From positions 1 through 64,000 of the forward strand of contig SSGH01000001.1 of NCBI GenBank assembly GCA_008015835.1: a stretch of DNA of 64,000 nt, read 5' to 3'. Of this stretch, positions 1 to 64,000 are shown one piece after another. The notes under the pieces are model-generated. The model ran no database searches and was not told the origin of the DNA. It saw nothing but the letters and a program-made list of their open reading frames with translations. The translations under genes and the position numbers were made by a program. The DNA is from Lysobacter sp. (GTDB lineage Bacteria > Pseudomonadota > Gammaproteobacteria > Xanthomonadales > Xanthomonadaceae). Numbering within the stretch: the stretch's first letter is position 1; each line of letters opens with the position of its first letter.

Positions 1-403
1 GTGCGCTCAGATCCACAACCACATCGGTGATACCCGCAAGTGAAAGCTTGCGGAACATCTCTACCACTCGCTTGCCAGCCACGACGGTCTTCTCGTCCTC
101 GGAGAAGATGTTGACCATGTGCACCTGGTTGCGCGGGATAAGCGACTGCAGCGTAGCCTGGTTAGTGTCGGCGCTGCGCAACAGCGCCACATCCGGGCGT
201 GGTCGATGCTCACGAATCAGGTGCGCCTGCAGGCGCGTTCCCGCGGCGGCGGTGAGCAGCCCGGCCGTCTCCGTGGCGCGGGGGTCAAAGCCGGCGCCGC
301 ACACCAACAGCACTTCGCGATCGGCCTGCCCGAAGTACTCCGCAATGAAATGCCGCGCCGCGTCGTCACGGTGGGAGATACACGGGTCCCAGCGCACGCT
401 CAT
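1..403 (-). CDS. Island operon gene 4, Rossmann-like N-terminus (partial)
   Basis: Only the first 134 codons are visible; the gene runs off the left edge of the window. The ATG at 401-403 overlaps the TGA of the upstream ATPase gene (400-402) as ATGA, so it is the fourth coupled gene of the island operon. The visible protein has an alternating strand/helix pattern, with a hydrophobic strand followed by a glycine turn at residues 34-42 (LLVCGAGFDP), then LQAHLIREH and later ITDVVVDLS. This is seen in sequence and suggests a Rossmann-like alpha/beta fold. I do not recognise the family and assign no function. It could be the effector or a metabolite-binding partner of the ATPase/PRTase/HAD set; that is inference from position only. 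Confidence 0.75.
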   Translation of the reverse strand, partial: MSVRWDPCISHRDDAARHFIAEYFGQADREVLLVCGAGFDPRATETAGLLTAAAGTRLQAHLIREHRPRPDVALLRSADTNQATLQSLIPRNQVHMVNIFSEDEKTVVAGKRVVEMFRKLSLAGITDVVVDLSA

Positions 404-2340
404 GCGCGTCCCTCCTCTTCGCGCTGCACATGCTTCAGCACGTCGGCGACCGTGCGCTCGAGGAAACCGCCGCGCTGCAGCGTAAGTCCATTCGCGAGCA
501 GTACCGGGCCAGCCAACTCGATCAGGCACCAGTCCTTATTCTTCGCTCGCTGCTCGGGCACCAGCGAAAACACGTTGTACGCCACACCGAACTGCAACAC
601 ACGCGCCAAGTCGGGTTGGTCCTGCGTGATGCGCGTGAACTCTGCCATTGGGATGCCGTATGCGCTGGCGCCGCCGCCCAGACTCGCGTTGGACTCTAGG
701 GAACGCGTGACGCATTCTCCAGCAATGCCGTTGGCCAGTTGTCGCACCAGATCGGCTTCAGGGAAGTTCCATCCAGCCATCATTACTTGGGCATGGGTAC
801 GCAGCGCGCTAAATTGCTGCTGCGGCGAGAGCCGGGCTTCCGCGGAACGGATGACGCGTGTAAGAAGCAGGTTCACGAGTTGACCAGCGAAATCCAGGAA
901 GCGTTCGGTGTTCTCGTTCGCAAGGTCTGCGAGGTCCTCAAAACCGTACAGATACGGCAGCTCGGCTCGGTGCCATAGATGAACCCGCGCGCCATGTACA
1001 ACGCCCGGGTTCGGTCGCACAACGTGCTCCTCGATCTCAGAGTCGTCAATGTCGTCGAAGATCGAACTTTGCCGCACCTTCTTGCCTTGGCGCGCGACCA
1101 GAATCGCCGTCATCGCACAGCCAACGGTATCTGCTTCGACACCGCGTACGGCGCGTTCTTCCAGGAACTCCGCAACCTGCTGCTTGATATCGTTGACCCG
1201 CGCCACCGGCAGATGCGTGTTCTTGATCACCTGCTCCATCAGCGTCTCGGCCGCAGTCTGCTGCGCCTTGGTGATGCTTTCCAGCCGCTCGTCGAGCATT
1301 TGCCGAATGTCGGTCGCGCCGCGCGTCTGCATCACCGGGATCTGCGCCAGATAGCGCTTGCACAACTGGAGCGCGACCTTGCGGAACTCCGTACGCGATT
1401 TGCTGCGTTCACTCTGCAGGCGGATTTCCTGCACGTCGCGCCCGAGCTGGACGCCCGGCTCGGTCGCCTCGGTCAGGCCCTGCGCCATGGGCTTTCCATA
1501 CAAGATCTGCTCGGGACCAAACGAGTCAAAGCGGGTCAGCATCCACCGCGCGATGCGCACCTCGCGGCCAGCCAGCCAGCGGATCAGGTACTTCTGCTGC
1601 TCCACATGCAGATGCTGCAAGTCATCAAGTACCAGCAGCGGCACGATCTCGCACTGCCGCTCTTCCATAGACGCCGTGAAACGGTCGAGCAGGTCGATCG
1701 GTGCGTACGAATCATTGAGTTCTGGCGGGAATTGCTCGATCGGCGGCGGCAGCAACGCGCCGCACACGCGGATGACCGCTCGTTCCACGGCGATGGCGCG
1801 CTCCATCGCTTCACTAGCCGACGCGCCACCGATGCTGTCTAACTCGCCGGGCGTGCCGCGACGGCCAACGAGCTGCACGTCCTGCAACGCGATCTTCGCG
1901 TCGATGAAGCCCTGCAGCCAGCTGAGCATCGCCCGGGCGTTGATGAGCGCTCGTAGAAGGCGGTTTCGGATCGCCGGCTCGTACGGACATTCCCAGCAGT
2001 CGCGGTACGCCTCTTCCATCGACAGGCGACAGCCGGCGATACGCGGGAATTTGCTCTCGTATGCCTTGCAGTTGGCCAACGCATCGCGCAAGTCGCCCAA
2101 CTGCGGGGAGGTCTCGGCCATCTCCTGGAGCGTCCGCAGGGTCGGCAACCTGAACAGGTGTGCCATCGTCGTCTTGCCGCTGCCGGGCGTGCCACTCACG
2201 ATCACCAGACGATCGAACAGAGCATCACTCTCGGCATGCGGGCGTAGATATATCTCGAAAGGCGCTGGCGCCACGTAGGGCAGCAGCGCCTCGTCGTAGC
2301 GGACCTTCTCGATTGCGCGTTTGTCGAATGGACTGGCCAT
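400..2340 (-). CDS. AAA+ ATPase, ORC/CDC6-like, island operon gene 3
   Basis: A 646-aa P-loop ATPase. Walker A GTPGSGKTT is at residues 50-58, very near the N-terminus, and a Walker B strand ending LLVLDD is at about 235-240, followed by a QHLH stretch. The rest is helical, with no membrane segment or nuclease motif that I see. The start is ATG 2338-2340, preceded by AGGAG at a good distance; an upstream in-frame extension to 2520 lies inside the previous gene and is not used. The order after a PRTase-like gene resembles, from memory, the family named ORC-CDC6 AAA ATPase in domain databases. Such proteins usually remodel or sense nucleic acid or partner proteins. Seven bases separate it from the PRTase gene, and it overlaps the next gene by ATGA. 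The ATPase call is firm; the subfamily is less so. Confidence 0.85.
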   Translation of the reverse strand: MASPFDKRAIEKVRYDEALLPYVAPAPFEIYLRPHAESDALFDRLVIVSGTPGSGKTTMAHLFRLPTLRTLQEMAETSPQLGDLRDALANCKAYESKFPRIAGCRLSMEEAYRDCWECPYEPAIRNRLLRALINARAMLSWLQGFIDAKIALQDVQLVGRRGTPGELDSIGGASASEAMERAIAVERAVIRVCGALLPPPIEQFPPELNDSYAPIDLLDRFTASMEERQCEIVPLLVLDDLQHLHVEQQKYLIRWLAGREVRIARWMLTRFDSFGPEQILYGKPMAQGLTEATEPGVQLGRDVQEIRLQSERSKSRTEFRKVALQLCKRYLAQIPVMQTRGATDIRQMLDERLESITKAQQTAAETLMEQVIKNTHLPVARVNDIKQQVAEFLEERAVRGVEADTVGCAMTAILVARQGKKVRQSSIFDDIDDSEIEEHVVRPNPGVVHGARVHLWHRAELPYLYGFEDLADLANENTERFLDFAGQLVNLLLTRVIRSAEARLSPQQQFSALRTHAQVMMAGWNFPEADLVRQLANGIAGECVTRSLESNASLGGGASAYGIPMAEFTRITQDQPDLARVLQFGVAYNVFSLVPEQRAKNKDWCLIELAGPVLLANGLTLQRGGFLERTVADVLKHVQREEEGRA

Positions 2341-2347
2341 CGTGCTC

Positions 2348-3457
2348 CTAGGAGTGCCGTTGCCGGCGGCGGAAGAGAGGTCGCATGTGTTTGGGGCCCT
2401 TGAACTTGGAGTCTTCAGTTTCCGCCCAAAGCAAGGCGACACTGTTGTTGGGCGTATTGTGGTCCAGCACAAGCGGCAGTGCGCACTGCGCGTAACCCAA
2501 ACCCAGGTGTTGCGACCCACCCTTCAGAGTATGGCTAGTCTCGATGCCAGCGTCGTAGTAGGTGTTCGTTAGAGCGATGAAGTCTGCATCCTTCGTTGGG
2601 TCCAGCGGCAGGTCCGCCGGGTACAGCAGGCCGAAGGACGGATCGACTACATTTCTGACCTTTTCCCACGCCTCCGGATTGTCTTGACGGAACGCAGCCA
2701 TTTCCTTCACGAGATGTGCACATGCTTTTGGCGTGCCGATGAGATGATGGACAAGCAACTCGAATTTCGGCTCCGCCAGAGTCTCGCGATGGATAGCGGC
2801 GAGGAACTTGGGCAGCTTGCCTTTCCATTTGCCGGACTCCAGACGCAGTAGCGAAGTGCCCGATGCAGTGAAGTCGTCCACCAGCACGATGCGGCGGAAC
2901 AACGCCGCTGAATCGTGCAGGTAGTTGCGCAACTTTTCGAGCAAATCCGCGCACTTGTCTGCGGAGGGCTCGACAGTAACCACCACCTGCTCATTGGAAA
3001 TGCGCCCAGCATTTGCGTGTCGAAACGCATCCAAGCGAGCGCCGTCGCTCAGTGCCAAGAACAAGGTAGCGCGGCGGTCCTTCTCAATGTGCTGCCGCGC
3101 CGCCTCATTGGTAAGGACCTCCCAGGATTTCGCGCCGGTGGCTTGCATGGCCGACTGAACCAGGACCGGCCAGACCACACGCGGATACAGCAACTCCACA
3201 AGCCGCTGCCGCTCGGCCGGGCTCACGAACACCAGCCGCTCGCGCACGAAGGCGTATGCCGACGCGCGCTCCGCCGGGTCAAACTGTTGCAGCCACGCCA
3301 CCAAGCTCTCCAGAAAGCGCATGCCCGCAAGGAACTCGCGGTAGTCGTCGTATTTCAGACGGGCCATGAGGTCCATCCACCGGAACTCGCGGGTCGCCTC
3401 TTCATCGGTCCAATTCATGACGGCGGCCAACAGTCGCAGGGCGGTATCGGTCTTCAT
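2348..3457 (-). CDS. Phosphoribosyltransferase-like protein (PRTase-CE type), island operon gene 2
   Basis: A 369-aa protein. Residues 1-150 are mainly helical. The PRPP-binding loop IVLVDDFTASGTS at about 190-202 has the paired acidic residues and the small-residue phosphate loop of type I phosphoribosyltransferases. Residues 230-340 hold further alpha/beta elements (FELLVHHLIGT, GLLYP, and a C-terminal LPLVLDHNTPNNS stretch). The loop looks catalytically intact, so it could bind PRPP or a ribose-phosphate ligand; the actual substrate is unknown. From memory, domain databases have a family (PRTase-CE) found with ORC-CDC6 ATPases and HAD phosphatases, which fits this operon. ATG 3455-3457 overlaps the stop of the SIS-HAD gene as ATGA, so the two are translationally coupled. 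Confidence 0.8.
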   Translation of the reverse strand: MKTDTALRLLAAVMNWTDEEATREFRWMDLMARLKYDDYREFLAGMRFLESLVAWLQQFDPAERASAYAFVRERLVFVSPAERQRLVELLYPRVVWPVLVQSAMQATGAKSWEVLTNEAARQHIEKDRRATLFLALSDGARLDAFRHANAGRISNEQVVVTVEPSADKCADLLEKLRNYLHDSAALFRRIVLVDDFTASGTSLLRLESGKWKGKLPKFLAAIHRETLAEPKFELLVHHLIGTPKACAHLVKEMAAFRQDNPEAWEKVRNVVDPSFGLLYPADLPLDPTKDADFIALTNTYYDAGIETSHTLKGGSQHLGLGYAQCALPLVLDHNTPNNSVALLWAETEDSKFKGPKHMRPLFRRRQRHS

Positions 3458-5367
3458 GCGAGACGAGACTCTTCGGTCAATCGGATCGTGCCTTCACCGT
3501 CGGGTTGCAACCTCTGCAGCCAATGGGCGGTGGCACGCATGCCTTTGACCCGCGGTGGCGCCAGATTCCAGCCGGCTAACGGGTCACTTGAGCACTCATC
3601 CACCGACAAGCATAGGGGCGCAGCGAGCAGTTCCCAGTCGTTGCCCGGCCACGCGCCACGGTCGCCAATACGTAGCACGGCCCCCGACGCGCAGCCGGCG
3701 AGCTCGGCCGCGCGCTCGACGACGTGGAGCTTCGAGCACACCGGAGAGAGCACGTCGACTGAGTGCGAACTTAGCCACACTCGGATGCCATCCATGCCGT
3801 GGCGGTCCAGACATTCTCGGGTAGCGCGCCATGCGTGGGTGAGCGACTGGCCGGCGACCGGGGTGACCGTGAGCTGGTGTTCGCGGTAGCGCAGCGCACC
3901 TAGGCCAATGGCATCAAGTTCACGCATCAACACGTCGCACGCGGCACGCAGCTGCGGATGCGACGGTGCACCGTCGAGTTCCGGTGCGACTTCATCGAGT
4001 CGCAAGACCTTGGCGCCGTTGTGGTAACCGATGATAACGCGCGGCCAATGGCGCGGGTCAGGGAGCGCCGTTCGCAGTTCACGCTGGATCGAGTCACCCC
4101 GTCCCGTGGCCACCCCGACGATAACGCCGAGGTCTAGCAAACGACGTAGTTCGCTTACGATGCGTTCGTCTAACGGTTGGTAGCGCTTGGGACTGTCGAC
4201 CAGCGTACCGTCGTAGTCCATGACCACCGCATGCACCGGCGTGCGATGCAACGTGACTCGGGCCGTATTCAGAGCAGCGCGCCAACTATCGCTGTTGGCC
4301 GCCGCGGCGGACGGTACCTTGCGCAACAGCGCGTAGCGGTCCGTATCGACCGGCGCGGGTTCGGGGTAGGGAAAGCCGCCTTCGTAGAGTTGTTCGCCAA
4401 AGCGCGGCACGCCGGGCCGGCCTGGATCACAACCCGTGCCGGCCGCCCACTGCGCAGTTGCATGGATCGACCATGCGAGACTGGCAAGCCCGGCAGCAAT
4501 GCCGTCCTCCGGCGTCTGCACAGGCAACGTCTGCACCGTTGACGGCAGCAGCGCTAGCGTCGGCGTCGCAAGCACCTTTGCGCTTGGAGGAATCAGTGCG
4601 ACAAGCACGGTGCGGTCTCCGCGTTCGGCGATCCAGTAGTGCCGACCGTGACCGAAGTTGCGGAAGTCAGATATCCACAAGTTCGCCAAAGCCGTTTCGG
4701 TCAGACGTGCTTCCAGGTCCTGGGCGCCCAAGCTCGTCCACGCATCGTGAAGCACCACCAGTTCGAGATCATCGCGACACAGGTGCGCGACTGCAGTCGC
4801 CGCATCCACGCCCCAGGCCATCAAGCGAGCGCAGTGGGCATCGTCCAGAGGCGCCTTGCTCGGCAGCCAGCGAACATAAGCCTTGGCGAGTGCGCACGCC
4901 ATCGCCCAGACGCTGTTGGTCGCCAAAAAACCATCGCACCCAGGCGGCAGGTGGAGTGTGACGATCTCGCTCCGCAGCTCGGCCTCAAGGTACGCCTGCA
5001 GGGGCGAGGCCGATTGACCGATCACGCCGACGACGCAGCGGTCGCCGCGCCGTGCAGCCACCTGTGCGGCCTGCATGATGTCTGGATGGCGGCCACCGGC
5101 AGACACCAGCCAGGTGGTAGCGCGCACCGGCACGGGCAACACAGCGTACTCGAGCGGCGTCATCGCAACTGCGGCGCAACCGAAGGCCATTCGCTGCATG
5201 CGGCAGGCCCACTCGGCCACGACCTTGGCGCCGCCAGAGGCGACCACCACCAGTCCGGTCTCACTCGATGCCGCAGCTAAGGCAGCGAGTTGGCCGGGCG
5301 CGGCGGCGGGAACCTCGGCCTGGGTCGCCGTCAGCTCGGTCAACTCGTCACGGTACGAACGTCCCAT
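3454..5367 (-). CDS. SIS-HAD fusion protein, island operon gene 1
   Basis: A 637-aa two-domain protein. Residues about 35-165 look like a SIS sugar-isomerase fold: VVVASGGAKV, a VSAGGRHPDI phosphosugar loop at 88-97, and LPPGCDGFLATNS at 140-152. Residues about 380-600 are a HAD phosphatase with motif I DYDGT at 384-388, motif II threonine in VATGRG (421), motif III lysine in SKLH (546) and motif IV GDRGAWPGND at 568-577; all four are present, so activity is plausible. ATG 5365-5367 is preferred over the longer frame to 5427 because AGGAG lies seven bases upstream. It is the first gene of a four-gene coupled operon. SIS plus HAD next to a PRTase suggests handling of a phosphorylated sugar or nucleotide (inference). 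No signal peptide or membrane segment. Confidence 0.85.
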   Translation of the reverse strand: MGRSYRDELTELTATQAEVPAAAPGQLAALAAASSETGLVVVASGGAKVVAEWACRMQRMAFGCAAVAMTPLEYAVLPVPVRATTWLVSAGGRHPDIMQAAQVAARRGDRCVVGVIGQSASPLQAYLEAELRSEIVTLHLPPGCDGFLATNSVWAMACALAKAYVRWLPSKAPLDDAHCARLMAWGVDAATAVAHLCRDDLELVVLHDAWTSLGAQDLEARLTETALANLWISDFRNFGHGRHYWIAERGDRTVLVALIPPSAKVLATPTLALLPSTVQTLPVQTPEDGIAAGLASLAWSIHATAQWAAGTGCDPGRPGVPRFGEQLYEGGFPYPEPAPVDTDRYALLRKVPSAAAANSDSWRAALNTARVTLHRTPVHAVVMDYDGTLVDSPKRYQPLDERIVSELRRLLDLGVIVGVATGRGDSIQRELRTALPDPRHWPRVIIGYHNGAKVLRLDEVAPELDGAPSHPQLRAACDVLMRELDAIGLGALRYREHQLTVTPVAGQSLTHAWRATRECLDRHGMDGIRVWLSSHSVDVLSPVCSKLHVVERAAELAGCASGAVLRIGDRGAWPGNDWELLAAPLCLSVDECSSDPLAGWNLAPPRVKGMRATAHWLQRLQPDGEGTIRLTEESRLA

Positions 5368-5525
5368 CCTTCCACTCCTGATGCCCACCCGGTCCCTGTG
5401 GGAAAGTCGACAGCTCTCCATGCCCATTTGCCGCAGCCCAGAGGTCGGAATGCCTCCGCTGGCAACACCACCCCTGACCTCCGATCAAAGCGTAGTTGCT
5501 TGTGCATGCCCCTAAGGCAATGGAT

Positions 5526-5544
5526 TAGGTAAAGAGTATACCTA
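5526..5544 (-). promoter_or_regulatory. Putative promoter/operator of the island operon
   Basis: On the minus strand a TATACT hexamer (5540 down to 5535) is a good -10 candidate about 165 bases upstream of the SIS-HAD start. It is embedded in an inverted repeat TAGGTA (5526-5531) / TACCTA (5539-5544), which could be an operator. I see no convincing -35 at 17 bases, so this stays tentative. Confidence 0.35.
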
Positions 5545-5910
5545 GGGCCTCTAAACCAAGCCTCTGGTCCATCAGGTCAGCGGAAAATTGGTCCATGAGA
5601 CGAACATCAGCCGGTTCGATCTGAGCTGATAAGAACACGATAGAGTCGATTCGCCCCCAAATACTCGTCCCGCGCTAAGGCATCCACCGGCTTCTCCAGC
5701 ACTCCGCCCGGTCGCTCGCTCGCTGCATCAACGTCTCACAATCAACCGAGACGCCGTTCCGTTCCCAAGGACCTCCACGATCACTGCCTGTGGATGAGTC
5801 AAAGCAATCGATGCGTCCTCGCCAGGCGGGCTCACCTCCTGAAGTCGCGCGAGAAGGGGGCGTGTCTGTACTGGGTAGCTAACGGGCGGCAGGCGCCTGG
5901 ATCCAGCCGC
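5545..5910. other. Gene-free stretch in island
   Basis: Between the island operon promoter and the zinc-ribbon pseudogene I see no open frame with coding character and no clear repeat. The plus-strand frame covering part of it has no recognisable protein features. Confidence 0.5.
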
Positions 5911-6386
5911 CTACACGGCGTCGTCGGCCACGAGGCCTCGACCGCCCAGGCGGAACATGGGTACGAGGGCTGTTTGGACACCAAGCAGGAAGACTCGGTC
6001 CGGGGGCGAGGTAGTCACAGTGAACGACCTGGAACGGCCTGCGTCTCGCCGACGTGGGTCGGCCAACCTTCCAGCAGCGCCCGCAGCACAGCGGTCCCGA
6101 TCAGTTGCCGCCCGAACAGGATCCGCTTGCGTGTGCCAGGACGGGCCAGATCGCCCAGGTACCAGAGACGGCCGGGCACGATCGTTCGCGGCGGTTCACC
6201 GTTTAGTCCCAGCGCCTGGGCCATGCGACGGTGCAGCCAATCGAGGTCCGCGGTGTGCCGTTGTTGGTCTTCGGCCGCCAGTGCGACTTGGCCGCATGCG
6301 CGACACTGCCCGGCGCCGATCTGGACTACGCGCACGCTGTTCGCCTCGCACTACGGGCAATCGCATATTGAGGCCGCGTTGGATCT
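5911..6386 (-). pseudogene. Broken zinc-ribbon protein remnant
   Basis: Reading the minus strand, a C-P-stop-C half-ribbon near 6346-6359 is followed by CRAC about 13 residues later, then a helical stretch (DWLHRRMAQALG) and RLWYLGD. This looks like a zinc-ribbon DNA-associated protein. A TAG at 6351-6353 sits between the first two cysteines, and the frame stops again near 6015. Homologous-looking sequence (VTTSPPDRVFLLG ... GRGLVADDAV) continues in another frame to a stop at 5911-5913. So there is at least one nonsense mutation and one frameshift. I do not know the family name. It lies between the island operon and the tRNA, as expected for decayed cargo or an element-encoded gene. Confidence 0.6.
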
Positions 6387-6425
6387 TCAGTCGGGTAGGC
6401 ATTGAGGCCAGAAAACTGCTCTCCC

Positions 6426-6576
6426 GAGTCCAAGCGTAAATCGTTGATTTGCAGGGGAATCGAAAAATGATCGCTTGGACTCGGCTTTCATGAAGTCCAA
6501 GGCGACAGAGAAGGAGAGAGAGAATTTGGCGAAAATTTCGCCAAAACGCGCGATGTGACGCGCGTGCAAAGTCCAA
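6426..6576. repeat. AGTCCAA repeat cluster beside the tRNA 3' end
   Basis: The heptamer AGTCCAA occurs at 6427-6433, inverted at 6475-6481, and direct at 6494-6500 and 6570-6576. The first two copies extend to perfect 11-bp inverted arms (6426-6436 and 6472-6482), and the second and third form 8-bp arms (6474-6481 and 6494-6501). Clustered short repeats beside a tRNA 3' end resemble integrase arm-type binding sites. No integrase gene is in the window. Confidence 0.5.
6525..6545. promoter_or_regulatory. 21-bp perfect palindrome, operator-like
   Basis: TTTGGCGAAA and TTTCGCCAAA flank a single central A. Such a perfect short palindrome with an A/T core is typical of a dimeric regulator or recombination-accessory protein site. 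It lies between the AGTCCAA repeats and tRNA-Ile2. Confidence 0.5.
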
Positions 6577-6648
6577 AGGAAACATGCGAAAACCCTGCAA
6601 AATACGGGGGGGTTGCGATACCGCCGAGAGCGGTTTGTTTCAGTGCGA

Positions 6649-6724
6649 TGGTGGGCCCACCAGGACTCGAACCTGGAACCAAGGGATTATGAGTCCCGTG
6701 CTCTAACCATTGAGCTATAGGCCC
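6649..6724 (-). tRNA. tRNA-Ile2 (CAU anticodon, lysidine type)
   Basis: A 76-nt cloverleaf with encoded CCA. The acceptor stem GGGCCTA pairs with TGGGCCC (one G-U), followed by D arm GCTC/GAGC, anticodon loop CTCATAA, T arm CCAGG-TTCGAGT-CCTGG and discriminator A. The anticodon reads CAU. The 8-base D loop AATGGTTA and the variable loop TTGGTT fit the minor isoleucine tRNA, modified by TilS to read AUA, better than elongator tRNA-Met (inference). Its 3' end faces the accessory island. Confidence 0.9.
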
Positions 6725-6740
6725 TTGCGGCGATTCTACG

Positions 6741-6768
6741 AAAAAACCCGCCGGGTAGGCGGGCTTTT
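6741..6768 (-). terminator. Rho-independent terminator of rpoD
   Basis: The stem CCCGCC (6747-6752) / GGCGGG (6758-6763) is followed on the minus strand by six T residues (6746-6741). It lies between the rpoD stop and the tRNA. Confidence 0.85.
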
Positions 6769-6802
6769 CGCGTTCTCGGGATGGGCCGTCGCCGGCCGTA
6801 CC

Positions 6803-8650
<1,848 letters not shown>

Positions 8651-9013
8651 AAGGCGCCACCGTGGGAAAGTGAACCCGTAATGATAACAGCCGGAGGGGT
8701 CGGGCTGGGGCCGGAACGGGAAAACGGCCCGATCGGATCGCCGATACGGGCGAAATGCGGAGGCCCGGATCGGAATTCGGTCGTTCGGCGAAGCGCGGCG
8801 TAAGCGGCGTCGGCGAAGCGAAAGAGGCGGGACGGGGAGCGATGTGGTGCGCGGGGATCGGCTTTCAAGCCCGCGGCGCGCGGGGCGGGGCCATGCGGAG
8901 AACGCGATTCAGGCGTTCGGGCGGTTGGACGGCGCGCCCTGACGAAGGTTCCGCCAGGCTCCGCACACCCGAATTCCGCGAGCTTCGGTTCGGCTGGGCG
9001 CGGATCCGCACGC
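8651..9013. other. Gene-free stretch upstream of rpoD
   Basis: About 360 very G+C-rich bases between the rpoD start and the dtd stop. It must hold the rpoD promoter, but I see no clear hexamers. Short frames here lack coding character. Confidence 0.5.
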
Positions 9014-9454
9014 TCAGGTCTTGAGCAGGAACGTCACCGGCCCATCGTTCACCAGCGACACCTGCATGTCGGCGCCGAAGCGGCCGGTTTCGACGGCGAA
9101 TGCGTGCTTTTGTCGGCAATACGCCACGAATTCGCCGAAAATACGCTCCGCGTCCTGCGGCGGCGCGGCGGTGCTGAAGCTCGGGCGCAGGCCGGAGGCG
9201 GTGTCGGCCGCCAGCGTGAATTGGCTGACCAACAGCAGCCCGCCGCCCACGTCGGTGAGCGAGCGATTCATCCGTCCGGCGTCGTCGCCGAACACCCGGT
9301 AGCGGAGCAAGCGGTCGCCCAGTTTGGCGATTTCGGCCGGCCCGTCGCCGGGCTGGACGCCGATCAGCGCCAGCAGGCCAGGGCCGATCGCACCGACGAC
9401 CTCGCCGGCGACCGCGACCTGGGCATGGGTGACGCGTTGGATCAGGGCGAGCAT
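9014..9454 (-). CDS. dtd: D-aminoacyl-tRNA deacylase
   Basis: A 146-aa cytosolic enzyme that removes D-amino acids mischarged on tRNA. The N-terminus [13 protein letters not shown], the SQFTLAADT catalytic loop (about residues 78-86) and the C-terminal [11 protein letters not shown] motif, with its cross-subunit Gly-Pro-type proofreading element, are typical. Length matches the family (about 145 aa). It is on the minus strand, divergent from the acyltransferase gene. Confidence 0.96.
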
Positions 9455-9535
9455 CGGCGGGCCTGCGAAAGGGACGGGGAAGGCGAATCGAGGGTGAACG
9501 GATCGCGAGCGCGCATCCTACCGATCAACGGCCTT

Positions 9536-9563
9536 CGCGGGACGCGGGACGCGGGACGCGGGA
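9536..9563. repeat. Four tandem CGCGGGA heptamers
   Basis: Four exact copies of a 7-mer are followed by a degenerate CGGGGA-type tail to about 9580, in the divergent dtd/acyltransferase intergenic region. This is a minisatellite-like slippage tract; no function is evident. Confidence 0.7.
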
Positions 9564-9649
9564 CGGGGACGGGGCGGGGCCAGGACGGCTCCATATCGGG
9601 CCCGACGCGCGATCCGCGCGCGCCGAGCAACGCGTAGACTGCCCGCCCC

Positions 9650-10558
9650 ATGACCGACGCCATCGCCCGCCTTCTGTTCGGCATCGCCCGCTGGTTCGGC
9701 CGGCTGCCGTGGTCGTGGACGCGCCGGTTGGGCGACGCCGTGGCCTGGCTGTGGCGGCGACAAAGCCGCCGCGAGAGCAAAGTCGCCTGGCGCAATCTCG
9801 AACTGGCGTATCCGGACATCGGCGTCGCCGAACGCGAAGCGATGCACGCCGACATCTTGCGCACCACCGCGCGCCAAGCCTTCGAGACGCTGCGGCTGTG
9901 GACTCGGCCGCACGCGGAGAACCTGCGGACGATGATCGTGCGCCGGGAGGGCGTCGAGTTGTTCGATGCCGCGATCGCGTCGGGCAAGGGCGTGATCGTC
10001 GCCGCGCCGCATTACGGCAACTGGGAATTGCTGAATCAATGGCTGGCCAGCTACACGCCGCTGGCGATCCTGTACCGGCCGCCGGAGTCGCGCGTGGGCG
10101 AAGCGTTTTTGCGCCTGGCGCGCGCCGACGCCGAGGGCCGTGTGACCCAGATTCGCGCCGAAGCCGCCGGCATCCGCCAATTGTTCAAACGCCTGCGCGA
10201 CGGCGGCGTGGTCGGCATCCTGCCGGACCAGCAGCCGAAGGCCGGCGATGGCGAGTTCGCGCCGTTTTTCGGCCGCCCGGCCTACACCATGACGCTGTTG
10301 TCGCGGCTGGCCGAACGCAGCGGCGCCACCGTGCTGTTCGTGTACTGCGAACGCGTCGGCCCCTTGGCGTTCGCGCTGCGCGTGGAAGCCGCGCCGACGG
10401 CGATCGCCGACCCGGACGTCCTCGTCGCCACCACGGCCCTGAACGCGGCGGTGGAGCGCATCGCGCGCCGCGACCCGGCGCAGTATCAATGGACCTACAA
10501 GCGCTACACGCTCGACCCGTCCTGGAACCCGTACTTCAATCCCTATCGCGATTTGTAG
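9650..10558 (+). CDS. Lysophospholipid/lipid A acyltransferase, LpxL/HtrB family
   Basis: A 302-aa inner-membrane acyltransferase. The catalytic HX4E/D motif is seen as APHYGNWELL (about residues 115-124). The region up to GILPDQQPKAGDG (about 195-207) and the C-terminal YQWTYKRY segment match LpxL/LpxM-type enzymes, which transfer an acyl chain from acyl-ACP to lipid A or a related lipid. The N-terminal GIARWFGRLPW segment is membrane-associated. It lies upstream of a PH-domain pair and an LPS glycosyltransferase cluster, in keeping with envelope lipid work. The choice between lauroyl and myristoyl transferase cannot be made from the sequence alone. Confidence 0.9.
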   Translation: MTDAIARLLFGIARWFGRLPWSWTRRLGDAVAWLWRRQSRRESKVAWRNLELAYPDIGVAEREAMHADILRTTARQAFETLRLWTRPHAENLRTMIVRREGVELFDAAIASGKGVIVAAPHYGNWELLNQWLASYTPLAILYRPPESRVGEAFLRLARADAEGRVTQIRAEAAGIRQLFKRLRDGGVVGILPDQQPKAGDGEFAPFFGRPAYTMTLLSRLAERSGATVLFVYCERVGPLAFALRVEAAPTAIADPDVLVATTALNAAVERIARRDPAQYQWTYKRYTLDPSWNPYFNPYRDL

Positions 10559-10619
10559 AGGCCGCGACGCGCGTCGACCGACGCCTCGGCGTCGCCTGTA
10601 GGCGGCCCCGCCCGCAGCC

Positions 10620-11408
10620 GTGCATACTCCGCGAGACATCCGCCGACGCCTCTTCGCTGTGACCCCAACGACCGACCCCGCTTCTTCCGACGGACCCGGA
10701 AATTCCGAAGCGTCCGACCGCGCCGGCGCCCCGCACGATCCCTCGAACGCTTCGCGCGCGAGCCAAGCGGTCAACATCGATGCGCCGAAGATCGATAGCC
10801 CGACTAGCGATCGCCGCGCCAGCGATGATGCGAACATCGACGACGACGCATCCCGTATCGGCGATGCGTTCGCCGACATCGCGCCGCGGATCGCCGACAT
10901 GGTGGTCGAAGAGGAGCCGCTGCAGCCGGACTGGCAAGCGCTGCCGGCGCGCGCGCATACGGTGTTCCGCTACGTGGGCCTGCTGGGCACGCTGCCGCCG
11001 GCCGCGATCGGAGCGATGGTGCTGTACGGCCGCTTCGGCGCGCACGCTACGACGTGGGTCGCGATCGGCGGCATCTTCGCCACCGCGATCGCGTTCGGTT
11101 TGTGGTTGGCGTACCGGCGGTATCGCTACACGTTCTGGAAACTCGACCACGACGGCTTCGCGGTGAAGCGCGGGCGTCTGTGGCAATGGGAAACGCGGGT
11201 GCCGACCACGCGCGTGCAGCATTTGGATCTCAAGCGCGGGCCGCTGGAGCGCGCGCACGGGCTGGCCTCGGTGATCCTGCACACCGCCGGCACGCGGCTG
11301 AGCGCGGTCAGCGTCTCGGGCATGGACCTGCACGACGCGGAGCGCTTGCGCGATTACCTCACGCGCCAGATCGATCGACAGGACGGCGATGACTCCGACC
11401 ACGCCTGA
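10620..11408 (+). CDS. Membrane PH-domain protein (bPH2, YdbS-like)
   Basis: A 262-aa protein with a polar low-complexity N-terminal region (about residues 1-95), two hydrophobic segments (about 115-135 and 142-160), and a bacterial PH domain type 2 with the WKLDHDGFAVKRGRLWQWET and VPTTRVQHLDLKRGP signatures. It overlaps the following YdbT-like gene by 20 bases, a pairing common for these families. In Bacillus the YdbS/YdbT pair has been linked to tolerance of antimicrobial peptides; no role is proven here. The start is uncertain: GTG 10620 has no clear ribosome site, and GTG 10659 is an alternative. Confidence 0.85.
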   Translation: MHTPRDIRRRLFAVTPTTDPASSDGPGNSEASDRAGAPHDPSNASRASQAVNIDAPKIDSPTSDRRASDDANIDDDASRIGDAFADIAPRIADMVVEEEPLQPDWQALPARAHTVFRYVGLLGTLPPAAIGAMVLYGRFGAHATTWVAIGGIFATAIAFGLWLAYRRYRYTFWKLDHDGFAVKRGRLWQWETRVPTTRVQHLDLKRGPLERAHGLASVILHTAGTRLSAVSVSGMDLHDAERLRDYLTRQIDRQDGDDSDHA

Positions 11409-12906
11409 CGCGTCGACGCTGGAGGCGACGGACGAACGGCGGCTGCATCCGCTGTCGTGGTTCTTCGTGCTGATCCAGCAGCTCAAGCAATTCATCGTGC
11501 CGCTGCTGGTGCTGTTGTTCCTCGGCCGCGGCGACCGCAACGACCTGTGGTCGGTGGTCGCGATCTGTTTGCTCGCGGCGTACTCGATCTGGCAGTACTA
11601 CACCTACAGCTTCCGCATCGACCGCGACAGCTTGATGATCCGCAGCGGTCTGTTCGAGCGCAAACAGCGGCAGATCCCGTTCGCGCGCATCCACAACGTC
11701 GCGCTGCATCAATCGCTGCTGCATCGCATCTTCCGCGTCGCCGAAGTGCGGCTGGAATCGGCCGGCGGCATCAAGCCGGAAGCGGAGATGCGCGTGCTCA
11801 CGCTGGACGACGCGCTGGCGCTGGAAGCCCTGGTGCGCCGCCGCCGCTCGGAAACGCCCGGCGCCGCTGCCGCAACGCACAGCGATGCGGAGACGGAATC
11901 GGGCGAAGTCTTGGTCAGCCTGTCCAACGCCGAAGTCATTCGTCTCGGGCTGATCTCCAATCGCGGCATGCTGGTGGTCGCGGGCGTGTTCGCGGTGCTG
12001 GCGCAGTTGAACCCGGACCTGCTCACCCGCGTGCTGCGCGGCTGGCTGCAGACGCTGTTCGGCTACGTATTGAGCTATGGCCACGGCCACGAAGTCGCGG
12101 CGATCGTCACGCTCGTCGTGATCTTCATCGTCGTGCTGCGTTTGTTTTCGGTGACGCTCGCGCTGCTGCACTACACCGATTTCCAGTTGGAGCTGCACGG
12201 CCGGCGGCTGACCCTGGTGCGCGGCATGTTGGCGCGCCTGCGCACCAGCACGCCGCATCGACGCATCCAGACCTGGACGCTGCACGAAGGCGTACTGCAT
12301 CGCCTATTCAAGCGACGCACGCTGGAAGTCAGCACGGCGGTGCTGGACAACGGCTCGCATGGGCAACCGCGTTCGCTGCGCGAACTCGCGCCGATCGGGA
12401 CGCCCGCATTGTGCGACGCGCTGATCCATCGACTGCTGCCGCAGGTGAAGTGGCCGGTGCGCGATTGGCGCCATCTGCATCGCTTCGCGGGCTGGCGCCT
12501 GTTCGTCCCGCATTTGTTTTGGACGCTGGTGCTGGCGTTCGGCGCGTATTGGAATCTCGGGATTCTCGGCGCGGGTTTCTTCGCGTGCTGGTTGCCCTGG
12601 GGCGGTTATCTGGCGTGGCGGCATGCGCGGATGGCCGGGTATGCGATGGACGACCGCATCGTCGCCGTGCGCGACGGGTGGTGGACGCGACGCTGGCGCT
12701 TCGCGGAAATCGGCAAAGTGCAGGCCGTGCTGCTCAAGCAATCGCCGGTCGACCGCCGGCTCGGCATGGCCACGCTGCTGTTGGACACCGCCGGCGGCTC
12801 GGGGCTCGGCGCGCCGCTGGTGTTGCACTATCTGCCCGAGAAAGAAGCGCGCGCGCTGCAGGCGACCTTGGTGCATCGCATTTCGCGGCAGCGGTTGCGC
12901 TGGTGA
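11389..12906 (+). CDS. Membrane PH-domain protein (bPH2 repeats, YdbT-like)
   Basis: A 505-aa multi-pass protein with repeated bPH2 units. Each has two membrane helices followed by a DRDSLMIRSGLFERKQRQIP- or DFQLELHGRRLTLVRGML-type PH core (about residues 75-125 and 260-325). A third copy near the C-terminus (DDRIVAVRDGWWTRRWRFAE) makes three. The partner YdbS-like gene overlaps by 20 bases, so the two proteins are probably made together and act together in the inner membrane. The biochemical function of this family is unknown. Confidence 0.88.
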   Translation: MTPTTPDASTLEATDERRLHPLSWFFVLIQQLKQFIVPLLVLLFLGRGDRNDLWSVVAICLLAAYSIWQYYTYSFRIDRDSLMIRSGLFERKQRQIPFARIHNVALHQSLLHRIFRVAEVRLESAGGIKPEAEMRVLTLDDALALEALVRRRRSETPGAAAATHSDAETESGEVLVSLSNAEVIRLGLISNRGMLVVAGVFAVLAQLNPDLLTRVLRGWLQTLFGYVLSYGHGHEVAAIVTLVVIFIVVLRLFSVTLALLHYTDFQLELHGRRLTLVRGMLARLRTSTPHRRIQTWTLHEGVLHRLFKRRTLEVSTAVLDNGSHGQPRSLRELAPIGTPALCDALIHRLLPQVKWPVRDWRHLHRFAGWRLFVPHLFWTLVLAFGAYWNLGILGAGFFACWLPWGGYLAWRHARMAGYAMDDRIVAVRDGWWTRRWRFAEIGKVQAVLLKQSPVDRRLGMATLLLDTAGGSGLGAPLVLHYLPEKEARALQATLVHRISRQRLRW

Positions 12907-12940
12907 AGAGAAGCGCCGCGCGCACGTGAGGCCGCGACGC

Positions 12941-13990
12941 TCAAAAGCCCCAATACCCTAATTTCGATCGGATCTGCAGCGCGCGAATGCACCCGCCGAG
13001 CGGTTTGCCGCGCAAACGGCCGAGTTCGCCCGCGATCAAGGCCTCGGCCGCGGCGATCACGCGTTCGGACGAATGCCCATCGCGATACGGATGGATCGCA
13101 TCGGCGTAGGCCACGATCGCCTCGCGCAGCGCGGCGCTCGGCGCGAACGCGCGGTCCAGCATCTCCGGTAGACGCTTGGGATCGTCGAAATCCAGCATGT
13201 GCGGCTTCGGCGCACGATTGCGCAGCGTGATCACCGGTTTGTGCTGCACCACGAATTCCGAGACCACCGACGTGGTGTCGGCCACCAGCACGTCGGCCGC
13301 GCGCTGCGCCGCCATCAGCGTTTCGGTGTCGACGAAGGCGGCGTTCGGCCCGGCCAACCCGCGATACCGCGCGAACAGCGCCGGCGCGCATTTCGGGTGC
13401 AGGGTCAGCAGCCAGTAACGATCGCCGCGCGCGACCTCGGCGGCGATGGCATCGAACAAATGCGGCGCGGCGCTGAGGCGCTCGGTGAAGGTGGACGCGA
13501 ACAGCACGACCGGCCGCCCCTGCGCGGGCGCGCGCAGCGCCGCGGAGGCGCCGCCGTCGTCGCGGAACAACGGGTCGAGCTTGGGCCAGCCGGTTTCGAC
13601 CACCGCGAAATGCGGGTGCTTCGCCGCCAATGCGCGGAACGGTTCGGTGGTGGCGGGGCCTTGCGTGCAATACAGATCGAACAAGCCGCGCACGCGGAAA
13701 TGGCCGCGGGCGTCGTCGCGCTTTTCGACGTTGAAGCCGTGGAAGAGCTGCACTTTCGGCCCGGTCAAGAAGGTCGGCACCCAATTCGCGGCCGAGAACA
13801 CCGCGCGCGGCCGCAGCGCCACCGCCTCGCGCAGGCCGACCGTGCGCACCGGTGGTCGCAGCGTCGCGCCCGCCGCGCCGTCCTCGAACCACGCATGCGC
13901 GGTATGGCCCGCCGCTTGCAGGGCATCGGCCAACGGCTGCAGGATGGGCAGCGCGTAACGCTCGGTCGCGAACAACAGGTCATCCGCCAT
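12941..13990 (-). CDS. CDP-glycerol glycerophosphotransferase family protein
   Basis: A 349-aa protein of the Glyphos_transf type, which in Gram-positives polymerises glycerol phosphate for teichoic acid. Seen here are an N-terminal Rossmann-like half, FHGFNVEKRD (about residue 88), the second-half strand VVLFASTFTERLSAAP, LLTLHPK, and ADVLVADTTSVVSEF (about 240-255), which carries the donor-binding Asp-Thr-Ser. In Gram-negatives such genes sit in LPS or capsule loci, as this one does. ATG 13988-13990 is chosen because the longer frame to 14146 runs into the divergent glycosyltransferase. The glycan it modifies is unknown. Confidence 0.82.
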   Translation of the reverse strand: MADDLLFATERYALPILQPLADALQAAGHTAHAWFEDGAAGATLRPPVRTVGLREAVALRPRAVFSAANWVPTFLTGPKVQLFHGFNVEKRDDARGHFRVRGLFDLYCTQGPATTEPFRALAAKHPHFAVVETGWPKLDPLFRDDGGASAALRAPAQGRPVVLFASTFTERLSAAPHLFDAIAAEVARGDRYWLLTLHPKCAPALFARYRGLAGPNAAFVDTETLMAAQRAADVLVADTTSVVSEFVVQHKPVITLRNRAPKPHMLDFDDPKRLPEMLDRAFAPSAALREAIVAYADAIHPYRDGHSSERVIAAAEALIAGELGRLRGKPLGGCIRALQIRSKLGYWGF

Positions 13991-14798
13991 CAGTACGTTC
14001 CCACCCTCCGCCGTTTCGGCGCCGAATCCAGACCGCCCCGGTCTCTCGGCGGTCATTATCGCGTTCAACGAAGCCGATCGTATCGGCGATTGCCTCGCCT
14101 CGCTCGCGTTCTGCGACGAGATCGTCGTGGTCGATTCCGGTTCCACCGACGACTCCCGCGCGATCTGCGAGCGCGCGGGCGCGCGGGTGCTGCAGCGGCC
14201 GTTCGACGGGTTCCGCAGCCAGAAGCGATTCGCGGTCGAACAGGCCGCGCACGATTGGGTGTTGTGCCTGGACGCCGACGAGCGCGTGAGCCCGGAACTG
14301 CGGGCCGCGATCCTGGCCGCGCGCGACGGCGGTTTCGCCGATGCAGCGGGCTATCGTTTCGCGCGATTGTCCGAGTATTTCGGCAAATTCCTGCGCCGCG
14401 GCAACGCCTACCCGGACCGCGTGCTGCGTCTGTTCGACCGTCGTCGCGGCGGTTGGCGCGGCGACCGCGAAATCCACGAGGCGGCCAGCGTCGACGGCGC
14501 AGTGAAGACGCTGCCGGGCGATCTGATCCACTTTCCGTACCGCTCGCTGATGCAGCAACTGCAGAAGACCGAGCGTTACGCGCGGATGATGGCCGAGCAC
14601 GAGTTCGCGCGCGGCAAACGCGCTTCGCTGGCGAAATTGGTGTTCTCGCCCGCGTGGCGGTTCTGGCGCGGTTACGTGTTCCGGCTGGGCTTCCTGGACG
14701 GCTGGCACGGTTTGGTCTACGCCTACGTCCGCGCCAATTACGTGCGCCAGAAAACCATCATGCTCTGGCTGCTGCAGAACGGGCGGAAGGTGGAGTGA
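13989..14798 (+). CDS. Glycosyltransferase family 2, WaaE/beta-1,4-glucosyltransferase type; start codon unclear
   Basis: The GT2 domain begins with LSAVIIAFNEADRIG (14043 on), then IVVVDSGSTDDS, FRSQKRFAVEQA and VLCLDADERVS, the signature of LPS inner-core glucosyltransferases of the WaaE type. The in-frame open region runs from a stop at 13956-13958, but no ATG, GTG or TTG occurs before GTG 14127, which would delete the first strand of the nucleotide-sugar fold. The N-terminus beginning at ATC 13989 reads like a normal protein start (I-S-T-F-P-P) in which the ATG appears changed to ATC. Either a rare start codon is used or the sequence or gene is altered there. About 269 aa if so. The rest of the domain is intact. 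Confidence 0.8.
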   Translation: MSTFPPSAVSAPNPDRPGLSAVIIAFNEADRIGDCLASLAFCDEIVVVDSGSTDDSRAICERAGARVLQRPFDGFRSQKRFAVEQAAHDWVLCLDADERVSPELRAAILAARDGGFADAAGYRFARLSEYFGKFLRRGNAYPDRVLRLFDRRRGGWRGDREIHEAASVDGAVKTLPGDLIHFPYRSLMQQLQKTERYARMMAEHEFARGKRASLAKLVFSPAWRFWRGYVFRLGFLDGWHGLVYAYVRANYVRQKTIMLWLLQNGRKVE

Positions 14799-14800
14799 GG

Positions 14801-14873
14801 TTTTGTGGGAGGGCCGGCAGGCCCGATCGCCGATGCGAAGATTCGATCGGGCCTGCCGGCCCTCCCACAAAAA
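14801..14873. repeat. Large inverted repeat (family copy 1)
   Basis: Perfect 29-bp arms (14801-14829 and 14844-14872) with a 14-nt loop form a strong hairpin. The arm begins TTTTGTGGGAGGGCCGGC. Other copies are at 20056-20121 and, as a half copy, 20162-20189, so it is a dispersed REP-like family. It follows the glycosyltransferase stop and could also terminate transcription. Confidence 0.85.
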
Positions 14874-14979
14874 GCGGGTCCTCGCTCGCCATCCCCTGCG
14901 CGATGGACCAGAATAACGGCCGGCCCCGGGCACGGTCTTCGGCGCGCGGCCGTCGTCCCCGCTCCCGGAGTTGCGCGCA

Positions 14980-15926
<947 letters not shown>

Positions 15927-15930
<4 letters not shown>

Positions 15931-16853
15931 GCGCAGCGCCCCCCGCGACGACGAGTTTCGGCGTCGTCGTCACCTGCTACAACTACCGCGATTTCGTGGT
16001 CGAAGCGGTGGACAGCGCGCTGGCGCAAACGCGACCGCCCAAGCAGATCGTGGTGGTGGACGACGGCTCGAAAGACGGCTCGCAGGACGTGCTGCGCGAA
16101 CGCTACGGCGACGATGCGCGCGTCACGCTGCTGTTTTGCGAGAACGGCGGGCAACTGGTCGCTTTCCAACGCGGTTTGGCCGCGACCGATGCCGATGTCG
16201 TGTGTTTTCTCGATGCCGACGACCGCTGGGAACCCGCGCATCTGGAGAAGATCGGCGCGCTGTACGACGCGCGCGCCGACGTGGACTTCGTGTTCAACGA
16301 CATCGTGCTGTTCGGCAACGAAACCCGCACGATCGCGTTCGCGGATCGCGCGCTCGACCTGGGTTACACGGCCATCGCCACCTGGGCGCTGACGTATTGG
16401 TACGGCGCGCCGACCTCGGCGCTGTCGCTGCGCCGCGCCTTGGCCGAACGCTGTCTGACGCTCTCGCCGCAGGCGATGGCGACGTGGCGGCTCTCCGCCG
16501 ACAACTGCTTGGTCTACGGGGCCAGCCTGCTCGGCGGGCGCAAATATTTTCTGCCCACCGCCACCGTCGGCTATCGCATCCACGGCAAGAACGGGTGGTG
16601 GTCGCAACGCGGTCCGGTCGAGACCTACCGCAACCGTCTGCGCTCTCGCGGGTTGATCGGCGAGTACGCGCGCACCGCCGGCATCGACGAAACGTGCTTG
16701 GAATTGGCCAAGCTCGAATACAAAACCAAGCCCGCGCCGGATTGGGCCGAAACCAAACGCTACGCGCGGCTGTGCATGCGCGGCGACGCGCCGTTATGGA
16801 AACGCGTCGAGCGCGCGCTCAGCGTGCTGGGCGGCCGCAAGCGCGCGCGCTGA
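15927..16853 (+). CDS. Glycosyltransferase family 2
   Basis: A 308-aa GT-A fold enzyme with [18 protein letters not shown] at the N-terminus, [13 protein letters not shown] (about residues 38-50) and the metal-binding DADDRW (about 96-101). The C-terminal part, with a [11 protein letters not shown] segment, is probably acceptor-specific. The ATG overlaps the UDP-xylose synthase stop (ATGA), so translation is coupled. The sugar and acceptor are unknown; surface polysaccharide assembly is inferred from its neighbours. Confidence 0.88.
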
Positions 16854-16887
16854 ACGGCGCGCTCCGATCGCGCGCCGCGCCGTTCGT

Positions 16888-18015
16888 ATGAAAATTCTCT
16901 ACACCAATTTCCACGACGGCGACGGCGGCGGTCATACGACGTATCTGCTCGCGCTCGCGCGCGGCCTGCGCGTGCGACACGAGATTCATCTCGCGCTGCC
17001 CCCGACCAGCCGTGCGTTTCGCGAAGCGCAGGCGCTCGACGGCGTGCGCGCGCATGCGCAGCCGTTCCCGAACGGGTTGAAGCATTGGACCGCGCAGCGC
17101 GCAGCGCGCAAGACCTTGCGCGCGCTGCTCGAACGCGAATGTTTCGACATCGTCCACGTCAACGGCTCGGCCGATCATCGTTTGGTGCTGTCCGCGCTGC
17201 GCGGGCTGACGCCGCGACCGAAGTTGGTGTGGACCAAGCACAACTCGAAACCCGTGGGCGGTCTCGGCCATTGGTGGCGCGCGCGGCGCACCGATCTGGC
17301 GATCGCGGTCAGCGAGGCGACGCGCCGCGAACTGCTCGCCACGCCGTACGCGCGCTGCGCGCCGGTCACGGTGCGCAACGGCATCGATACCGCGCGTTTC
17401 GCGCCGTTGTCCGCGGAAGCATCGGTCGAAGAGCGTACGCGTTGGTTGGGCGATGCGGCATCGAATGCGCCGCTGCTGCTCGGCAGCAATGCCGGCACCG
17501 CCGAGTACAAAGGCTGGATGGACCTGATCGAAGCGTTGGCGACGCTGCCGGACGCCGAACGCGCGAAGCTCCATGTGCTGCTCTGCGGAAAACCGCCGAG
17601 CGAGGCGTCGCGCGCGCGCATCGATGCGCTGGGGCTGAAACCGCAAGTCCATTTCGCCGGCATGCTCGACGATGTGCGCCCCGCTATCGCCGCGATCGAC
17701 GTCGGTTTCGTGCTCTCGTACGGCGTGGAAACCATTTCCTTCGCCTGCCGCGAAATGATGGCGATGGGCAAACCCGTAATGGTCAGCGATTACGCGGGCT
17801 TGCCGGAAAACATCGATCCCGGCGTCGACGGTTGGGTCGCGAAGACCCGCGACATCGCCGCGATCGCGCAGTCGCTGCGCAACATCCTCGAACGCCGCAG
17901 CGATTTACCCGCGATGGGCGACGCCGCGCGCGCGAAAGCCGTGCGCGAGTTCGACCTCGCGCAGTTCGTCGAAGGCACCGAAGCGGCGTATCGCAGCGCT
18001 CTCTCGCGGAATTGA
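16888..18015 (+). CDS. Glycosyltransferase family 4
   Basis: A 375-aa GT-B enzyme. The N-terminal domain starts MKILYTNFHDGDGGGHTTYL with a glycine-rich acceptor loop; DIVHVNGSADHR and VRNGIDTARF mark the hinge. The C-terminal donor-binding domain holds LLGSNAGTAEYKGW, the VHFAGMLDDV motif and the EX7E-like region around SYGVETISFACREMMAMGKPV. It follows the GT2 gene by 34 bases in the same direction and is probably in the same surface-glycan operon. Specificity unknown. Confidence 0.88.
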   Translation: MKILYTNFHDGDGGGHTTYLLALARGLRVRHEIHLALPPTSRAFREAQALDGVRAHAQPFPNGLKHWTAQRAARKTLRALLERECFDIVHVNGSADHRLVLSALRGLTPRPKLVWTKHNSKPVGGLGHWWRARRTDLAIAVSEATRRELLATPYARCAPVTVRNGIDTARFAPLSAEASVEERTRWLGDAASNAPLLLGSNAGTAEYKGWMDLIEALATLPDAERAKLHVLLCGKPPSEASRARIDALGLKPQVHFAGMLDDVRPAIAAIDVGFVLSYGVETISFACREMMAMGKPVMVSDYAGLPENIDPGVDGWVAKTRDIAAIAQSLRNILERRSDLPAMGDAARAKAVREFDLAQFVEGTEAAYRSALSRN

Positions 18016-18066
18016 TTCGACCCGCTCCGCTCTACGGGGTGGTCTCGGCGCAGGAAAGCGGACGAC

Positions 18067-18165
18067 TCACTTCCCCTTCTTTTCTTTCTTCTGCGCGCGC
18101 TTTTCTTTCAGCGTCTTTTCCGGTTTCTTTTTCTCTTGCTTCTTCTGATCCATGCCTTTGGCCAT
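18067..18165 (-). CDS. Very small lysine-rich protein (32 aa)
   Basis: MAKGMDQKKQEKKKPEKTLK starts a 32-aa, almost wholly charged peptide with a GGAG ribosome site seven bases before ATG 18163-18165. Longer upstream frames lack support. Similar tiny Lys-rich proteins occur in xanthomonads as far as I recall; no function is known. The charge pattern suggests nucleic-acid or ribosome association (inference). Confidence 0.6.
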   Translation of the reverse strand: MAKGMDQKKQEKKKPEKTLKEKRAQKKEKKGK

Positions 18166-18272
18166 GGCGAGCTCCAGCGTCGTGTGCGGTCGGGCGCCCA
18201 GCCTACTGCGTCCGTGCGCGGGCGGTAAACCGTCGGGAATGGAGTCGGCCTGGGCAGGCGGCCGGTCCCGCG

Positions 18273-19997
18273 TTAATCCTCTTGCCCATCCGCCTCGTTC
18301 TGCGTCTTCGTGCCCTGCGGCACGCAGGTGGGATCCGGCACGGCCGCGGCCGGCACCAGCCACCAACGGCGGCGATTCGCGAAGCCGGCGAATTCGGCGC
18401 GTGCGCGCGCGACGCATTGCGACAACGCGGGTTCCTGCACCAACAGCCAGCGCTTCGCGGGGGCTTCGGCTTGCCAACGCATGCCGGCGGCCATTTGATC
18501 GGGCCACAGCACGTTGAAACCGAAGTCTTTCGCGGGACGGTCGGCCATCAACAGGTTTTGTTCTTTCCACGCGACGAGGCCGAGTTCGGCATCCGGGCCG
18601 ATGCGCTGGCCGACGTGGGTCATCAAGCCGCGCGCGGAGGTGGAATCGTTGAGCAACGGATAGCCGATCACGCTGAACAGCACCCAGGTGCCGGCCAGCA
18701 TCCAGATCAAACCGTGCACGCCGCTACGCACGCGATGCCACGCCAATACGCCGAGCCCCCAGCCGCCGATGGCGAGCAGCAGGCCGGCGGCGGCGCGGCC
18801 GCCGTCGGTGAACCCGCGCTCCATCACGAATTTGGTTTCGAACTTCGGCTCGCCGAACCACATCGCCGCGCCCGCGGCGAAAAACACGACCGCCAGCGCG
18901 AGCCCGACGACGAACGCGATGCGTCGCGCCCAGAGTTTGCGGACGATGCCGGGCAGCAGCGGTCCCAACGCGAGGCAGGCCATCGGCAGCGCGGGCAGGA
19001 TGTACACGTCGCGCTTGCCGCTGGGAATCGAGAAGAACAGCACTACGAACGCCCACCACGCCAGCGGCAGTAGGTAGCGCGCATCGCGACGCCGCAAACG
19101 CCGACGCCATGCGGGAATCGCCCACGGCAGCGCGAACAGCGCCGGCCACCACATCGACGCCATCACGCCGAAGTGGTACCACCACGGTTGCGCGTGATCC
19201 CACGATTTCGCGTAACGCCCGGCGGTTTGCCGGAACAGAATGTCGTTGAGATACGCGCGATATTCCGGCTCGTTCTGCGACAACGCCATCGTCACCATCG
19301 GCACCAGCCACAGCGCGGCGGCGGCGGCGAAAAGCAGCGGCCCGCACCAGAAGCGCCAATTCTTCGCATGCAGGTGCGCGCCGCGCCAACCCGCCAGCGC
19401 GGCGAACACGGCGGGCGCGATCATCACCAGCGCCAGCACGCCGACGCCCTTGGTGATGGTGCCCAGACCGGCCGCGAACCAACCGAGCCACCACATGCGC
19501 CAATCCGGGCCTTTCAGCAAATGCCGCAGCAGGCCGTAGTTCGCCAACGTGATCCAGAAAATCACCAGCGGATCGATCTGCGCCTTCTTGGTCTGGTACG
19601 TGAAATGCACCACGAACAACAAGGCCCAGGCCGCATACAGACCGACGCGACGCGTCCACAGCCGGCGGCCCAGGTCGTACACGCACCACAAGGTGCCCAG
19701 CGCAGCCAGCAGCGACGGCAGCAGGAACGCGATGCGCCATTCGCCGAACAGCGTGTAGAACGCCGCCTGCCACCACATCAGCATCGGCGGCTTGTCCGAA
19801 TACAGTTCGGAACCGCGATGCGGGAACAGCCAGTCGCCGCTCTCGACCATCTGCTTCGCCACCAGGGCGAAGCGCGGTTCGTCCGAGGGCCACGGATCGC
19901 GCAAGCCCAGGCCGGCACCGAGCACCAGCAGCGCGGTGAAGGCGAGCAACCAGAATTCGCGGGACGGGCGTGTTTTCAGGAAGCGGATCGTCGACAT
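18273..19997 (-). CDS. Glycosyltransferase family 39, ArnT-like membrane transferase
   Basis: A 574-aa polytopic protein with about eleven hydrophobic segments. The first periplasmic loop after TM1 carries DPWPSDEPRFALVAKQMVES, with the Asp-Glu catalytic/metal site of GT-C enzymes, and WLFPHRGSELYSDKPPMLMW resembles ArnT and PMT proteins. These use polyprenyl-phosphate sugars to modify lipid A or proteins outside the inner membrane. The ATG at 19995-19997 (MSTIRFLKT) is chosen; the upstream extension is derived from the REP-like repeat. The sugar is not determinable; L-Ara4N addition to lipid A is one possibility. Confidence 0.85.
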   Translation of the reverse strand: MSTIRFLKTRPSREFWLLAFTALLVLGAGLGLRDPWPSDEPRFALVAKQMVESGDWLFPHRGSELYSDKPPMLMWWQAAFYTLFGEWRIAFLLPSLLAALGTLWCVYDLGRRLWTRRVGLYAAWALLFVVHFTYQTKKAQIDPLVIFWITLANYGLLRHLLKGPDWRMWWLGWFAAGLGTITKGVGVLALVMIAPAVFAALAGWRGAHLHAKNWRFWCGPLLFAAAAALWLVPMVTMALSQNEPEYRAYLNDILFRQTAGRYAKSWDHAQPWWYHFGVMASMWWPALFALPWAIPAWRRRLRRRDARYLLPLAWWAFVVLFFSIPSGKRDVYILPALPMACLALGPLLPGIVRKLWARRIAFVVGLALAVVFFAAGAAMWFGEPKFETKFVMERGFTDGGRAAAGLLLAIGGWGLGVLAWHRVRSGVHGLIWMLAGTWVLFSVIGYPLLNDSTSARGLMTHVGQRIGPDAELGLVAWKEQNLLMADRPAKDFGFNVLWPDQMAAGMRWQAEAPAKRWLLVQEPALSQCVARARAEFAGFANRRRWWLVPAAAVPDPTCVPQGTKTQNEADGQED

Positions 19998-20055
19998 CCG
20001 CGCATGATACGGAGGAGCGGCGTCAGTCGCGACCGCTCCCGGTCGCTGCTCGATC

Positions 20056-20121
20056 TTTGTGGGAAAGCCGACAGGCCCGATCGTTCCCAGTGGAGATCGG
20101 GCCTGCCGGCCCTCCCACAAA
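20056..20121. repeat. Large inverted repeat (family copy 2)
   Basis: Left arm 20056-20082 and right arm 20095-20121, 27 bp with a few mismatches, carry the same core as the element at 14801-14873. It lies between the GT39 start and the rsmB stop. Confidence 0.8.
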
Positions 20122-20161
20122 AACGCGACAGATGCTCGCGGGCGAATCGATCGGATGGATC

Positions 20162-20189
20162 TTGTGGGAGGGCCGGAAGGCCCGAATGC
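20162..20189. repeat. Half copy of the inverted-repeat family
   Basis: A single arm starting TTGTGGGAGGGCCGGAAGG lacks its inverted partner, so it is a degenerate or truncated member of the family at 14801 and 20056. Confidence 0.7.
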
Positions 20190-20231
20190 TGTGTGCCAGC
20201 CAGCCTTCGCAGGCCGCGCCTACCGACGCTT

Positions 20232-21578
20232 CTACGCGATGGCTTTACGCAATCGCGCATAGAAAAACCCATCCATGCCGTCGTCGCCCGGCAGACGCTG
20301 ACGCCCGGGGCCATCGACGCGGCCGAAGGTCTCGGGCAGCGGCTCGACCACGGCATCGGGCGTGCGCGCAAGAAACGCGTCGATCTGCCCCGCGTTCTCC
20401 TCGCGCAGAATCGAACAGGTGGCGTAGAGCAACACGCCGCCCGGCGCGAGCGTCGGCCACAGCGCATCGAGCAAACGCGCCTGCGTGGCGACCAGCGCAT
20501 CCAAATCGCTCGGGCGGCGATGCAGCAAAATATCCGGCTGACGACGCACGATGCCGGTCGCCGAGCACGGCGCATCGATCAGCACCGCATCGAACGGTTC
20601 GCCCGTCTGCGATTCCGTGCCCCACCACGCCGGCAAATCCGCGGCGTCGGCCGCATGCAGTGCGACGACGGCCTCGACGCCGGCATCCACGCGCGCCAAG
20701 GTCTCGCGCGTGCGACGCAGACGCCGCGCGTCGATGTCCAATGCGGTCAAGCGCAGCGTCGGTTCGCGTTCCAACAGATGCGCAGCCTTGCCGCCCGGCG
20801 CGGCGCAGGCGTCGAGGACGCGGGCATGCGGCAGGATGATGCTGGGCGCGAGCGCCAGCGCATCCGCCACCGCCTGCGCGGCGCCGTCCTGCACCGAGAC
20901 CGCGCCCGCATCGAAATCGGGCAGATCGCGCACGGCGAGCGAGGCGTCCAAACGAATCGCATCGGGCAGCGCGATCGGCAGCGCCGTCGCCGCATCGAAC
21001 GCGATGCCGACCTCGCGCAGGCGCTGCGCGTAGGCGTCGCGATCGCCGCGACGCCGATTCACCCGCAGCCACAGCGGCGCCGCGACCGCGCTGGCGGCCA
21101 GAATCGCGTCGGCGTCGTTCGGCCAATCGCGCCGCACGCGTTCGCGCAGCCAATCGGGCCAGGTCAGCGCCGGATCGGCCGCAGGCACGCCCTCGCGTTG
21201 CGCGCGACGCAGCAGCGCATTGACCATGCCCGCCTGATGCGGACGGCCCATCGCGCGCGCCGCTTCCACCGTCGCATCCAACGCGGCGTGCGCCGGCAAA
21301 CGCAGGGCTTCCAATTGCGCGAAACCGGCGTACAGCAGCGCGCGCAGCGGGTCGTCGCGTTTGCCGAGCGGCTTGCTCACCCAGGCTTCCAAGGCCGCGG
21401 CGTAGCGCACGCGCTCGCGCAGCACCGCGAAACAGATCGCTTCGACCAAGGCGCGATCGCGCGGGTCGTCGAGCGCCGGCAGCGCGCTGGCGAATTCGGC
21501 TTTGAGCGAACGGCCGCGATGCAGCACGGCATCGAGCACGCGCGCGGCGGCGAGACGGGGCGCGAGACCGTCGCTCAT
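20232..21578 (-). CDS. rsmB: 16S rRNA m5C967 methyltransferase
   Basis: A 448-aa protein with an N-terminal NusB-like helical domain (residues about 5-135) followed by a RsmB/NOP methyltransferase domain. It has the SAM motif [17 protein letters not shown] (about 255-271), DIDARRL, the IDAPCSATG catalytic cysteine motif (about 333-341) and ATCS with the second cysteine (about 383-386). It methylates C967 of 16S rRNA. ATG 21576-21578 overlaps the fmt stop, making fmt-rsmB a coupled operon, the usual order. Confidence 0.96.
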
Positions 21579-22501
21579 CCGACGCGCAGCTCGCGACGCG
21601 CGTTCACATAATCCGCAGCGGTGATCGCCTTGCCGCCCTCGCGCTGCAGCGTGCGGATTCGCAGCGCGCCCTCGCCGCAGGCGATATCGATGCCGTCGCG
21701 GCTCGCGCCGAGCAACGCGCCGGGCGGCGCGTCGTGCGTCGTATCGAGCGCCACCGCCGCGTGGATGCGCACGCGCTCGCCCGCGAGCTCGGCTTCGGCG
21801 ATCGGCCACGGGTTGAACGCGCGCACTTTGTTCGCGAGCGAGGTCGCGGGTCGCGACCAATCGAGTTTCGCCTCGTGCTTGTCCAGTTTGTGCGCATAGG
21901 TCGCGCCAGCCTCGGGCTGCGGCTGCGGACGCGGACGCATGCCCGCGCGCAGCAAACCCAAGCCGTCGGACAACACCTGCGCGCCGAGCTCGGCCAAACG
22001 ATCGTGCAACTGCCCGCCGGTCTCGTGCGCGCCGATCGGCGTGGATTGCGACAACAGCACCGGGCCGGTATCGAGCCCCTGCTCCATCTGCATCAAACAC
22101 ACGCCGGTGTCGGTATCGCCGGCTTCAATCGCGCGCTGAATCGGCGCCGCCCCGCGCCAACGCGGAAGCAGCGACGCGTGCACGTTCCAACACCCGTACG
22201 TCGGAATTTCCAAAATCTTCGGCGGCAGAATCAACCCGTACGCCACCACGACCATCAAATCCGGCTTCAACGCGCGCAACGCGTCGCGCGAGACCTGTTT
22301 CTTCAACGTCTCCGGCTGCAACACCTCGATCCCGCGCGACAACGCTTCGAGCTTCACCGGCGAAGACGCCAACGCCCGCCCGCGCCCCGCGGGACGATCC
22401 GGCTGCGTGTAGACCGCGACCACCTCGCCGTAACGCGCCGCGGCGCGGAGGCAAGGAACGGCGAAGGTGGGGGTGCCGGCGAAGATGATTTTGAGGGTCA
22501 T
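21575..22501 (-). CDS. fmt: Methionyl-tRNA formyltransferase
   Basis: A 308-aa enzyme formylating initiator Met-t[15 protein letters not shown] is at the N-terminus, the catalytic region has [20 protein letters not shown] (about residues 106-125, Asn-His), [18 protein letters not shown] follows, and the C-terminal anticodon-side domain has [10 protein letters not shown]. It is normally encoded next to def; here def lies about 1.4 kb upstream on the same strand, with an unrelated gene between. The start ATG overlaps the stop of that inserted gene. Confidence 0.97.
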
Positions 22502-23202
22502 AGAGAGTCCGGGAAGGAGTTAAGGCTCTTTCTATTCACGAATTTTCCGGACGGCATTGTTCCATCATCAACAAAAACAAATGACTCTGTTGCTCGTAGA
22601 CCGTTTCCGTATTCGAAGTCAATGGTAAGCAAAAATTCTGCACTTTCGAGACCCAATATTTCTCGCATTTTTGGGCGAAGAACATCTTCAAAATAGACGT
22701 CATAACTCCCTTCTTTTGCAAGGAAAGAATATGGCTGCTTTACGTCTTTGTCCGCCCAGAATTTTCCACTAACCAGCAAGTTAGTTGCAGGCCCACCGGA
22801 GTTATAAATGTTAGCTATCAAAGAAGTGGCTTCCCATCGTAAATTCTTTACGGAAAATACAGGTTTGGTCAAATCCTGCATTGCCCGTGCCTGTGCACTG
22901 GTCGCGATCGCAATTTCGTTTTGATGTGCTACAGAACTCTTCAGTTCTTCCAGTTGCGCACGAAGAGATTCCTCTTGAAGTAACAAAGCGCGGGTGTTTT
23001 GCCTGAGCTCAATCCCCTGCTGAAAAAACCCGAGAATCAACCAAAGAATCGCCAAAGGTCCGAACATCCCAGCAAGCAAGTCGCCGATCTCGTTCGGCGG
23101 CATCAGCAAAATTTCGGTCAGCCGCCCATCGAAGATAAACCCAAGAATACCGAGATAGACGACAGTAATCGCGATACCCAAGATCGAAAGCGTGCGACTC
23201 AT
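22498..23202 (-). CDS. Low-G+C two-TM coiled-coil membrane protein of unknown function
   Basis: A 234-aa protein with two hydrophobic segments (about residues 5-25 and 45-62) separated by a short [14 protein letters not shown] loop. A charged, probably coiled-coil stretch follows ([20 protein letters not shown], about 66-85), then a beta-rich soluble domain from about 110. The base composition is clearly more A+T-rich than its neighbours, suggesting recent transfer. It sits between def and fmt and its stop overlaps the fmt ATG, so it could change fmt translation. The PPNEIGD-type membrane protein family is, as far as I recall, widespread but uncharacterised. Confidence 0.8.
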
Positions 23203-23280
23203 CCTTAAATCCCCCTGCGCGAGTATCGAGCGAACACCTAGAACTTACCTCAAAGCCGAAGCACCCATCCTTTTTCAACC

Positions 23281-23356
23281 GTCATCCCGGCGAACGCCGG
23301 GATCCAGTTTTAGAAAACAGAACGAAACGCTGGATTCCGGCGTTCGCCGGAACGAC
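23281..23356. repeat. REP-like inverted repeat
   Basis: Arms 23281-23307 and 23330-23356 (GTCATCCCGGCGAACGCCGG... and its near-complement) form a stem with one mismatched step and a 22-nt loop. A related divergent copy lies at 57738-57812. Confidence 0.8.
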
Positions 23357-23504
23357 GATCCAATCGATCCATTTCCCCGCCGATGTTGAGATGAATTCTG
23401 AGCGTTCCCTCGCCTAGATCATCCAACCACCGCACTCATTGCTGTTGACCTTAAACCGCCTCAACAAAACCAGACCCATCGGGCGGCAGACAGGAGGTCC
23501 GCCG

Positions 23505-23627
23505 TTTTTCGATTCGCCATGGACGGCGAATCGAAAAATCCCGATAGCAAGTCCGCGCCAAGAGTGCTGTGTCGGGGAAGGCGCTTTCTTTTGCCTACTT
23601 TTCTTTCGCGCCAGCAAAGAAAAGTAG
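23505..23627. repeat. Two strong hairpins in non-coding insert
   Basis: The first has perfect 14-bp arms (23505-23518 and 23525-23538) with a 6-nt loop. The second has perfect 13-bp arms (23593-23605 and 23615-23627) with a 9-nt loop. Both lie in the gene-free stretch between the low-G+C gene and def. Frames across this region give only lysine/arginine-rich repeats seen as spurious predictions in related genomes. Confidence 0.7.
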
Positions 23628-23703
23628 GTCGCGCGTTAGCGCGAAAGCTCTTGATGTTCGTTCCACAAAGCGGATTCGCCGTCACGCAAATCTTAAACAG
23701 TTC

Positions 23704-23892
23704 AGCGGAGCTTCGCTCCGCTCTACAGAAGCGATGGCGGCGAAAAAAACGGGATAGTGCAGGTTCGGAAGCGGAGGAGCCGAGCAGCGGAGCTTCGCTC
23801 CGCTCTACGGTGTTCGGCGTCGGGCGGGCGGTGGGCCAGGGGCCCACCCTACGGGTACTCGGGGCGGGCGGTGCGCCAAGGCGCACCCTATG
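23704..23892. repeat. Direct and inverted repeat cluster upstream of def stop
   Basis: A 23-bp unit that itself contains a palindrome (AGCGGAGCTTCGCTCCGCT) is repeated exactly at 23704-23726 and 23786-23808. It is followed by two similar units starting GGGCGGGCGGTG (about 23822 and 23862), each with its own GTGGGCC/GGCCCAC- or GTGCGCC/GGCGCAC-type hairpin. No gene is seen in 23203-23926. Confidence 0.7.
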
Positions 23893-23926
23893 CGCACACC
23901 ATTCGCGCCTATCGCGCATGCGACGG

Positions 23927-24442
23927 CTACGCGGCGCTGTTGCGTCGCGCCTTCTCCAACTTCTTGCGCACCATCTCGCGCTTGAGCGCGGACAGATAAT
24001 CGACGAACAGCTTGCCTTCCAGATGATCCATCTCGTGCTGGATGCAGATCGCCAGCAGCCCGTCGGCCTTCATCTCGAACGGCTGGCCGTCGCGGCCGTA
24101 GGCCTTCACGGCGATGCTGTTGGCGCGGGTGACGTCGGCGAAGATGCCCGGGACCGAGAGACAGCCCTCCTGGTACACCTGATGGCCGTCGGCGTCGACG
24201 ATCTCCGGGTTGATGAACACCAGCGGTTGGTTCTTTTCCTCGCTGATGTCGATGACCATGAACCGGCGGTGGTCGTCGACCTGGCTGGCGGCCAGCCCGA
24301 TGCCCGGGGCCTCGTACATCGTGTGGAACATATCGTCCAGGCGGGCCTGGAAGTCCGGGTCGGCGATGCGGGCCGGATCGACCGGCTGGGCCTTGGTCCG
24401 AAGCCGGGGATCGGGGAATTCGAGAATCGTGAGCAGCGTCAT
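23927..24442 (-). CDS. def: Peptide deformylase
   Basis: A 171-aa metalloenzyme removing the N-formyl group from new proteins. All three motifs are present: GIGLAASQ (about residues 47-54), EGCLSVPG with the metal-binding Cys (about 92-99) and QHEMDHL with the two metal His and catalytic Glu (about 135-141). ATG 24440-24442 gives the usual [15 protein letters not shown] start; the longer frame to 24508 is not supported. It is divergent from the LysM gene, and its usual partner fmt is displaced downstream. Confidence 0.97.
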
Positions 24443-24501
24443 GTTTGCGGCTTCGGGGGCGGGTACGGGTCGCGGAACGGGGCATTGTAGCGCCTCCGGA
24501 C

Positions 24502-24532
24502 TTGCCAAGAGCCGGGTTTTGTGGGCTATAGT
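24502..24532 (+). promoter_or_regulatory. Putative promoter of the LysM gene
   Basis: TTGCCA (24502-24507) and TATAGT (24527-24532) are separated by 19 bases, about 40 bases before the LysM start. The -10 is good; the spacing is long. Confidence 0.5.
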
Positions 24533-24573
24533 GCGGGCGTTGTGTTGGGGAAATTCCCAAGGGGAGCAAGTAG

Positions 24574-25740
24574 ATGGCCAGCATCCTTAAGCGCTTTTCT
24601 CATGGGCTGCGCGTCGCGTCCGTCGTCGCGTTGCTGACGGCGGGCACGTACGTCGTCGCCCAGGAGTACCGGGGCGACCACCCCGACACCTACGTGGTGA
24701 AGCGCGGCGACACCCTGTGGGACATCGCCGGCAAGTTCCTGCGCCGCCCGTGGCTGTGGCCGGAAATCTGGCAAGCCAACCCGCAAATCAAGAACCCGCA
24801 TTTGATCTACCCGGGCGATGTGATCAGCTTGGCCTATCTCGATCGCGTCGGCATCGGCGTGACGCCCGGCCCGCGCACCGACGCGCCGATCGGCGCGGTG
24901 TCCCTGGCGGAAATCGAGCCGTATCTGAAAGACCTGCGCGTGGTGGACCGCTTCAAGGATCTGCCCTACATCGTGGGCATCGAAGAGGACTACACCCGCG
25001 GCACCGCCGGGCAGAAGGTCTACGTGAAGGGCCTGGACGGCGCGCAGGTCGGCCAGCGCTACGCCGTGCTGCGCCCGAGCAACGACTACCGCCGCATCAA
25101 AGAGCGCAACTACAGCGACATGCCGCTGAAGAACGACCTGGATTACCGCGGTTACGGCATTCGCGGCTTCGGCAACCCGTGGAGCGAAGCGGCCAGCGCC
25201 GATCGCGGCGAGTCGCTGGGCTACGAGCTGCTGCGCGTGAACGCCGGCAACTTAATCAAACTGGCGGAAGGCGACGTCGAAGCCTCGACCATTCTGCTCG
25301 ACGACCCCAACACCGAAGCGCGCGTCGGCGACCGTTTGGTGCCGGCCGACGTGCAGACCTACGACCTGCAGTTCTTCCCGCATCCGCCGAAGCAGGCGCT
25401 CGACGCCGACAAGGCCCGCGTGATCGCGGTGGCCAGTTCGGAGCTGAGCGCCGGCACCCACGAAGTGGTCGCGATTTCCGCCGGCAGCGCCGACGGCATC
25501 GACAACGGCACCGTGGTCTCGCTGTGGCGCCAGGGCAGCAACGAAGTCGACCGCGTGGCCTACGGCACGCATCGCGGCGAAGAGACCGTCGGCCACGGCG
25601 CGCGTACGCGTCTGCCCGACGAGTACGCCTCGCACGCGATGGTGTTCCGCACCTTCGACAAGGTCAGCTACGCGCTGGTGATGGAAAGCGTGAAACCGAC
25701 CATGATCGGCTACCGCGCGAAGCATCCCGATACGAAGTAA
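24574..25740 (+). CDS. Exported LysM-domain protein
   Basis: A 388-aa protein. The signal peptide (about residues 1-29, [18 protein letters not shown]) is followed by a LysM domain (about 37-90, with [17 protein letters not shown] and [20 protein letters not shown]), which binds peptidoglycan. The remaining 300 residues form the conserved extension found in this LysM family next to def/dprA in gammaproteobacteria. GGGGAGCAAG precedes the ATG. The gene order def / LysM / dprA / smg / topA is conserved in related genomes as far as I know. A role in cell-wall binding is likely; the exact function is unknown. Confidence 0.93.
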
Positions 25741-25850
25741 GCCCGGGGGAACGTCGCGAACGGCCTTCTACGGTGTTTCGGACTTTTCCTACAGCGATTC
25801 GCGGCGGCGCCTGAGGGCGCCGTCGTCGCGTTCGGCCTACGGTGTCGGGC

Positions 25851-27116
25851 ATGGACACGCCCGCTTCCGAACCCGCTTCCGAATCCGCATCCCCGCCCGA
25901 ACCGGCGCCGATCCGGAGCATATCGATCGAAACCGGCGCGCCCGCCGACGCGGCCGCGACCGACGCCCTGTTGCGGCTGGTGCTCTGCGGCGGCGCCGCC
26001 GCGCCGCGTCGCGCCCTGTTGCTGGCCTGCGGCGGCCCGGCCGCCGCGCTCGACGCCGGCCCCGCGCAATGGCGCGCATGCGGCCTGGATCCGCTGCAGA
26101 TCCACGGCCTGCGCCACGACGACGCGCTGCCGGCACTCGATCGCGGCCGCGAGTGGCTGTGCGCGCCCGGGCATCGCCTGATCGGCTGGCACGACCCCGA
26201 TTACCCCGCCCTGCTACGCCGGATCGCCGCGCCGCCGTTGGCGCTGTTCGTGGCCGGCGAGCCCGGGCTGCTGTGGCATCCGGGCGTGGCCGTCGTCGGC
26301 AGCCGCAACCCCAGCGCGGGCGGCCGCGACAACGCGCATCGCTTCGCCGCGGAGATCGCACGCTCGGGGCTGTCGGTGGTCAGCGGCCTGGCCGCCGGTG
26401 TGGACCGCGCCGCGCACGAGGCCGCGCTGGACGCGGGCGGGCTGACGGTCGCCGTGCTCGGCACCGGCCCGGACGTGCCGTATCCGAAGACCCACGGGCC
26501 GCTGCTGGCGCGCATCGCCGCCCACGGCGCGGTGGTGAGCGAGCATCCGCCGGGCACCGAGGCCCTGCGCGAACATTTCCCCAGCCGCAACCGGATCATC
26601 GCCGGCCTCGCGCTCGGCACGCTGGTGGTCGAAGCCGCCCTGCGCTCGGGGGCGCTCATCACCGCGCGGCTGGCCGCCGAAGCGGGGCGCGAGGTGTTCG
26701 CGATCCCCGGTTCGATCCACAACCCGACGGCCCGCGGCTGCCATCGGCTGATCCGCGACGGCGCGGCGCTGATCGAATCCGCGGACGAAGCCATCGCCGC
26801 GCTCGGCCCCTGGGCCGCGACGCTGGGCGAGCACTTGCGCCGACATCCGGCCGGCCCCATCTCGGCGGCGTCGCACTCCGCGGGGCCCAACGATTCGCAT
26901 CCGGACGTCGGCGCCGCGAGCTTCGCCGTCCCGTCTCCGGACGATCCCGCCTACCACAGGTTGTGGCAAGCGCTGGGCCACGACCCCACCGATATGGATC
27001 GGCTGACGGAGCGCACCGGATTGACGCCCGCCACGCTGTCCTCCATGCTGCTCGTGATGGAGCTGCAGGGACGCGTCGCCGCCGATCACGGCCGCTATAG
27101 CCGTCGTTCGAGGTGA
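25851..27116 (+). CDS. dprA: DNA-processing protein DprA
   Basis: A 421-aa protein that loads RecA on incoming single-stranded DNA during transformation. The Rossmann-like DNA-binding core has [17 protein letters not shown] (about residues 145-161), [39 protein letters not shown] and [18 protein letters not shown]. The C-terminal winged-helix ([20 protein letters not shown]) is kept, and a short N-terminal region precedes the core. Start ATG 25851 is preferred over GTG 25842; neither has a strong ribosome site. It is followed after about 75 bases by smg. Confidence 0.95.
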
Positions 27117-27190
27117 TCGCGGGAGTCTTCGGTCACGAGTCTTCACGCCACCGCCTCATCTCACCGCGCTTCCGGCGCAAGTCAGGGGAC

Positions 27191-27664
27191 ATGAAAGAAA
27201 GCATCCTCGACGTTCTGCTCTATCTGTTCGAACACTACATCGCCGACGATTCGGACTTGGCGCGGGATCGCGATTCGCTGCAGAACAGTCTGCTGCAGGC
27301 GGGCTTCAGCCCGTCGGAAATCAACAAAGCCTTCGATTGGCTGGACGGCTTGGCCGCGCGCCGCCCCGGCCCCGCCGCACCGCGCGCGAACGGCCCCACC
27401 CGCATCTATTTCGGTCCCGAGTTGGACAAGCTCGACGTCGAATGCCGCGGGTTCCTGATGTTCCTCGAACAACACGGCATCCTCGACGCGGACCAACGCG
27501 AACTGGTGCTCGACCGCGCGATGGCCTTGGATCAGGACGAGCTGGATCTCGACGACCTGAAGTGGGTCGTGCTGATGGTGTTGTTCAACCAACCGGGCTC
27601 GGAAGCCGCTTACGCCTGGATGGAAACGCAGATGTTCGAGGACGACGACGAGTACGTGCACTGA
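27191..27664 (+). CDS. smg: Smg protein (DUF494)
   Basis: A 157-aa cytosolic protein of unknown biochemical role, conserved next to dprA and topA in many proteobacteria. [20 protein letters not shown] at the start, [18 protein letters not shown] (about residues 37-54) and a C-terminal [18 protein letters not shown] segment are characteristic. ATG 27191 is chosen over an upstream frame to 27113 because it gives the family N-terminus. Confidence 0.93.
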
Positions 27665-27933
27665 CCGCAGCGTCAACGCCGTGGCCGAACCGCGGCTCGG
27701 CGCGCATCCGAAGCCCGCATCGCCATTCGAACCCCCGTCGTCGCGCCGCGACGTGCGCCGATCGGCGAATGGCCGCCTTCGATACCGGGAAATCCGAACA
27801 CCGCGCGCCCATGGGCGCGAGAGTTTGCTAGCCTGCGCGCACTGTCGGCGCTGCGCCGGCGGCGGGCGGAGACGCGGCTCCGCATGACGCGCGCCGCCCG
27901 TTACGCTCGGGCCCGCGTCGGAAGGGGGTCACG

Positions 27934-28788
27934 ATGCAAATTTGGTACTACCACAGCCCGGGACAAGGACGCATCGGCCCGCTGAGCGTCGAAGAGCTTC
28001 AGCAGCATTACCGCGAGCGCCGCATGGCGCTGGACACGCTGGTCTGGCGCGAAGGCATGCGCGAATGGCAGCCGGCCGACCGTTTGATCGACGAGCTGGG
28101 CCTGATCGGGATCAAACCCGATGCCGGCGCGCCGCCGCCGCTGCCGCAGGGCCAGCCGCTGAGCATCGTCGAAGTGGAAGACGATCGCTTCGTGCGCAAC
28201 GACGCCAAGAGCGGCACGCCGTGGCCGAACGCGCCGCAGCAGGCCGCACCCGCGAAATCGGGGATGTCGGGCTGTTTGATCGCGGCGATCGCGATCGGCG
28301 TAGTCGGCTTCGTGCTGATGGCGATTCTGGCCGCGATCGCGCTGCCGGCGTACAAGGATTACGTCGATCGCGCGAAGAAAGCGCAGCAAGCCGCGACGGA
28401 CGCGGCCGCGAATCGCGCCCCGACCATCGGCCCGCCCGAACCGCAGAGCGCGTACGGCGCGCAGCAGCTCGCCGAGGACGACGCCCGCGTGCGCGCGCTG
28501 CTGGCCGAGGGCATGGGCGCCTCGACGCTGCAGCAGGGCCAATGCCCGCAGGAGTTCGAGTTCGAATCGGCGATGGTGCGCAGACCGGAATTGAGCGGTC
28601 GGTTCGAGCTGACGCTGTTCTCGGCCGACCCCTATCGCTGCGCGTACGCGGTGCGGTTCGGGCCGCAGGGCAGCGAATGGGCCAACGCGACGGCGATGTA
28701 CGTGGCGCAGGGCGAACGCGGCGATATTTCGGTGTCCTGCCGCTCCAACACCACGAACCCGATGCTCAAACCGCCGGGCTGCAACTGA
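27934..28788 (+). CDS. GYF_2 domain / pilin-like membrane protein
   Basis: A 284-aa protein. Residues 1-55 form a GYF_2 (DUF4339) domain (WYYHSPGQGRIGPLSVEEL ... DTLVWREGMREWQPA), which binds proline-rich peptides. A linker (about 60-108) is followed by one hydrophobic segment (about 110-138) ending AILAAIALPAYKDYV, which looks like the C-terminal half of a type IV pilin helix. The preceding part lacks the prepilin peptidase site and glutamate. A cysteine-containing soluble domain follows (about 185-284). First of three related genes; expected in the inner membrane with the GYF domain cytosolic. Confidence 0.82.
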   Translation: MQIWYYHSPGQGRIGPLSVEELQQHYRERRMALDTLVWREGMREWQPADRLIDELGLIGIKPDAGAPPPLPQGQPLSIVEVEDDRFVRNDAKSGTPWPNAPQQAAPAKSGMSGCLIAAIAIGVVGFVLMAILAAIALPAYKDYVDRAKKAQQAATDAAANRAPTIGPPEPQSAYGAQQLAEDDARVRALLAEGMGASTLQQGQCPQEFEFESAMVRRPELSGRFELTLFSADPYRCAYAVRFGPQGSEWANATAMYVAQGERGDISVSCRSNTTNPMLKPPGCN

Positions 28789-28828
28789 GCCCGCCCATCG
28801 CTTCGCCGCACGAGACCCTCACGCCCGC

Positions 28829-29332
28829 ATGAGCGCTCCGCCTCCTCTTCCCCACGCCGCGCCGCCCAAGCGCGGCCTTTCGGGTTGCGCGTTGATCGCC
28901 GTGATCCTGGCCGGCGTCGGCGTCGTCTCGATTCCGGTCATCGGCATTCTGGCGGCGATCGCGATTCCGCAGTATCAGGATTACGTGGTGCGCAGCCGAG
29001 TCGCGCAGGGTCTCGTCGCGGCGCAGGATCTGCAGCGCACGATGGACCGCTATCGCGCCGAACACGGCGCTTGCCCCGATGCGCAGGCGCTGGGCATGAC
29101 CAACGGCGCGACGGTGCGGTTATCGCCGAGCGGCAAAGGCGAGGCCGCATTCGTGCTGGACGCGGCAACGCCGGGCTCGCCCGACGCCACAGCCTGCGGC
29201 TTCGAGATGCGCTTCGCCGACGTGTCGCCCGCCGCCGACGGCAAGACCCTCCGCTTCGTCTCCGACGCGCAGACGTGGGACTGCCGCGGCGGAACGCTCG
29301 ACATCCGCTATCGCCCCGCACCCTGCCGGTGA
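28829..29332 (+). CDS. Pilin-like single-pass protein
   Basis: A 167-aa protein with a proline-rich N-terminus (MSAPPPLPHAAPPKRGLSGC), then a hydrophobic segment (about residues 20-45) ending IGILAAIAIPQYQDYVVRSR, a near match to the type IV pilin helix. The usual Gly/Phe cleavage motif and Glu5 are absent. The C-terminal globular part has paired cysteines, as minor pilins do. Its proline-rich head could be the ligand for the neighbouring GYF domains (inference). Lies 40 bases after the previous gene. Confidence 0.75.
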   Translation: MSAPPPLPHAAPPKRGLSGCALIAVILAGVGVVSIPVIGILAAIAIPQYQDYVVRSRVAQGLVAAQDLQRTMDRYRAEHGACPDAQALGMTNGATVRLSPSGKGEAAFVLDAATPGSPDATACGFEMRFADVSPAADGKTLRFVSDAQTWDCRGGTLDIRYRPAPCR

Positions 29333-29364
29333 CGGCACTTCATTAGGCTCGAAGGAATCCTCGA

Positions 29365-30306
29365 ATGACGCAGTGGTACTACAGCAACGCGCAGCGCGAA
29401 CGGCTCGGCCCGGTCAGCGCCGACGACCTCACCCAATTGCACCGCAACGGCCAGCTCGGTGCCGACACCCTGGTGTGGCGCGAGGGCTACGCCGATTGGA
29501 AACCGTGGCGCGAAGCGATCGACGAGGTGCTGCCGCGCGCCGCGGCGGCCTCGCCTTTCGAAGCCGCGCCCACCGCGACGCCGGCCAACGCGTTCGCCAC
29601 CGCCGGCCCGGACGCGCCGGCCGACGCCGACGCGAATCCTTATCGCATGGCCGAACCGGTCTCGCCCTACGCGCCGCCGAAGGCGCAGGTGGCCGAGAGC
29701 GACGGTTTCGTGAGCGGCGGCCGCGTGGTCTACGCCGGCTTCTGGAAGCGCGCCGCGGCGTCGTTCATCGACAGCTTCGTAGTCGGCATCGTCGCCGGCA
29801 TGGTCGGCATGGTCTTCGGGCTGATGATGGTGGCGATGATGGGCTCCGGCGGCTTCGACGAAGGCCTGGCCGTGGTGCTGCAGATCCTCAATCAACTGGT
29901 CGCGCTGGGCCTGGGCGCGACGTATTTCGGGTGGATGCACTCCTCCAGCATGCAGGCGAGCGTCGGCAAGCTGGCGGTCGGCATCAAAGTCGTCCGCGGC
30001 GACGGTTCGCGCATCTCGTTCGCCCGCGGTTTCGGCCGCTATTTCGCCTACATGCTCAGTACGCTGACGATCGGCATCGGCTTGATCATGGCCGGCTTCA
30101 CCGAGCGCAAACGCGCGCTGCACGACATGATTTGCGACACCCTGGTCGTCGACAAATACGCCTACACCTCGCAAAACGAGCTGCAGCGCGATGAGCTGGG
30201 CGTCGTCGCCATCGTGGTGCTGTGCCTGTGGGGCTTGTTGATGCTGGGCTTGATCGCGATGGTGGCGGCCGTCGGCTTCGCGTTCATGGGCAGCGGCGTG
30301 CGCTGA
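29365..30306 (+). CDS. GYF_2 / RDD family membrane protein
   Basis: A 313-aa protein. The N-terminal GYF_2 domain (residues 1-55, QWYYSNAQRERLGPVSADDL ... WREGYADWKPW) is paralogous to that of the gene at 27934. An Ala/Pro-rich linker is followed by an RDD domain (about 127-270, FWKRAAASFIDSFVVGI ... SVGKLAVGIKVV ... RALHDMICDTLVV) with three or more membrane helices, then a C-terminal helix. RDD proteins are often predicted transporters or membrane organisers. Probably functions with the two preceding genes. Confidence 0.85.
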   Translation: MTQWYYSNAQRERLGPVSADDLTQLHRNGQLGADTLVWREGYADWKPWREAIDEVLPRAAAASPFEAAPTATPANAFATAGPDAPADADANPYRMAEPVSPYAPPKAQVAESDGFVSGGRVVYAGFWKRAAASFIDSFVVGIVAGMVGMVFGLMMVAMMGSGGFDEGLAVVLQILNQLVALGLGATYFGWMHSSSMQASVGKLAVGIKVVRGDGSRISFARGFGRYFAYMLSTLTIGIGLIMAGFTERKRALHDMICDTLVVDKYAYTSQNELQRDELGVVAIVVLCLWGLLMLGLIAMVAAVGFAFMGSGVR

Positions 30307-30415
30307 GCGCACCGGAGACGCACATCGACGGGCGGGCCGATTCGCGAGTCGAATCGATCCGCATTCGAATCGATCCGCGCGCTCCGCTTCGTCCGATTTT
30401 TTTGGAGCAATCGCC

Positions 30416-31045
30416 ATGCGTTCCGATGTCGCGCCTCTCCGTTCGCGCGTTCGCGCGGGCATCGTCGCCGTTGTCATGGCGTCGACGGTCTTCGCCTGCT
30501 CGGGGGTACAGGCGCAGCGCGACGCGACATCGGCGGCCCCGGCGGACGCATGCGCGGTGTCGGCTTACATCGTGCGCCCGGCCGAACCGGCGGTGCGCGC
30601 GACGCCGAATCGTTCCGGAGCCGTGGTCGGCCGTCTGAGAGCGGTGCGTTACGACGCGGACGACATCGAGGGCGCCGAGGTCGCCGTCGTCGACATCCGC
30701 AACGGCTGGGCGCGGATCGCAGCCGCCTCGGCCCGGAACGAGGCCGCTCACGACATCCCGGCCGGCTGGGTCGAAACGCGGCACCTGGGCTTCGTCCTGC
30801 AGACCGAAGCGGGCTTCGCGGCCCCAGACCCGGGCAGCGCGATGGTCTATTCGGCCGAAGATTGGATTCCCAGCGACCGGGTCGCCCGCTATCTCGGCTG
30901 CCGGGGCGAATGGCTGCATCTGACCGTCCGCGACGCGCGGGACCAGCGCCGCACCGGCTGGTTCCGGGGCGCCTGCGCCAACCAGCGCACCACCTGCGAC
31001 GGCACGTTCGGCGACCGCCGCCGCACCGACGCGGCCGCCGATTGA
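30416..31045 (+). CDS. Secreted SH3-like protein of unknown function
   Basis: A 209-aa protein with a signal peptide (about residues 1-35, AGIVAVVMASTVFACSGVQA). It is followed by an SH3-like beta region (YIVRPAEPAVRATPNRSGAVVG ... NGWARIAAAS ... GWVETRHLGF, about 50-125) and a Cys-containing C-terminal part (LGCRGEWLHLTV ... GWFRGACANQRTTCDG) that repeats the SH3-like pattern. This fits a periplasmic wall-associated protein. Four to five bases after a GGAGC ribosome site. Confidence 0.65.
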   Translation: MRSDVAPLRSRVRAGIVAVVMASTVFACSGVQAQRDATSAAPADACAVSAYIVRPAEPAVRATPNRSGAVVGRLRAVRYDADDIEGAEVAVVDIRNGWARIAAASARNEAAHDIPAGWVETRHLGFVLQTEAGFAAPDPGSAMVYSAEDWIPSDRVARYLGCRGEWLHLTVRDARDQRRTGWFRGACANQRTTCDGTFGDRRRTDAAAD

Positions 31046-31151
31046 GCCGGTTTTCCTGAACGCTGGACCTGCTTGCGAGGCACCCTGTCCGTTACGCCGG
31101 CTTGACAGCGACGGCCCGAACGTGACACCACTAAAAAAGGATCGCGATACG

Positions 31152-31173
31152 ACGCCCGGGCTCTCCCGGGCGT
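31152..31173. terminator. Hairpin between SH3-like gene and topA
   Basis: 9-bp arms ACGCCCGGG / CCCGGGCGT with a CTCT loop. There is no T run, so it may be a weak terminator or structured topA leader. Confidence 0.45.
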
Positions 31174-31278
31174 TGCCTTCTGTCCGGCCGCCCCCAGTTC
31201 GGCCCTCCATCGTCCGCCTTACCGCCCCCTGCCGCCCCACGTCCGGAGCGGCTTTTCCGGAAATCGTCCCCCCCCGAG

Positions 31279-33885
31279 ATGGCCAAAAATCTGCTTATCG
31301 TCGAGTCTCCGGCCAAGGCCAAGACGATCAATAAATACCTCGGCAAGGACTTCCACGTCCTGGCCTCGTACGGCCATGTCCGCGACTTGGTGCCCAAGGA
31401 AGGCGCGGTGGACCCCGCCCACGGCTTCGCCATGCGCTACGAGCTGATCGACAAGAACGAGAAGCACGTCGACGCCATCGCCAAAGCCGCCAAGGCCGCC
31501 GACCATCTGTATCTGGCGACCGACCCGGACCGCGAAGGCGAGGCGATCAGTTGGCATATCGCGGAAATCCTCAAGGAGCGCGGGCTGCTCGACGACAAAA
31601 CGCTGCATCGGGTGGTGTTCACCGAAATCACGCCGCGCGCGATCAAGGAAGCGATGGCCAAACCGCGTCAGATCGCCGCGCCGTTGGTGGACGCGCAACA
31701 GGCGCGCCGCGCGTTGGACTATCTGGTCGGCTTCAACCTGTCGCCGGTGCTGTGGCGCAAGGTGCAGCGCGGCCTGTCCGCCGGGCGCGTGCAATCGCCG
31801 GCGCTGCGCATGATCGTGGAGCGCGAGGAAGAGATCGAAGCCTTCGTCGCCCGCGAGTACTGGACGATCGAAGCGGAATGCGCGCATCCGACGCAGGCGT
31901 TCACCGCGAAGCTCACCAAACTCGACGGCAAGAAAGTCGAGCAGTTCACCGTCACCGACGGCGACAGCGCCGAAGCCGCGCGCAAGCGCATCGTCGCCGC
32001 CGCGCAGGGCGTGCTGCAGGTCACCGACGTCGCCAGCAAGGAGCGCAAGCGCCGCCCCGCGCCGCCGTTCACCACCTCCACCCTGCAGCAGGAAGCCTCG
32101 CGCAAACTCGGCTTCACCACCAAGCGCACGATGCAGGTGGCGCAGAAGCTGTACGAAGGCGTGGCCATCGGCGAGGAAGGCACGGTCGGCCTGATCAGCT
32201 ACATGCGTACCGACTCGGTGAGTTTGTCCGCCGAAGCCTTGAGCGAACTGCGCGACGTGATCGCGCGCGACTACGGCACCAAGGCGCTGCCCGACAAACC
32301 GAATTTCTACCAAACCAAATCCAAGAACGCGCAGGAAGCGCACGAAGCCGTGCGCCCGACCTCCGCGCTGCGCACGCCCGCGCAGATCTCGCGCTATCTC
32401 AGCGACGACGAACGCAAACTCTACGAATTGATCTGGAAACGCGCCGTCGCCTGCCAAATGGTGCCGGCCACGCTCAACACCGTCAGCGTCGACTTGGCCG
32501 CCGGCGGCGAGCACAGCTTCCGCGCCAGCGGCACCACGGTGGTCGATCCGGGCTTCCTGGCCGTCTACGAAGAAGGCAAGGACAGCAAGAACGACGACGA
32601 CGACGAGGGCCGCAAACTGCCGGCGATGAAGCCCGGCGAGCGCGTGCCGTTGGATCGCATCCACGCCGATCAGCATTTCACGCAGCCGCCGCCGCGCTTC
32701 ACCGAAGCGGCGCTGGTGAAGGCGCTGGAGGAATACGGCATCGGCCGTCCGTCGACCTACGCCTCGATCATCCAAACCCTGCTGTTCCGCAAGTACGTCG
32801 AGATGGAAGGCCGCAGCTTCCGGCCCAGCGACGTCGGCCGCGCGGTCAGCAAATTCCTCAGCGGCCACTTCAGCCGCTACGTCGACTACGACTTCACCGC
32901 GAAGATGGAGGACGAGCTCGACGCGGTGAGCCGCGGCGAAGAGGATTGGGTGCCGTTGATGGAGAAATTCTGGGCGCCGTTCAAAGAGCTGGTGGAAGAG
33001 AAGACCGAGTCGGTCGATCGCTCCGAAGCCACCGGCGCGCGCGAATTGGGCGTCGATCCGAAATCCGGCAAACCGGTCAGCGTGCGCCTCGGCCGCTACG
33101 GGCCGTACGCGCAGATCGGCGACAAAGACACCGACGAAAAGTTGGAGTTCGCCTCGCTGCGACCCGGCATGTCGATGCACACCATCACGCTGAACGAGGC
33201 GCTGGAGCTGTTCAAACTGCCGCGCAAACTCGGCCAGAGCGACGGCGAAGAAGTCAGCGTCGGCATCGGCCGCTTCGGGCCGTTCGCCAAGCGCGGCTCG
33301 ACCTACGCCTCGCTGAAGAAAGAGGACGACCCGTACACCATCGATTTGGCGCGCGCGGTGTTCTTGATCGAAGAGAAGGAAGAGATCGCGCGCAACCGCA
33401 TCATCAAATCCTTCCCGGGCAGCGAGATCGAAGTGCTGAACGGCCGCTTCGGCCCCTACATCAGCGACGGTAAGCTCAACGGCAAAATTCCGAAGGATCG
33501 CGAACCGAGTTCGCTGACGCTCGACGAAGTGACGCGCCTGCTGGAAGAGACCGGCAAGCCCGCGCGCAAAGGCTTCGGCGCCAAGAAAGCGGCGGCGAAG
33601 AAAGCGCCCGCGAAGAAAGCCTCGGGCGCGAAGCCGAAGGCGACCGCCGAGGCCGGCGCGCGCAAACCCGTCGCGAAAAAGACGACGACGAAAACGCCCG
33701 CCGCGAAGAAAGCCGCGAGCAAGACCGCGGCCAAGAAAACGGCCCCGAAGAAAGCCGCGCCCAAGAAAGCGGCGATGTTCGCGCATCCCGAGCCGGCGAA
33801 GTCGCTGCTCACGTCCAAGCCGATGGAAAACGCCGGCATGAAGCGCGTGATCAAGAAAGCCGCGAAAGACGACGCACCGTTCTGA
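31279..33885 (+). CDS. topA: DNA topoisomerase I
   Basis: An 868-aa type IA topoisomerase that relaxes negative supercoils. The TOPRIM domain is at the N-terminus (LLIVESPAKAKTINKYLG; DLYLATDPDREGEAISWH-type acidic triad at about 73-90). The active-site tyrosine is in GLISYMRTDS (about residue 313). RYGPYAQIG and GRFGPFAKRG repeats mark the C-terminal topoisomerase repeats. I see no CxxC zinc ribbons; residues from about 766 form a Lys/Ala/Pro-rich tail (KKAPAKKA-type) resembling histone H1, which probably gives non-specific DNA binding. ATG 31279 follows a GGAAATCG region without a strong Shine-Dalgarno sequence. Confidence 0.96.
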   Translation: MAKNLLIVESPAKAKTINKYLGKDFHVLASYGHVRDLVPKEGAVDPAHGFAMRYELIDKNEKHVDAIAKAAKAADHLYLATDPDREGEAISWHIAEILKERGLLDDKTLHRVVFTEITPRAIKEAMAKPRQIAAPLVDAQQARRALDYLVGFNLSPVLWRKVQRGLSAGRVQSPALRMIVEREEEIEAFVAREYWTIEAECAHPTQAFTAKLTKLDGKKVEQFTVTDGDSAEAARKRIVAAAQGVLQVTDVASKERKRRPAPPFTTSTLQQEASRKLGFTTKRTMQVAQKLYEGVAIGEEGTVGLISYMRTDSVSLSAEALSELRDVIARDYGTKALPDKPNFYQTKSKNAQEAHEAVRPTSALRTPAQISRYLSDDERKLYELIWKRAVACQMVPATLNTVSVDLAAGGEHSFRASGTTVVDPGFLAVYEEGKDSKNDDDDEGRKLPAMKPGERVPLDRIHADQHFTQPPPRFTEAALVKALEEYGIGRPSTYASIIQTLLFRKYVEMEGRSFRPSDVGRAVSKFLSGHFSRYVDYDFTAKMEDELDAVSRGEEDWVPLMEKFWAPFKELVEEKTESVDRSEATGARELGVDPKSGKPVSVRLGRYGPYAQIGDKDTDEKLEFASLRPGMSMHTITLNEALELFKLPRKLGQSDGEEVSVGIGRFGPFAKRGSTYASLKKEDDPYTIDLARAVFLIEEKEEIARNRIIKSFPGSEIEVLNGRFGPYISDGKLNGKIPKDREPSSLTLDEVTRLLEETGKPARKGFGAKKAAAKKAPAKKASGAKPKATAEAGARKPVAKKTTTKTPAAKKAASKTAAKKTAPKKAAPKKAAMFAHPEPAKSLLTSKPMENAGMKRVIKKAAKDDAPF

Positions 33886-34074
33886 ACCGCGCCGCCGCCG
33901 TCGCGCCGATCGGTGCGGCGGCGGCGATCTCCGTCGGGAACGCTCGATTGCGCCGGCATGGTCGGCGAGACATCGAACTTCGCTCGCACCTCGGCTGAAC
34001 CGCCACGGTCGGCACGATGGGCGGGGCTTCCGCCGCACCCGTTTCGATCGCATCATCGCCGGGGACTCCCCTCG

Positions 34075-34827
34075 ATGAACGCCGCCATGCGCCCCGCCAT
34101 GTACGCTCGGCCGTCATTCCCTTCGATGTCCTTCCTCGCGATCGCCGCCCTCCTCGGCGTCGGGACGGGATCGCCGCTGTCGGCGCGCGCGCAAACCGCC
34201 GCTGCACCCGACGACCGCCCGGTCGTGATCTATCGCTGCACCGACGCGCAGGGCCGCCTGAGCTTGCGCGATTCGCCCTGCCGCCCGGGCGAACGCCAGG
34301 ACATCCGGCGCATGGTGCGGCCAAAGGATGCGATCGTCAGCCGCGCGGCGCCGCACGACGCGATCCCCGCGCGCACGGCCGTCGCCGCGCCGCAGGTGAT
34401 CGTGCTGCGCACGCCGCAGCCGCTGTACGAATGCGCGGGCCCGGAGCACCGCTATCTCAGCGACACGCCCGAAGGCCGACTGCGCTGGGTGCCGAACCCG
34501 TACGCGTTCGCGCCCGCGCAGACGCCGCTCTACGACCCGTCGTACGGTTTCGTGCACGTGGGCCAGGAGGGCCTCTACGCCGGCTACGGCAACGCCGGGC
34601 CGTCGCATCGCCCGCCCGCGCACCCGCATCGCCCGTACGTCATCGACAACGGCGCCTGGGTGCGCGACACCTGCCGCGCGCTGCCGCAGACCGAGGCCTG
34701 CGCGCGTTTGCGCGAAGAGCGCGGCACGCTGGGCCGTCGCCGCTTCAACGCGCAGCAAAGCGAACGCATCGACATCGACCGCGAAGAGCGGCTGATCGAC
34801 ACCCGCATCGCGCAAGATTGCGGTTGA
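34075..34827 (+). CDS. Secreted DUF4124-type protein
   Basis: A 250-aa protein with signal peptide (about residues 14-40, FLAIAALLGVGTGSPLSARAQ). The DUF4124 motif VIYRCTDAQGRLSLRDSPC (about 52-70) is followed by a Pro/His/Tyr-rich middle and a C-terminal helical part with DTCRALPQTEACARLREERG. Periplasmic location expected; function unknown. Paralogous to the next gene, four bases downstream, so the pair probably arose by duplication. ATG 34075 has the correct signal peptide spacing. Confidence 0.78.
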   Translation: MNAAMRPAMYARPSFPSMSFLAIAALLGVGTGSPLSARAQTAAAPDDRPVVIYRCTDAQGRLSLRDSPCRPGERQDIRRMVRPKDAIVSRAAPHDAIPARTAVAAPQVIVLRTPQPLYECAGPEHRYLSDTPEGRLRWVPNPYAFAPAQTPLYDPSYGFVHVGQEGLYAGYGNAGPSHRPPAHPHRPYVIDNGAWVRDTCRALPQTEACARLREERGTLGRRRFNAQQSERIDIDREERLIDTRIAQDCG

Positions 34828-34831
34828 GGGC

Positions 34832-35461
34832 ATGGCCGTCGCGCGCACGCTGCGAGTACTGTGGCCGCTGGCGTTCGGCGCGTGCGTCGCCGCGGCCGCC
34901 GCCCCGCACGAGACCGTGATCTACCGCTGCACCGACCCGGCCGGGAACGTGACGCTGCAGAACGATCGGCCGTGCCCGAGCGGACATGCGCAGGAGATCC
35001 GCATGATCGGCACCGTGCCGACATCGCCCGCGCCCGCCATACCCACGGCCCCCGCGGCGCGCCCGCCCACGACGCCTACGCCGCAGCCGAAGCCCGCAGC
35101 GCCGAATGCCCCGGACGCGCCAGCTGCGACCACGCCCCGCAAGCCGCCGCCGGCCTTGTATCAATGCAAAACCTGGGACGACCGCGACTATCTGGGCGAA
35201 ACCGAAGAACCGGCGTCGAGTTGCGCGCCGCTGCGAACCGTCGGCATCGACGGCTCGCCCGATCTCGCCGCCGGCAGCGCCTGCGAAATGCGGCGCGACG
35301 AATGCGTCGCGATTGCGTCGGACGACCTCTGCCGCGCGTGGAAGCGCCGCGTCGACGAAGCCGAATTCCGCTGGAAGTTCGCCGGCAGCGGCAACGACGC
35401 GCGCAAAGCGGAGTACGAGCGCTTCGCGAAAATCTATCGGGACAGCGCCTGCGTGCGGTGA
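34832..35461 (+). CDS. Secreted DUF4124-type protein (paralogue)
   Basis: A 209-aa protein with a signal peptide (about residues 1-24, LWPLAFGACVAAAAAP) and the same VIYRCTDPAGNVTLQNDRPC start of the mature domain. A long Pro/Ala linker (about 60-108) precedes a C-terminal part with YQCKTWDDRDYLGETEEPAS, repeating the Cys-Trp pattern, and a KRRVDEAEFRWKF helix. Same strand, four bases after its paralogue. Unknown function. Confidence 0.78.
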   Translation: MAVARTLRVLWPLAFGACVAAAAAPHETVIYRCTDPAGNVTLQNDRPCPSGHAQEIRMIGTVPTSPAPAIPTAPAARPPTTPTPQPKPAAPNAPDAPAATTPRKPPPALYQCKTWDDRDYLGETEEPASSCAPLRTVGIDGSPDLAAGSACEMRRDECVAIASDDLCRAWKRRVDEAEFRWKFAGSGNDARKAEYERFAKIYRDSACVR

Positions 35462-35495
35462 AACTTTCGGTGGACCGTATGCGATCGCCATCGTG

Positions 35496-35537
35496 GCGAA
35501 TCGCGCTCAGCGAATCGCGCTTAGCGAATCGCGCTTA
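35496..35537. repeat. Three tandem 14-bp units
   Basis: GCGAATCGCGCTYA is repeated exactly three times (35496-35509, 35510-35523, 35524-35537) between the DUF4124 gene and the convergent protease gene. Confidence 0.8.
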
Positions 35538-35581
35538 GCGAAACCGGCCGGATGCGCCGGAACGACGACGCCAAAAACGAA

Positions 35582-35616
35582 ACGCGCCGGAGAGCGCATT
35601 GCCCTCTCCGGCGCGT
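35582..35616 (-). terminator. Terminator of the M4 protease gene
   Basis: 13-bp perfect arms ACGCGCCGGAGAG / CTCTCCGGCGCGT with a 9-nt loop. On the minus strand they are followed by TTTCGTTTTT, about 30 bases beyond the stop codon. Confidence 0.85.
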
Positions 35617-35643
35617 CGGTGTCGTCGTGACGTGCGAGTACGG

Positions 35644-37695
<2,052 letters not shown>

Positions 37696-37712
37696 CTACG
37701 AGGCACGATCGG

Positions 37713-39167
37713 TCAGGGAATCGCGCCCGTCGGGCAAGTAAACGTCGCGCTGCGCGTCGCCGACCCGTAAGCGTTGCTCACGGTGACGCTCACGGTGGGG
37801 CGCGAACCCGCGCTGCACGCGCCGCTGTAGACGCTGCCGCCCGAGCCGCTGGGCCAACGCACCGTCGCCGGCGTCGCGGAGCTGTACGCGATCTGGCACC
37901 AATAGGTGCCGCCGCCGCTGATGGTGTAATCGGGACAGACGAAACTCGTCACGCTCGGCGCCGTTCCGGGCATTTCCGGAATGAACAGCAAGCGATTGGG
38001 CGAACCCGCGCCCGCATTGATCACGACGTTCGGCGTGGCGGCGCCGACCAGCACGCTGCTCATCTGCGAAGGCGTCGTCGCCGGATAGAGGTTGATGTAG
38101 CGCGCGATCGCGCCCGCGACGTGCGGCGCAGCCATCGACGTGCCGCCGATCGTGGCCGATGCCGACGTGCCGGTGTGCCACGCGGAAGGAATCCTCTCGC
38201 CTGGCGCGAACACGTCCAGACACGGCCCATACGCGGAAGTGGGCGCTTTCGTATCGTTGGACGCCGTGGAACCGACCATGATCGCGCCGGGCAGACGCCC
38301 GGGCGAGAACTGACAGGCATCCACGTTCTGATTGCCCGCGGCCACCACCAGCGTTACGCCCGAATTGATCAGATTGGTCGCGGCGGTGTCGAGCGTCGGT
38401 TCGATCTGCGTAGCGTTGTAGCTCAGATTCGCGACCGCGGGCCCGATGCGATTCGTCGCGACCCAGTTCATGCCAGCGATCATGTTCGAAAGCGAAGCGA
38501 GTCCGCTGCAACCGGCGATGCGTACCGGATGGACGATCGCGTTCTTGGCCACGCCCCACGTCGTGCCGGCCGCGATACCGGCGACATGCGTACCATGGCC
38601 GTTGCAATCGCTCGTGCCCAAGCCATCGGCGATGAAGCTGACGCCATTGCCCATGCGGCCCGAGAACTGCGTATGACCGGTCAACACGCCGGTGTCGAGG
38701 ATGTAGACGTGCGGCCGAGTCGCGACGTTTTCGTAGGTGTAGGTGCCGCTGAGCGGCAATGCGTTTTGATCGATGCGGTCCAAGCCCCAGGGCGCGGCGG
38801 TTTGGGTCGCGCTCGGCGGCACCCAGCCGTCTTCCTGCACGTACGCGACGCGCGGGTCGGCGAGCAAACGCGCGAGCGCGGCGTCGTCGGCGCGCACCGC
38901 GAAACCGCGGAGCACGCGATCGAAACTTTGCGTCAGCGTGACCCGATGCGACGCGGCGATCGCGTTCGCCACGTCGCCGACGCGCGCGACGCGCGACGAT
39001 TCGTGCGCGAGCCGCGCCGCGCTGTCCTTGAGGACGACGATGTAGTGGCCTTCGATCGGCCGAGCGGCGGTGCGCAGTTCCGCGGCGAACGCCGACGGAA
39101 GCGCGACGGACAGGAGCGCGGCGGCGATCGCCGATGCGAGCGGAGCGTTACGGTGGTGCGTTGCCAT
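37713..39167 (-). CDS. Secreted S8 (subtilisin/proteinase K) serine protease with C-terminal module
   Basis: A 484-aa protein with a signal peptide (about residues 1-28), inhibitor I9 propeptide (about 38-115, [12 protein letters not shown] ... VAYVQEDG) and catalytic domain. The catalytic Asp is in YILDTGVL (about 158), His in NGHGTHVAG (about 192) and Ser in GGTSMAAPH (about 345). The last about 85 residues repeat the Cys-containing module of the upstream M4 protease ([16 protein letters not shown] ... [11 protein letters not shown]). Extracellular proteolysis is typical for these predatory or lytic bacteria. The ATG at 39165-39167 gives a proper signal peptide. Confidence 0.93.
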
Positions 39168-39569
39168 GCGATGTCGTCCTTGCGTGTTGGAGTGCGGGGA
39201 TCGTCGTCTGCGTCGGAAGGCGCGAGACAGAAGGCGCGTTCCGGCGCGATATCGCTTCGGCGGAATTCGCCGTCGCCGCCGTCGATATCGACCGTCGCGC
39301 CGTGCGCAAATCGCGTTCGGCCGAATCGCCGTCGCCGACGCGAACGATTGTTCGGCGATCGAGAAGCGTCGGCCGCGAACGGCGTCCATGCGCATCGCGC
39401 CCGATGCGATATCGAATCGTCATCATGCCCAGATCGCGTCGCACCGACTGCGACATCGCGCACAGCCGCGCCGCTCGGGGCGAACACGGGCGCGTGCACG
39501 CACGCCCGCGGGTCTCGGATCGATCGCGCGTCGATCACGCATCGATCGCGCATCGATGTCGCGAGACCG
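39168..39569. other. Structured gene-free stretch
   Basis: No gene seen. It is rich in CGATCGCG-type words. An inverted repeat GGTCTCG (39511-39517) / CGAGACC (39562-39568) encloses further complementary CGATCGCGCG segments and could form a terminator for the small secreted protein gene that ends at 39570 on the minus strand. Confidence 0.45.
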
Positions 39570-39902
39570 TTACTCGCTCAAGCACATGCCGCGAGCGCCG
39601 TCGATGGCGACCATGCGTCGCCCGTTCCAGCGATACAGCGTGACTTCGAAAATGCCGTACGCATCGCAATGCGCGGTGAAGCTCACGCCGCCCCACTGCG
39701 AAGCGCCGGTGCTGTCGACCCAGTACAGAATATCGTCGGGCAAGGGCGTGTAGCTGGTGCTGCATTGATACGTATCCATCGAACCCGAAGCCGGGTTGTA
39801 AGCGCAGTTGAGCGCCATCGCGGGGGCCGCGAACGCGCCCGCGGCCAACACGACGCCGGCCGCCAGCGCGCGACGAACGAAACGTTGCGAGTAAGACTTC
39901 AT
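39570..39902 (-). CDS. Small secreted protein related to the protease C-terminal module
   Basis: A 110-aa protein with a signal peptide (about residues 1-30, ALAAGVVLAAGAFAAPAMA) and a mature part with four cysteines. The segment CSTSYTPLPDDILYW aligns without gaps with [15 protein letters not shown] in the C-terminal module of the M4 protease two genes away. The preceding cysteine is 14 residues upstream (13 in the protease), so it appears to be a stand-alone relative of that module. AGGAGAG precedes ATG 39900-39902. Function unknown; inhibitor, targeting factor or decoy are possible. Confidence 0.75.
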   Translation of the reverse strand: MKSYSQRFVRRALAAGVVLAAGAFAAPAMALNCAYNPASGSMDTYQCSTSYTPLPDDILYWVDSTGASQWGGVSFTAHCDAYGIFEVTLYRWNGRRMVAIDGARGMCLSE

Positions 39903-39965
39903 CACGAACTCTCCTAGGTTGATTGTCGGGTGTCGCGACGCGCGCCGATCGAACGGCGGCGTTCG

Positions 39966-39989
39966 CGCGCGAGTGCGCCTACTCGCGCG
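39966..39989. repeat. 9-bp inverted repeat
   Basis: CGCGCGAGT / ACTCGCGCG with a 6-nt loop, in the otherwise empty 39903-40179 interval between the small secreted protein and the SDR gene. It may be a weak terminator of the SDR gene. Confidence 0.45.
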
Positions 39990-40179
39990 AGCCCGATGCG
40001 AATCCATTCGACGCGCGCCGCGACCGATGCAGACTAGACGCGCACCGACATACGCCGAAGTGCGCAACGTCATCGTGACTTGCGGAAGAACCGTGGCGCA
40101 TCGAAGAGAACACGATCGGCAAAGCCGCGCGTCGTTGCGCGCACGCGGACCGGACATCGCGATGCGTCTCGTCGCGGAA

Positions 40180-40956
40180 TCAGAACCCGTAGCGCAGGAA
40201 GCCGCCGTCCACCGCGATGCATTCGCCGGTGACGTAACTCGATGCGGGCAAACACAGGAACGCGACCGCGGCCGCGACCTCTTCCGGTTCGCCGATGCGG
40301 CCCATCGGCGTGCGCAGCAGCACTTCGTCCAGATAATCCGGATCGGCGAGCTTGCCGGAGGTGCGGCGCGTGCGGATGTACCACGGTGCGACCGCATTCA
40401 CGCGCACGCCGTCTTCGGCCCACTCCACCGCGAGATTGCGCGTCATCTGATGCATCGCGGCCTTGCTCATGCCGTAGGGCGCGCCGCTGCGCACGTGCGT
40501 CTCGCCCGACACGCTGCCGACGTTGACGATGCACGACGCCGCATGTTTGGTCAGCAGCGGATACGCGCCGCGCGCCAGTTCGAACGCGGCGAACAGATTG
40601 ACCTCGAAAATGCCGCGCCACTCGTCTTCGTTGTACTCGTTCGCCGGCTTGGTGACGTTTCCGCCGGCGTTGTTGACGAGAATATTGAGCCCTTCGCCGA
40701 GATCTTCCACCCAATCCAACAAGTCGGCCCGCTGCGCATCGTCGGCCACATCGGCGACGCGCGTGCGCACTTCGCCGTCGGGAAACTCCTCTTCCAACTC
40801 GCGACGTACGCCGTCCAAACCGTCGGCTTGCCGCGCGGCGATCAATACGCGCGCGCCGAATCCGAGCAGTTCGCGCGCGATGGCGCGGCCGATGCCCGCG
40901 CTGCCGCCGGTGACGAGCGCGAGTTGTCCGTCGAGACGCCAACGCTGCGGATCCAT
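40180..40956 (-). CDS. Short-chain dehydrogenase/reductase (tropinone reductase-like)
   Basis: A 258-aa NAD(P)-dependent oxidoreductase. The cofactor loop is [13 protein letters not shown] (about residues 15-27), NNAGGN is at about 92, the catalytic serine is in VNVGSVSG and the Tyr-x3-Lys in YGMSKAAM (about 160-167). [13 protein letters not shown] and the C-terminal [11 protein letters not shown] are typical of classical SDRs. The sequence resembles tropinone reductase-like members, but the substrate cannot be stated. ATG 40954-40956 is used; an upstream ATG four codons away is also possible. Confidence 0.9.
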
Positions 40957-41034
40957 GGCTCCACCCACCGGTCGGGAAAAGCGTAGGATACGCCGACGCC
41001 TCGGCGTGAGGCATGCGTTCGACGGAGATCCGCC

Positions 41035-41304
41035 ATGACACGATTGTTCGCCGTTGTCCGTCTATCGTGCGCGTTGGCGCTGTGCGCGGCGCTGCTCGCG
41101 TGCTCCAAACCGAAAGTCCCCGAACAGGACGTGCCGCCCGCGCCGCAGTCGGACGCCGCGACGGCCGCGCCCGCCGCGCAATCGCCGACGACGCTCACCG
41201 AAGCGATCCATCGGCCGATCGACGACGCCAAGGCCACCCGCAAAGCGACCGAAGACGCCGCGGTGGAGCAACGCCGCGCGATCGACGCGGCGACCGACGA
41301 ATAA
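41035..41304 (+). CDS. Small lipoprotein
   Basis: An 89-aa protein with a lipoprotein signal peptide ending in the lipobox ALLAC (Cys at about residue 23), followed by a Pro/Ala-rich stretch and a charged helix ([20 protein letters not shown]). Outer-membrane anchoring is expected because the +2 residue is Ser. Function unknown. Confidence 0.75.
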
Positions 41305-41456
41305 TCCTTCACGAGCGCGGCGTTTCCGCGCGTAATCTCGACACCTGTCTCGACGCGCATCTCGCACGTATTCCACAACCGGCATCGCGCGCGATCGACA
41401 TACGCGGCAGAACCTTCGATGCCGCATCGCCGATGGTCTTCGGCGGCCCTGAACGA

Positions 41457-41482
41457 CGACGCCCGGCTTTCGCCGGGCGTCG
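41457..41482. terminator. Hairpin between convergent lipoprotein and sppA genes
   Basis: 11-bp perfect arms CGACGCCCGGC / GCCGGGCGTCG with a TTTC loop, shared by the two converging transcription units. T runs are poor on both sides. Confidence 0.6.
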
Positions 41483-41518
41483 CTTCGTACGGGAATCGCG
41501 GATCGATGCGTCGTCGGA

Positions 41519-43411
41519 TCAGAATCCGCAGAAGCAATACGCCACGGCGCTGACCGGCGCGCTGCCGCGGGCCTGCATCGCGTTCTCCAGCAGCTTCAGA
41601 TCCTGATGCATCTGCGGCATGTGCTTGGCGACAAACGCCTGCGCTATGCCGGACTCGCTCAGCATCCGCTGCCCCATCGCGCTGCCGGCGAAGCCGGAGA
41701 TGAAACGCGCGATCGGGTTCATCTGCTCTTCGATGTAGCGCACGCGGTAGTCGCCCGGTTTGCCGAGCTTCGCGCGCTCGGCGGCGTTGAGGATCGCGGT
41801 CTGCAGGCCGCCGAATTCGTCGACCAACCCGCGTTCCTTCGCCTGCGCGCCGGTCCACACGCGGCCGCGCGCGACCGCGTCGACGTCGGCCACCGGCTTT
41901 TTGCGCGCTTTCGACACGCGACCGGTGAAATCGCGGTAGCCCTTTTCGATCACCGACTGAATCACGACCTTGTAGTCGTCCTGCAGCGGACGGCCCAGGC
42001 TGAAGCCGGCCATCGGCGTGGTGGCGACGCCGTCGGTGTGCACGCCGATCTTCTCCAACGCGCGCGGGAAGGTCGGCACCAAACCGAAGATGCCGATCGA
42101 GCCGGTGATCGTCGAAGGGTCGGCGTAGATGCGATCGGCGTTCATGCTGATCCAGTAGCCGCCGGACGCGGCCACGTCGCCCATCGAGACCACGACCGGC
42201 TTACCGGCTTTCTTCAGCGCTTCGACTTCGCGACGGATCTGTTCGGACGCGAACACGTCGCCGCCCGGCGAATTCACGCGCAGCACCACGGCTTTGATGC
42301 CGTCGTCGTCGCGCACATCGCGCAGCAGCGCGGCGGTGGATTCGCCGCCGACCGTGCCCGGCGGTTGTTCGCCCTGCACGATTTCGCCTTCGGCCACCAC
42401 CACGGCGACGTCGCCGTTGTCGCCGAGGATCGGCAACTGCGAATTGAGGTGCATCAGATAACCGCCGAAGCCGATCGCGGGATAGCCGTCTTCGCTGTCG
42501 CCGGCGCCGCTGCGCTCGGTGATCAAGTCCTCGACTTGCTCTTCGGTCTTCAACCCGTCCACCAACTTGCGCTTCAGCGCGTACTGGCCCAGGTCGCCCT
42601 GCGCGGCGGCGATGTCGGCCGACATCGTTTGGAAGCTGGCGGCGAGATCTTCGACTTTGAGTTTGCGCGCCTTCGCCACATCGGCCAGATAGCGCTGCCA
42701 GATGTCGCTCATCCAGAACAGATCGGCTTCTTTCGATTCCGGCGACGCGGCGTCGAGGACGTAGGGTTCGGCGGCGGATTTGTATTCGCCGACTTTGAAC
42801 AGATGCACGTCGACGCCGAGCTTGTCCTGCAGGCCTTCGCGATAGAACTGGCGATAGCGGCCGATGCCTTCGAGCAGCAGGCCGCCCATCGGGTCGATGT
42901 AGATTTCGTTCGCTTGCGCGGCGAGCAGGTACTGCGATTGCTCCATGTTCTCGCCGAACGCGACGATCTGCTTGCCGCTGGCGCGGAAGCGCGCCAAGGC
43001 GTCGGCCACTTCGCGCAGCGAGGCGTAGCCGGACGGCTGCAGACGATCGACGCGCAGCAGAATGCGTTCGATCTTCTTGTCGTCCTTCGCGGCGTCGATC
43101 ACCCGCAGCAAGTCGCGCAATTGCACTTGCTGGGTGTGTTCGCCCACGGCCTCGGCGAGGGCGCGCGTGGTCGGGTCGGTGGTGTACTGCTCGACCAACT
43201 CGCCTTCGGGCGCGAGCACCAGAGTGGTGCCGTCGCCGTAGCGCGCGCCCTGCGGGCCGCCGCTGAACATCGCCGCGACGAAGCCGATGGCGAGGAACAG
43301 CAGGAAGCCGAAGAACAGCAGGTTGAAGACGAGGCGACGGGTGAAATTCATCCCGTCCCAAATGAAGATGAAAAAGTTGGCGACGGGGCCGTGGTTGGCC
43401 GGGGTGCTCAT
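41519..43411 (-). CDS. sppA: Signal peptide peptidase SppA, 67K type
   Basis: A 630-aa inner-membrane protease degrading cleaved signal peptides. One N-terminal membrane helix (about residues 25-50) is followed by two homologous ClpP-like domains. The general-base lysine is in FKVGEYKSAAEP of the first domain (about 210) and the nucleophile serine in GDVAASGGYWISM of the second (about 410), the arrangement of E. coli SppA. RVNSPGGDVFAS is the second-domain strand. ATG 43409-43411 follows GGAGAC. Length agrees with the long form (about 618 aa). Confidence 0.95.
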   Translation of the reverse strand: MSTPANHGPVANFFIFIWDGMNFTRRLVFNLLFFGFLLFLAIGFVAAMFSGGPQGARYGDGTTLVLAPEGELVEQYTTDPTTRALAEAVGEHTQQVQLRDLLRVIDAAKDDKKIERILLRVDRLQPSGYASLREVADALARFRASGKQIVAFGENMEQSQYLLAAQANEIYIDPMGGLLLEGIGRYRQFYREGLQDKLGVDVHLFKVGEYKSAAEPYVLDAASPESKEADLFWMSDIWQRYLADVAKARKLKVEDLAASFQTMSADIAAAQGDLGQYALKRKLVDGLKTEEQVEDLITERSGAGDSEDGYPAIGFGGYLMHLNSQLPILGDNGDVAVVVAEGEIVQGEQPPGTVGGESTAALLRDVRDDDGIKAVVLRVNSPGGDVFASEQIRREVEALKKAGKPVVVSMGDVAASGGYWISMNADRIYADPSTITGSIGIFGLVPTFPRALEKIGVHTDGVATTPMAGFSLGRPLQDDYKVVIQSVIEKGYRDFTGRVSKARKKPVADVDAVARGRVWTGAQAKERGLVDEFGGLQTAILNAAERAKLGKPGDYRVRYIEEQMNPIARFISGFAGSAMGQRMLSESGIAQAFVAKHMPQMHQDLKLLENAMQARGSAPVSAVAYCFCGF

Positions 43412-43626
43412 TGCGGGATGTCTCCGTGAGAATGGCGGTGCGTTCGCGCGCGGCGTCTTCCGAGGCCAGCGCCCGACGCCTTCGGACGATGCGTACGGAT
43501 CGCATGTTCGATCGGCGGGGGGTCCGCGCCGATCGCGGATTCCACGGCCGCAAGTCTCGCCGAAGCCGGCTGCGGCGTCACCCGCCATCGGTCATTACGA
43601 CCAGGGGCAGGTCCGGGCATCGGCGC

Positions 43627-45093
43627 TTACGGCCCCGAAACGGCCAGCGGCATCGCGCTGGAGCGACGCAGGAAACGCCAACCCAACAGCACGGCGGCGA
43701 CCACCAGCCCGGCGGTCAAGCCCAGCCACATGCCCCAGGGGCCCTGCGCCGGCACCCAGTCGCCGACGCCCAACCCCAACATCGCGCCCAGCGGCATGCC
43801 GACGCCCCAGTACGCGAACGCCGCGATCAACAGCGGCGCGCGGGTGTCCTGCAGGCCGCGCAGCGCCCCGGCGGACAGCACCTGCAGGCCGTCGGGAAAC
43901 TGGAACGCCGCGGCCAGCAGCAGCAGCGAGGCCGCCAATCCGGCCACGGCGACGTCTTCGGTGTAGAGCCCGGCGATGGCCTCGTTGCCGAACCACAGCG
44001 CGCCGCCGGAGACGAGTTGGGTCAGCGCGGTCAAGGCATAGCCGGCGAACGCGGCGCGGCGCAGGCCGTCGCGATCGCCGCGGCCGCGAGCGTGGCCCAC
44101 GCGCACGGTGGTGGCCTCGGCCAGCGCCATCGGCACCATGAAACACAGGCTGCAGACGTTGATCGCGATCTGATGCGCCGCCGCCGGCACATCGCCCAAC
44201 CGGCCGATCACCAGCGCGGTCGCGATGAACAGGCCGCCCTCCATCAACCACGCCAAACCGATCGGCAGACCGACCGCCAGCAGTTCGCGAATCGGCGCCC
44301 AACGGGGCGGCTCGAAGCGCGCGAACAGGCCGAGCGCGCGGAAGCGCGGCGCGTGGGCCAGATACGCGGTTGCGACCAGCGCCTGCGCCCACATCGTGGC
44401 GGCCGAGGCGTAACCCAGGCCGGCCGGACCCAGTTCGGGCAACCCCCAGGCGCCGAAGGTCAGCCCGTAACCGAGCGGAATCAACAGCAGCAACCCGCCG
44501 AAACCCAGCAGCATCGTCGGCAAGGTGTGATGCAGGCCGTCGCAGAGATAGCGCATGCACAGGTACAGCGCGAGCGCCGGCACGCCCCAGCGGATGCCGC
44601 CGACGAAGGCCGCGGCGCCGGGCCGAATATCGGGCGCGATGCCCATCGCCGGGAGGGCGTAGACGATCAGACTCAAAAACACCCACATCGCCAGCCCGAG
44701 CGCCGCCGCCAACCACAGTGCTTGGCGAAAGCGCGGCCCGATCGCCTCGGGCCGGCCCGCGCCGTCGTCTTGCGAGACCGCCGCGGGCAGCGCCATCAGC
44801 GTGCCCATCGGCACCATCAGCGGCATCCAGAACAGCGCGGTGCCGATCGACACCGCCGCCAGCGTCTGGGTGCCGTGCCGCCCCGCGATCACCGCATCGA
44901 CGAAGCCGATCAGGCCGGTCGAGACGTGCCCCACCACCAACGGCGCCGCGAGCGTCGCCGTGCGCCGAAGCTGATCGACGAAACGCGGCGCGTCGCTCGC
45001 AGGGTCGGCGGACAGGGGGCCGGAGGGCGCGGCGTCGATGGACATCGTGTCGACGGGCGCGGACGACGGCGCGGGATCGTGAGCGGAGGACAT
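43627..45093 (-). CDS. MATE family multidrug/Na+ efflux transporter
   Basis: A 488-aa protein with a polar N-terminal extension (about 40 residues) and twelve predicted membrane helices in two homologous halves: LAAPLVVGHVSTGLIGFVDA in the first, and LLAVGLPIGLAWLMEGGLF with AAHQIAINVCSLCFMVP in the second. It resembles NorM-type exporters driven by Na+ or H+. It ends about 215 bases from sppA on the same strand. Substrates unknown. Confidence 0.92.
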   Translation of the reverse strand: MSSAHDPAPSSAPVDTMSIDAAPSGPLSADPASDAPRFVDQLRRTATLAAPLVVGHVSTGLIGFVDAVIAGRHGTQTLAAVSIGTALFWMPLMVPMGTLMALPAAVSQDDGAGRPEAIGPRFRQALWLAAALGLAMWVFLSLIVYALPAMGIAPDIRPGAAAFVGGIRWGVPALALYLCMRYLCDGLHHTLPTMLLGFGGLLLLIPLGYGLTFGAWGLPELGPAGLGYASAATMWAQALVATAYLAHAPRFRALGLFARFEPPRWAPIRELLAVGLPIGLAWLMEGGLFIATALVIGRLGDVPAAAHQIAINVCSLCFMVPMALAEATTVRVGHARGRGDRDGLRRAAFAGYALTALTQLVSGGALWFGNEAIAGLYTEDVAVAGLAASLLLLAAAFQFPDGLQVLSAGALRGLQDTRAPLLIAAFAYWGVGMPLGAMLGLGVGDWVPAQGPWGMWLGLTAGLVVAAVLLGWRFLRRSSAMPLAVSGP

Positions 45094-45210
45094 CGGAGAG
45101 GGCGGTGAGCGAGCGACGGCGTGGACGCCGCGGCGCGAGGCCTGCGCGAAACCCGTTTCGGGCGGGCTGGTATCTTACCCATCCCGCCGATCCGCCCGCC
45201 CGGAGCCCGT

Positions 45211-46386
45211 TTGAGCGCGCACGACGCCCCCTCCGCCCTCGCGCGCTGCGAGAACTGCGGCACGGTGCTGCAAGGCGGCTTCTGCCACGTGTGCGGCCAG
45301 CACGCCCACAACCCCCTGCGCAGCTTCGCGCACGCCGCGGAAGAAGTCTTCGAATCGTTCTGGCATTTGGACGGCCGCATCTTCCGCACGCTGGCCGACC
45401 TGTTCGCGCCCGGCCGCGTCGCGGCCCGTTATCTCGCCGGGCAGCGCGTGCGTTATCTGCCGCCCCTGCGCCTGTTCATCATCCTCAGCGTGCTGACCTT
45501 CTTCGTCGGCAAACTCACGCTGCACACCGAGGCCGCCGACACCGTCGACGAGGCTCGAACCGGCAAAAACAACGTCACGTTCAATATCGGCGACAAAGGC
45601 AACAGCGAATTGATCGGCACGGCGACGCGCGTGGAGGACGTGCTGCGCCTGCGCGAAGACGCGCTCGCCAACCTCGATCGCACGTACCGCGAAAGCGACG
45701 CGAAGTGGTTGACCGCGGCGATCGGCCGATTCGCCGAAGAACGCATCGAGGAACGCGCCGCTGCGCGCTTAAGCGAACTGGGCGCCACGCCCGAACAATT
45801 GAGCGCCCTGGAGCGCAGCGCGGCGCTGCGACGCGTCGCCGCGTCGTCTTCGGCGACGCGCGAAGGCGCGCCGACGAACGCCAGCGACAGCCCCGCATGG
45901 CTGGAGCGCTGGATGCACGCGCGGTTGACCCGCATGGAAGGCAATATCGAACGGATCCAGCGCACGCCCGACGAATTCGTGCGCTTGGTGCTGGGCGCGG
46001 TGCCCGGCGCGTTGCTGCTGCTGGTGCCGATCTTCGCGCTGTGCCTGAAACTGTTCTATCTCGGTTCCGGCCGCGGTTATCTGGAGCATCTGGTCGTCGC
46101 GCTCTACAGCCACGCCATGCTGCTGCTGGCGCTGCTGCTCGCGTTCGCGCTGGTGGGACTGCAGTCTCTGCAGATCACGCCGGCGTGGCTGGACAACGCC
46201 TTCGCCATCGCGATCGGGCTCGGCCTATCGCTCGCGATGCCGCTGTATCTGCTGCGCATGCAGAAGCGCGTCTACGCGCAAGGCTGGCCGATGACGCTGA
46301 TCAAATTCGCGCTGATCGGCAGCCTGTACACGATCCTGCTGACCTTCGCCACCATCTACGCCGTGCTGGCGGGATTGAGCAGTTGA
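45211..46386 (+). CDS. DUF3667 zinc-ribbon membrane protein
   Basis: A 391-aa protein. The N-terminal zinc ribbon CENCGTVLQGGFCHVCGQ (about residues 12-29) is followed by HNPLRSFAHAAEEVFESF, the DUF3667 signature. A first membrane helix is near 90-108; a long charged coiled-coil region (about 115-265) has R/E-rich helices, then four membrane helices (about 280-390). The start is taken as TTG 45211 (GGAG six bases upstream); a GTG frame to 45121 has no ribosome site. TATCTT at 45171-45176 is a possible -10. Function unknown. Confidence 0.82.
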   Translation: MSAHDAPSALARCENCGTVLQGGFCHVCGQHAHNPLRSFAHAAEEVFESFWHLDGRIFRTLADLFAPGRVAARYLAGQRVRYLPPLRLFIILSVLTFFVGKLTLHTEAADTVDEARTGKNNVTFNIGDKGNSELIGTATRVEDVLRLREDALANLDRTYRESDAKWLTAAIGRFAEERIEERAAARLSELGATPEQLSALERSAALRRVAASSSATREGAPTNASDSPAWLERWMHARLTRMEGNIERIQRTPDEFVRLVLGAVPGALLLLVPIFALCLKLFYLGSGRGYLEHLVVALYSHAMLLLALLLAFALVGLQSLQITPAWLDNAFAIAIGLGLSLAMPLYLLRMQKRVYAQGWPMTLIKFALIGSLYTILLTFATIYAVLAGLSS

Positions 46387-46436
46387 CGCCGCCGCGCGCG
46401 AAAATCACGATACCCCCGCATCCAGAAAGAGCCCCG

Positions 46437-46778
46437 ATGAACGCATCGCAAGCCGCCGACGCCGTCGTCTACGAAGTGAACGTCGAGGCGGACGTCGAGA
46501 TCGCCGCGGCGTATCGCGCGTGGCTGCGCGAGCACATCGCCGAAATCCTCGGCCTGCCGGGATTCGTCGATGCCCGCACGTTCGAAGTGTTGGACCCGCC
46601 GCCGGCCGCCGGCCGCATCGCGCTGTGCGTGCAGTATCGGTTGACCGACGACGCCGCGCTCGACGCGTATCTGCGCGAGCATGCGCCGCGTTTGCGGGCG
46701 GACGGCGTGGCGCGTTTCGGCGAACGCTTCCGCGCGCATCGGCGCGTGCTGCGCGAAGCGACCGACGCCGCCGCATAG
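46437..46778 (+). CDS. DUF4286 family protein
   Basis: A 113-aa cytosolic protein with VVYEVNVEADVEIAAAYRAW at the start and VQYRLTDDAALDAYLREHAPRLR (about residues 65-87), characteristic of DUF4286, a ferredoxin-like (EthD/ABM-type) fold. Ten or so bases after an AGAAAGAG ribosome site; 50 bases after the DUF3667 gene on the same strand. Function unknown. Confidence 0.85.
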   Translation: MNASQAADAVVYEVNVEADVEIAAAYRAWLREHIAEILGLPGFVDARTFEVLDPPPAAGRIALCVQYRLTDDAALDAYLREHAPRLRADGVARFGERFRAHRRVLREATDAAA

Positions 46779-46826
46779 CGCGTCGCGATTCCGGAGCCGC
46801 GCGCGCCGACGCCGACGCGGCGGCCG

Positions 46827-47315
46827 TTACGGCGACGCGTCGCCGTCGTCCAAGACGATGCTGATGCGGCCGTTGGTTTCGAGAATGGCTGTGCGGATGC
46901 GCGCGATATCGCCGCAGCCGGCTTCGCGCATCGCTTCCTGGAAATCCGCATTGCTCACCAATTCTCGGCGCAGCACCTCGCGAAAGACCTTGCCGTCGCG
47001 CGCGAGCACCACCGGCTCGCCTTCGATCCAGCGCCGCGCCCGCGGGCTGCGCGCGGCGACGAAGGCCACGATGTAGTTCAACACGATCAGGCACACCGCC
47101 AGCAGCGCGGCGCCGGTGAGCGAGTTGTCGCCGCCGTTCAGCCCGTTCTGCACCGCGTTGCCCACGAGGATCAGCAGCACCAGGTCGAACGGCGTGAATT
47201 GGCCGACCGCGCGTTTTCCGGACACCCGCACCAGCAGCATCACCAGCGCGTACACCACGCAGGCGCGCAGCGCGAACTGCCACCAGGGCGCGGATAATGC
47301 GAACATCGCGTTCAT
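46827..47315 (-). CDS. DUF421 (YetF-like) membrane protein
   Basis: A 162-aa protein with three hydrophobic segments in the first 80 residues (FALRACVVYALVMLLVRVSG, FDLVLLILVGNAVQNGL and LLAVCLIVLNYIVAFVA), then a soluble YetF-like domain with GEPVVLARDGKVFREVLRRE and a C-terminal RIRTAILETNGRISIV strand. ATG 47313-47315 is chosen because the longer frame runs into the upstream sRNA region. Inner-membrane protein of unknown function. Confidence 0.88.
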   Translation of the reverse strand: MNAMFALSAPWWQFALRACVVYALVMLLVRVSGKRAVGQFTPFDLVLLILVGNAVQNGLNGGDNSLTGAALLAVCLIVLNYIVAFVAARSPRARRWIEGEPVVLARDGKVFREVLRRELVSNADFQEAMREAGCGDIARIRTAILETNGRISIVLDDGDASP

Positions 47316-47430
47316 GACGGTTTTCCCCAAATCGCGACACGGGCCGCCGCGCGCGACGGCCGCCAGCGGGTGGCGGCGGAGGTTACCGTGCATGCGTTCG
47401 GGGCGCGGCGGCTCGCCGAATCGCGGACAA

Positions 47431-47550
47431 TAAAAAGCCCCGCAGGTGGGGGAACCGGCGGGGCTTGGGATGGGGCTTGGGGAGAGCCGTTCATCCCGGG
47501 GATCGTCTTGGGGAGTGGACGATCTGCGACAGACGTTGCATCTGTCGGGA
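47431..47550 (-). ncRNA. sX13-like small RNA with C-rich loops
   Basis: On the minus strand, downstream of polA, four stem-loops follow in order: GACAGA/TCTGTC (47528-47546), GATCGTC/GACGATC with loop CACTCCCCAA (47501-47524), GGCT/AGCC with loop CTCCCCA (47474-47488), and an intrinsic terminator AAGCCCCGC/GCGGGGCTT with a C-rich loop and TTTTTA (47466-47431). Position and repeated CCCC loops match my recollection of Xanthomonas sX13, an Hfq-independent virulence regulator encoded just downstream of polA. The loops are expected to pair with G-rich mRNA leaders. The 5' end is approximate; a possible -10 is TATCCA at 47577-47572. Confidence 0.75.
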
Positions 47551-47555
47551 GTAGT

Positions 47556-47891
47556 TGACCATGCCCCAGGTGGATAGTTCGTGAAGCGCACGGTTAAGAC
47601 ATCGTCGAATTCAGGATGGATTCATCGCTTTCGCGCCGACGCTGCCGAAAACGCATGATTTCACGGGATTTTGTCGCGGATTCATCCTGTATGAAATGAC
47701 GGGGTGCCGTTGTAGGCGCGAATACGCTGCGAGTAGGTCGAAGGTCATGCCTACCCGTCGGCGGCGGCGGGAATGCGCGAAATCGTTCGGAACGGCGTTC
47801 GGAGCCGAGGTCGAATGCACCGCGACGCCGTCTCTGCGAACGTTTGCGCCGCCGCGCGCTTCAGAGGCGAACGACAGGATCGATCTTCGCT
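47556..47891. other. polA-sRNA intergenic stretch
   Basis: No gene seen in about 335 bases between the polA stop and the sRNA. It should hold the sRNA promoter; a TTAACC / TATCCA pair on the minus strand near 47593-47572 is the best I find, with 15-base spacing. Confidence 0.4.
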
Positions 47892-50678
47892 TTAATGCGC
47901 CTCATCCCAATTCGTACCTGTCCCCGAATCGATCACCAGCGGCACCCGAAGTTCCGCCGCGGCGGCCATCCGCGTCGTCGCTTCGCGCACCAGCGTCTCG
48001 ACGAAATCGTCGTCGCATTCGAACACCAGTTCGTCGTGCACCTGCAGCAGCATTTTCGCCTGGGCGGCATGACCGGCGATCCAGCGGTCGATCTCGATCA
48101 TCGCGCGCTTGATGATGTCGGCGGCGGTGCCCTGCATCGGCGCGTTGATCGCCGCGCGTTCGGCGCCGGCGCGCAGGCCTTGGTTACGGGCGTTGATATT
48201 GTCCAGATACAGCCGTCGACCGAACACGGTTTCCACGAACCCGCGTTCGTGCGCTTCGCGACGCGTGCGTTCCATGAACTCGCGAACGCCGGGATAGCGG
48301 TTGAAGTACAGCGCGATGTAGTCCTGCGCCTCGCCGCGGCCGATGTCGAGCTGCTTCGCCAAGCCGAACGCGCTCATGCCGTACATCAAACCGAAGTTGA
48401 TGGCCTTGGCCGCGCGACGTTCGTTGCCGCTCACCTCGTCGAGCGGTTTGCCGAACACTTCCGCGGCGGTGGCGCGATGGATGTCGGCGCCGGCTTCGAA
48501 CGCGCGCAGCAAGCCGGCGTCCTCGGACAGATGCGCCATGATCCGCAGTTCGATCTGCGAATAGTCGCAAGCGACGAGTTTGCGGCCCGGCGGCGCGATG
48601 AAAGCTTTGCGGATCCGGCGGCCGTCGTCGGTGCGGATCGGAATGTTCTGCAGATTCGGGTCGGTGGAGGCGAGGCGCCCGGTCGCCGCGCCGGCTTGGT
48701 GATAGCTGGTGTGCACGCGACCGGTGTTCGGGTCGATCATTTCCGGCAATTTATCGGTGTAGGTGCTGCGCAGTTTCGCCAAGCCGCGGTATTCGAGAAT
48801 GATCCGCGGTAATTCGTGCTGATCGGCGATCGCTTCGAGCGCTTCTTCGTTCGTCGACGGCTGCCCGGTCGGCGTTTTCACCAACGCCGGCAACTTCAAC
48901 TCGTCGAACAGCAGCGCCTGCAACTGCTTCGGCGAATCCAGATTGAAGGTGCGGCCCGCCAATTCGGTCGCTTTCTGCTGCGCGGCGAGCATGCGTCGCG
49001 ACAGATCGGCGCTTTGCCGACGCAGTTCGTCGGCATCGATCAGCACGCCGTTGGCTTCCATCCGCGCCAATACCGGCACCAGCGGCACTTCGATGGTGCG
49101 GTAGACGTTTTCGAGCGCGGGCTCGCTCGCCAGTTTCGCCGACAGCACGCGATGCAAGCGCAGGGTGATGTCCGCATCCTCGGCGGCGTAGCGCGCGGCG
49201 TCGTCGATCGCCACCTCGGCGAAGGAAATCTGCTTCGCGCCCTTGCCGGCCACATCCTCGAACGCGATGGTGTCGTAGCCCAAATAGCGTTTCGCCAGCG
49301 AATCCATATCGTGCCGCGTCGCGCTGGAATTCCAGACGAAACTTTCCAGCATGGTGTCGTCGGCGTATCCGACGACATCGACGCCGTGACGACGCAGCAC
49401 ATGCAGATCGTATTTGCCGTGCTGCCCGAGCTTGCGGCGCGTCGGGTCTTCCAGCATCGGTCGCAGCGCGTTGAGCACCTCGTCGCGATCGAGCTGCGCA
49501 GGCGCACCCGGATAAATGTGGCCGACGGGAATGTAGCAGCCTTCGCCCGGCGCGACGGAAACACTCAAGCCGACCAAACCCGCGCGCATCGCGTCCAGAT
49601 CGTCGGTTTCGGTGTCGAACGCGAATTCGTCGGCGGCGCGGAGTTTTGCGATCCAAGCATCCAACATCTCGCGCGTCATCACGGTGTCGTAGACGCCTTT
49701 CGCCGCCAACGCGGGATCGAGCGCTTCTTCGGCAGCGGGCGCGCCGCGCGCATACCCGGCGGCGGTGTTGCGCAACCCAGCGCGTTCGGCGGACGCGTTG
49801 GCGGCGTCGCTCGCGCCGTCGCCGCCCAATTCTTTCAGCGCCTGATTGAAGCCGTAGCGCAGATACAGCGCGCGCAAATCGTCGAGATGCCGTTCGCGCA
49901 ACGCCAGCGTCGTCGGGCCGCCGTCGAGCGCCACGTCGGTCTTGATCGTCGCCAGTTGCTTGTTGAGCGGCAGCCGCGGCAGCGCCCTGCGCAGGTTCTC
50001 GCCGAGTTTGCCTTTGAAGCCGTCGGCGTTGACCATGATGCTGTCGAGGTTGCCCCACTCTTCCAGCCATTTCGCCGCGGTTTTCGGCCCGCATTTTTCG
50101 ACGCCGGGGATGTTGTCGACGCTGTCGCCCATCAGCGACAGGTAGTCCACGATTTGATCGGGACGCACGCCGAACTTCGCCATCACCGCGGCGTCGCTGT
50201 CGAGACGGCTGCCGCTCATCGTGTTCACCAGCGCGATGCCCGCGCCGCCGTCGGATCGGCGCACCAACTGCGCGAAATCTTTATCGCCGGTGGAAATCAC
50301 CACATCGATGCCCTGCTCGGCGGCTCGCACGGCCAACGTGCCGATCACGTCGTCGGCCTCCACGCCCGGCACGCGCAGAATCGGCAATCCCAGCGCCTCG
50401 ACGATTTTCATCATCGGCTCGATCTGCGCGCGAAGATCGTCGGGCATCGGCGGCCGGTGGGCTTTGTATTCCGGGTCCAGTGCGTCGCGGAAGGTCGGCC
50501 CGGACGCGTCCATCACGAAGGCGATGTAGTCGGGTTTTTCCTTGATGTGCGCGCGCAGCATGTTGACGATGCCGAACAGCGCGCCGGTGGGCTCGCCCTG
50601 CGCGTTGCTCAGCGGCGGCAGCGCGTGGAAGGCGCGATAGAGGTACGAAGAACCATCGATAAGGACGAGTCGTGTCAT
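47892..50678 (-). CDS. polA: DNA polymerase I
   Basis: A 928-aa enzyme with all three domains. The 5' nuclease is at residues 1-300 (LVLIDGSSYLYRAFHALPPL, VPGVEADDVIGTLA, STGDKDFAQLV, GDSVDNIPGV). A 3'-5' exonuclease-type domain is at about 350-530 with FAFDTETDDLD and YAAEDADITLRL. The polymerase is at about 560-928: LASTDPNLQNIPIRT, CDYSQIELRIMAHLSEDAG (motif A), RRAAKAINFGLMYGMSAFGL (O helix) and LLQVHDELVFE (motif C). It performs gap filling, Okazaki fragment processing and repair. ATG 50676-50678 gives the standard N-terminus. Confidence 0.97.
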   Translation of the reverse strand: MTRLVLIDGSSYLYRAFHALPPLSNAQGEPTGALFGIVNMLRAHIKEKPDYIAFVMDASGPTFRDALDPEYKAHRPPMPDDLRAQIEPMMKIVEALGLPILRVPGVEADDVIGTLAVRAAEQGIDVVISTGDKDFAQLVRRSDGGAGIALVNTMSGSRLDSDAAVMAKFGVRPDQIVDYLSLMGDSVDNIPGVEKCGPKTAAKWLEEWGNLDSIMVNADGFKGKLGENLRRALPRLPLNKQLATIKTDVALDGGPTTLALRERHLDDLRALYLRYGFNQALKELGGDGASDAANASAERAGLRNTAAGYARGAPAAEEALDPALAAKGVYDTVMTREMLDAWIAKLRAADEFAFDTETDDLDAMRAGLVGLSVSVAPGEGCYIPVGHIYPGAPAQLDRDEVLNALRPMLEDPTRRKLGQHGKYDLHVLRRHGVDVVGYADDTMLESFVWNSSATRHDMDSLAKRYLGYDTIAFEDVAGKGAKQISFAEVAIDDAARYAAEDADITLRLHRVLSAKLASEPALENVYRTIEVPLVPVLARMEANGVLIDADELRRQSADLSRRMLAAQQKATELAGRTFNLDSPKQLQALLFDELKLPALVKTPTGQPSTNEEALEAIADQHELPRIILEYRGLAKLRSTYTDKLPEMIDPNTGRVHTSYHQAGAATGRLASTDPNLQNIPIRTDDGRRIRKAFIAPPGRKLVACDYSQIELRIMAHLSEDAGLLRAFEAGADIHRATAAEVFGKPLDEVSGNERRAAKAINFGLMYGMSAFGLAKQLDIGRGEAQDYIALYFNRYPGVREFMERTRREAHERGFVETVFGRRLYLDNINARNQGLRAGAERAAINAPMQGTAADIIKRAMIEIDRWIAGHAAQAKMLLQVHDELVFECDDDFVETLVREATTRMAAAAELRVPLVIDSGTGTNWDEAH

Positions 50679-50887
50679 GGTCGCGATTCTACGCAGTTTC
50701 GACGTCGCGACGCGTTCATCCACGCGCGTCGATGGGCATCCCTCAGTATGCCGAGCGCGGGCGTTGGCCGACCCGCTCCGCGCATGAACGACGACGCCCA
50801 TCGGCGTCGATTCGCGACATTCGCGCGGTTTCGCGACCGGAACGAAGGGGCATAATCGACGCGACGCCTTCCCCCCGGAACTTCGCC

Positions 50888-51181
50888 ATGCGCCGTCTCG
50901 CCATCGTTCTCGTCGTCGTACCGCTATCGCTCGCGCTCGCCGCCTGCGCGAATCTCGCCGCGCGTCGCGTCGCGCCGGAGATTCCCGCCGATGCCGTCGC
51001 CGCCACCCGCACCGAAGCCAACGGCGACACCATCACCGAATACCGCGTCGCCGGCCAACTGCGTCTGGTCAAAGTGCAGCCGCTGCGCGGGCCCGCGTTC
51101 TATCTGCAGGACCGCAACGGCGACGGCCGCCCGGACGACGACAAGGTCTCGCCGGTGTATTTCAAATTGTTCGAGTGGTGA
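50888..51181 (+). CDS. DUF2782 lipoprotein
   Basis: A 97-aa protein with a signal peptide ending in lipobox LAAC (Cys at about residue 20). The DUF2782 core follows: ITEYRVAGQLRLVKVQPLRGPAFYL and GRPDDDKVSPVYFKLFEW. It is a small envelope protein encoded divergently from polA in this group. Function unknown. Confidence 0.85.
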   Translation: MRRLAIVLVVVPLSLALAACANLAARRVAPEIPADAVAATRTEANGDTITEYRVAGQLRLVKVQPLRGPAFYLQDRNGDGRPDDDKVSPVYFKLFEW

Positions 51182-51310
51182 GGACGATGCGATCCGATCC
51201 GACTCGCGCGCACGCGCCTGGGCGATCCTTCGGCCTTGTTTACGCCGATCCTCGAAGCCCCGATTCTCGAAGCCCCGATAACGAACGCACATCGAGCCGC
51301 GGTTCGTTCG

Positions 51311-52138
51311 TCACGGCACCCGCGCGCACACCCACGCGTCCACGCGCGCCACGCCGGCGCGGCGCAGCGCCTCGGCGGCGGCGTGCAGGGTGGCGCCGGT
51401 GGTCATCACGTCGTCGATCAGCGCCACATGCGCGAACGACGGCGCGGCGGAGGTCGCCGCGAACGCACCGCGCAGATTCTTGCGCCGGGCGGCGGCGTCC
51501 AACCGCGACTGCGGGGTGGTTTCGCGCACCCGATGCAGCAGGTCCGGACGGAGCGGCAAGGCGAGCGCACGGGCCAGCGGTCGCGCCAGTTCCAGGGCTT
51601 GGTCGTAGCCGCGTTCGCGCAGACGACGGCGATGCAGCGGTAGCGGGACCAAGACCTGGGGCCAGGGCGACGGCGAAACCGGCTCCGGACCGATGGCGCA
51701 GGGGCCGCCGCCCGTGTCGACGGGGTCGATGGGGCTCGTACTCATGAAGGATTCGGCCATCAGGCCGGCCAGCAGCCGGCCGGCGGCGAGATCGTCGTGG
51801 AACTTCAGGCGCGGCAGCAGGCGATCCAAGGGCGGGCCGTAGACGAAGGCGGCGCGGGCGGCGGTCAGCGGGGGCGGATGGCGCAGGCAGCGGCCGCAGG
51901 CGGCGGTCGGAGCCGGCATCGGCAGGGCGCAGCGGGCGCAGGCGCTGCGGTTCCAGGGCAGGGCCTCGCGGCAGGCGGCGCAGAGGTCCGCGGCCGATCC
52001 GCCCGGCGGGCAGGGCTCCCGGCAGAGCAGGCAATGGGACGGCCACAGCGGCGGCAGACGGCGGCCGAGGCCGACGAAGGCGGCGGCCGTCGTAGCGATC
52101 GGCCGCCGGCTCAGAATGAAGTTGACAGGGCTGAACAT
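51311..52138 (-). CDS. comF: ComF family phosphoribosyltransferase-like protein
   Basis: A 275-aa protein with an N-terminal zinc ribbon (HCLLC ... [22 protein letters not shown] ... CGRC, about residues 35-85), the [10 protein letters not shown] segment and a C-terminal PRTase fold with [46 protein letters not shown] and the PRPP loop [14 protein letters not shown] (about 240-253). ComF assists DNA uptake in transformation, though its enzymatic role is not settled. Its start (ATG 52136-52138) lies within the divergent bioB promoter. With dprA it suggests natural competence. Confidence 0.92.
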
Positions 52139-52150
52139 GCTTTCCAGACT
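52122..52150 (+). promoter_or_regulatory. Putative bioB promoter
   Basis: A perfect TTGACA (52122-52127) with a 17-base spacer to CAGACT (52145-52150), about 40 bases before the bioB ATG. The -10 is weak. It overlaps the first codons of divergent comF. Confidence 0.5.
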
Positions 52151-52187
52151 GCCCGTTCCCCTCGGCCCGGTCTGTCAGGAAATTCCG

Positions 52188-53288
52188 ATGTCGGCTGTCA
52201 GCGTTTCGCCCTCGCCCCACGCCGCCGAACTCCGCTACGACTGGCGGCGCGAGGAGATCGAGGCGCTGTTCGCGCTGCCGCTGCCCGTGCTGCTGCACCG
52301 CGCCGGGGACGTGCATCGCGCGCATTTCGATCCCACCGAAGTCCAGGTCAGCACCTTGTTGTCGGTGAAGACCGGCGGCTGCCCGGAAGACTGCGCGTAT
52401 TGCCCGCAGGCGCAGCGCTATCACACCGGCGTGGACGCGACGAAGCTGATGAGCACCGACGCGGTGCTGGAAAAAGCCAAGCAAGCCAAAGCGGCGGGCG
52501 CGTCGCGGTTCTGCATGGGCGCGGCCTGGCGTTCGCCGAAAGACCGCGATATTCCGAAAGTCGCCGAGATGATCCGCGAAGTGAAGGCGCTGGGGCTGGA
52601 AACCTGCGCCACGCTCGGCATGCTCAGCGGCGAACAGGCGCAGGCGTTGAAAGCGGCGGGCCTGGACTACTACAACCACAATCTCGACACCGCGCCGGAG
52701 TTCTACGGCGAGATCGTGCAAACCCGCGAATTCCAGGACCGACTCGACACCCTCGGCCACGTGCGCGACGCGGGTATGAAGACGTGCTGCGGCGGCATCG
52801 TCGGCATGGGCGAATCGCGGGCGCAGCGCGCCGGGCTGCTGCAGGCGCTGTCGAATCTGCCGGCGCATCCGGATTCGGTGCCGATCAACCGATTGGTGCA
52901 AGTCGAAGGCACGCCGCTGCACGGCGCCGCGCTGCTCGATCCGTTCGAGTTCGTGCGCACTATTGCCGTTGCGCGCATCCTGATGCCGAAATCGATGGTG
53001 CGGCTGTCCGCCGGCCGCGAAAGCATGAGCGACGAACTGCAGGCGCTGTGCTTCCTGGCGGGCGCCAACTCCATTTTCTACGGCGAGAAGCTGCTCACCA
53101 CCGGCAACCCGGACACCGAGCGCGATCTCGCCTTGTTCGAGCGATTGGGCCTGCGCCCGATGCCGTTGGTGGAGACCGCCGGCACCGTGCATGCCGATAT
53201 CGTCGATGCTTCTATCGTCGATGCTCTTATCGTCGATGCTTCCGCCCCCTCCGACTGCACCGCCCGCACCCACACCGCCGCCGCCTGA
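52188..53288 (+). CDS. bioB: Biotin synthase
   Basis: A 366-aa radical SAM enzyme inserting sulfur into dethiobiotin. The CxxxCxxC cluster is in [16 protein letters not shown] (about residues 64-79). [12 protein letters not shown], the [2Fe-2S] ligand region [11 protein letters not shown] and [11 protein letters not shown] follow, with [24 protein letters not shown] near the end. The last about 35 residues are a poorly conserved tail containing a threefold IVDAS/L repeat encoded by a 15-bp tandem repeat (53198-53242). ATG 52188 with AGGA upstream; an upstream frame to 52116 is not used. First gene of the biotin operon. Confidence 0.96.
53198..53242. repeat. Three tandem 15-bp units inside bioB
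   Basis: TATCGTCGATGCTTC, with one CT/TC variant in the middle copy, is repeated three times in frame, encoding the IVDAS-like tail of biotin synthase. Copy-number change would keep the frame. Confidence 0.8.
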
Positions 53289-53297
53289 GTCGCCGCC

Positions 53298-54502
<1,205 letters not shown>

Positions 54503-54506
<4 letters not shown>

Positions 54507-54976
54507 GCGGTTCCGCGGCGGCGACGCCGGCTGCGGCGGCCGCACCGAACGGCCCGAGCTCGGACGATCCGCGCATTCCGATTTGGCGGGGCTTGTCCGA
54601 TCTGTATCTCGATACCGATGTGTCGCTGTTCTATTCGCACATCGCCGAGACGTTGGCGGCATCGCCGTTCACGCTCGACGAACTGCGCGACATCCTGATC
54701 GAAGATGTGCATCCGGCGCTGTACGGCAATCTGTTGATCGTCGCCGGCGAATGGGCCGGGTTCGAGGACGAATGGCTGCTGCCGCGCATCGCCGAGACAC
54801 GCCGCCGGCCGCGCTGGCGCCGTCGTCTGACGCGCGTGTTCGCCAACGCCGTCTTCGACGATTGGCGCGAAGTCGCGGCGCGGATCGAAGCGATTCGCGG
54901 CGCAGTGCCTGCGTCCGAAACATCCAAGACCTGCGACGACGTTTCGGACGACGCCTCGGAACGCGTATCGCCATGA
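54503..54976 (+). CDS. Uncharacterised protein inside the biotin operon (DUF7079-like)
   Basis: A 157-aa soluble protein. After an Ala/Pro-rich head, [60 protein letters not shown] and a basic [11 protein letters not shown] helix are seen. From memory these match a small DUF family (DUF7079) without known function. It overlaps bioF and bioH by ATGA on both sides, so it is translationally coupled within the operon. No enzyme motif is visible. Confidence 0.78.
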
Positions 54977-55785
54977 GCGCCGATCTGCACATCGCCGTCG
55001 TCGGCGACGGCCCGCCGTTGGTGCTGCTGCACGGTTGGGCGATGCACGGCGGCGTGTTCGCCACGCTCGCCGAACGCTTGCGCGCGCGCTACACCCTGCA
55101 TCTGGTGGATCTGCCCGGGCACGGCGCGAGTCGCGGCGACGCCACGCCGCTGGCGTTCGATCCGGTGTGCGACGCGCTGCTCGCGCGACTGCCGATCGCG
55201 CCGTGGCTCGGTTGGTCGCTCGGCGGCATGTTCGCGCTGCACGCCGCGGTGCGTGCGCCCGAACGCGTATCGGGACTCGTTCAAGTCTGCAGCAGTCCGC
55301 GCTTCGTGCGCGGCGAAGATTGGCGCTTCGGCGTGTCGGCGGAAATCTTTCGCGATTTCGCGCGCGGACTCTCCGACGACTATCGCGCCACGCTCGATCG
55401 TTTCGTGGCGCTCGAAGCCTTCGGCTCGGATCACGCGAAAGACGAAATCCGCGCGCTGCGCGCCGAATTGTTCGCGCGCGGCGAGCCCGCAGCCCGCGTG
55501 TTGGTGGACGGGCTGCATCTGCTCGAAACCGTGGATCAGCGCCCGTCGCTCGAAGCGCTGCGCGTGCCGAGCTTATGGATCGCCGGACGTCGCGATCGTT
55601 TGGTCGATCCGCGCGCCATGCGCGACGCGGCGCAGGCGATTGCGCAGGCCGGGCATGCGTCGGCGACGTTCGTGCAGATCGAACACGCCGGGCACGCCCC
55701 GTTCCTCACGCACGCGGACGAGATGTTGACGCCGCTGGACGCGTTTCTGTCCGCGCTCGACGACGCGTCGCGGTCCGAACGATGA
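54973..55785 (+). CDS. bioH: Pimeloyl-ACP methyl ester carboxylesterase
   Basis: A 270-aa alpha/beta hydrolase that removes the methyl group from pimeloyl-ACP methyl ester, ending pimelate synthesis. PPLVLLHGWAMHGGVF forms the oxyanion region. The nucleophile serine is in LGWSLGGMFALHAAV (about residue 80), Asp in WIAGRRDRLVDP (about 207), and His in IEHAGHAPFLTH (about 238). ATGA overlaps both neighbours; bioH-bioC coupling fits the shared pathway. Confidence 0.94.
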   Translation: MSADLHIAVVGDGPPLVLLHGWAMHGGVFATLAERLRARYTLHLVDLPGHGASRGDATPLAFDPVCDALLARLPIAPWLGWSLGGMFALHAAVRAPERVSGLVQVCSSPRFVRGEDWRFGVSAEIFRDFARGLSDDYRATLDRFVALEAFGSDHAKDEIRALRAELFARGEPAARVLVDGLHLLETVDQRPSLEALRVPSLWIAGRRDRLVDPRAMRDAAQAIAQAGHASATFVQIEHAGHAPFLTHADEMLTPLDAFLSALDDASRSER

Positions 55786-56735
55786 GCGCGCTGTTCGACA
55801 CCCGCCACGTTCGCCGCGCGTTTTCGCGCGCGTCCGCGACCTACGCTTCGGCCGCGAAACTGCAGGCCGAAATCGAAGCGCGGTTGCTGGAATCGCTGGA
55901 CTATTACGCCGAAGGCCGCGCCGAGGATGCGCGCGCGCCCAAACGCGCGCTCGACTTGGGCTGCGGCCTCGGTCGCGCGACCCGCGCGATGCGCGCGCGC
56001 TGGCCGAACGCGCAGGTCGTCGCGCTCGATTTGGCGCTGCCGATGCTGCGTCAACACGACGATGCGCGAACGCGAGACGGCGGTTTCGTGCGCTCGCTCG
56101 CGCGCCTGCTGCCCGGTGCGCCTGCCGCGCCCGCGCGCATCTGCGCCGATGCGCGCGCGCTGCCCCTGGCCGATCACAGCGTCGATCTGCTGTTCTCGAA
56201 TCTGTGCGTGCAGTGGGTGGACGATCTGCCCGCGCTGTTCGCAGGGTTTCGCCGCGTGCTCGCGCCCGGCGGCATGCTGCTGATCTCCACGTTCGGCCCG
56301 GCCACGCTGTACGAATTGCGCGAGGCGTTCGCCCAGGCCGATGCCGCGCCGCACGTCAGCCCGTTCGCGTCGATCGCGCAGGTCGGCGACGCGCTGATCG
56401 CCAACGGTTTTCGCAATCCGGTGCTCGATCGGGACGATCTGATCACGCGCTACGACGATCTTCCCGCGTTGATGCGCGAGCTGCGCGCGATCGGCGCCAC
56501 GAACGCGCTGAACTCGCGCCGCCACACGCTCACGGGTCGCCGCCGTTTCGCCGCCGCCGCGACCGCGTACGAAGCGTTCCGTCGCGATGGCCGCTTGCCC
56601 GCGACCTGGGAAGTCATCACCGCGCTGGCCTGGGCGCCGGAACACGGCGTTCCGATTCGCGAAGGGGGCGAGGAGGTCGCGCGCTTTCCGGCGAGCGGGA
56701 TCGCGGTGCGTCGGCGCGGAGGCGATGCGCCGTGA
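55782..56735 (+). CDS. bioC: Malonyl-ACP O-methyltransferase
   Basis: A 317-aa SAM methyltransferase starting pimelate synthesis by methylating malonyl-ACP. FDTRHVRRAFSRASATYASAA is the family N-terminus; the SAM motif is ALDLGCGLGRATRAM (about residues 56-70); ADARALPLADHSVDLLFSNL and QWVDDLPALFAGFRRVLAPGG follow. The C-terminal RRHTLTGRRRF segment is typical. Slightly longer than E. coli BioC (251 aa), as usual in xanthomonads. Fifth gene of the operon; bioA and bioD are not in the window. Confidence 0.94.
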   Translation: MSALFDTRHVRRAFSRASATYASAAKLQAEIEARLLESLDYYAEGRAEDARAPKRALDLGCGLGRATRAMRARWPNAQVVALDLALPMLRQHDDARTRDGGFVRSLARLLPGAPAAPARICADARALPLADHSVDLLFSNLCVQWVDDLPALFAGFRRVLAPGGMLLISTFGPATLYELREAFAQADAAPHVSPFASIAQVGDALIANGFRNPVLDRDDLITRYDDLPALMRELRAIGATNALNSRRHTLTGRRRFAAAATAYEAFRRDGRLPATWEVITALAWAPEHGVPIREGGEEVARFPASGIAVRRRGGDAP

Positions 56736-57640
56736 AGACGCGCGCCGCCATGTTCGCGGCGCTGGCATGGTGTGCGTTGTCGTGCGCGCGTGCTCACGCG
56801 GGAGACCCGCCTCTCGCCGCCGATTCCCGGCAGATGCCTACGCAAGCGATCGTCGGTCTCGACCACATCCCGACGGTCGTGTCCGATCTCGAACGTGCGC
56901 AGGACACATACCGACGGCTCGGATTCGCCCTGAAGCCAGGCCGCGCGCACGCGAACGGACTGCGCAACGCGCACGTCAAATTCGAGGACGGGTCGGGGAT
57001 CGAGTTGATCGCGCCGCCGAACGAGGCGACCGACGATCTGACCCGCGAGTATCTCGAACATCTGAAACATGGCGAAGGCCCGGCGTATCTGTCGCTGCAT
57101 GCGCGCGACAAGACCGCGTTGATCGCGGCGCTGAACGCCGCCGGCATCGCGTTCGAGGACGACGGCTTGTTGACGCTGTCCGATCCGCGATTGCGGTTCC
57201 TGTTTTTCGTCCGCGAAAACCGCTCGCCCACCGATCGCCCCGAGCATTTCGCGCATTCGAATTCGGCCGGCGCCATGACCGGCGTTTGGCTTGCGCTGGA
57301 CGCGCCGTCGAACGCCGCGTTGAAGCGTCTCTTGCTCGCGTTGGGCGCGGGGCATGCGCGTGCCTCGGTAAGCGTGTCCGGAACCATGCGCGAAAATGAG
57401 GTGATGGCCGATGTGTTTCGCGTGAGCAACGGACGCATCGTCGTCGTGCCGAAACGCGCCGACGCGAACGATACGCGCCCGATCGTCGGTGCGGAGTTCC
57501 AGGTGCGCTCCCTGGCGGAAACGAAGCGCGTATTGCGCGCCTCGGAGATGCGTTTCGAGCGCGCAGACCGGCGTCGCGCGATCCGCGTCGCGCCCGATGT
57601 CGCGCATGGTCTCTGGTTGGAGTTTGATGCAGAACATTGA
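56732..57640 (+). CDS. Exported glyoxalase-like (VOC) protein
   Basis: A 302-aa protein with a signal peptide (about residues 1-23, AMFAALAWCALSCARAHA) and a glyoxalase-like fold of the Glyoxalase_3 type: VGLDHIPTVVSDLERAQDTY, FALKPGRAHANGLRNAHVKF and IELIAPPNE in the first half, and a second half (about 180-302) repeating the VOC beta pattern. The GTG start overlaps the bioC stop (GTGA), so it is coupled to biotin genes although it is exported. Role unknown. Confidence 0.72.
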   Translation: MKTRAAMFAALAWCALSCARAHAGDPPLAADSRQMPTQAIVGLDHIPTVVSDLERAQDTYRRLGFALKPGRAHANGLRNAHVKFEDGSGIELIAPPNEATDDLTREYLEHLKHGEGPAYLSLHARDKTALIAALNAAGIAFEDDGLLTLSDPRLRFLFFVRENRSPTDRPEHFAHSNSAGAMTGVWLALDAPSNAALKRLLLALGAGHARASVSVSGTMRENEVMADVFRVSNGRIVVVPKRADANDTRPIVGAEFQVRSLAETKRVLRASEMRFERADRRRAIRVAPDVAHGLWLEFDAEH

Positions 57641-57737
57641 ACGGTGGGTCGTGTAGGCCCAAGCTTCGGCTGAAGTGGACCAAGGTCAGACCAGAACCCA
57701 TCCCAAGACAAGTGGAGAAATGGGTCGGTCTGACACC

Positions 57738-57812
57738 GTCGTTCCCGCGAAAGCCGCTATCGGGCTTTCGTTGTGTTTTCTCGAGCGGGATCCCGGCTTT
57801 CGCCGGGATGAC
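57738..57812. repeat. REP-like inverted repeat, divergent copy
   Basis: Left part GTCGTTCCCGCGAAAGC and right part GGCTTTCGCCGGGATGAC flank an internal AAAGCC-type stem. It shares the GTCATCCCGGC...CGCCGGGATGAC pattern with 23281-23356. Lies between the exported VOC gene and the small VOC gene. Confidence 0.7.
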
Positions 57813-57876
57813 GACCGAAGCGTTGGCATTTCGTTTTTTTGAGACAGGTTCTAGAACCCTTCCGAACCGGAGTCGA

Positions 57877-58323
57877 ATGATGCAGGCATGCACCCGAAGC
57901 GGCGTGTTGATCTACGCCAAGGATATGGTCGCGATGTCGGCCTTCTACGAGGCCGTGCTGGCGATGCGGGTCGTTTCCGCCGAAAGCGATCACCGCATTC
58001 TCGCGTCCGACGATGCGCAAATCGTGCTTCATGCCATTCCGCCGCACATCGCGGCCGAGATCGCGATCCCCGTTCCGCCCGAGCCGCGGGAGGAGCAAGC
58101 CATCAAACCGATGTTCGCGGTCGCGAATCTCGCGGATGCAGAGCGCGCGACCGAGCGCTGCGGCGGGCGGCTGATCGGTGCGGTGTGGGCGATGTCGGGG
58201 CGACGCATTCGCGATGTTTGCGACCCGGAGGGCAATATCGTTCAACTGCTCGGCGAGGCGGCTGCGATGAAACCGCTCGAACCCGACGCCATCCCCGATT
58301 CGCCTTCCGACGCCGCAGAGTGA
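57877..58323 (+). CDS. VOC family protein (single-domain)
   Basis: A 148-aa cytosolic glyoxalase/bleomycin-resistance fold: GVLIYAKDMVAMSAFYEAVLAM at the start, HRILASDDAQIVLHAIP in the middle, and KPMFAVANLADAERATERCGG with RIRDVCDPEGNIVQLLGE at the end, where the Asp-Pro-Glu-Gly-Asn strand supplies the usual metal ligand. GGAG lies six bases before ATG 57877. Substrate unknown. Confidence 0.85.
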   Translation: MMQACTRSGVLIYAKDMVAMSAFYEAVLAMRVVSAESDHRILASDDAQIVLHAIPPHIAAEIAIPVPPEPREEQAIKPMFAVANLADAERATERCGGRLIGAVWAMSGRRIRDVCDPEGNIVQLLGEAAAMKPLEPDAIPDSPSDAAE

Positions 58324-58329
58324 TGCGTG

Positions 58330-58458
58330 ATGCGCGCGGACGACAACGCCAACGAATTCGTCGTGCGCGACGGTTTGCGTCGTGCGGAGGCGCGGGCCTT
58401 GGCGGTGAAGTGGGAGGCGCGCGGCCACAAACAAATGGACTGGGTGCGCCGCGCTTGA
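58330..58458 (+). CDS. Small ORF, 42 aa
   Basis: MRADDNANEFVVRDGLRRAE begins a 42-aa charged peptide ending HKQMDWVRRA, with codon use like its neighbours, seven bases after the VOC stop. It could be a genuine small protein or the degenerate end of something longer. No ribosome site stands out. Confidence 0.4.
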   Translation: MRADDNANEFVVRDGLRRAEARALAVKWEARGHKQMDWVRRA

Positions 58459-58529
58459 CGCACCGACAGCAGACGCCGCAGGCGGGTTGCGGTAGGCTAG
58501 CCCGCCCTCGAAACGCGCGAAACCCGCCC

Positions 58530-58814
58530 ATGTCGGACCCGACCACTCTTTTCATCGAAGCCATCGGCTGGCTCAGCGCGCTGTTGATCCTGAGCGCTTA
58601 CGTGCTGTTGTCGACCGAGCGCATCCAAAGCCAGTCGCGCACGTATCAGACCATGAACGTGATCGGCTCGGCCGGCTTCATCGTCAACAGCGGCTGGAAC
58701 GGCGCGATTCCGTCCGCCGCCTTGAACGTGGTGTGGTGCGTGATCGGCGTCTACGCGCTGTGGAAGATCGCCAAACGCGCCTCGGCGGCGACCGCCGCGC
58801 CGAAACCGGAGTGA
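58530..58814 (+). CDS. CBU_0592-like small membrane protein
   Basis: A 94-aa protein with three hydrophobic segments: FIEAIGWLSALLILSAYVLL, NVIGSAGFIVNSGWNGAIPS and ALNVVWCVIGVYALWKIAK. The pattern matches the CBU_0592-type domain as I recall it. Inner-membrane location; function unknown. Followed after six bases by the next gene. Confidence 0.72.
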   Translation: MSDPTTLFIEAIGWLSALLILSAYVLLSTERIQSQSRTYQTMNVIGSAGFIVNSGWNGAIPSAALNVVWCVIGVYALWKIAKRASAATAAPKPE

Positions 58815-58820
58815 CGCCGA

Positions 58821-59288
58821 ATGAACCGCACGCTGAAGATTTTTCTGATCGTGGCCGCGTGCGGTTTGCTGCTGTTGATCGCGACGGCGTGGGCGTTCTT
58901 CCGCTACGTCAGCAACCACAAAGACGAATGGCTCTCCAAAGGCCAGGACACGATGCGCGAAGGCATTCAGGCCGGGCGCGAGCTGCGCGACGCCGATTGT
59001 CTGGAGCGCGCGATCGCGATGCATCGCGAAGGCGATAGCGGTTTCGGCGGCCTGGGCGCGCGGCTGTGGCTCAACGGCTGCCTGCAAACGGCCGCGCCCA
59101 CCGCCGAGTTCTGCCGCGACGTGCCCGCCGCCGATGCGATCGCCGACAGCATCGGCTGGCAATTGCGCGTCTGTACCGAGCGCGGCCTCAGCGGCAATTC
59201 GGCCTGCGGCGGCCTGATGAGCGAAGTGCAACGGTATTGCCAAGCGCGCAATCAAGCCGCGAACGTCGGAGCGGCGGCGACGCCGTGA
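58821..59288 (+). CDS. Membrane-anchored Cys-containing protein of unknown function
   Basis: A 155-aa protein with one N-terminal membrane segment (about residues 5-29, IFLIVAACGLLLLIATAWAFF) and a periplasmic helical domain bearing about six cysteines (DADCLERA, LNGCLQTA, EFCRDV, LRVCTERG, SACGG, RYCQARN) spaced for disulfides. Seven bases after the CBU_0592-like gene, so probably co-transcribed. No family recognised. Confidence 0.7.
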   Translation: MNRTLKIFLIVAACGLLLLIATAWAFFRYVSNHKDEWLSKGQDTMREGIQAGRELRDADCLERAIAMHREGDSGFGGLGARLWLNGCLQTAAPTAEFCRDVPAADAIADSIGWQLRVCTERGLSGNSACGGLMSEVQRYCQARNQAANVGAAATP

Positions 59289-59328
59289 CCCGCATTGCGC
59301 GCTGCGCGCGCGCATGGGCCGCGAGCGA

Positions 59329-59754
59329 TCAACGCACCTGCGCGATCCAATCCTGCAGATTGTAGTAATTGGTGACGCGCGCGATTTTGCCGTCGCGCAG
59401 ATCGAAGAACGCGCCGCCCGGCAATACGTAACGCTGACCGCGCGCCGGCGGCAGACCTTCGTCGTCGGCCCAATATTCGCCGTGAACCACATACTCCGCC
59501 GCCGCACGCGTGCCGTCCTGCGAGGCCAGCACGACGATATCGCGCAACTGCTCGCGGTAGCTGCGCTCCATCCGCGCCAAAAACGCCGCGAACGCATCGC
59601 GCCCGGTTTCGCGGGCGCCTTGGTTGAGGTCGTGGGCCACGTCATCCGCTAGCATGCCGAGCATGCCGCTCCAATCGCCGCGATTGAACGCCGCGTAGTA
59701 CTCCAACACGAGCGTGGTGGCGCGGTCGTGCGCGCGGGTGCCGTCGATGATCAT
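59329..59754 (-). CDS. SnoaL-like / nuclear transport factor 2-fold protein
   Basis: A 141-aa single-domain protein of the NTF2 fold: ATTLVLEYYAAFNRGDWSGMLGMLADDVAHDL, AAFLARMERSYREQLRDIVVL, AAEYVVHGEYWADDEG and AFFDLRDGKIARVTNYYNL. It resembles ketosteroid isomerase-like SnoaL proteins; the substrate is unknown. Lies 22 bases before the YdcF stop on the same strand. Confidence 0.85.
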   Translation of the reverse strand: MIIDGTRAHDRATTLVLEYYAAFNRGDWSGMLGMLADDVAHDLNQGARETGRDAFAAFLARMERSYREQLRDIVVLASQDGTRAAAEYVVHGEYWADDEGLPPARGQRYVLPGGAFFDLRDGKIARVTNYYNLQDWIAQVR

Positions 59755-59775
59755 GGGGGCTCTCCTGGAACCGAA

Positions 59776-60474
59776 TCACTTGGCCGCGGGGGCGGCGGGC
59801 ATGGGGGTGACGGGCATGGGGGCGACGAATAGATCGCGGTGGAAAAAATACACTTCGGCGAGCAGAAACCGCCAACGCGTGCCGAAACTGCGATAGCGCG
59901 TGGTCGGCGTGGGCGACCCCACGCAGGCGATGCCGATCTCTTCGCACAGCCGCAGCGCGCGCGACATATGCAGCGGGTCGCTGACCACCACGGCGCTGCG
60001 CAGCGTGCGCGCGCGCATCAGGGCCGCGGCTTCGCTCAGGTTCTCGCGCGTGTTGCGCGACGTCGTTTCGATCAGGATCGCGCGCTCGGGCACGCCTTCG
60101 CGCATCGCATAGCGACGGCCGACCTGCGACTCGGCGAAACGCGCGCCCTGGCCGCCGTACCCGCCGGTGAAGATCAGGTTCGGCGCCACGCCGCGACGAT
60201 ACAGCGCGATGCCGTGGCGAATGCGCTCCTCGAACACCGGCGAAGGCCGCGCATCGTAGGCGGCGGCGCCGAGCACGATGATGGCGTCGGCGGGCGCGGC
60301 CTCGTCGCGTTGGCCGACGTACGCGATGTACAACGCGACGCCGATCAGCCATAACAACGACAGCAGCGCGACGCGCCACAACAACCGCAGCGCGCGGGCG
60401 AACACGCCGCGCTTGCGCGCGCGCCGACGCTTGCGGCTGTCGGGGAGTTTCATCAACACGCTGCCGCGGTTCAT
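59776..60474 (-). CDS. YdcF family (DUF218) membrane protein
   Basis: A 232-aa protein with a basic N-terminus (RKRRRARKRG), one membrane helix (about residues 22-46) and a DUF218 domain: ADAIIVLGAAAYDARPSPVFEERI, NLIFTGGYGGQG, ILIETTSRNTRENLSEA and SAVVVSDPLHMSRAL. The family is SAM- or nucleotide-binding like E. coli YdcF and ElyC, with envelope roles. ATG 60472-60474 overlaps the dehydratase stop as ATGA; a longer start at 60489 is possible. Confidence 0.9.
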   Translation of the reverse strand: MNRGSVLMKLPDSRKRRRARKRGVFARALRLLWRVALLSLLWLIGVALYIAYVGQRDEAAPADAIIVLGAAAYDARPSPVFEERIRHGIALYRRGVAPNLIFTGGYGGQGARFAESQVGRRYAMREGVPERAILIETTSRNTRENLSEAAALMRARTLRSAVVVSDPLHMSRALRLCEEIGIACVGSPTPTTRYRSFGTRWRFLLAEVYFFHRDLFVAPMPVTPMPAAPAAK

Positions 60475-61442
60475 GCGCGCATCCGCCACGGCAAGGCGTC
60501 GAGATCGACGTTGCCGCCGGACAGCACGATACCGACGCGTTTACCCGCGAAGCGCGCGCGATCGGCGAGCACCGCCGCCAGGCCGATCGCGCCGGAGGGT
60601 TCGACCACGAGTTTCAAACGCTCCCACAGCGCACGCATCGCGGCGATGGTGTCCGCGTCGTCGACCAGCAGAATGCCGTCGGCGTCGCGCTGCAGCAGCG
60701 CGAGCGTGCGCGGCGCGAGTTGACCGCGCAAACCGTCGCACACCGTGTCGGGCGCGCGATCGACGACGCAATGGCCAGCCTGCAGCGACGCGTGCGCATC
60801 GGCGGCGCCGCTCGGCTCCGCGCCCCACACCGCCATCTCGGGCCGCAGCGCGCGCACGGTGAGCGCGCTGCCGGACAACAGCCCGCCGCCGCCGACCGGC
60901 GCGATCAACGCATCGAGATCCTCGCGCTCGCGGAGCAGTTCCAACGCCGCCGTGCCTTGGCCGGCGATGACGTGCGCATCGTCGAAGGGGTGGATCAGCA
61001 CCGCGCCGGTCTCGGCGATCAGCGCCGCGACCGCGGCGTTGCGCGCGGCCATCGTCGGCGCGCAGCGCACGATCGTCGCGCCGGCATCGGCGATCGCGGC
61101 GAGTTTCACCGCCGGCGCGCCTTCGGGCACCACCACGGTGAGCGGGATACCGCGCAGGCGGCAGGCCAGCGCGAGCGCAGCGCCGTGATTGCCCGAACTT
61201 TGCGTGACCGCGCCGCGCGCGGCCTCGGCATCGTCCAAGGCGAACACCGCATTGCACGCGCCGCGGAATTTGAACGCGCCGACGCGCTGCAGGTTCTCGC
61301 ATTTGAAGAACAATTCGCAGCCGGCCAGCGCATCGAGCGAGCGCGAACGCAACACCGGCGTGACGTGCGCGTGCGGCGCGATCCGCGCCGCCGCGGCGAG
61401 CACATCGACGAAAGCGGGCAGCGCGGGCAACGGCGTTCGCAT
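60471..61442 (-). CDS. Threonine/serine dehydratase family (PLP fold type II)
   Basis: A 323-aa PLP enzyme. TPVLRSRSLDAL, FFKCENLQRVGAFKFRGACN with the Schiff-base lysine (about residue 58), TQSSGNHGAALALA, the phosphate loop PVGGGGLLSGSAL (about 185-196) and EPSGAIGLAAVLAD with the C-terminal VLSGGNVDLD resemble serine racemase/threonine dehydratase of the short type, without the ACT domain. It probably deaminates Thr or Ser or racemises Ser; which one is not decided. Coupled to the YdcF gene by ATGA. Confidence 0.88.
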   Translation of the reverse strand: MRTPLPALPAFVDVLAAAARIAPHAHVTPVLRSRSLDALAGCELFFKCENLQRVGAFKFRGACNAVFALDDAEAARGAVTQSSGNHGAALALACRLRGIPLTVVVPEGAPAVKLAAIADAGATIVRCAPTMAARNAAVAALIAETGAVLIHPFDDAHVIAGQGTAALELLREREDLDALIAPVGGGGLLSGSALTVRALRPEMAVWGAEPSGAADAHASLQAGHCVVDRAPDTVCDGLRGQLAPRTLALLQRDADGILLVDDADTIAAMRALWERLKLVVEPSGAIGLAAVLADRARFAGKRVGIVLSGGNVDLDALPWRMRA

Positions 61443-61688
61443 ACGCGCTATCGTAACAGCCGACGGTGTTCGCGCCGTCGCCGCCGCGGCGTGGCGCGAC
61501 CGGATTGCCCGAGCCTCGGCCCGCGTACCCGCGCCCGACGCCGCGCGTCTTAAGTGGCGATTCAACGCGTGAGGCGGATGCTGCGTCGCAGGGCGGTCCG
61601 CCCAAGCGTTCGAATCCGGCGTCTGCGGCGCATTCGAGGCGCTGCGGCGGCCGCGTCGACGACATCAAACGTAAATCGGGGGTGGGTC

Positions 61689-62492
61689 ATGTTCGGCCGA
61701 ATTTCCAAGACAGCGGTGCTCGCGACCGGGCTCGCCGCCGGCCTCAGCGGATGCGTCACGGTGTACGAATACGGCGGCGACGCCTACGACGACGGTTACT
61801 ACGTCGAGCCGTCGATCGATCGCTACGATGGCTACGGCTACGGCAACGCTTACGGTCCGTTCTACGATCATTACTACAGCCCGTACTACGACCATTTCGG
61901 ATACCGCAATTACGGCGGCTGGTCCGGCAGCATCGGTTATCGCTTCGGCGACGGCGCCTTCGGCGCTTACGGTTTTCCGTATTGGTATTTCGGTTACGGG
62001 TACGGATACGGCTACGGGTCTCCCTACGATTGGTATTTCAATCGGCCCTATCACGGCGGCTACGGCCATCGCCCGCCTTCGCATCGTCCGCCCTCGCACC
62101 GCCCGCCGGGCGGCGAGCATCGTCCGCCACAAACGCGACCGCCGGGCGAACACCGTCCGCCGCGCGTGGTCGATCGCGAAACGCCGCCGTGGCGACGCCT
62201 GCAGGACATCGCCCGCCCCGCGCCCGAAACCGCCGGCGCGCCGCGCATCTTGAACGGCTCGATGCCGCGCGTGCGCCCGCAAACGACGACGCAAGCGCCG
62301 CCGCGGGTGGTGATGTCGTCGCCGTCGCGGCCGCAAACCGGCACTCCGTCGCAGAATCCGCCGCCGTCGCAACCGCGTCGTTTCGAGCAACGTCAGGATG
62401 CGCCCGCGTACAGACCGTCGCCATCGCCGCCGCCTTCGCCGAGAGAGCGACCGAATGCGTCAGAACGAGAAATCGGTCGCGAACCGAGGTGA
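61689..62492 (+). CDS. Tyr/Gly-rich lipoprotein with HRPP repeats
   Basis: A 267-aa protein with a lipoprotein signal peptide (residues 1-22, lipobox LSGC). It is followed by a region of about 100 residues extremely rich in Tyr, Gly, Asp and Phe (DGYGYGNAYGPFYDHYYSPY), then HRPPSHRPPSHRPPG repeats and a Pro/Arg/Gln-rich disordered tail. Surface or outer-membrane attachment is expected. Function unknown. ATG 61689 gives a standard signal peptide. Confidence 0.75.
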   Translation: MFGRISKTAVLATGLAAGLSGCVTVYEYGGDAYDDGYYVEPSIDRYDGYGYGNAYGPFYDHYYSPYYDHFGYRNYGGWSGSIGYRFGDGAFGAYGFPYWYFGYGYGYGYGSPYDWYFNRPYHGGYGHRPPSHRPPSHRPPGGEHRPPQTRPPGEHRPPRVVDRETPPWRRLQDIARPAPETAGAPRILNGSMPRVRPQTTTQAPPRVVMSSPSRPQTGTPSQNPPPSQPRRFEQRQDAPAYRPSPSPPPSPRERPNASEREIGREPR

Positions 62493-62682
62493 CAAAAACG
62501 CTTGCCAACGGACAAATTTGGTCGCAAGCTAGCTCCGCATGACCGGCTACGTCGAATTACGACGCAATCGGTTACCGAATCGCCGACCCCGGCGGGGAAT
62601 TCCGGATCCCCCCTGTTCCGCATCTCCGTCGGGTGTCGGCACCTTCTTTTGCGAAGCTCGTCGCAATTCTCAGAACGATACG
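62493..62682. other. Gene-free stretch
   Basis: No gene or strong repeat seen between the lipoprotein stop and the minus-strand small RNA terminator. Confidence 0.5.
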
Positions 62683-62796
62683 CAAAAAGAAGGGGTCGAA
62701 TGTCCCCCGACATTCGACCCCTGGCTACCTCAACGCGCACGTGGCCAGCCCTGTTCCACCCCGGCCTACGCTTTCGCGCATGCCGCGCTGAGTGCC
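62683..62796 (-). ncRNA. Candidate sigma-54-dependent small RNA (about 114 nt)
   Basis: A minus-strand unit defined by a sigma-54-type promoter (62808-62824) and a strong intrinsic terminator (62722-62684). The predicted transcript starts at about G 62796. It has internal complementarity (GGCT ... AGCC before the terminator) and ends with a 13-bp stem. The only frame within it is an 18-codon one without a ribosome site, so a non-coding RNA is the simplest reading. This is inferred from signals, not homology. Confidence 0.5.
62684..62722 (-). terminator. Intrinsic terminator of the candidate small RNA
   Basis: Perfect 13-bp arms (AGGGGTCGAATGT at 62691-62703; complement 62710-62722) with a 6-nt loop. 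On the minus strand they are followed by TCTTTTTG. Confidence 0.75.
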
Positions 62797-62807
62797 TTTG
62801 TGGTAAA

Positions 62808-62824
62808 GCATAGAGCGTGCCAAC
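62808..62824 (-). promoter_or_regulatory. Sigma-54 (-24/-12) promoter
   Basis: The minus strand reads GTTGGCACGCTCTATGC, with GG and GC separated by exactly ten bases and the TGGCACG consensus complete at -24. The -12 element is ATGCT against TTGCW. A start about twelve bases downstream falls at 62796. Confidence 0.65.
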
Positions 62825-63101
62825 TTCGGCGCGCTCGTTTTGTTTTTGGGCCTCGCGTCGCGCTTTTCGGTCGAATGCGCCAAGACGCGCAGCAAGAACG
62901 ATCGCGACGGCTTCGGTTTTTCGATCGCGGCCGCGTGTCCATATCGCAGCGGCAACGCCAGCGCGCGCACCGCGCCATCGCACGCTTCGTAGCGCCGGAT
63001 TGGCGTCGCGGCGACGCTGCGGCGAAAATGAGCGCCCGCATGAACGCGAACCTCATCGAGGCGCGACCGCACCGCGTCTCTTTCGCACCGCAGGCACCCG
63101 T
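62825..63101. other. Gene-free stretch upstream of mnmG
   Basis: No gene supported. It could carry enhancer sites for the sigma-54 promoter (repeated CGATCGCG words near 62920-62935) and the mnmG promoter, but I see no clear hexamers. Confidence 0.4.
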
Positions 63102-64000
63102 ATGAACGACTTCTACCGCTTCGATGTCATGGTGATCGGCGGCGGCCACGCCGGCACCGAGGCCGCGCTCGCGTCCGCGCGCGCCGGCGCGCGCACGCTG
63201 CTGCTCACGCACAACATCGAGACCGTCGGCGCGATGAGCTGCAACCCCGCGATCGGCGGTATCGGCAAGGGCCATCTGGTTAAAGAGATCGACGCGCTGG
63301 GCGGCGTCATGGCCCGCGCGGCGGACGCGGCCGGCATCCAGTGGCGGCGTTTGAACGCCTCGAAAGGTCCGGCGGTGCGCGCGACGCGCTGTCAGGCCGA
63401 CCGCGCGCTGTACCGCAGCTTCGTGCGTCGCGAGGTGGAAACGGAGCCGAACCTCACCGTGTTCCAGTCGGCGGTGGACGATTTGATTCTGGAGCCCACC
63501 GCCGACGGCGACGCGGTGCGCGGCGCGATCACCAACACCGGTTTGCGTTTCCATGCGTCGGCGGTGGTGCTGACCGCGGGCACGTTTCTCGCCGGCAAGA
63601 TCCATATCGGCGAAACCCAATACGCCGCGGGCCGCATGGGCGACCCGCCGGCGGCGACGCTGGCCGCGAAACTGCGCGAGCGCCCGTTCGTAGTCGATCG
63701 CCTGAAAACCGGCACGCCGCCGCGCATCGACGGCCGCAGCCTGGATTATTCGGCGATGGAGGAACAGCCCGGCGACGATCCGCGCCCGGTGTTCTCGTTC
63801 ATGGGCAGCGCCGCCGATCATCCGGCGCAGGTCTCGTGCTGGATCACGCACACGTCCGAGCGCACGCACGAGATCATCCGCAACGCGTTGCACCGTTCGC
63901 CGCTGTACAGCGGGCAGATCGAGGGCATCGGCCCGCGTTATTGCCCGTCGATCGAAGACAAAGTGGTGCGCTTCGCCGACAAGGCCTCGCATCAGATCTT
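63102..64000 (+). CDS. mnmG: tRNA 5-carboxymethylaminomethyluridine synthase subunit MnmG (partial)
   Basis: The first about 299 codons; the gene continues past the right edge. FAD-binding [20 protein letters not shown] (residues about 8-27), [58 protein letters not shown] and [14 protein letters not shown] are diagnostic. With MnmE it modifies wobble U34 of certain tRNAs. ATG 63102 gives the standard N-terminus. Confidence 0.96.

What the first reader, a model, noticed from the sequence alone, without database searches (positions are those of the whole stretch)
400..5367. Coupled SIS-HAD / PRTase / ORC-CDC6-type ATPase operon in a tRNA-linked island
Seen: three intact genes with ATGA or few-base junctions. 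Catalytic motifs look complete in all three: HAD motifs I-IV and a SIS loop in one fusion, a PRPP loop in the second, Walker A/B in the third. Established: each domain family handles phosphorylated sugars, PRPP-type ligands or nucleoprotein. I recall predicted conflict systems combining PRTase, HAD and ORC/CDC6 ATPases, but no experimental work. Inference: the set makes or breaks a nucleotide- or sugar-phosphate signal or base modification under ATPase control, for anti-phage or stress defence. The SIS-HAD fusion as the lead gene is the most unusual part.
Basis: partly seen in the sequence, partly recalled or inferred. Interest (0 to 1): 0.85.

Follow-up and report, generated by a model that had tools for sequence, protein, structure and literature searches.

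The report
Mobile two-module sugar-phosphate immunity-like operon
A small mobile gene set pairs sugar-phosphate enzymes with a likely ligand sensor, a switch-like ATPase and a phosphoribosyltransferase of a kind proposed as an anti-phage effector; its two halves are swapped between bacteria as units, which points to an untested defence system run by a small sugar-type molecule.

Summary
The three genes are real, intact and at the stated coordinates. Relatives show the whole cassette: of 32 loci examined that no contig end cuts, 29 carry SIS-HAD, PRTase, ORC/CDC6-like ATPase and CARF6 intact, all 29 with a PfkB kinase, a YbiA-type NADAR gene, or both. In 72,556 plasmids, separate searches with four of the proteins hit nearly the same 17 records. 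Trees split the cassette into two exchangeable modules: PRTase-ATPase-CARF (0 supported conflicts) and SIS-HAD-PfkB (1), against 20-31 between them. Two plasmids carry two divergent triads with one sugar module. I read it as an accessory conflict (probably anti-phage) system in which a sugar/ribosyl-phosphate metabolite is the shared currency and the triad is sensor, switch and effector. No activity or defence was tested. PRTase-CE and ORC-CDC6-like are Pfam families and CARF6 is in PADLOC, so this is a new variant of a known kind. The window copy cannot be shown to be complete.

The parts
3454..5367 (-). SIS-HAD fusion, 637 aa: N-terminal double-SIS phosphosugar isomerase/deaminase-like part, C-terminal HAD-IIB phosphatase
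   Evidence: HAD PF08282; profile of 23 relatives matches 8eol/3hba, E 1.8e-6; motif positions
2348..3457 (-). PRTase-CE family phosphoribosyltransferase, 369 aa, PRPP-type loop VDDFTASGTS at residue 193, conserved C-terminal HNTPNNS at 333
   Evidence: PF24390 E 1.3e-16; PADLOC PRTase_III-A E 2.8e-10; conservation; positions
400..2340 (-). ORC-CDC6-like AAA ATPase, 646 aa, Walker A GTPGSGKTT at residue 50, Walker B LLVLDD from residue 235
   Evidence: PF24389 E 1e-10; conservation in 21 sequences; coordinates
2..403 (-). CARF6-type sensor gene, first 134 residues only; cut by the end of contig C57
   Evidence: PADLOC CARF6 E 4.6e-25; 78% identical to the first 134 residues of the 357-aa homologue in L002; window base 1 is contig base 1
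6649..6724 (-). tRNA-Met whose 3' end faces the operon; integration site in some same-genus genomes
   Evidence: integrase directly 3' of this tRNA in 2 of 6 same-genus stretches

Best explanation
The locus is the 5' part of a mobile accessory conflict cassette made of two exchangeable modules. The triad (PRTase, ORC/CDC6-like ATPase, CARF6) works as one complex: CARF6 reads a small ligand, the ATPase couples ligand state to a nucleoprotein or invader cue, and the PRTase is the output that attacks a cell or phage target using PRPP. The sugar module (SIS-HAD with a PfkB kinase and/or a YbiA-type NADAR) sets the level of the ligand, a ribosyl- or sugar-phosphate compound, so that the triad stays off or fires. 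Shown by sequence: the genes, their linkage, the two evolutionary modules, conserved catalytic-type residues, presence on plasmids. Inferred: complex formation, ligand identity, direction (making or removing the ligand), PRTase as effector, and defence itself.
For: 29 of 32 uncut loci hold all four core genes intact; in these 29 the triad order PRTase-ATPase-CARF never changes and PfkB and/or NADAR is present every time. Separate plasmid searches converge: window SIS-HAD 18 records, L025 PRTase 18 (17 shared), L025 CARF 17 (all shared), L035 ATPase 15 (all shared) of 72,556. Modules: conflicting supported splits 0 within the triad, 1 within SIS-HAD/PfkB, 20-31 between (22 loci). Two plasmids carry two divergent triads (PRTase 33.8 and 41.5%, the latter over a piece cut by the locus edge; ATPase 26.7% in both; CARF 29.5 and 30.7%) with one sugar module, which fits a shared small molecule. 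None of the cassette genes is recognised as a cyclase, so the CARF ligand would need another source. PRTases are probable effectors in retrons, and a DprA-PRTase pair protects against T7 and lambda (passages, PMC9122126; retrons also PMC12548924); this PRTase matches the retron III-A profiles, its kinship to the DprA-linked one was not tested. Patchy spread and plasmids.
Against: No experiment. Cross-module distances still correlate (r 0.35-0.77, Mantel p 0.0002-0.0046), so the modules are only partly independent. The CARF fold rests on PADLOC profiles and a moderate model (pLDDT 74.4) whose top full-length Foldseek hits are not CARF proteins; CARF structures appear as partial matches (Sso2081, Csa3). 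The PRTase model is poor and finds no PRTase fold. NADAR-only and PfkB-only loci weaken any single fixed pathway. The ligand link between the modules is untested. The rest of the CARF gene, PfkB and NADAR were not found in this genome's assembly. One lone PRTase (L045), one distant lone SIS-HAD (L047) and one cassette with broken genes (L046) exist. The 29 loci include near-duplicates (L026, L027, L038 of L025).
Confidence: 0.4

Rival explanations
1. Toxin-antidote chemistry: the PRTase attaches phosphoribosyl groups to a base, nucleotide or nucleic acid when triggered, and the sugar module clears the product in healthy cells (NADAR cuts the N-glycosidic bond, SIS isomerises or deaminates the phosphosugar, HAD dephosphorylates it).
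For: The NADAR is closest to E. coli YbiA (2b3w E 7.7e-19), a ribosyl N-glycosidase; NADARs are antitoxins in DarT1-NADAR and YarT-YbiA (passages, PMC11543638, PMC11125620). By family chemistry a PRTase makes, and a NADAR breaks, ribosyl N-glycosides.
Against: NADAR is absent from the fetched stretch of 11 of the 29 intact loci, and its divergence hardly follows that of the PRTase (r 0.17, Mantel p 0.08, 14 loci), unlike an antidote paired to a toxin.
Confidence: 0.25
2. Ter-like signal synthesis: PRTase and SIS-HAD together make one nucleoside-like signal that CARF senses and the ATPase acts on.
For: The Ter system is described as PRTases and HAD enzymes making a nucleoside/nucleotide signal, with separate sensor proteins (passages, PMC7824862; PMC5512222).
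Against: The PRTase tree agrees with ATPase and CARF (0 conflicts) but not with SIS-HAD (24) or PfkB (31), which is unexpected if PRTase and SIS-HAD were consecutive enzymes.
Confidence: 0.2
3. A catabolic or nutritional trait (for example use of an amino-sugar or glycated amine through a PfkB kinase and a SIS deglycase), with the other genes as regulators.
For: PfkB plus SIS recalls FrlD/FrlB (recalled); the PfkB proteins match fructokinase, ribose-1-phosphate kinase and, weaker, fructoselysine 6-kinase models, all below cut-off; a distant SIS-HAD homologue sits beside a sugar ABC transporter and aldose epimerase (L047).
Against: No transporter gene lies between cassette genes in the maps made (ABC transporter genes on the other strand do flank L016 and L032); PfkB is missing from 7 of 29; CARF and ORC-CDC6-like ATPase are constant.
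Confidence: 0.1

Closest known systems
Ter stress/defence systems (PRTase + HAD module, TerB/TerD sensors)
   Same: PRTase and HAD enzymes coupled to separate ligand sensors in a mobile conflict setting
   Different: No Ter gene was identified among the cassette genes; CARF6, ORC-CDC6-like ATPase, double-SIS and PfkB instead; here the PRTase is inherited with the sensor, not with the HAD
Retron type III-A PRTase effector and the DprA-PRTase anti-phage system
   Same: PRTase matching the retron III-A profiles (E down to 1.1e-17 in relatives) as a likely effector; kinship to the DprA-linked PRTase not tested
   Different: No reverse transcriptase or DprA among the cassette genes; a CARF/ATPase pair takes the sensor place
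DarT1-NADAR and YarT-YbiA toxin-antitoxin pairs
   Same: NADAR-family N-glycosidase
   Different: No ADP-ribosyltransferase among the cassette genes; NADAR is optional and hardly co-varies with the core
Type III CRISPR / CBASS signalling with CARF sensors
   Same: CARF-family sensor
   Different: No Cas10 or CD-NTase-type cyclase recognised among the cassette genes; no effector domain recognised on the CARF protein; a metabolic module is present
NagB-II / FrlB-type double-SIS enzymes and HAD-IIB sugar phosphatases
   Same: Similarity and conserved positions of the SIS-HAD protein
   Different: The two are fused and embedded in a conflict-type cassette
PADLOC candidate PDC-M42 and anti-phage NADAR DS-32
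   Same: NADAR component (PDC-M42C E 1.9e-07 and 8.4e-09; NF053876 55.8-63.9 bits)
   Different: DS-32 model cut-off is 240 bits, not reached; no other PDC-M42 component matched

Membership tests
PRTase-CE (Pfam PF24390) | score above the curated cut-off | tested here: met
   61.7 bits against 27
ORC-CDC6-like (Pfam PF24389) | score above the curated cut-off, Walker A/B | tested here: met
   41.4 bits against 27; P-loop positions and a Walker B Asp invariant in 21 sequences
HAD (PF08282) | score above the cut-off and the HAD motifs | tested here: met
   25.7 bits against 20.9; motif positions invariant or nearly so in 23 sequences
Double-SIS phosphosugar isomerase/deaminase | similarity to known double-SIS enzymes with the catalytic positions | tested here: met
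   8eol/3hba E 1.8e-6 with a profile of 23; against: Pfam SIS in only 1 of 23 members at E <= 0.01
CARF6 family | match to CARF6 profiles over the whole protein | tested here: met
   L002 homologue E 5.9e-94 over residues 7-356; window fragment E 4.6e-25; fold support only moderate
CARF-type cyclic oligonucleotide signalling (type III CRISPR, CBASS) | a cyclase gene in the locus | tested here: not met
   cassette genes are all assigned to other families and none is recognised as a cyclase; flanks not systematically searched
CARF-type cyclic oligonucleotide signalling (type III CRISPR, CBASS) | CARF binds a cyclic oligonucleotide | not testable with these tools
   needs binding assays
Retron type III-A | reverse transcriptase next to the PRTase | tested here: not met
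   not among the cassette genes; flanks not searched with RT profiles
Retron type III-A | retron ncRNA | not tested
   no RNA-family search was run
DarT-NADAR toxin-antitoxin | ADP-ribosyltransferase partner | tested here: not met
   none among the cassette genes; flanks not systematically searched
Ter system | TerB/TerC/TerD proteins | tested here: inconclusive
   no Ter family among the cassette proteins scanned; neighbourhoods not scanned for Ter
Anti-phage defence system | protection against phage | not testable with these tools
   needs phage challenge

The most novel reading that the evidence does not exclude
A kind of bacterial immune signalling in which a CARF sensor reads a sugar- or ribosyl-phosphate metabolite set by a plug-in SIS-HAD/PfkB/NADAR module, instead of a cyclic oligonucleotide, and fires a PRPP-dependent PRTase through an ORC/CDC6-like ATPase. 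Different sensor-effector triads share the same currency and are swapped onto it by recombination.
Probability: 0.25. Interest if true: 0.85.

Novelty: new variant of a known kind. Interest (0 to 1): 0.62.

Why it matters
How PRTase effectors act, and what CARF proteins without a cyclase sense, are to my knowledge open questions. The cassette ties both to a defined enzyme set small enough to clone whole, and its two-module inheritance gives a direct test: if a triad from one plasmid works with the sugar module of another, a shared small molecule is the likely link.

Tried and rejected
Rejected: (1) three-gene system: relatives show a constant fourth gene and one or two further genes. (2) Single linear pathway: made unlikely by the tree conflicts. 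(3) DarT-like toxin-antitoxin membership: no ADP-ribosyltransferase among the cassette genes, NADAR closest to YbiA. (4) DS-32 membership: below cut-off. (5) Mainly phage-borne system: no match in 50,697 phage records for SIS-HAD or PRTase; four contigs of the viral collection do carry it.

Led nowhere: PRTase structure model (pLDDT 64.6, no PDB match at E <= 0.001); ATPase scan of viral contigs (600 stretches matched the pattern, none a relative); a second copy of the last 14-18 bases of the tRNA in the window (none); remnants of NADAR (14 queries), PfkB (5) or integrase (2) in the window (none at E <= 0.1); the rest of the operon elsewhere in the genome; paper searches for PRTase-CE (0 papers), CARF6/PDC-M42 (no occurrence in the listed papers) and combinations.

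Rows dropped: the Mantel test left out the window and L003 (truncated) and L026, L027, L038 (near-duplicates of L025). The tree comparison used the 22 of 29 intact loci that have PfkB, first triad only. Of 18 plasmids with a SIS-HAD match, 16 were fetched (14, two); H4 and H7 were not. L014 (weak PRTase hit, E 3.7e-4) was not examined. My ORF caller starts genes at the first possible start, so some lengths are too long, and it hid PfkB/PRTase in L028 and PRTase/NADAR in L033, which the annotation and one search show.
Full report
Observation. A fourth ORF starts by ATGA overlap at 403 and runs off the window; the window's first base is also the first base of contig C57. Its 134 residues match PADLOC CARF6 profiles (E 4.6e-25). 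The missing part was not found in the other contigs, nor were PfkB or NADAR relatives or the matching DNA of L002, so this copy cannot be shown to be complete.

Domains. Pfam: HAD Hydrolase_3, PRTase-CE, ORC-CDC6-like, each above its cut-off. The SIS part is too diverged for Pfam in the window protein, but a profile of 23 relatives matches glucosamine-6-phosphate deaminase 8eol and phosphosugar isomerase 3hba over positions 19-248, with a conserved E and the HG aligned. Catalytic-type positions are conserved across the relatives: SIS SGG, E and H, HAD DxDGT, K, GD and (90% or more) GND, PRTase DD..SG, the P-loop and Walker B Asp, PfkB D..GxGD, NADAR E40 and E118. These look like working enzymes; activity was not tested.

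The whole cassette. A locus in a Lysobacterales MAG (L002; SIS-HAD 72% identical) carries SIS-HAD, PRTase, ATPase, CARF6, a PfkB kinase, and further on a NADAR gene. I collected loci by SIS-HAD and, independently, by PRTase. I examined 37 loci, the window included: 5 are cut by a contig end (window, L003, L042, L080, L081); of the other 32, 29 hold all four core genes intact, 1 has all four but several broken (L046), and 2 hold one gene alone (L045 PRTase, L047 distant SIS-HAD). The 29 include near-duplicates (L026, L027, L038 of L025). In all 29 the order PRTase-ATPase-CARF is the same; 11 have PfkB only, 7 NADAR only, 11 both, 0 neither, within the stretch fetched. Of genome loci found by PRTase alone, 9 of 9 with enough sequence have SIS-HAD (L018-L021, L079, L080, L082-L084); L081 is cut by the contig end and weak hit L014 was not examined.

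Plasmid test. In 72,556 plasmids, tblastn with the window SIS-HAD found 18 records, with the L025 PRTase 18, of which 17 are shared, with the L025 CARF 17, all shared, with the L035 ATPase 15, all shared. The one SIS-HAD record without the other genes (L047) holds a distant homologue beside a sugar ABC transporter, a ROK regulator and an aldose epimerase, which hints at the enzyme's metabolic origin. The one PRTase record without SIS-HAD is L045. Plasmid hosts are mostly alphaproteobacteria, with Paraburkholderia and an actinobacterial Paenarthrobacter; MOB-suite types 9 of the 18 SIS-HAD plasmids as conjugative. An Acidobacteria MAG has SIS-HAD at a contig end (L003).

Accessory spread. SIS-HAD: 5 of 148 relatives, own genome included, and 2 of the 11 same-genus genomes, own included; 1 of 369 in the class sample, the own genome. 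PRTase: 6 of 398 in the phylum, own included and one of them weak, 2 of 385 and 6 of 295, each including the centre genome.

Two modules. Pairwise identities correlate within PRTase/ATPase/CARF (r 0.93-0.96; 0.85-0.92 among pairs under 60%) and within SIS-HAD/PfkB (0.88; 0.85), and less across (0.35-0.77; 0.08-0.47), although the cross-module correlations are still significant (Mantel p 0.0002-0.0046), so the modules are not fully independent. NADAR is weakly correlated with SIS-HAD and the triad (0.13-0.20, p 0.04-0.11, 14 loci) and moderately with PfkB (0.64, p 0.02, 9 loci). Median identities: NADAR 62%, PRTase 36%, PfkB 32%, SIS-HAD 29%, ATPase 28%, CARF 28%. Trees on 22 loci: conflicting pairs of splits with support of 0.9 or more are 0 for PRTase-ATPase, PRTase-CARF and ATPase-CARF, 1 for SIS-HAD-PfkB, and 20-31 for every pair of one triad protein and SIS-HAD or PfkB. 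As a check, the SIS and HAD halves agree with each other (1 conflict) and with PfkB (2 each). So the cassette behaves as two units that recombine. Trees were FastTree only; deep branches are long. Plasmids L036 and L035/L048 each hold two divergent triads with one sugar module; in L048 a patatin-like gene lies before the second triad.

Mechanism. PRTases are called probable effectors in retrons, mode of action unknown, and a DprA-PRTase pair protects against T7 and lambda (passages of PMC9122126; retron III-A PRTase also in PMC12548924). CARF proteins are discussed as ligand sensors of defence systems (passages of PMC4012209); none of the cassette genes here is recognised as a cyclase. NADAR is closest to E. 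coli YbiA (2b3w, E 7.7e-19), a ribosyl N-glycosidase of riboflavin intermediates (passages of PMC11543638). PfkB, SIS and HAD act on sugars and sugar phosphates in their families (established family knowledge). The simplest picture is a triad of sensor, switch and effector controlled by a small sugar- or ribosyl-phosphate ligand set by the sugar module. Shown: genes, linkage, modules. Inferred: ligand, direction, complex, effector, defence. The strongest support for a shared small molecule is that related triads occur with different sugar modules and the reverse (trees).

Structure. The CARF6 model (pLDDT 74.4) gives mixed Foldseek hits. Its first ranks are chloride transporter regulatory domains with poor superposition (rmsd 18-20); CARF proteins appear as partial matches (ring nuclease Sso2081, 159 columns, TM 0.48 by target; Csa3 0.42). 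This is moderate support. The PRTase model is too poor to use.

Island. The operon lies 1.28 kb from the 3' end of tRNA-Met, downstream of rpoD. In 2 of 6 same-genus stretches a tyrosine integrase sits about 150 bases 3' of the same tRNA (L065, L069); in L067 no tRNA was called, and the other three were not scanned for integrases with profiles. No integrase relative or second copy of the tRNA end was found in the window. G+C is 63.3% for bases 1-5367 against 67.1% for 6801-64000 (5-kb windows 63.3-70.0%). A tRNA-linked island is plausible but its other end is not assembled.

Defence neighbours. Of 10 proteins chosen by hand because they looked promising (9 flanking, 1 cassette PRTase), matches include a type I restriction system (L041), GajA/GajB (L046), E1-like and phospholipase effectors (L028, L048), a caspase (L037) and candidate PDC-M23B (L021). 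This choice is biased and is no enrichment test; other flanks are ordinary (an AcrB-type efflux gene in L015, relaxase and transfer genes in L020).

Prior knowledge. In the held library (searches; listings only, except the papers cited by passage) I found no paper that describes the cassette. The CARF classification paper, the NADAR prediction paper, a 2020 immune-systems paper and the Ter paper are not held, so an earlier description is not excluded. Pfam already names PRTase-CE and ORC-CDC6-like, and PADLOC names CARF6. I therefore call it a new variant of a known kind, close in logic to Ter (passages of PMC7824862, and PMC5512222).

Noticed in passing
L046 (NZ_CP104991.1), 4729-12596: A cassette whose PRTase, CARF and SIS-HAD genes are each in pieces while ATPase, PfkB and NADAR are open; GajA/GajB (Gabija) relatives lie next to it.
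   Followed up: partly
L045 (NZ_CP121643.1), 9001-10062: A lone PRTase of the same family without the other cassette genes within about 9 kb.
   Followed up: partly
L047 (CP140871.1), 8113-9807: Distant SIS-HAD homologue in a sugar ABC transporter / aldose epimerase neighbourhood, a possible metabolic ancestor of the fusion.
   Followed up: no
L065 298-1530 and L069 6439-7686: Tyrosine integrases about 150 bases 3' of the rpoD-linked tRNA-Met in two same-genus genomes; in L065 a C-5 cytosine methylase follows.
   Followed up: partly
L015, 6445-6686: A stretch of about 240 bases, 73% like the sequence just 3' of the window's tRNA-Met, lies next to a cassette of another clade although no tRNA was called there.
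   Followed up: no
L002 17063-17407 (-), L033 11198-11587, L036 11223-11570; annotated also in L034 and L035: Small HTH regulator next to the NADAR gene in several cassettes.
   Followed up: partly
window PRTase C-terminus (residues 333-368) and relatives: Strongly conserved HNTPNNS...LW and R..RH motifs outside the PRPP loop, of unknown role.
   Followed up: no
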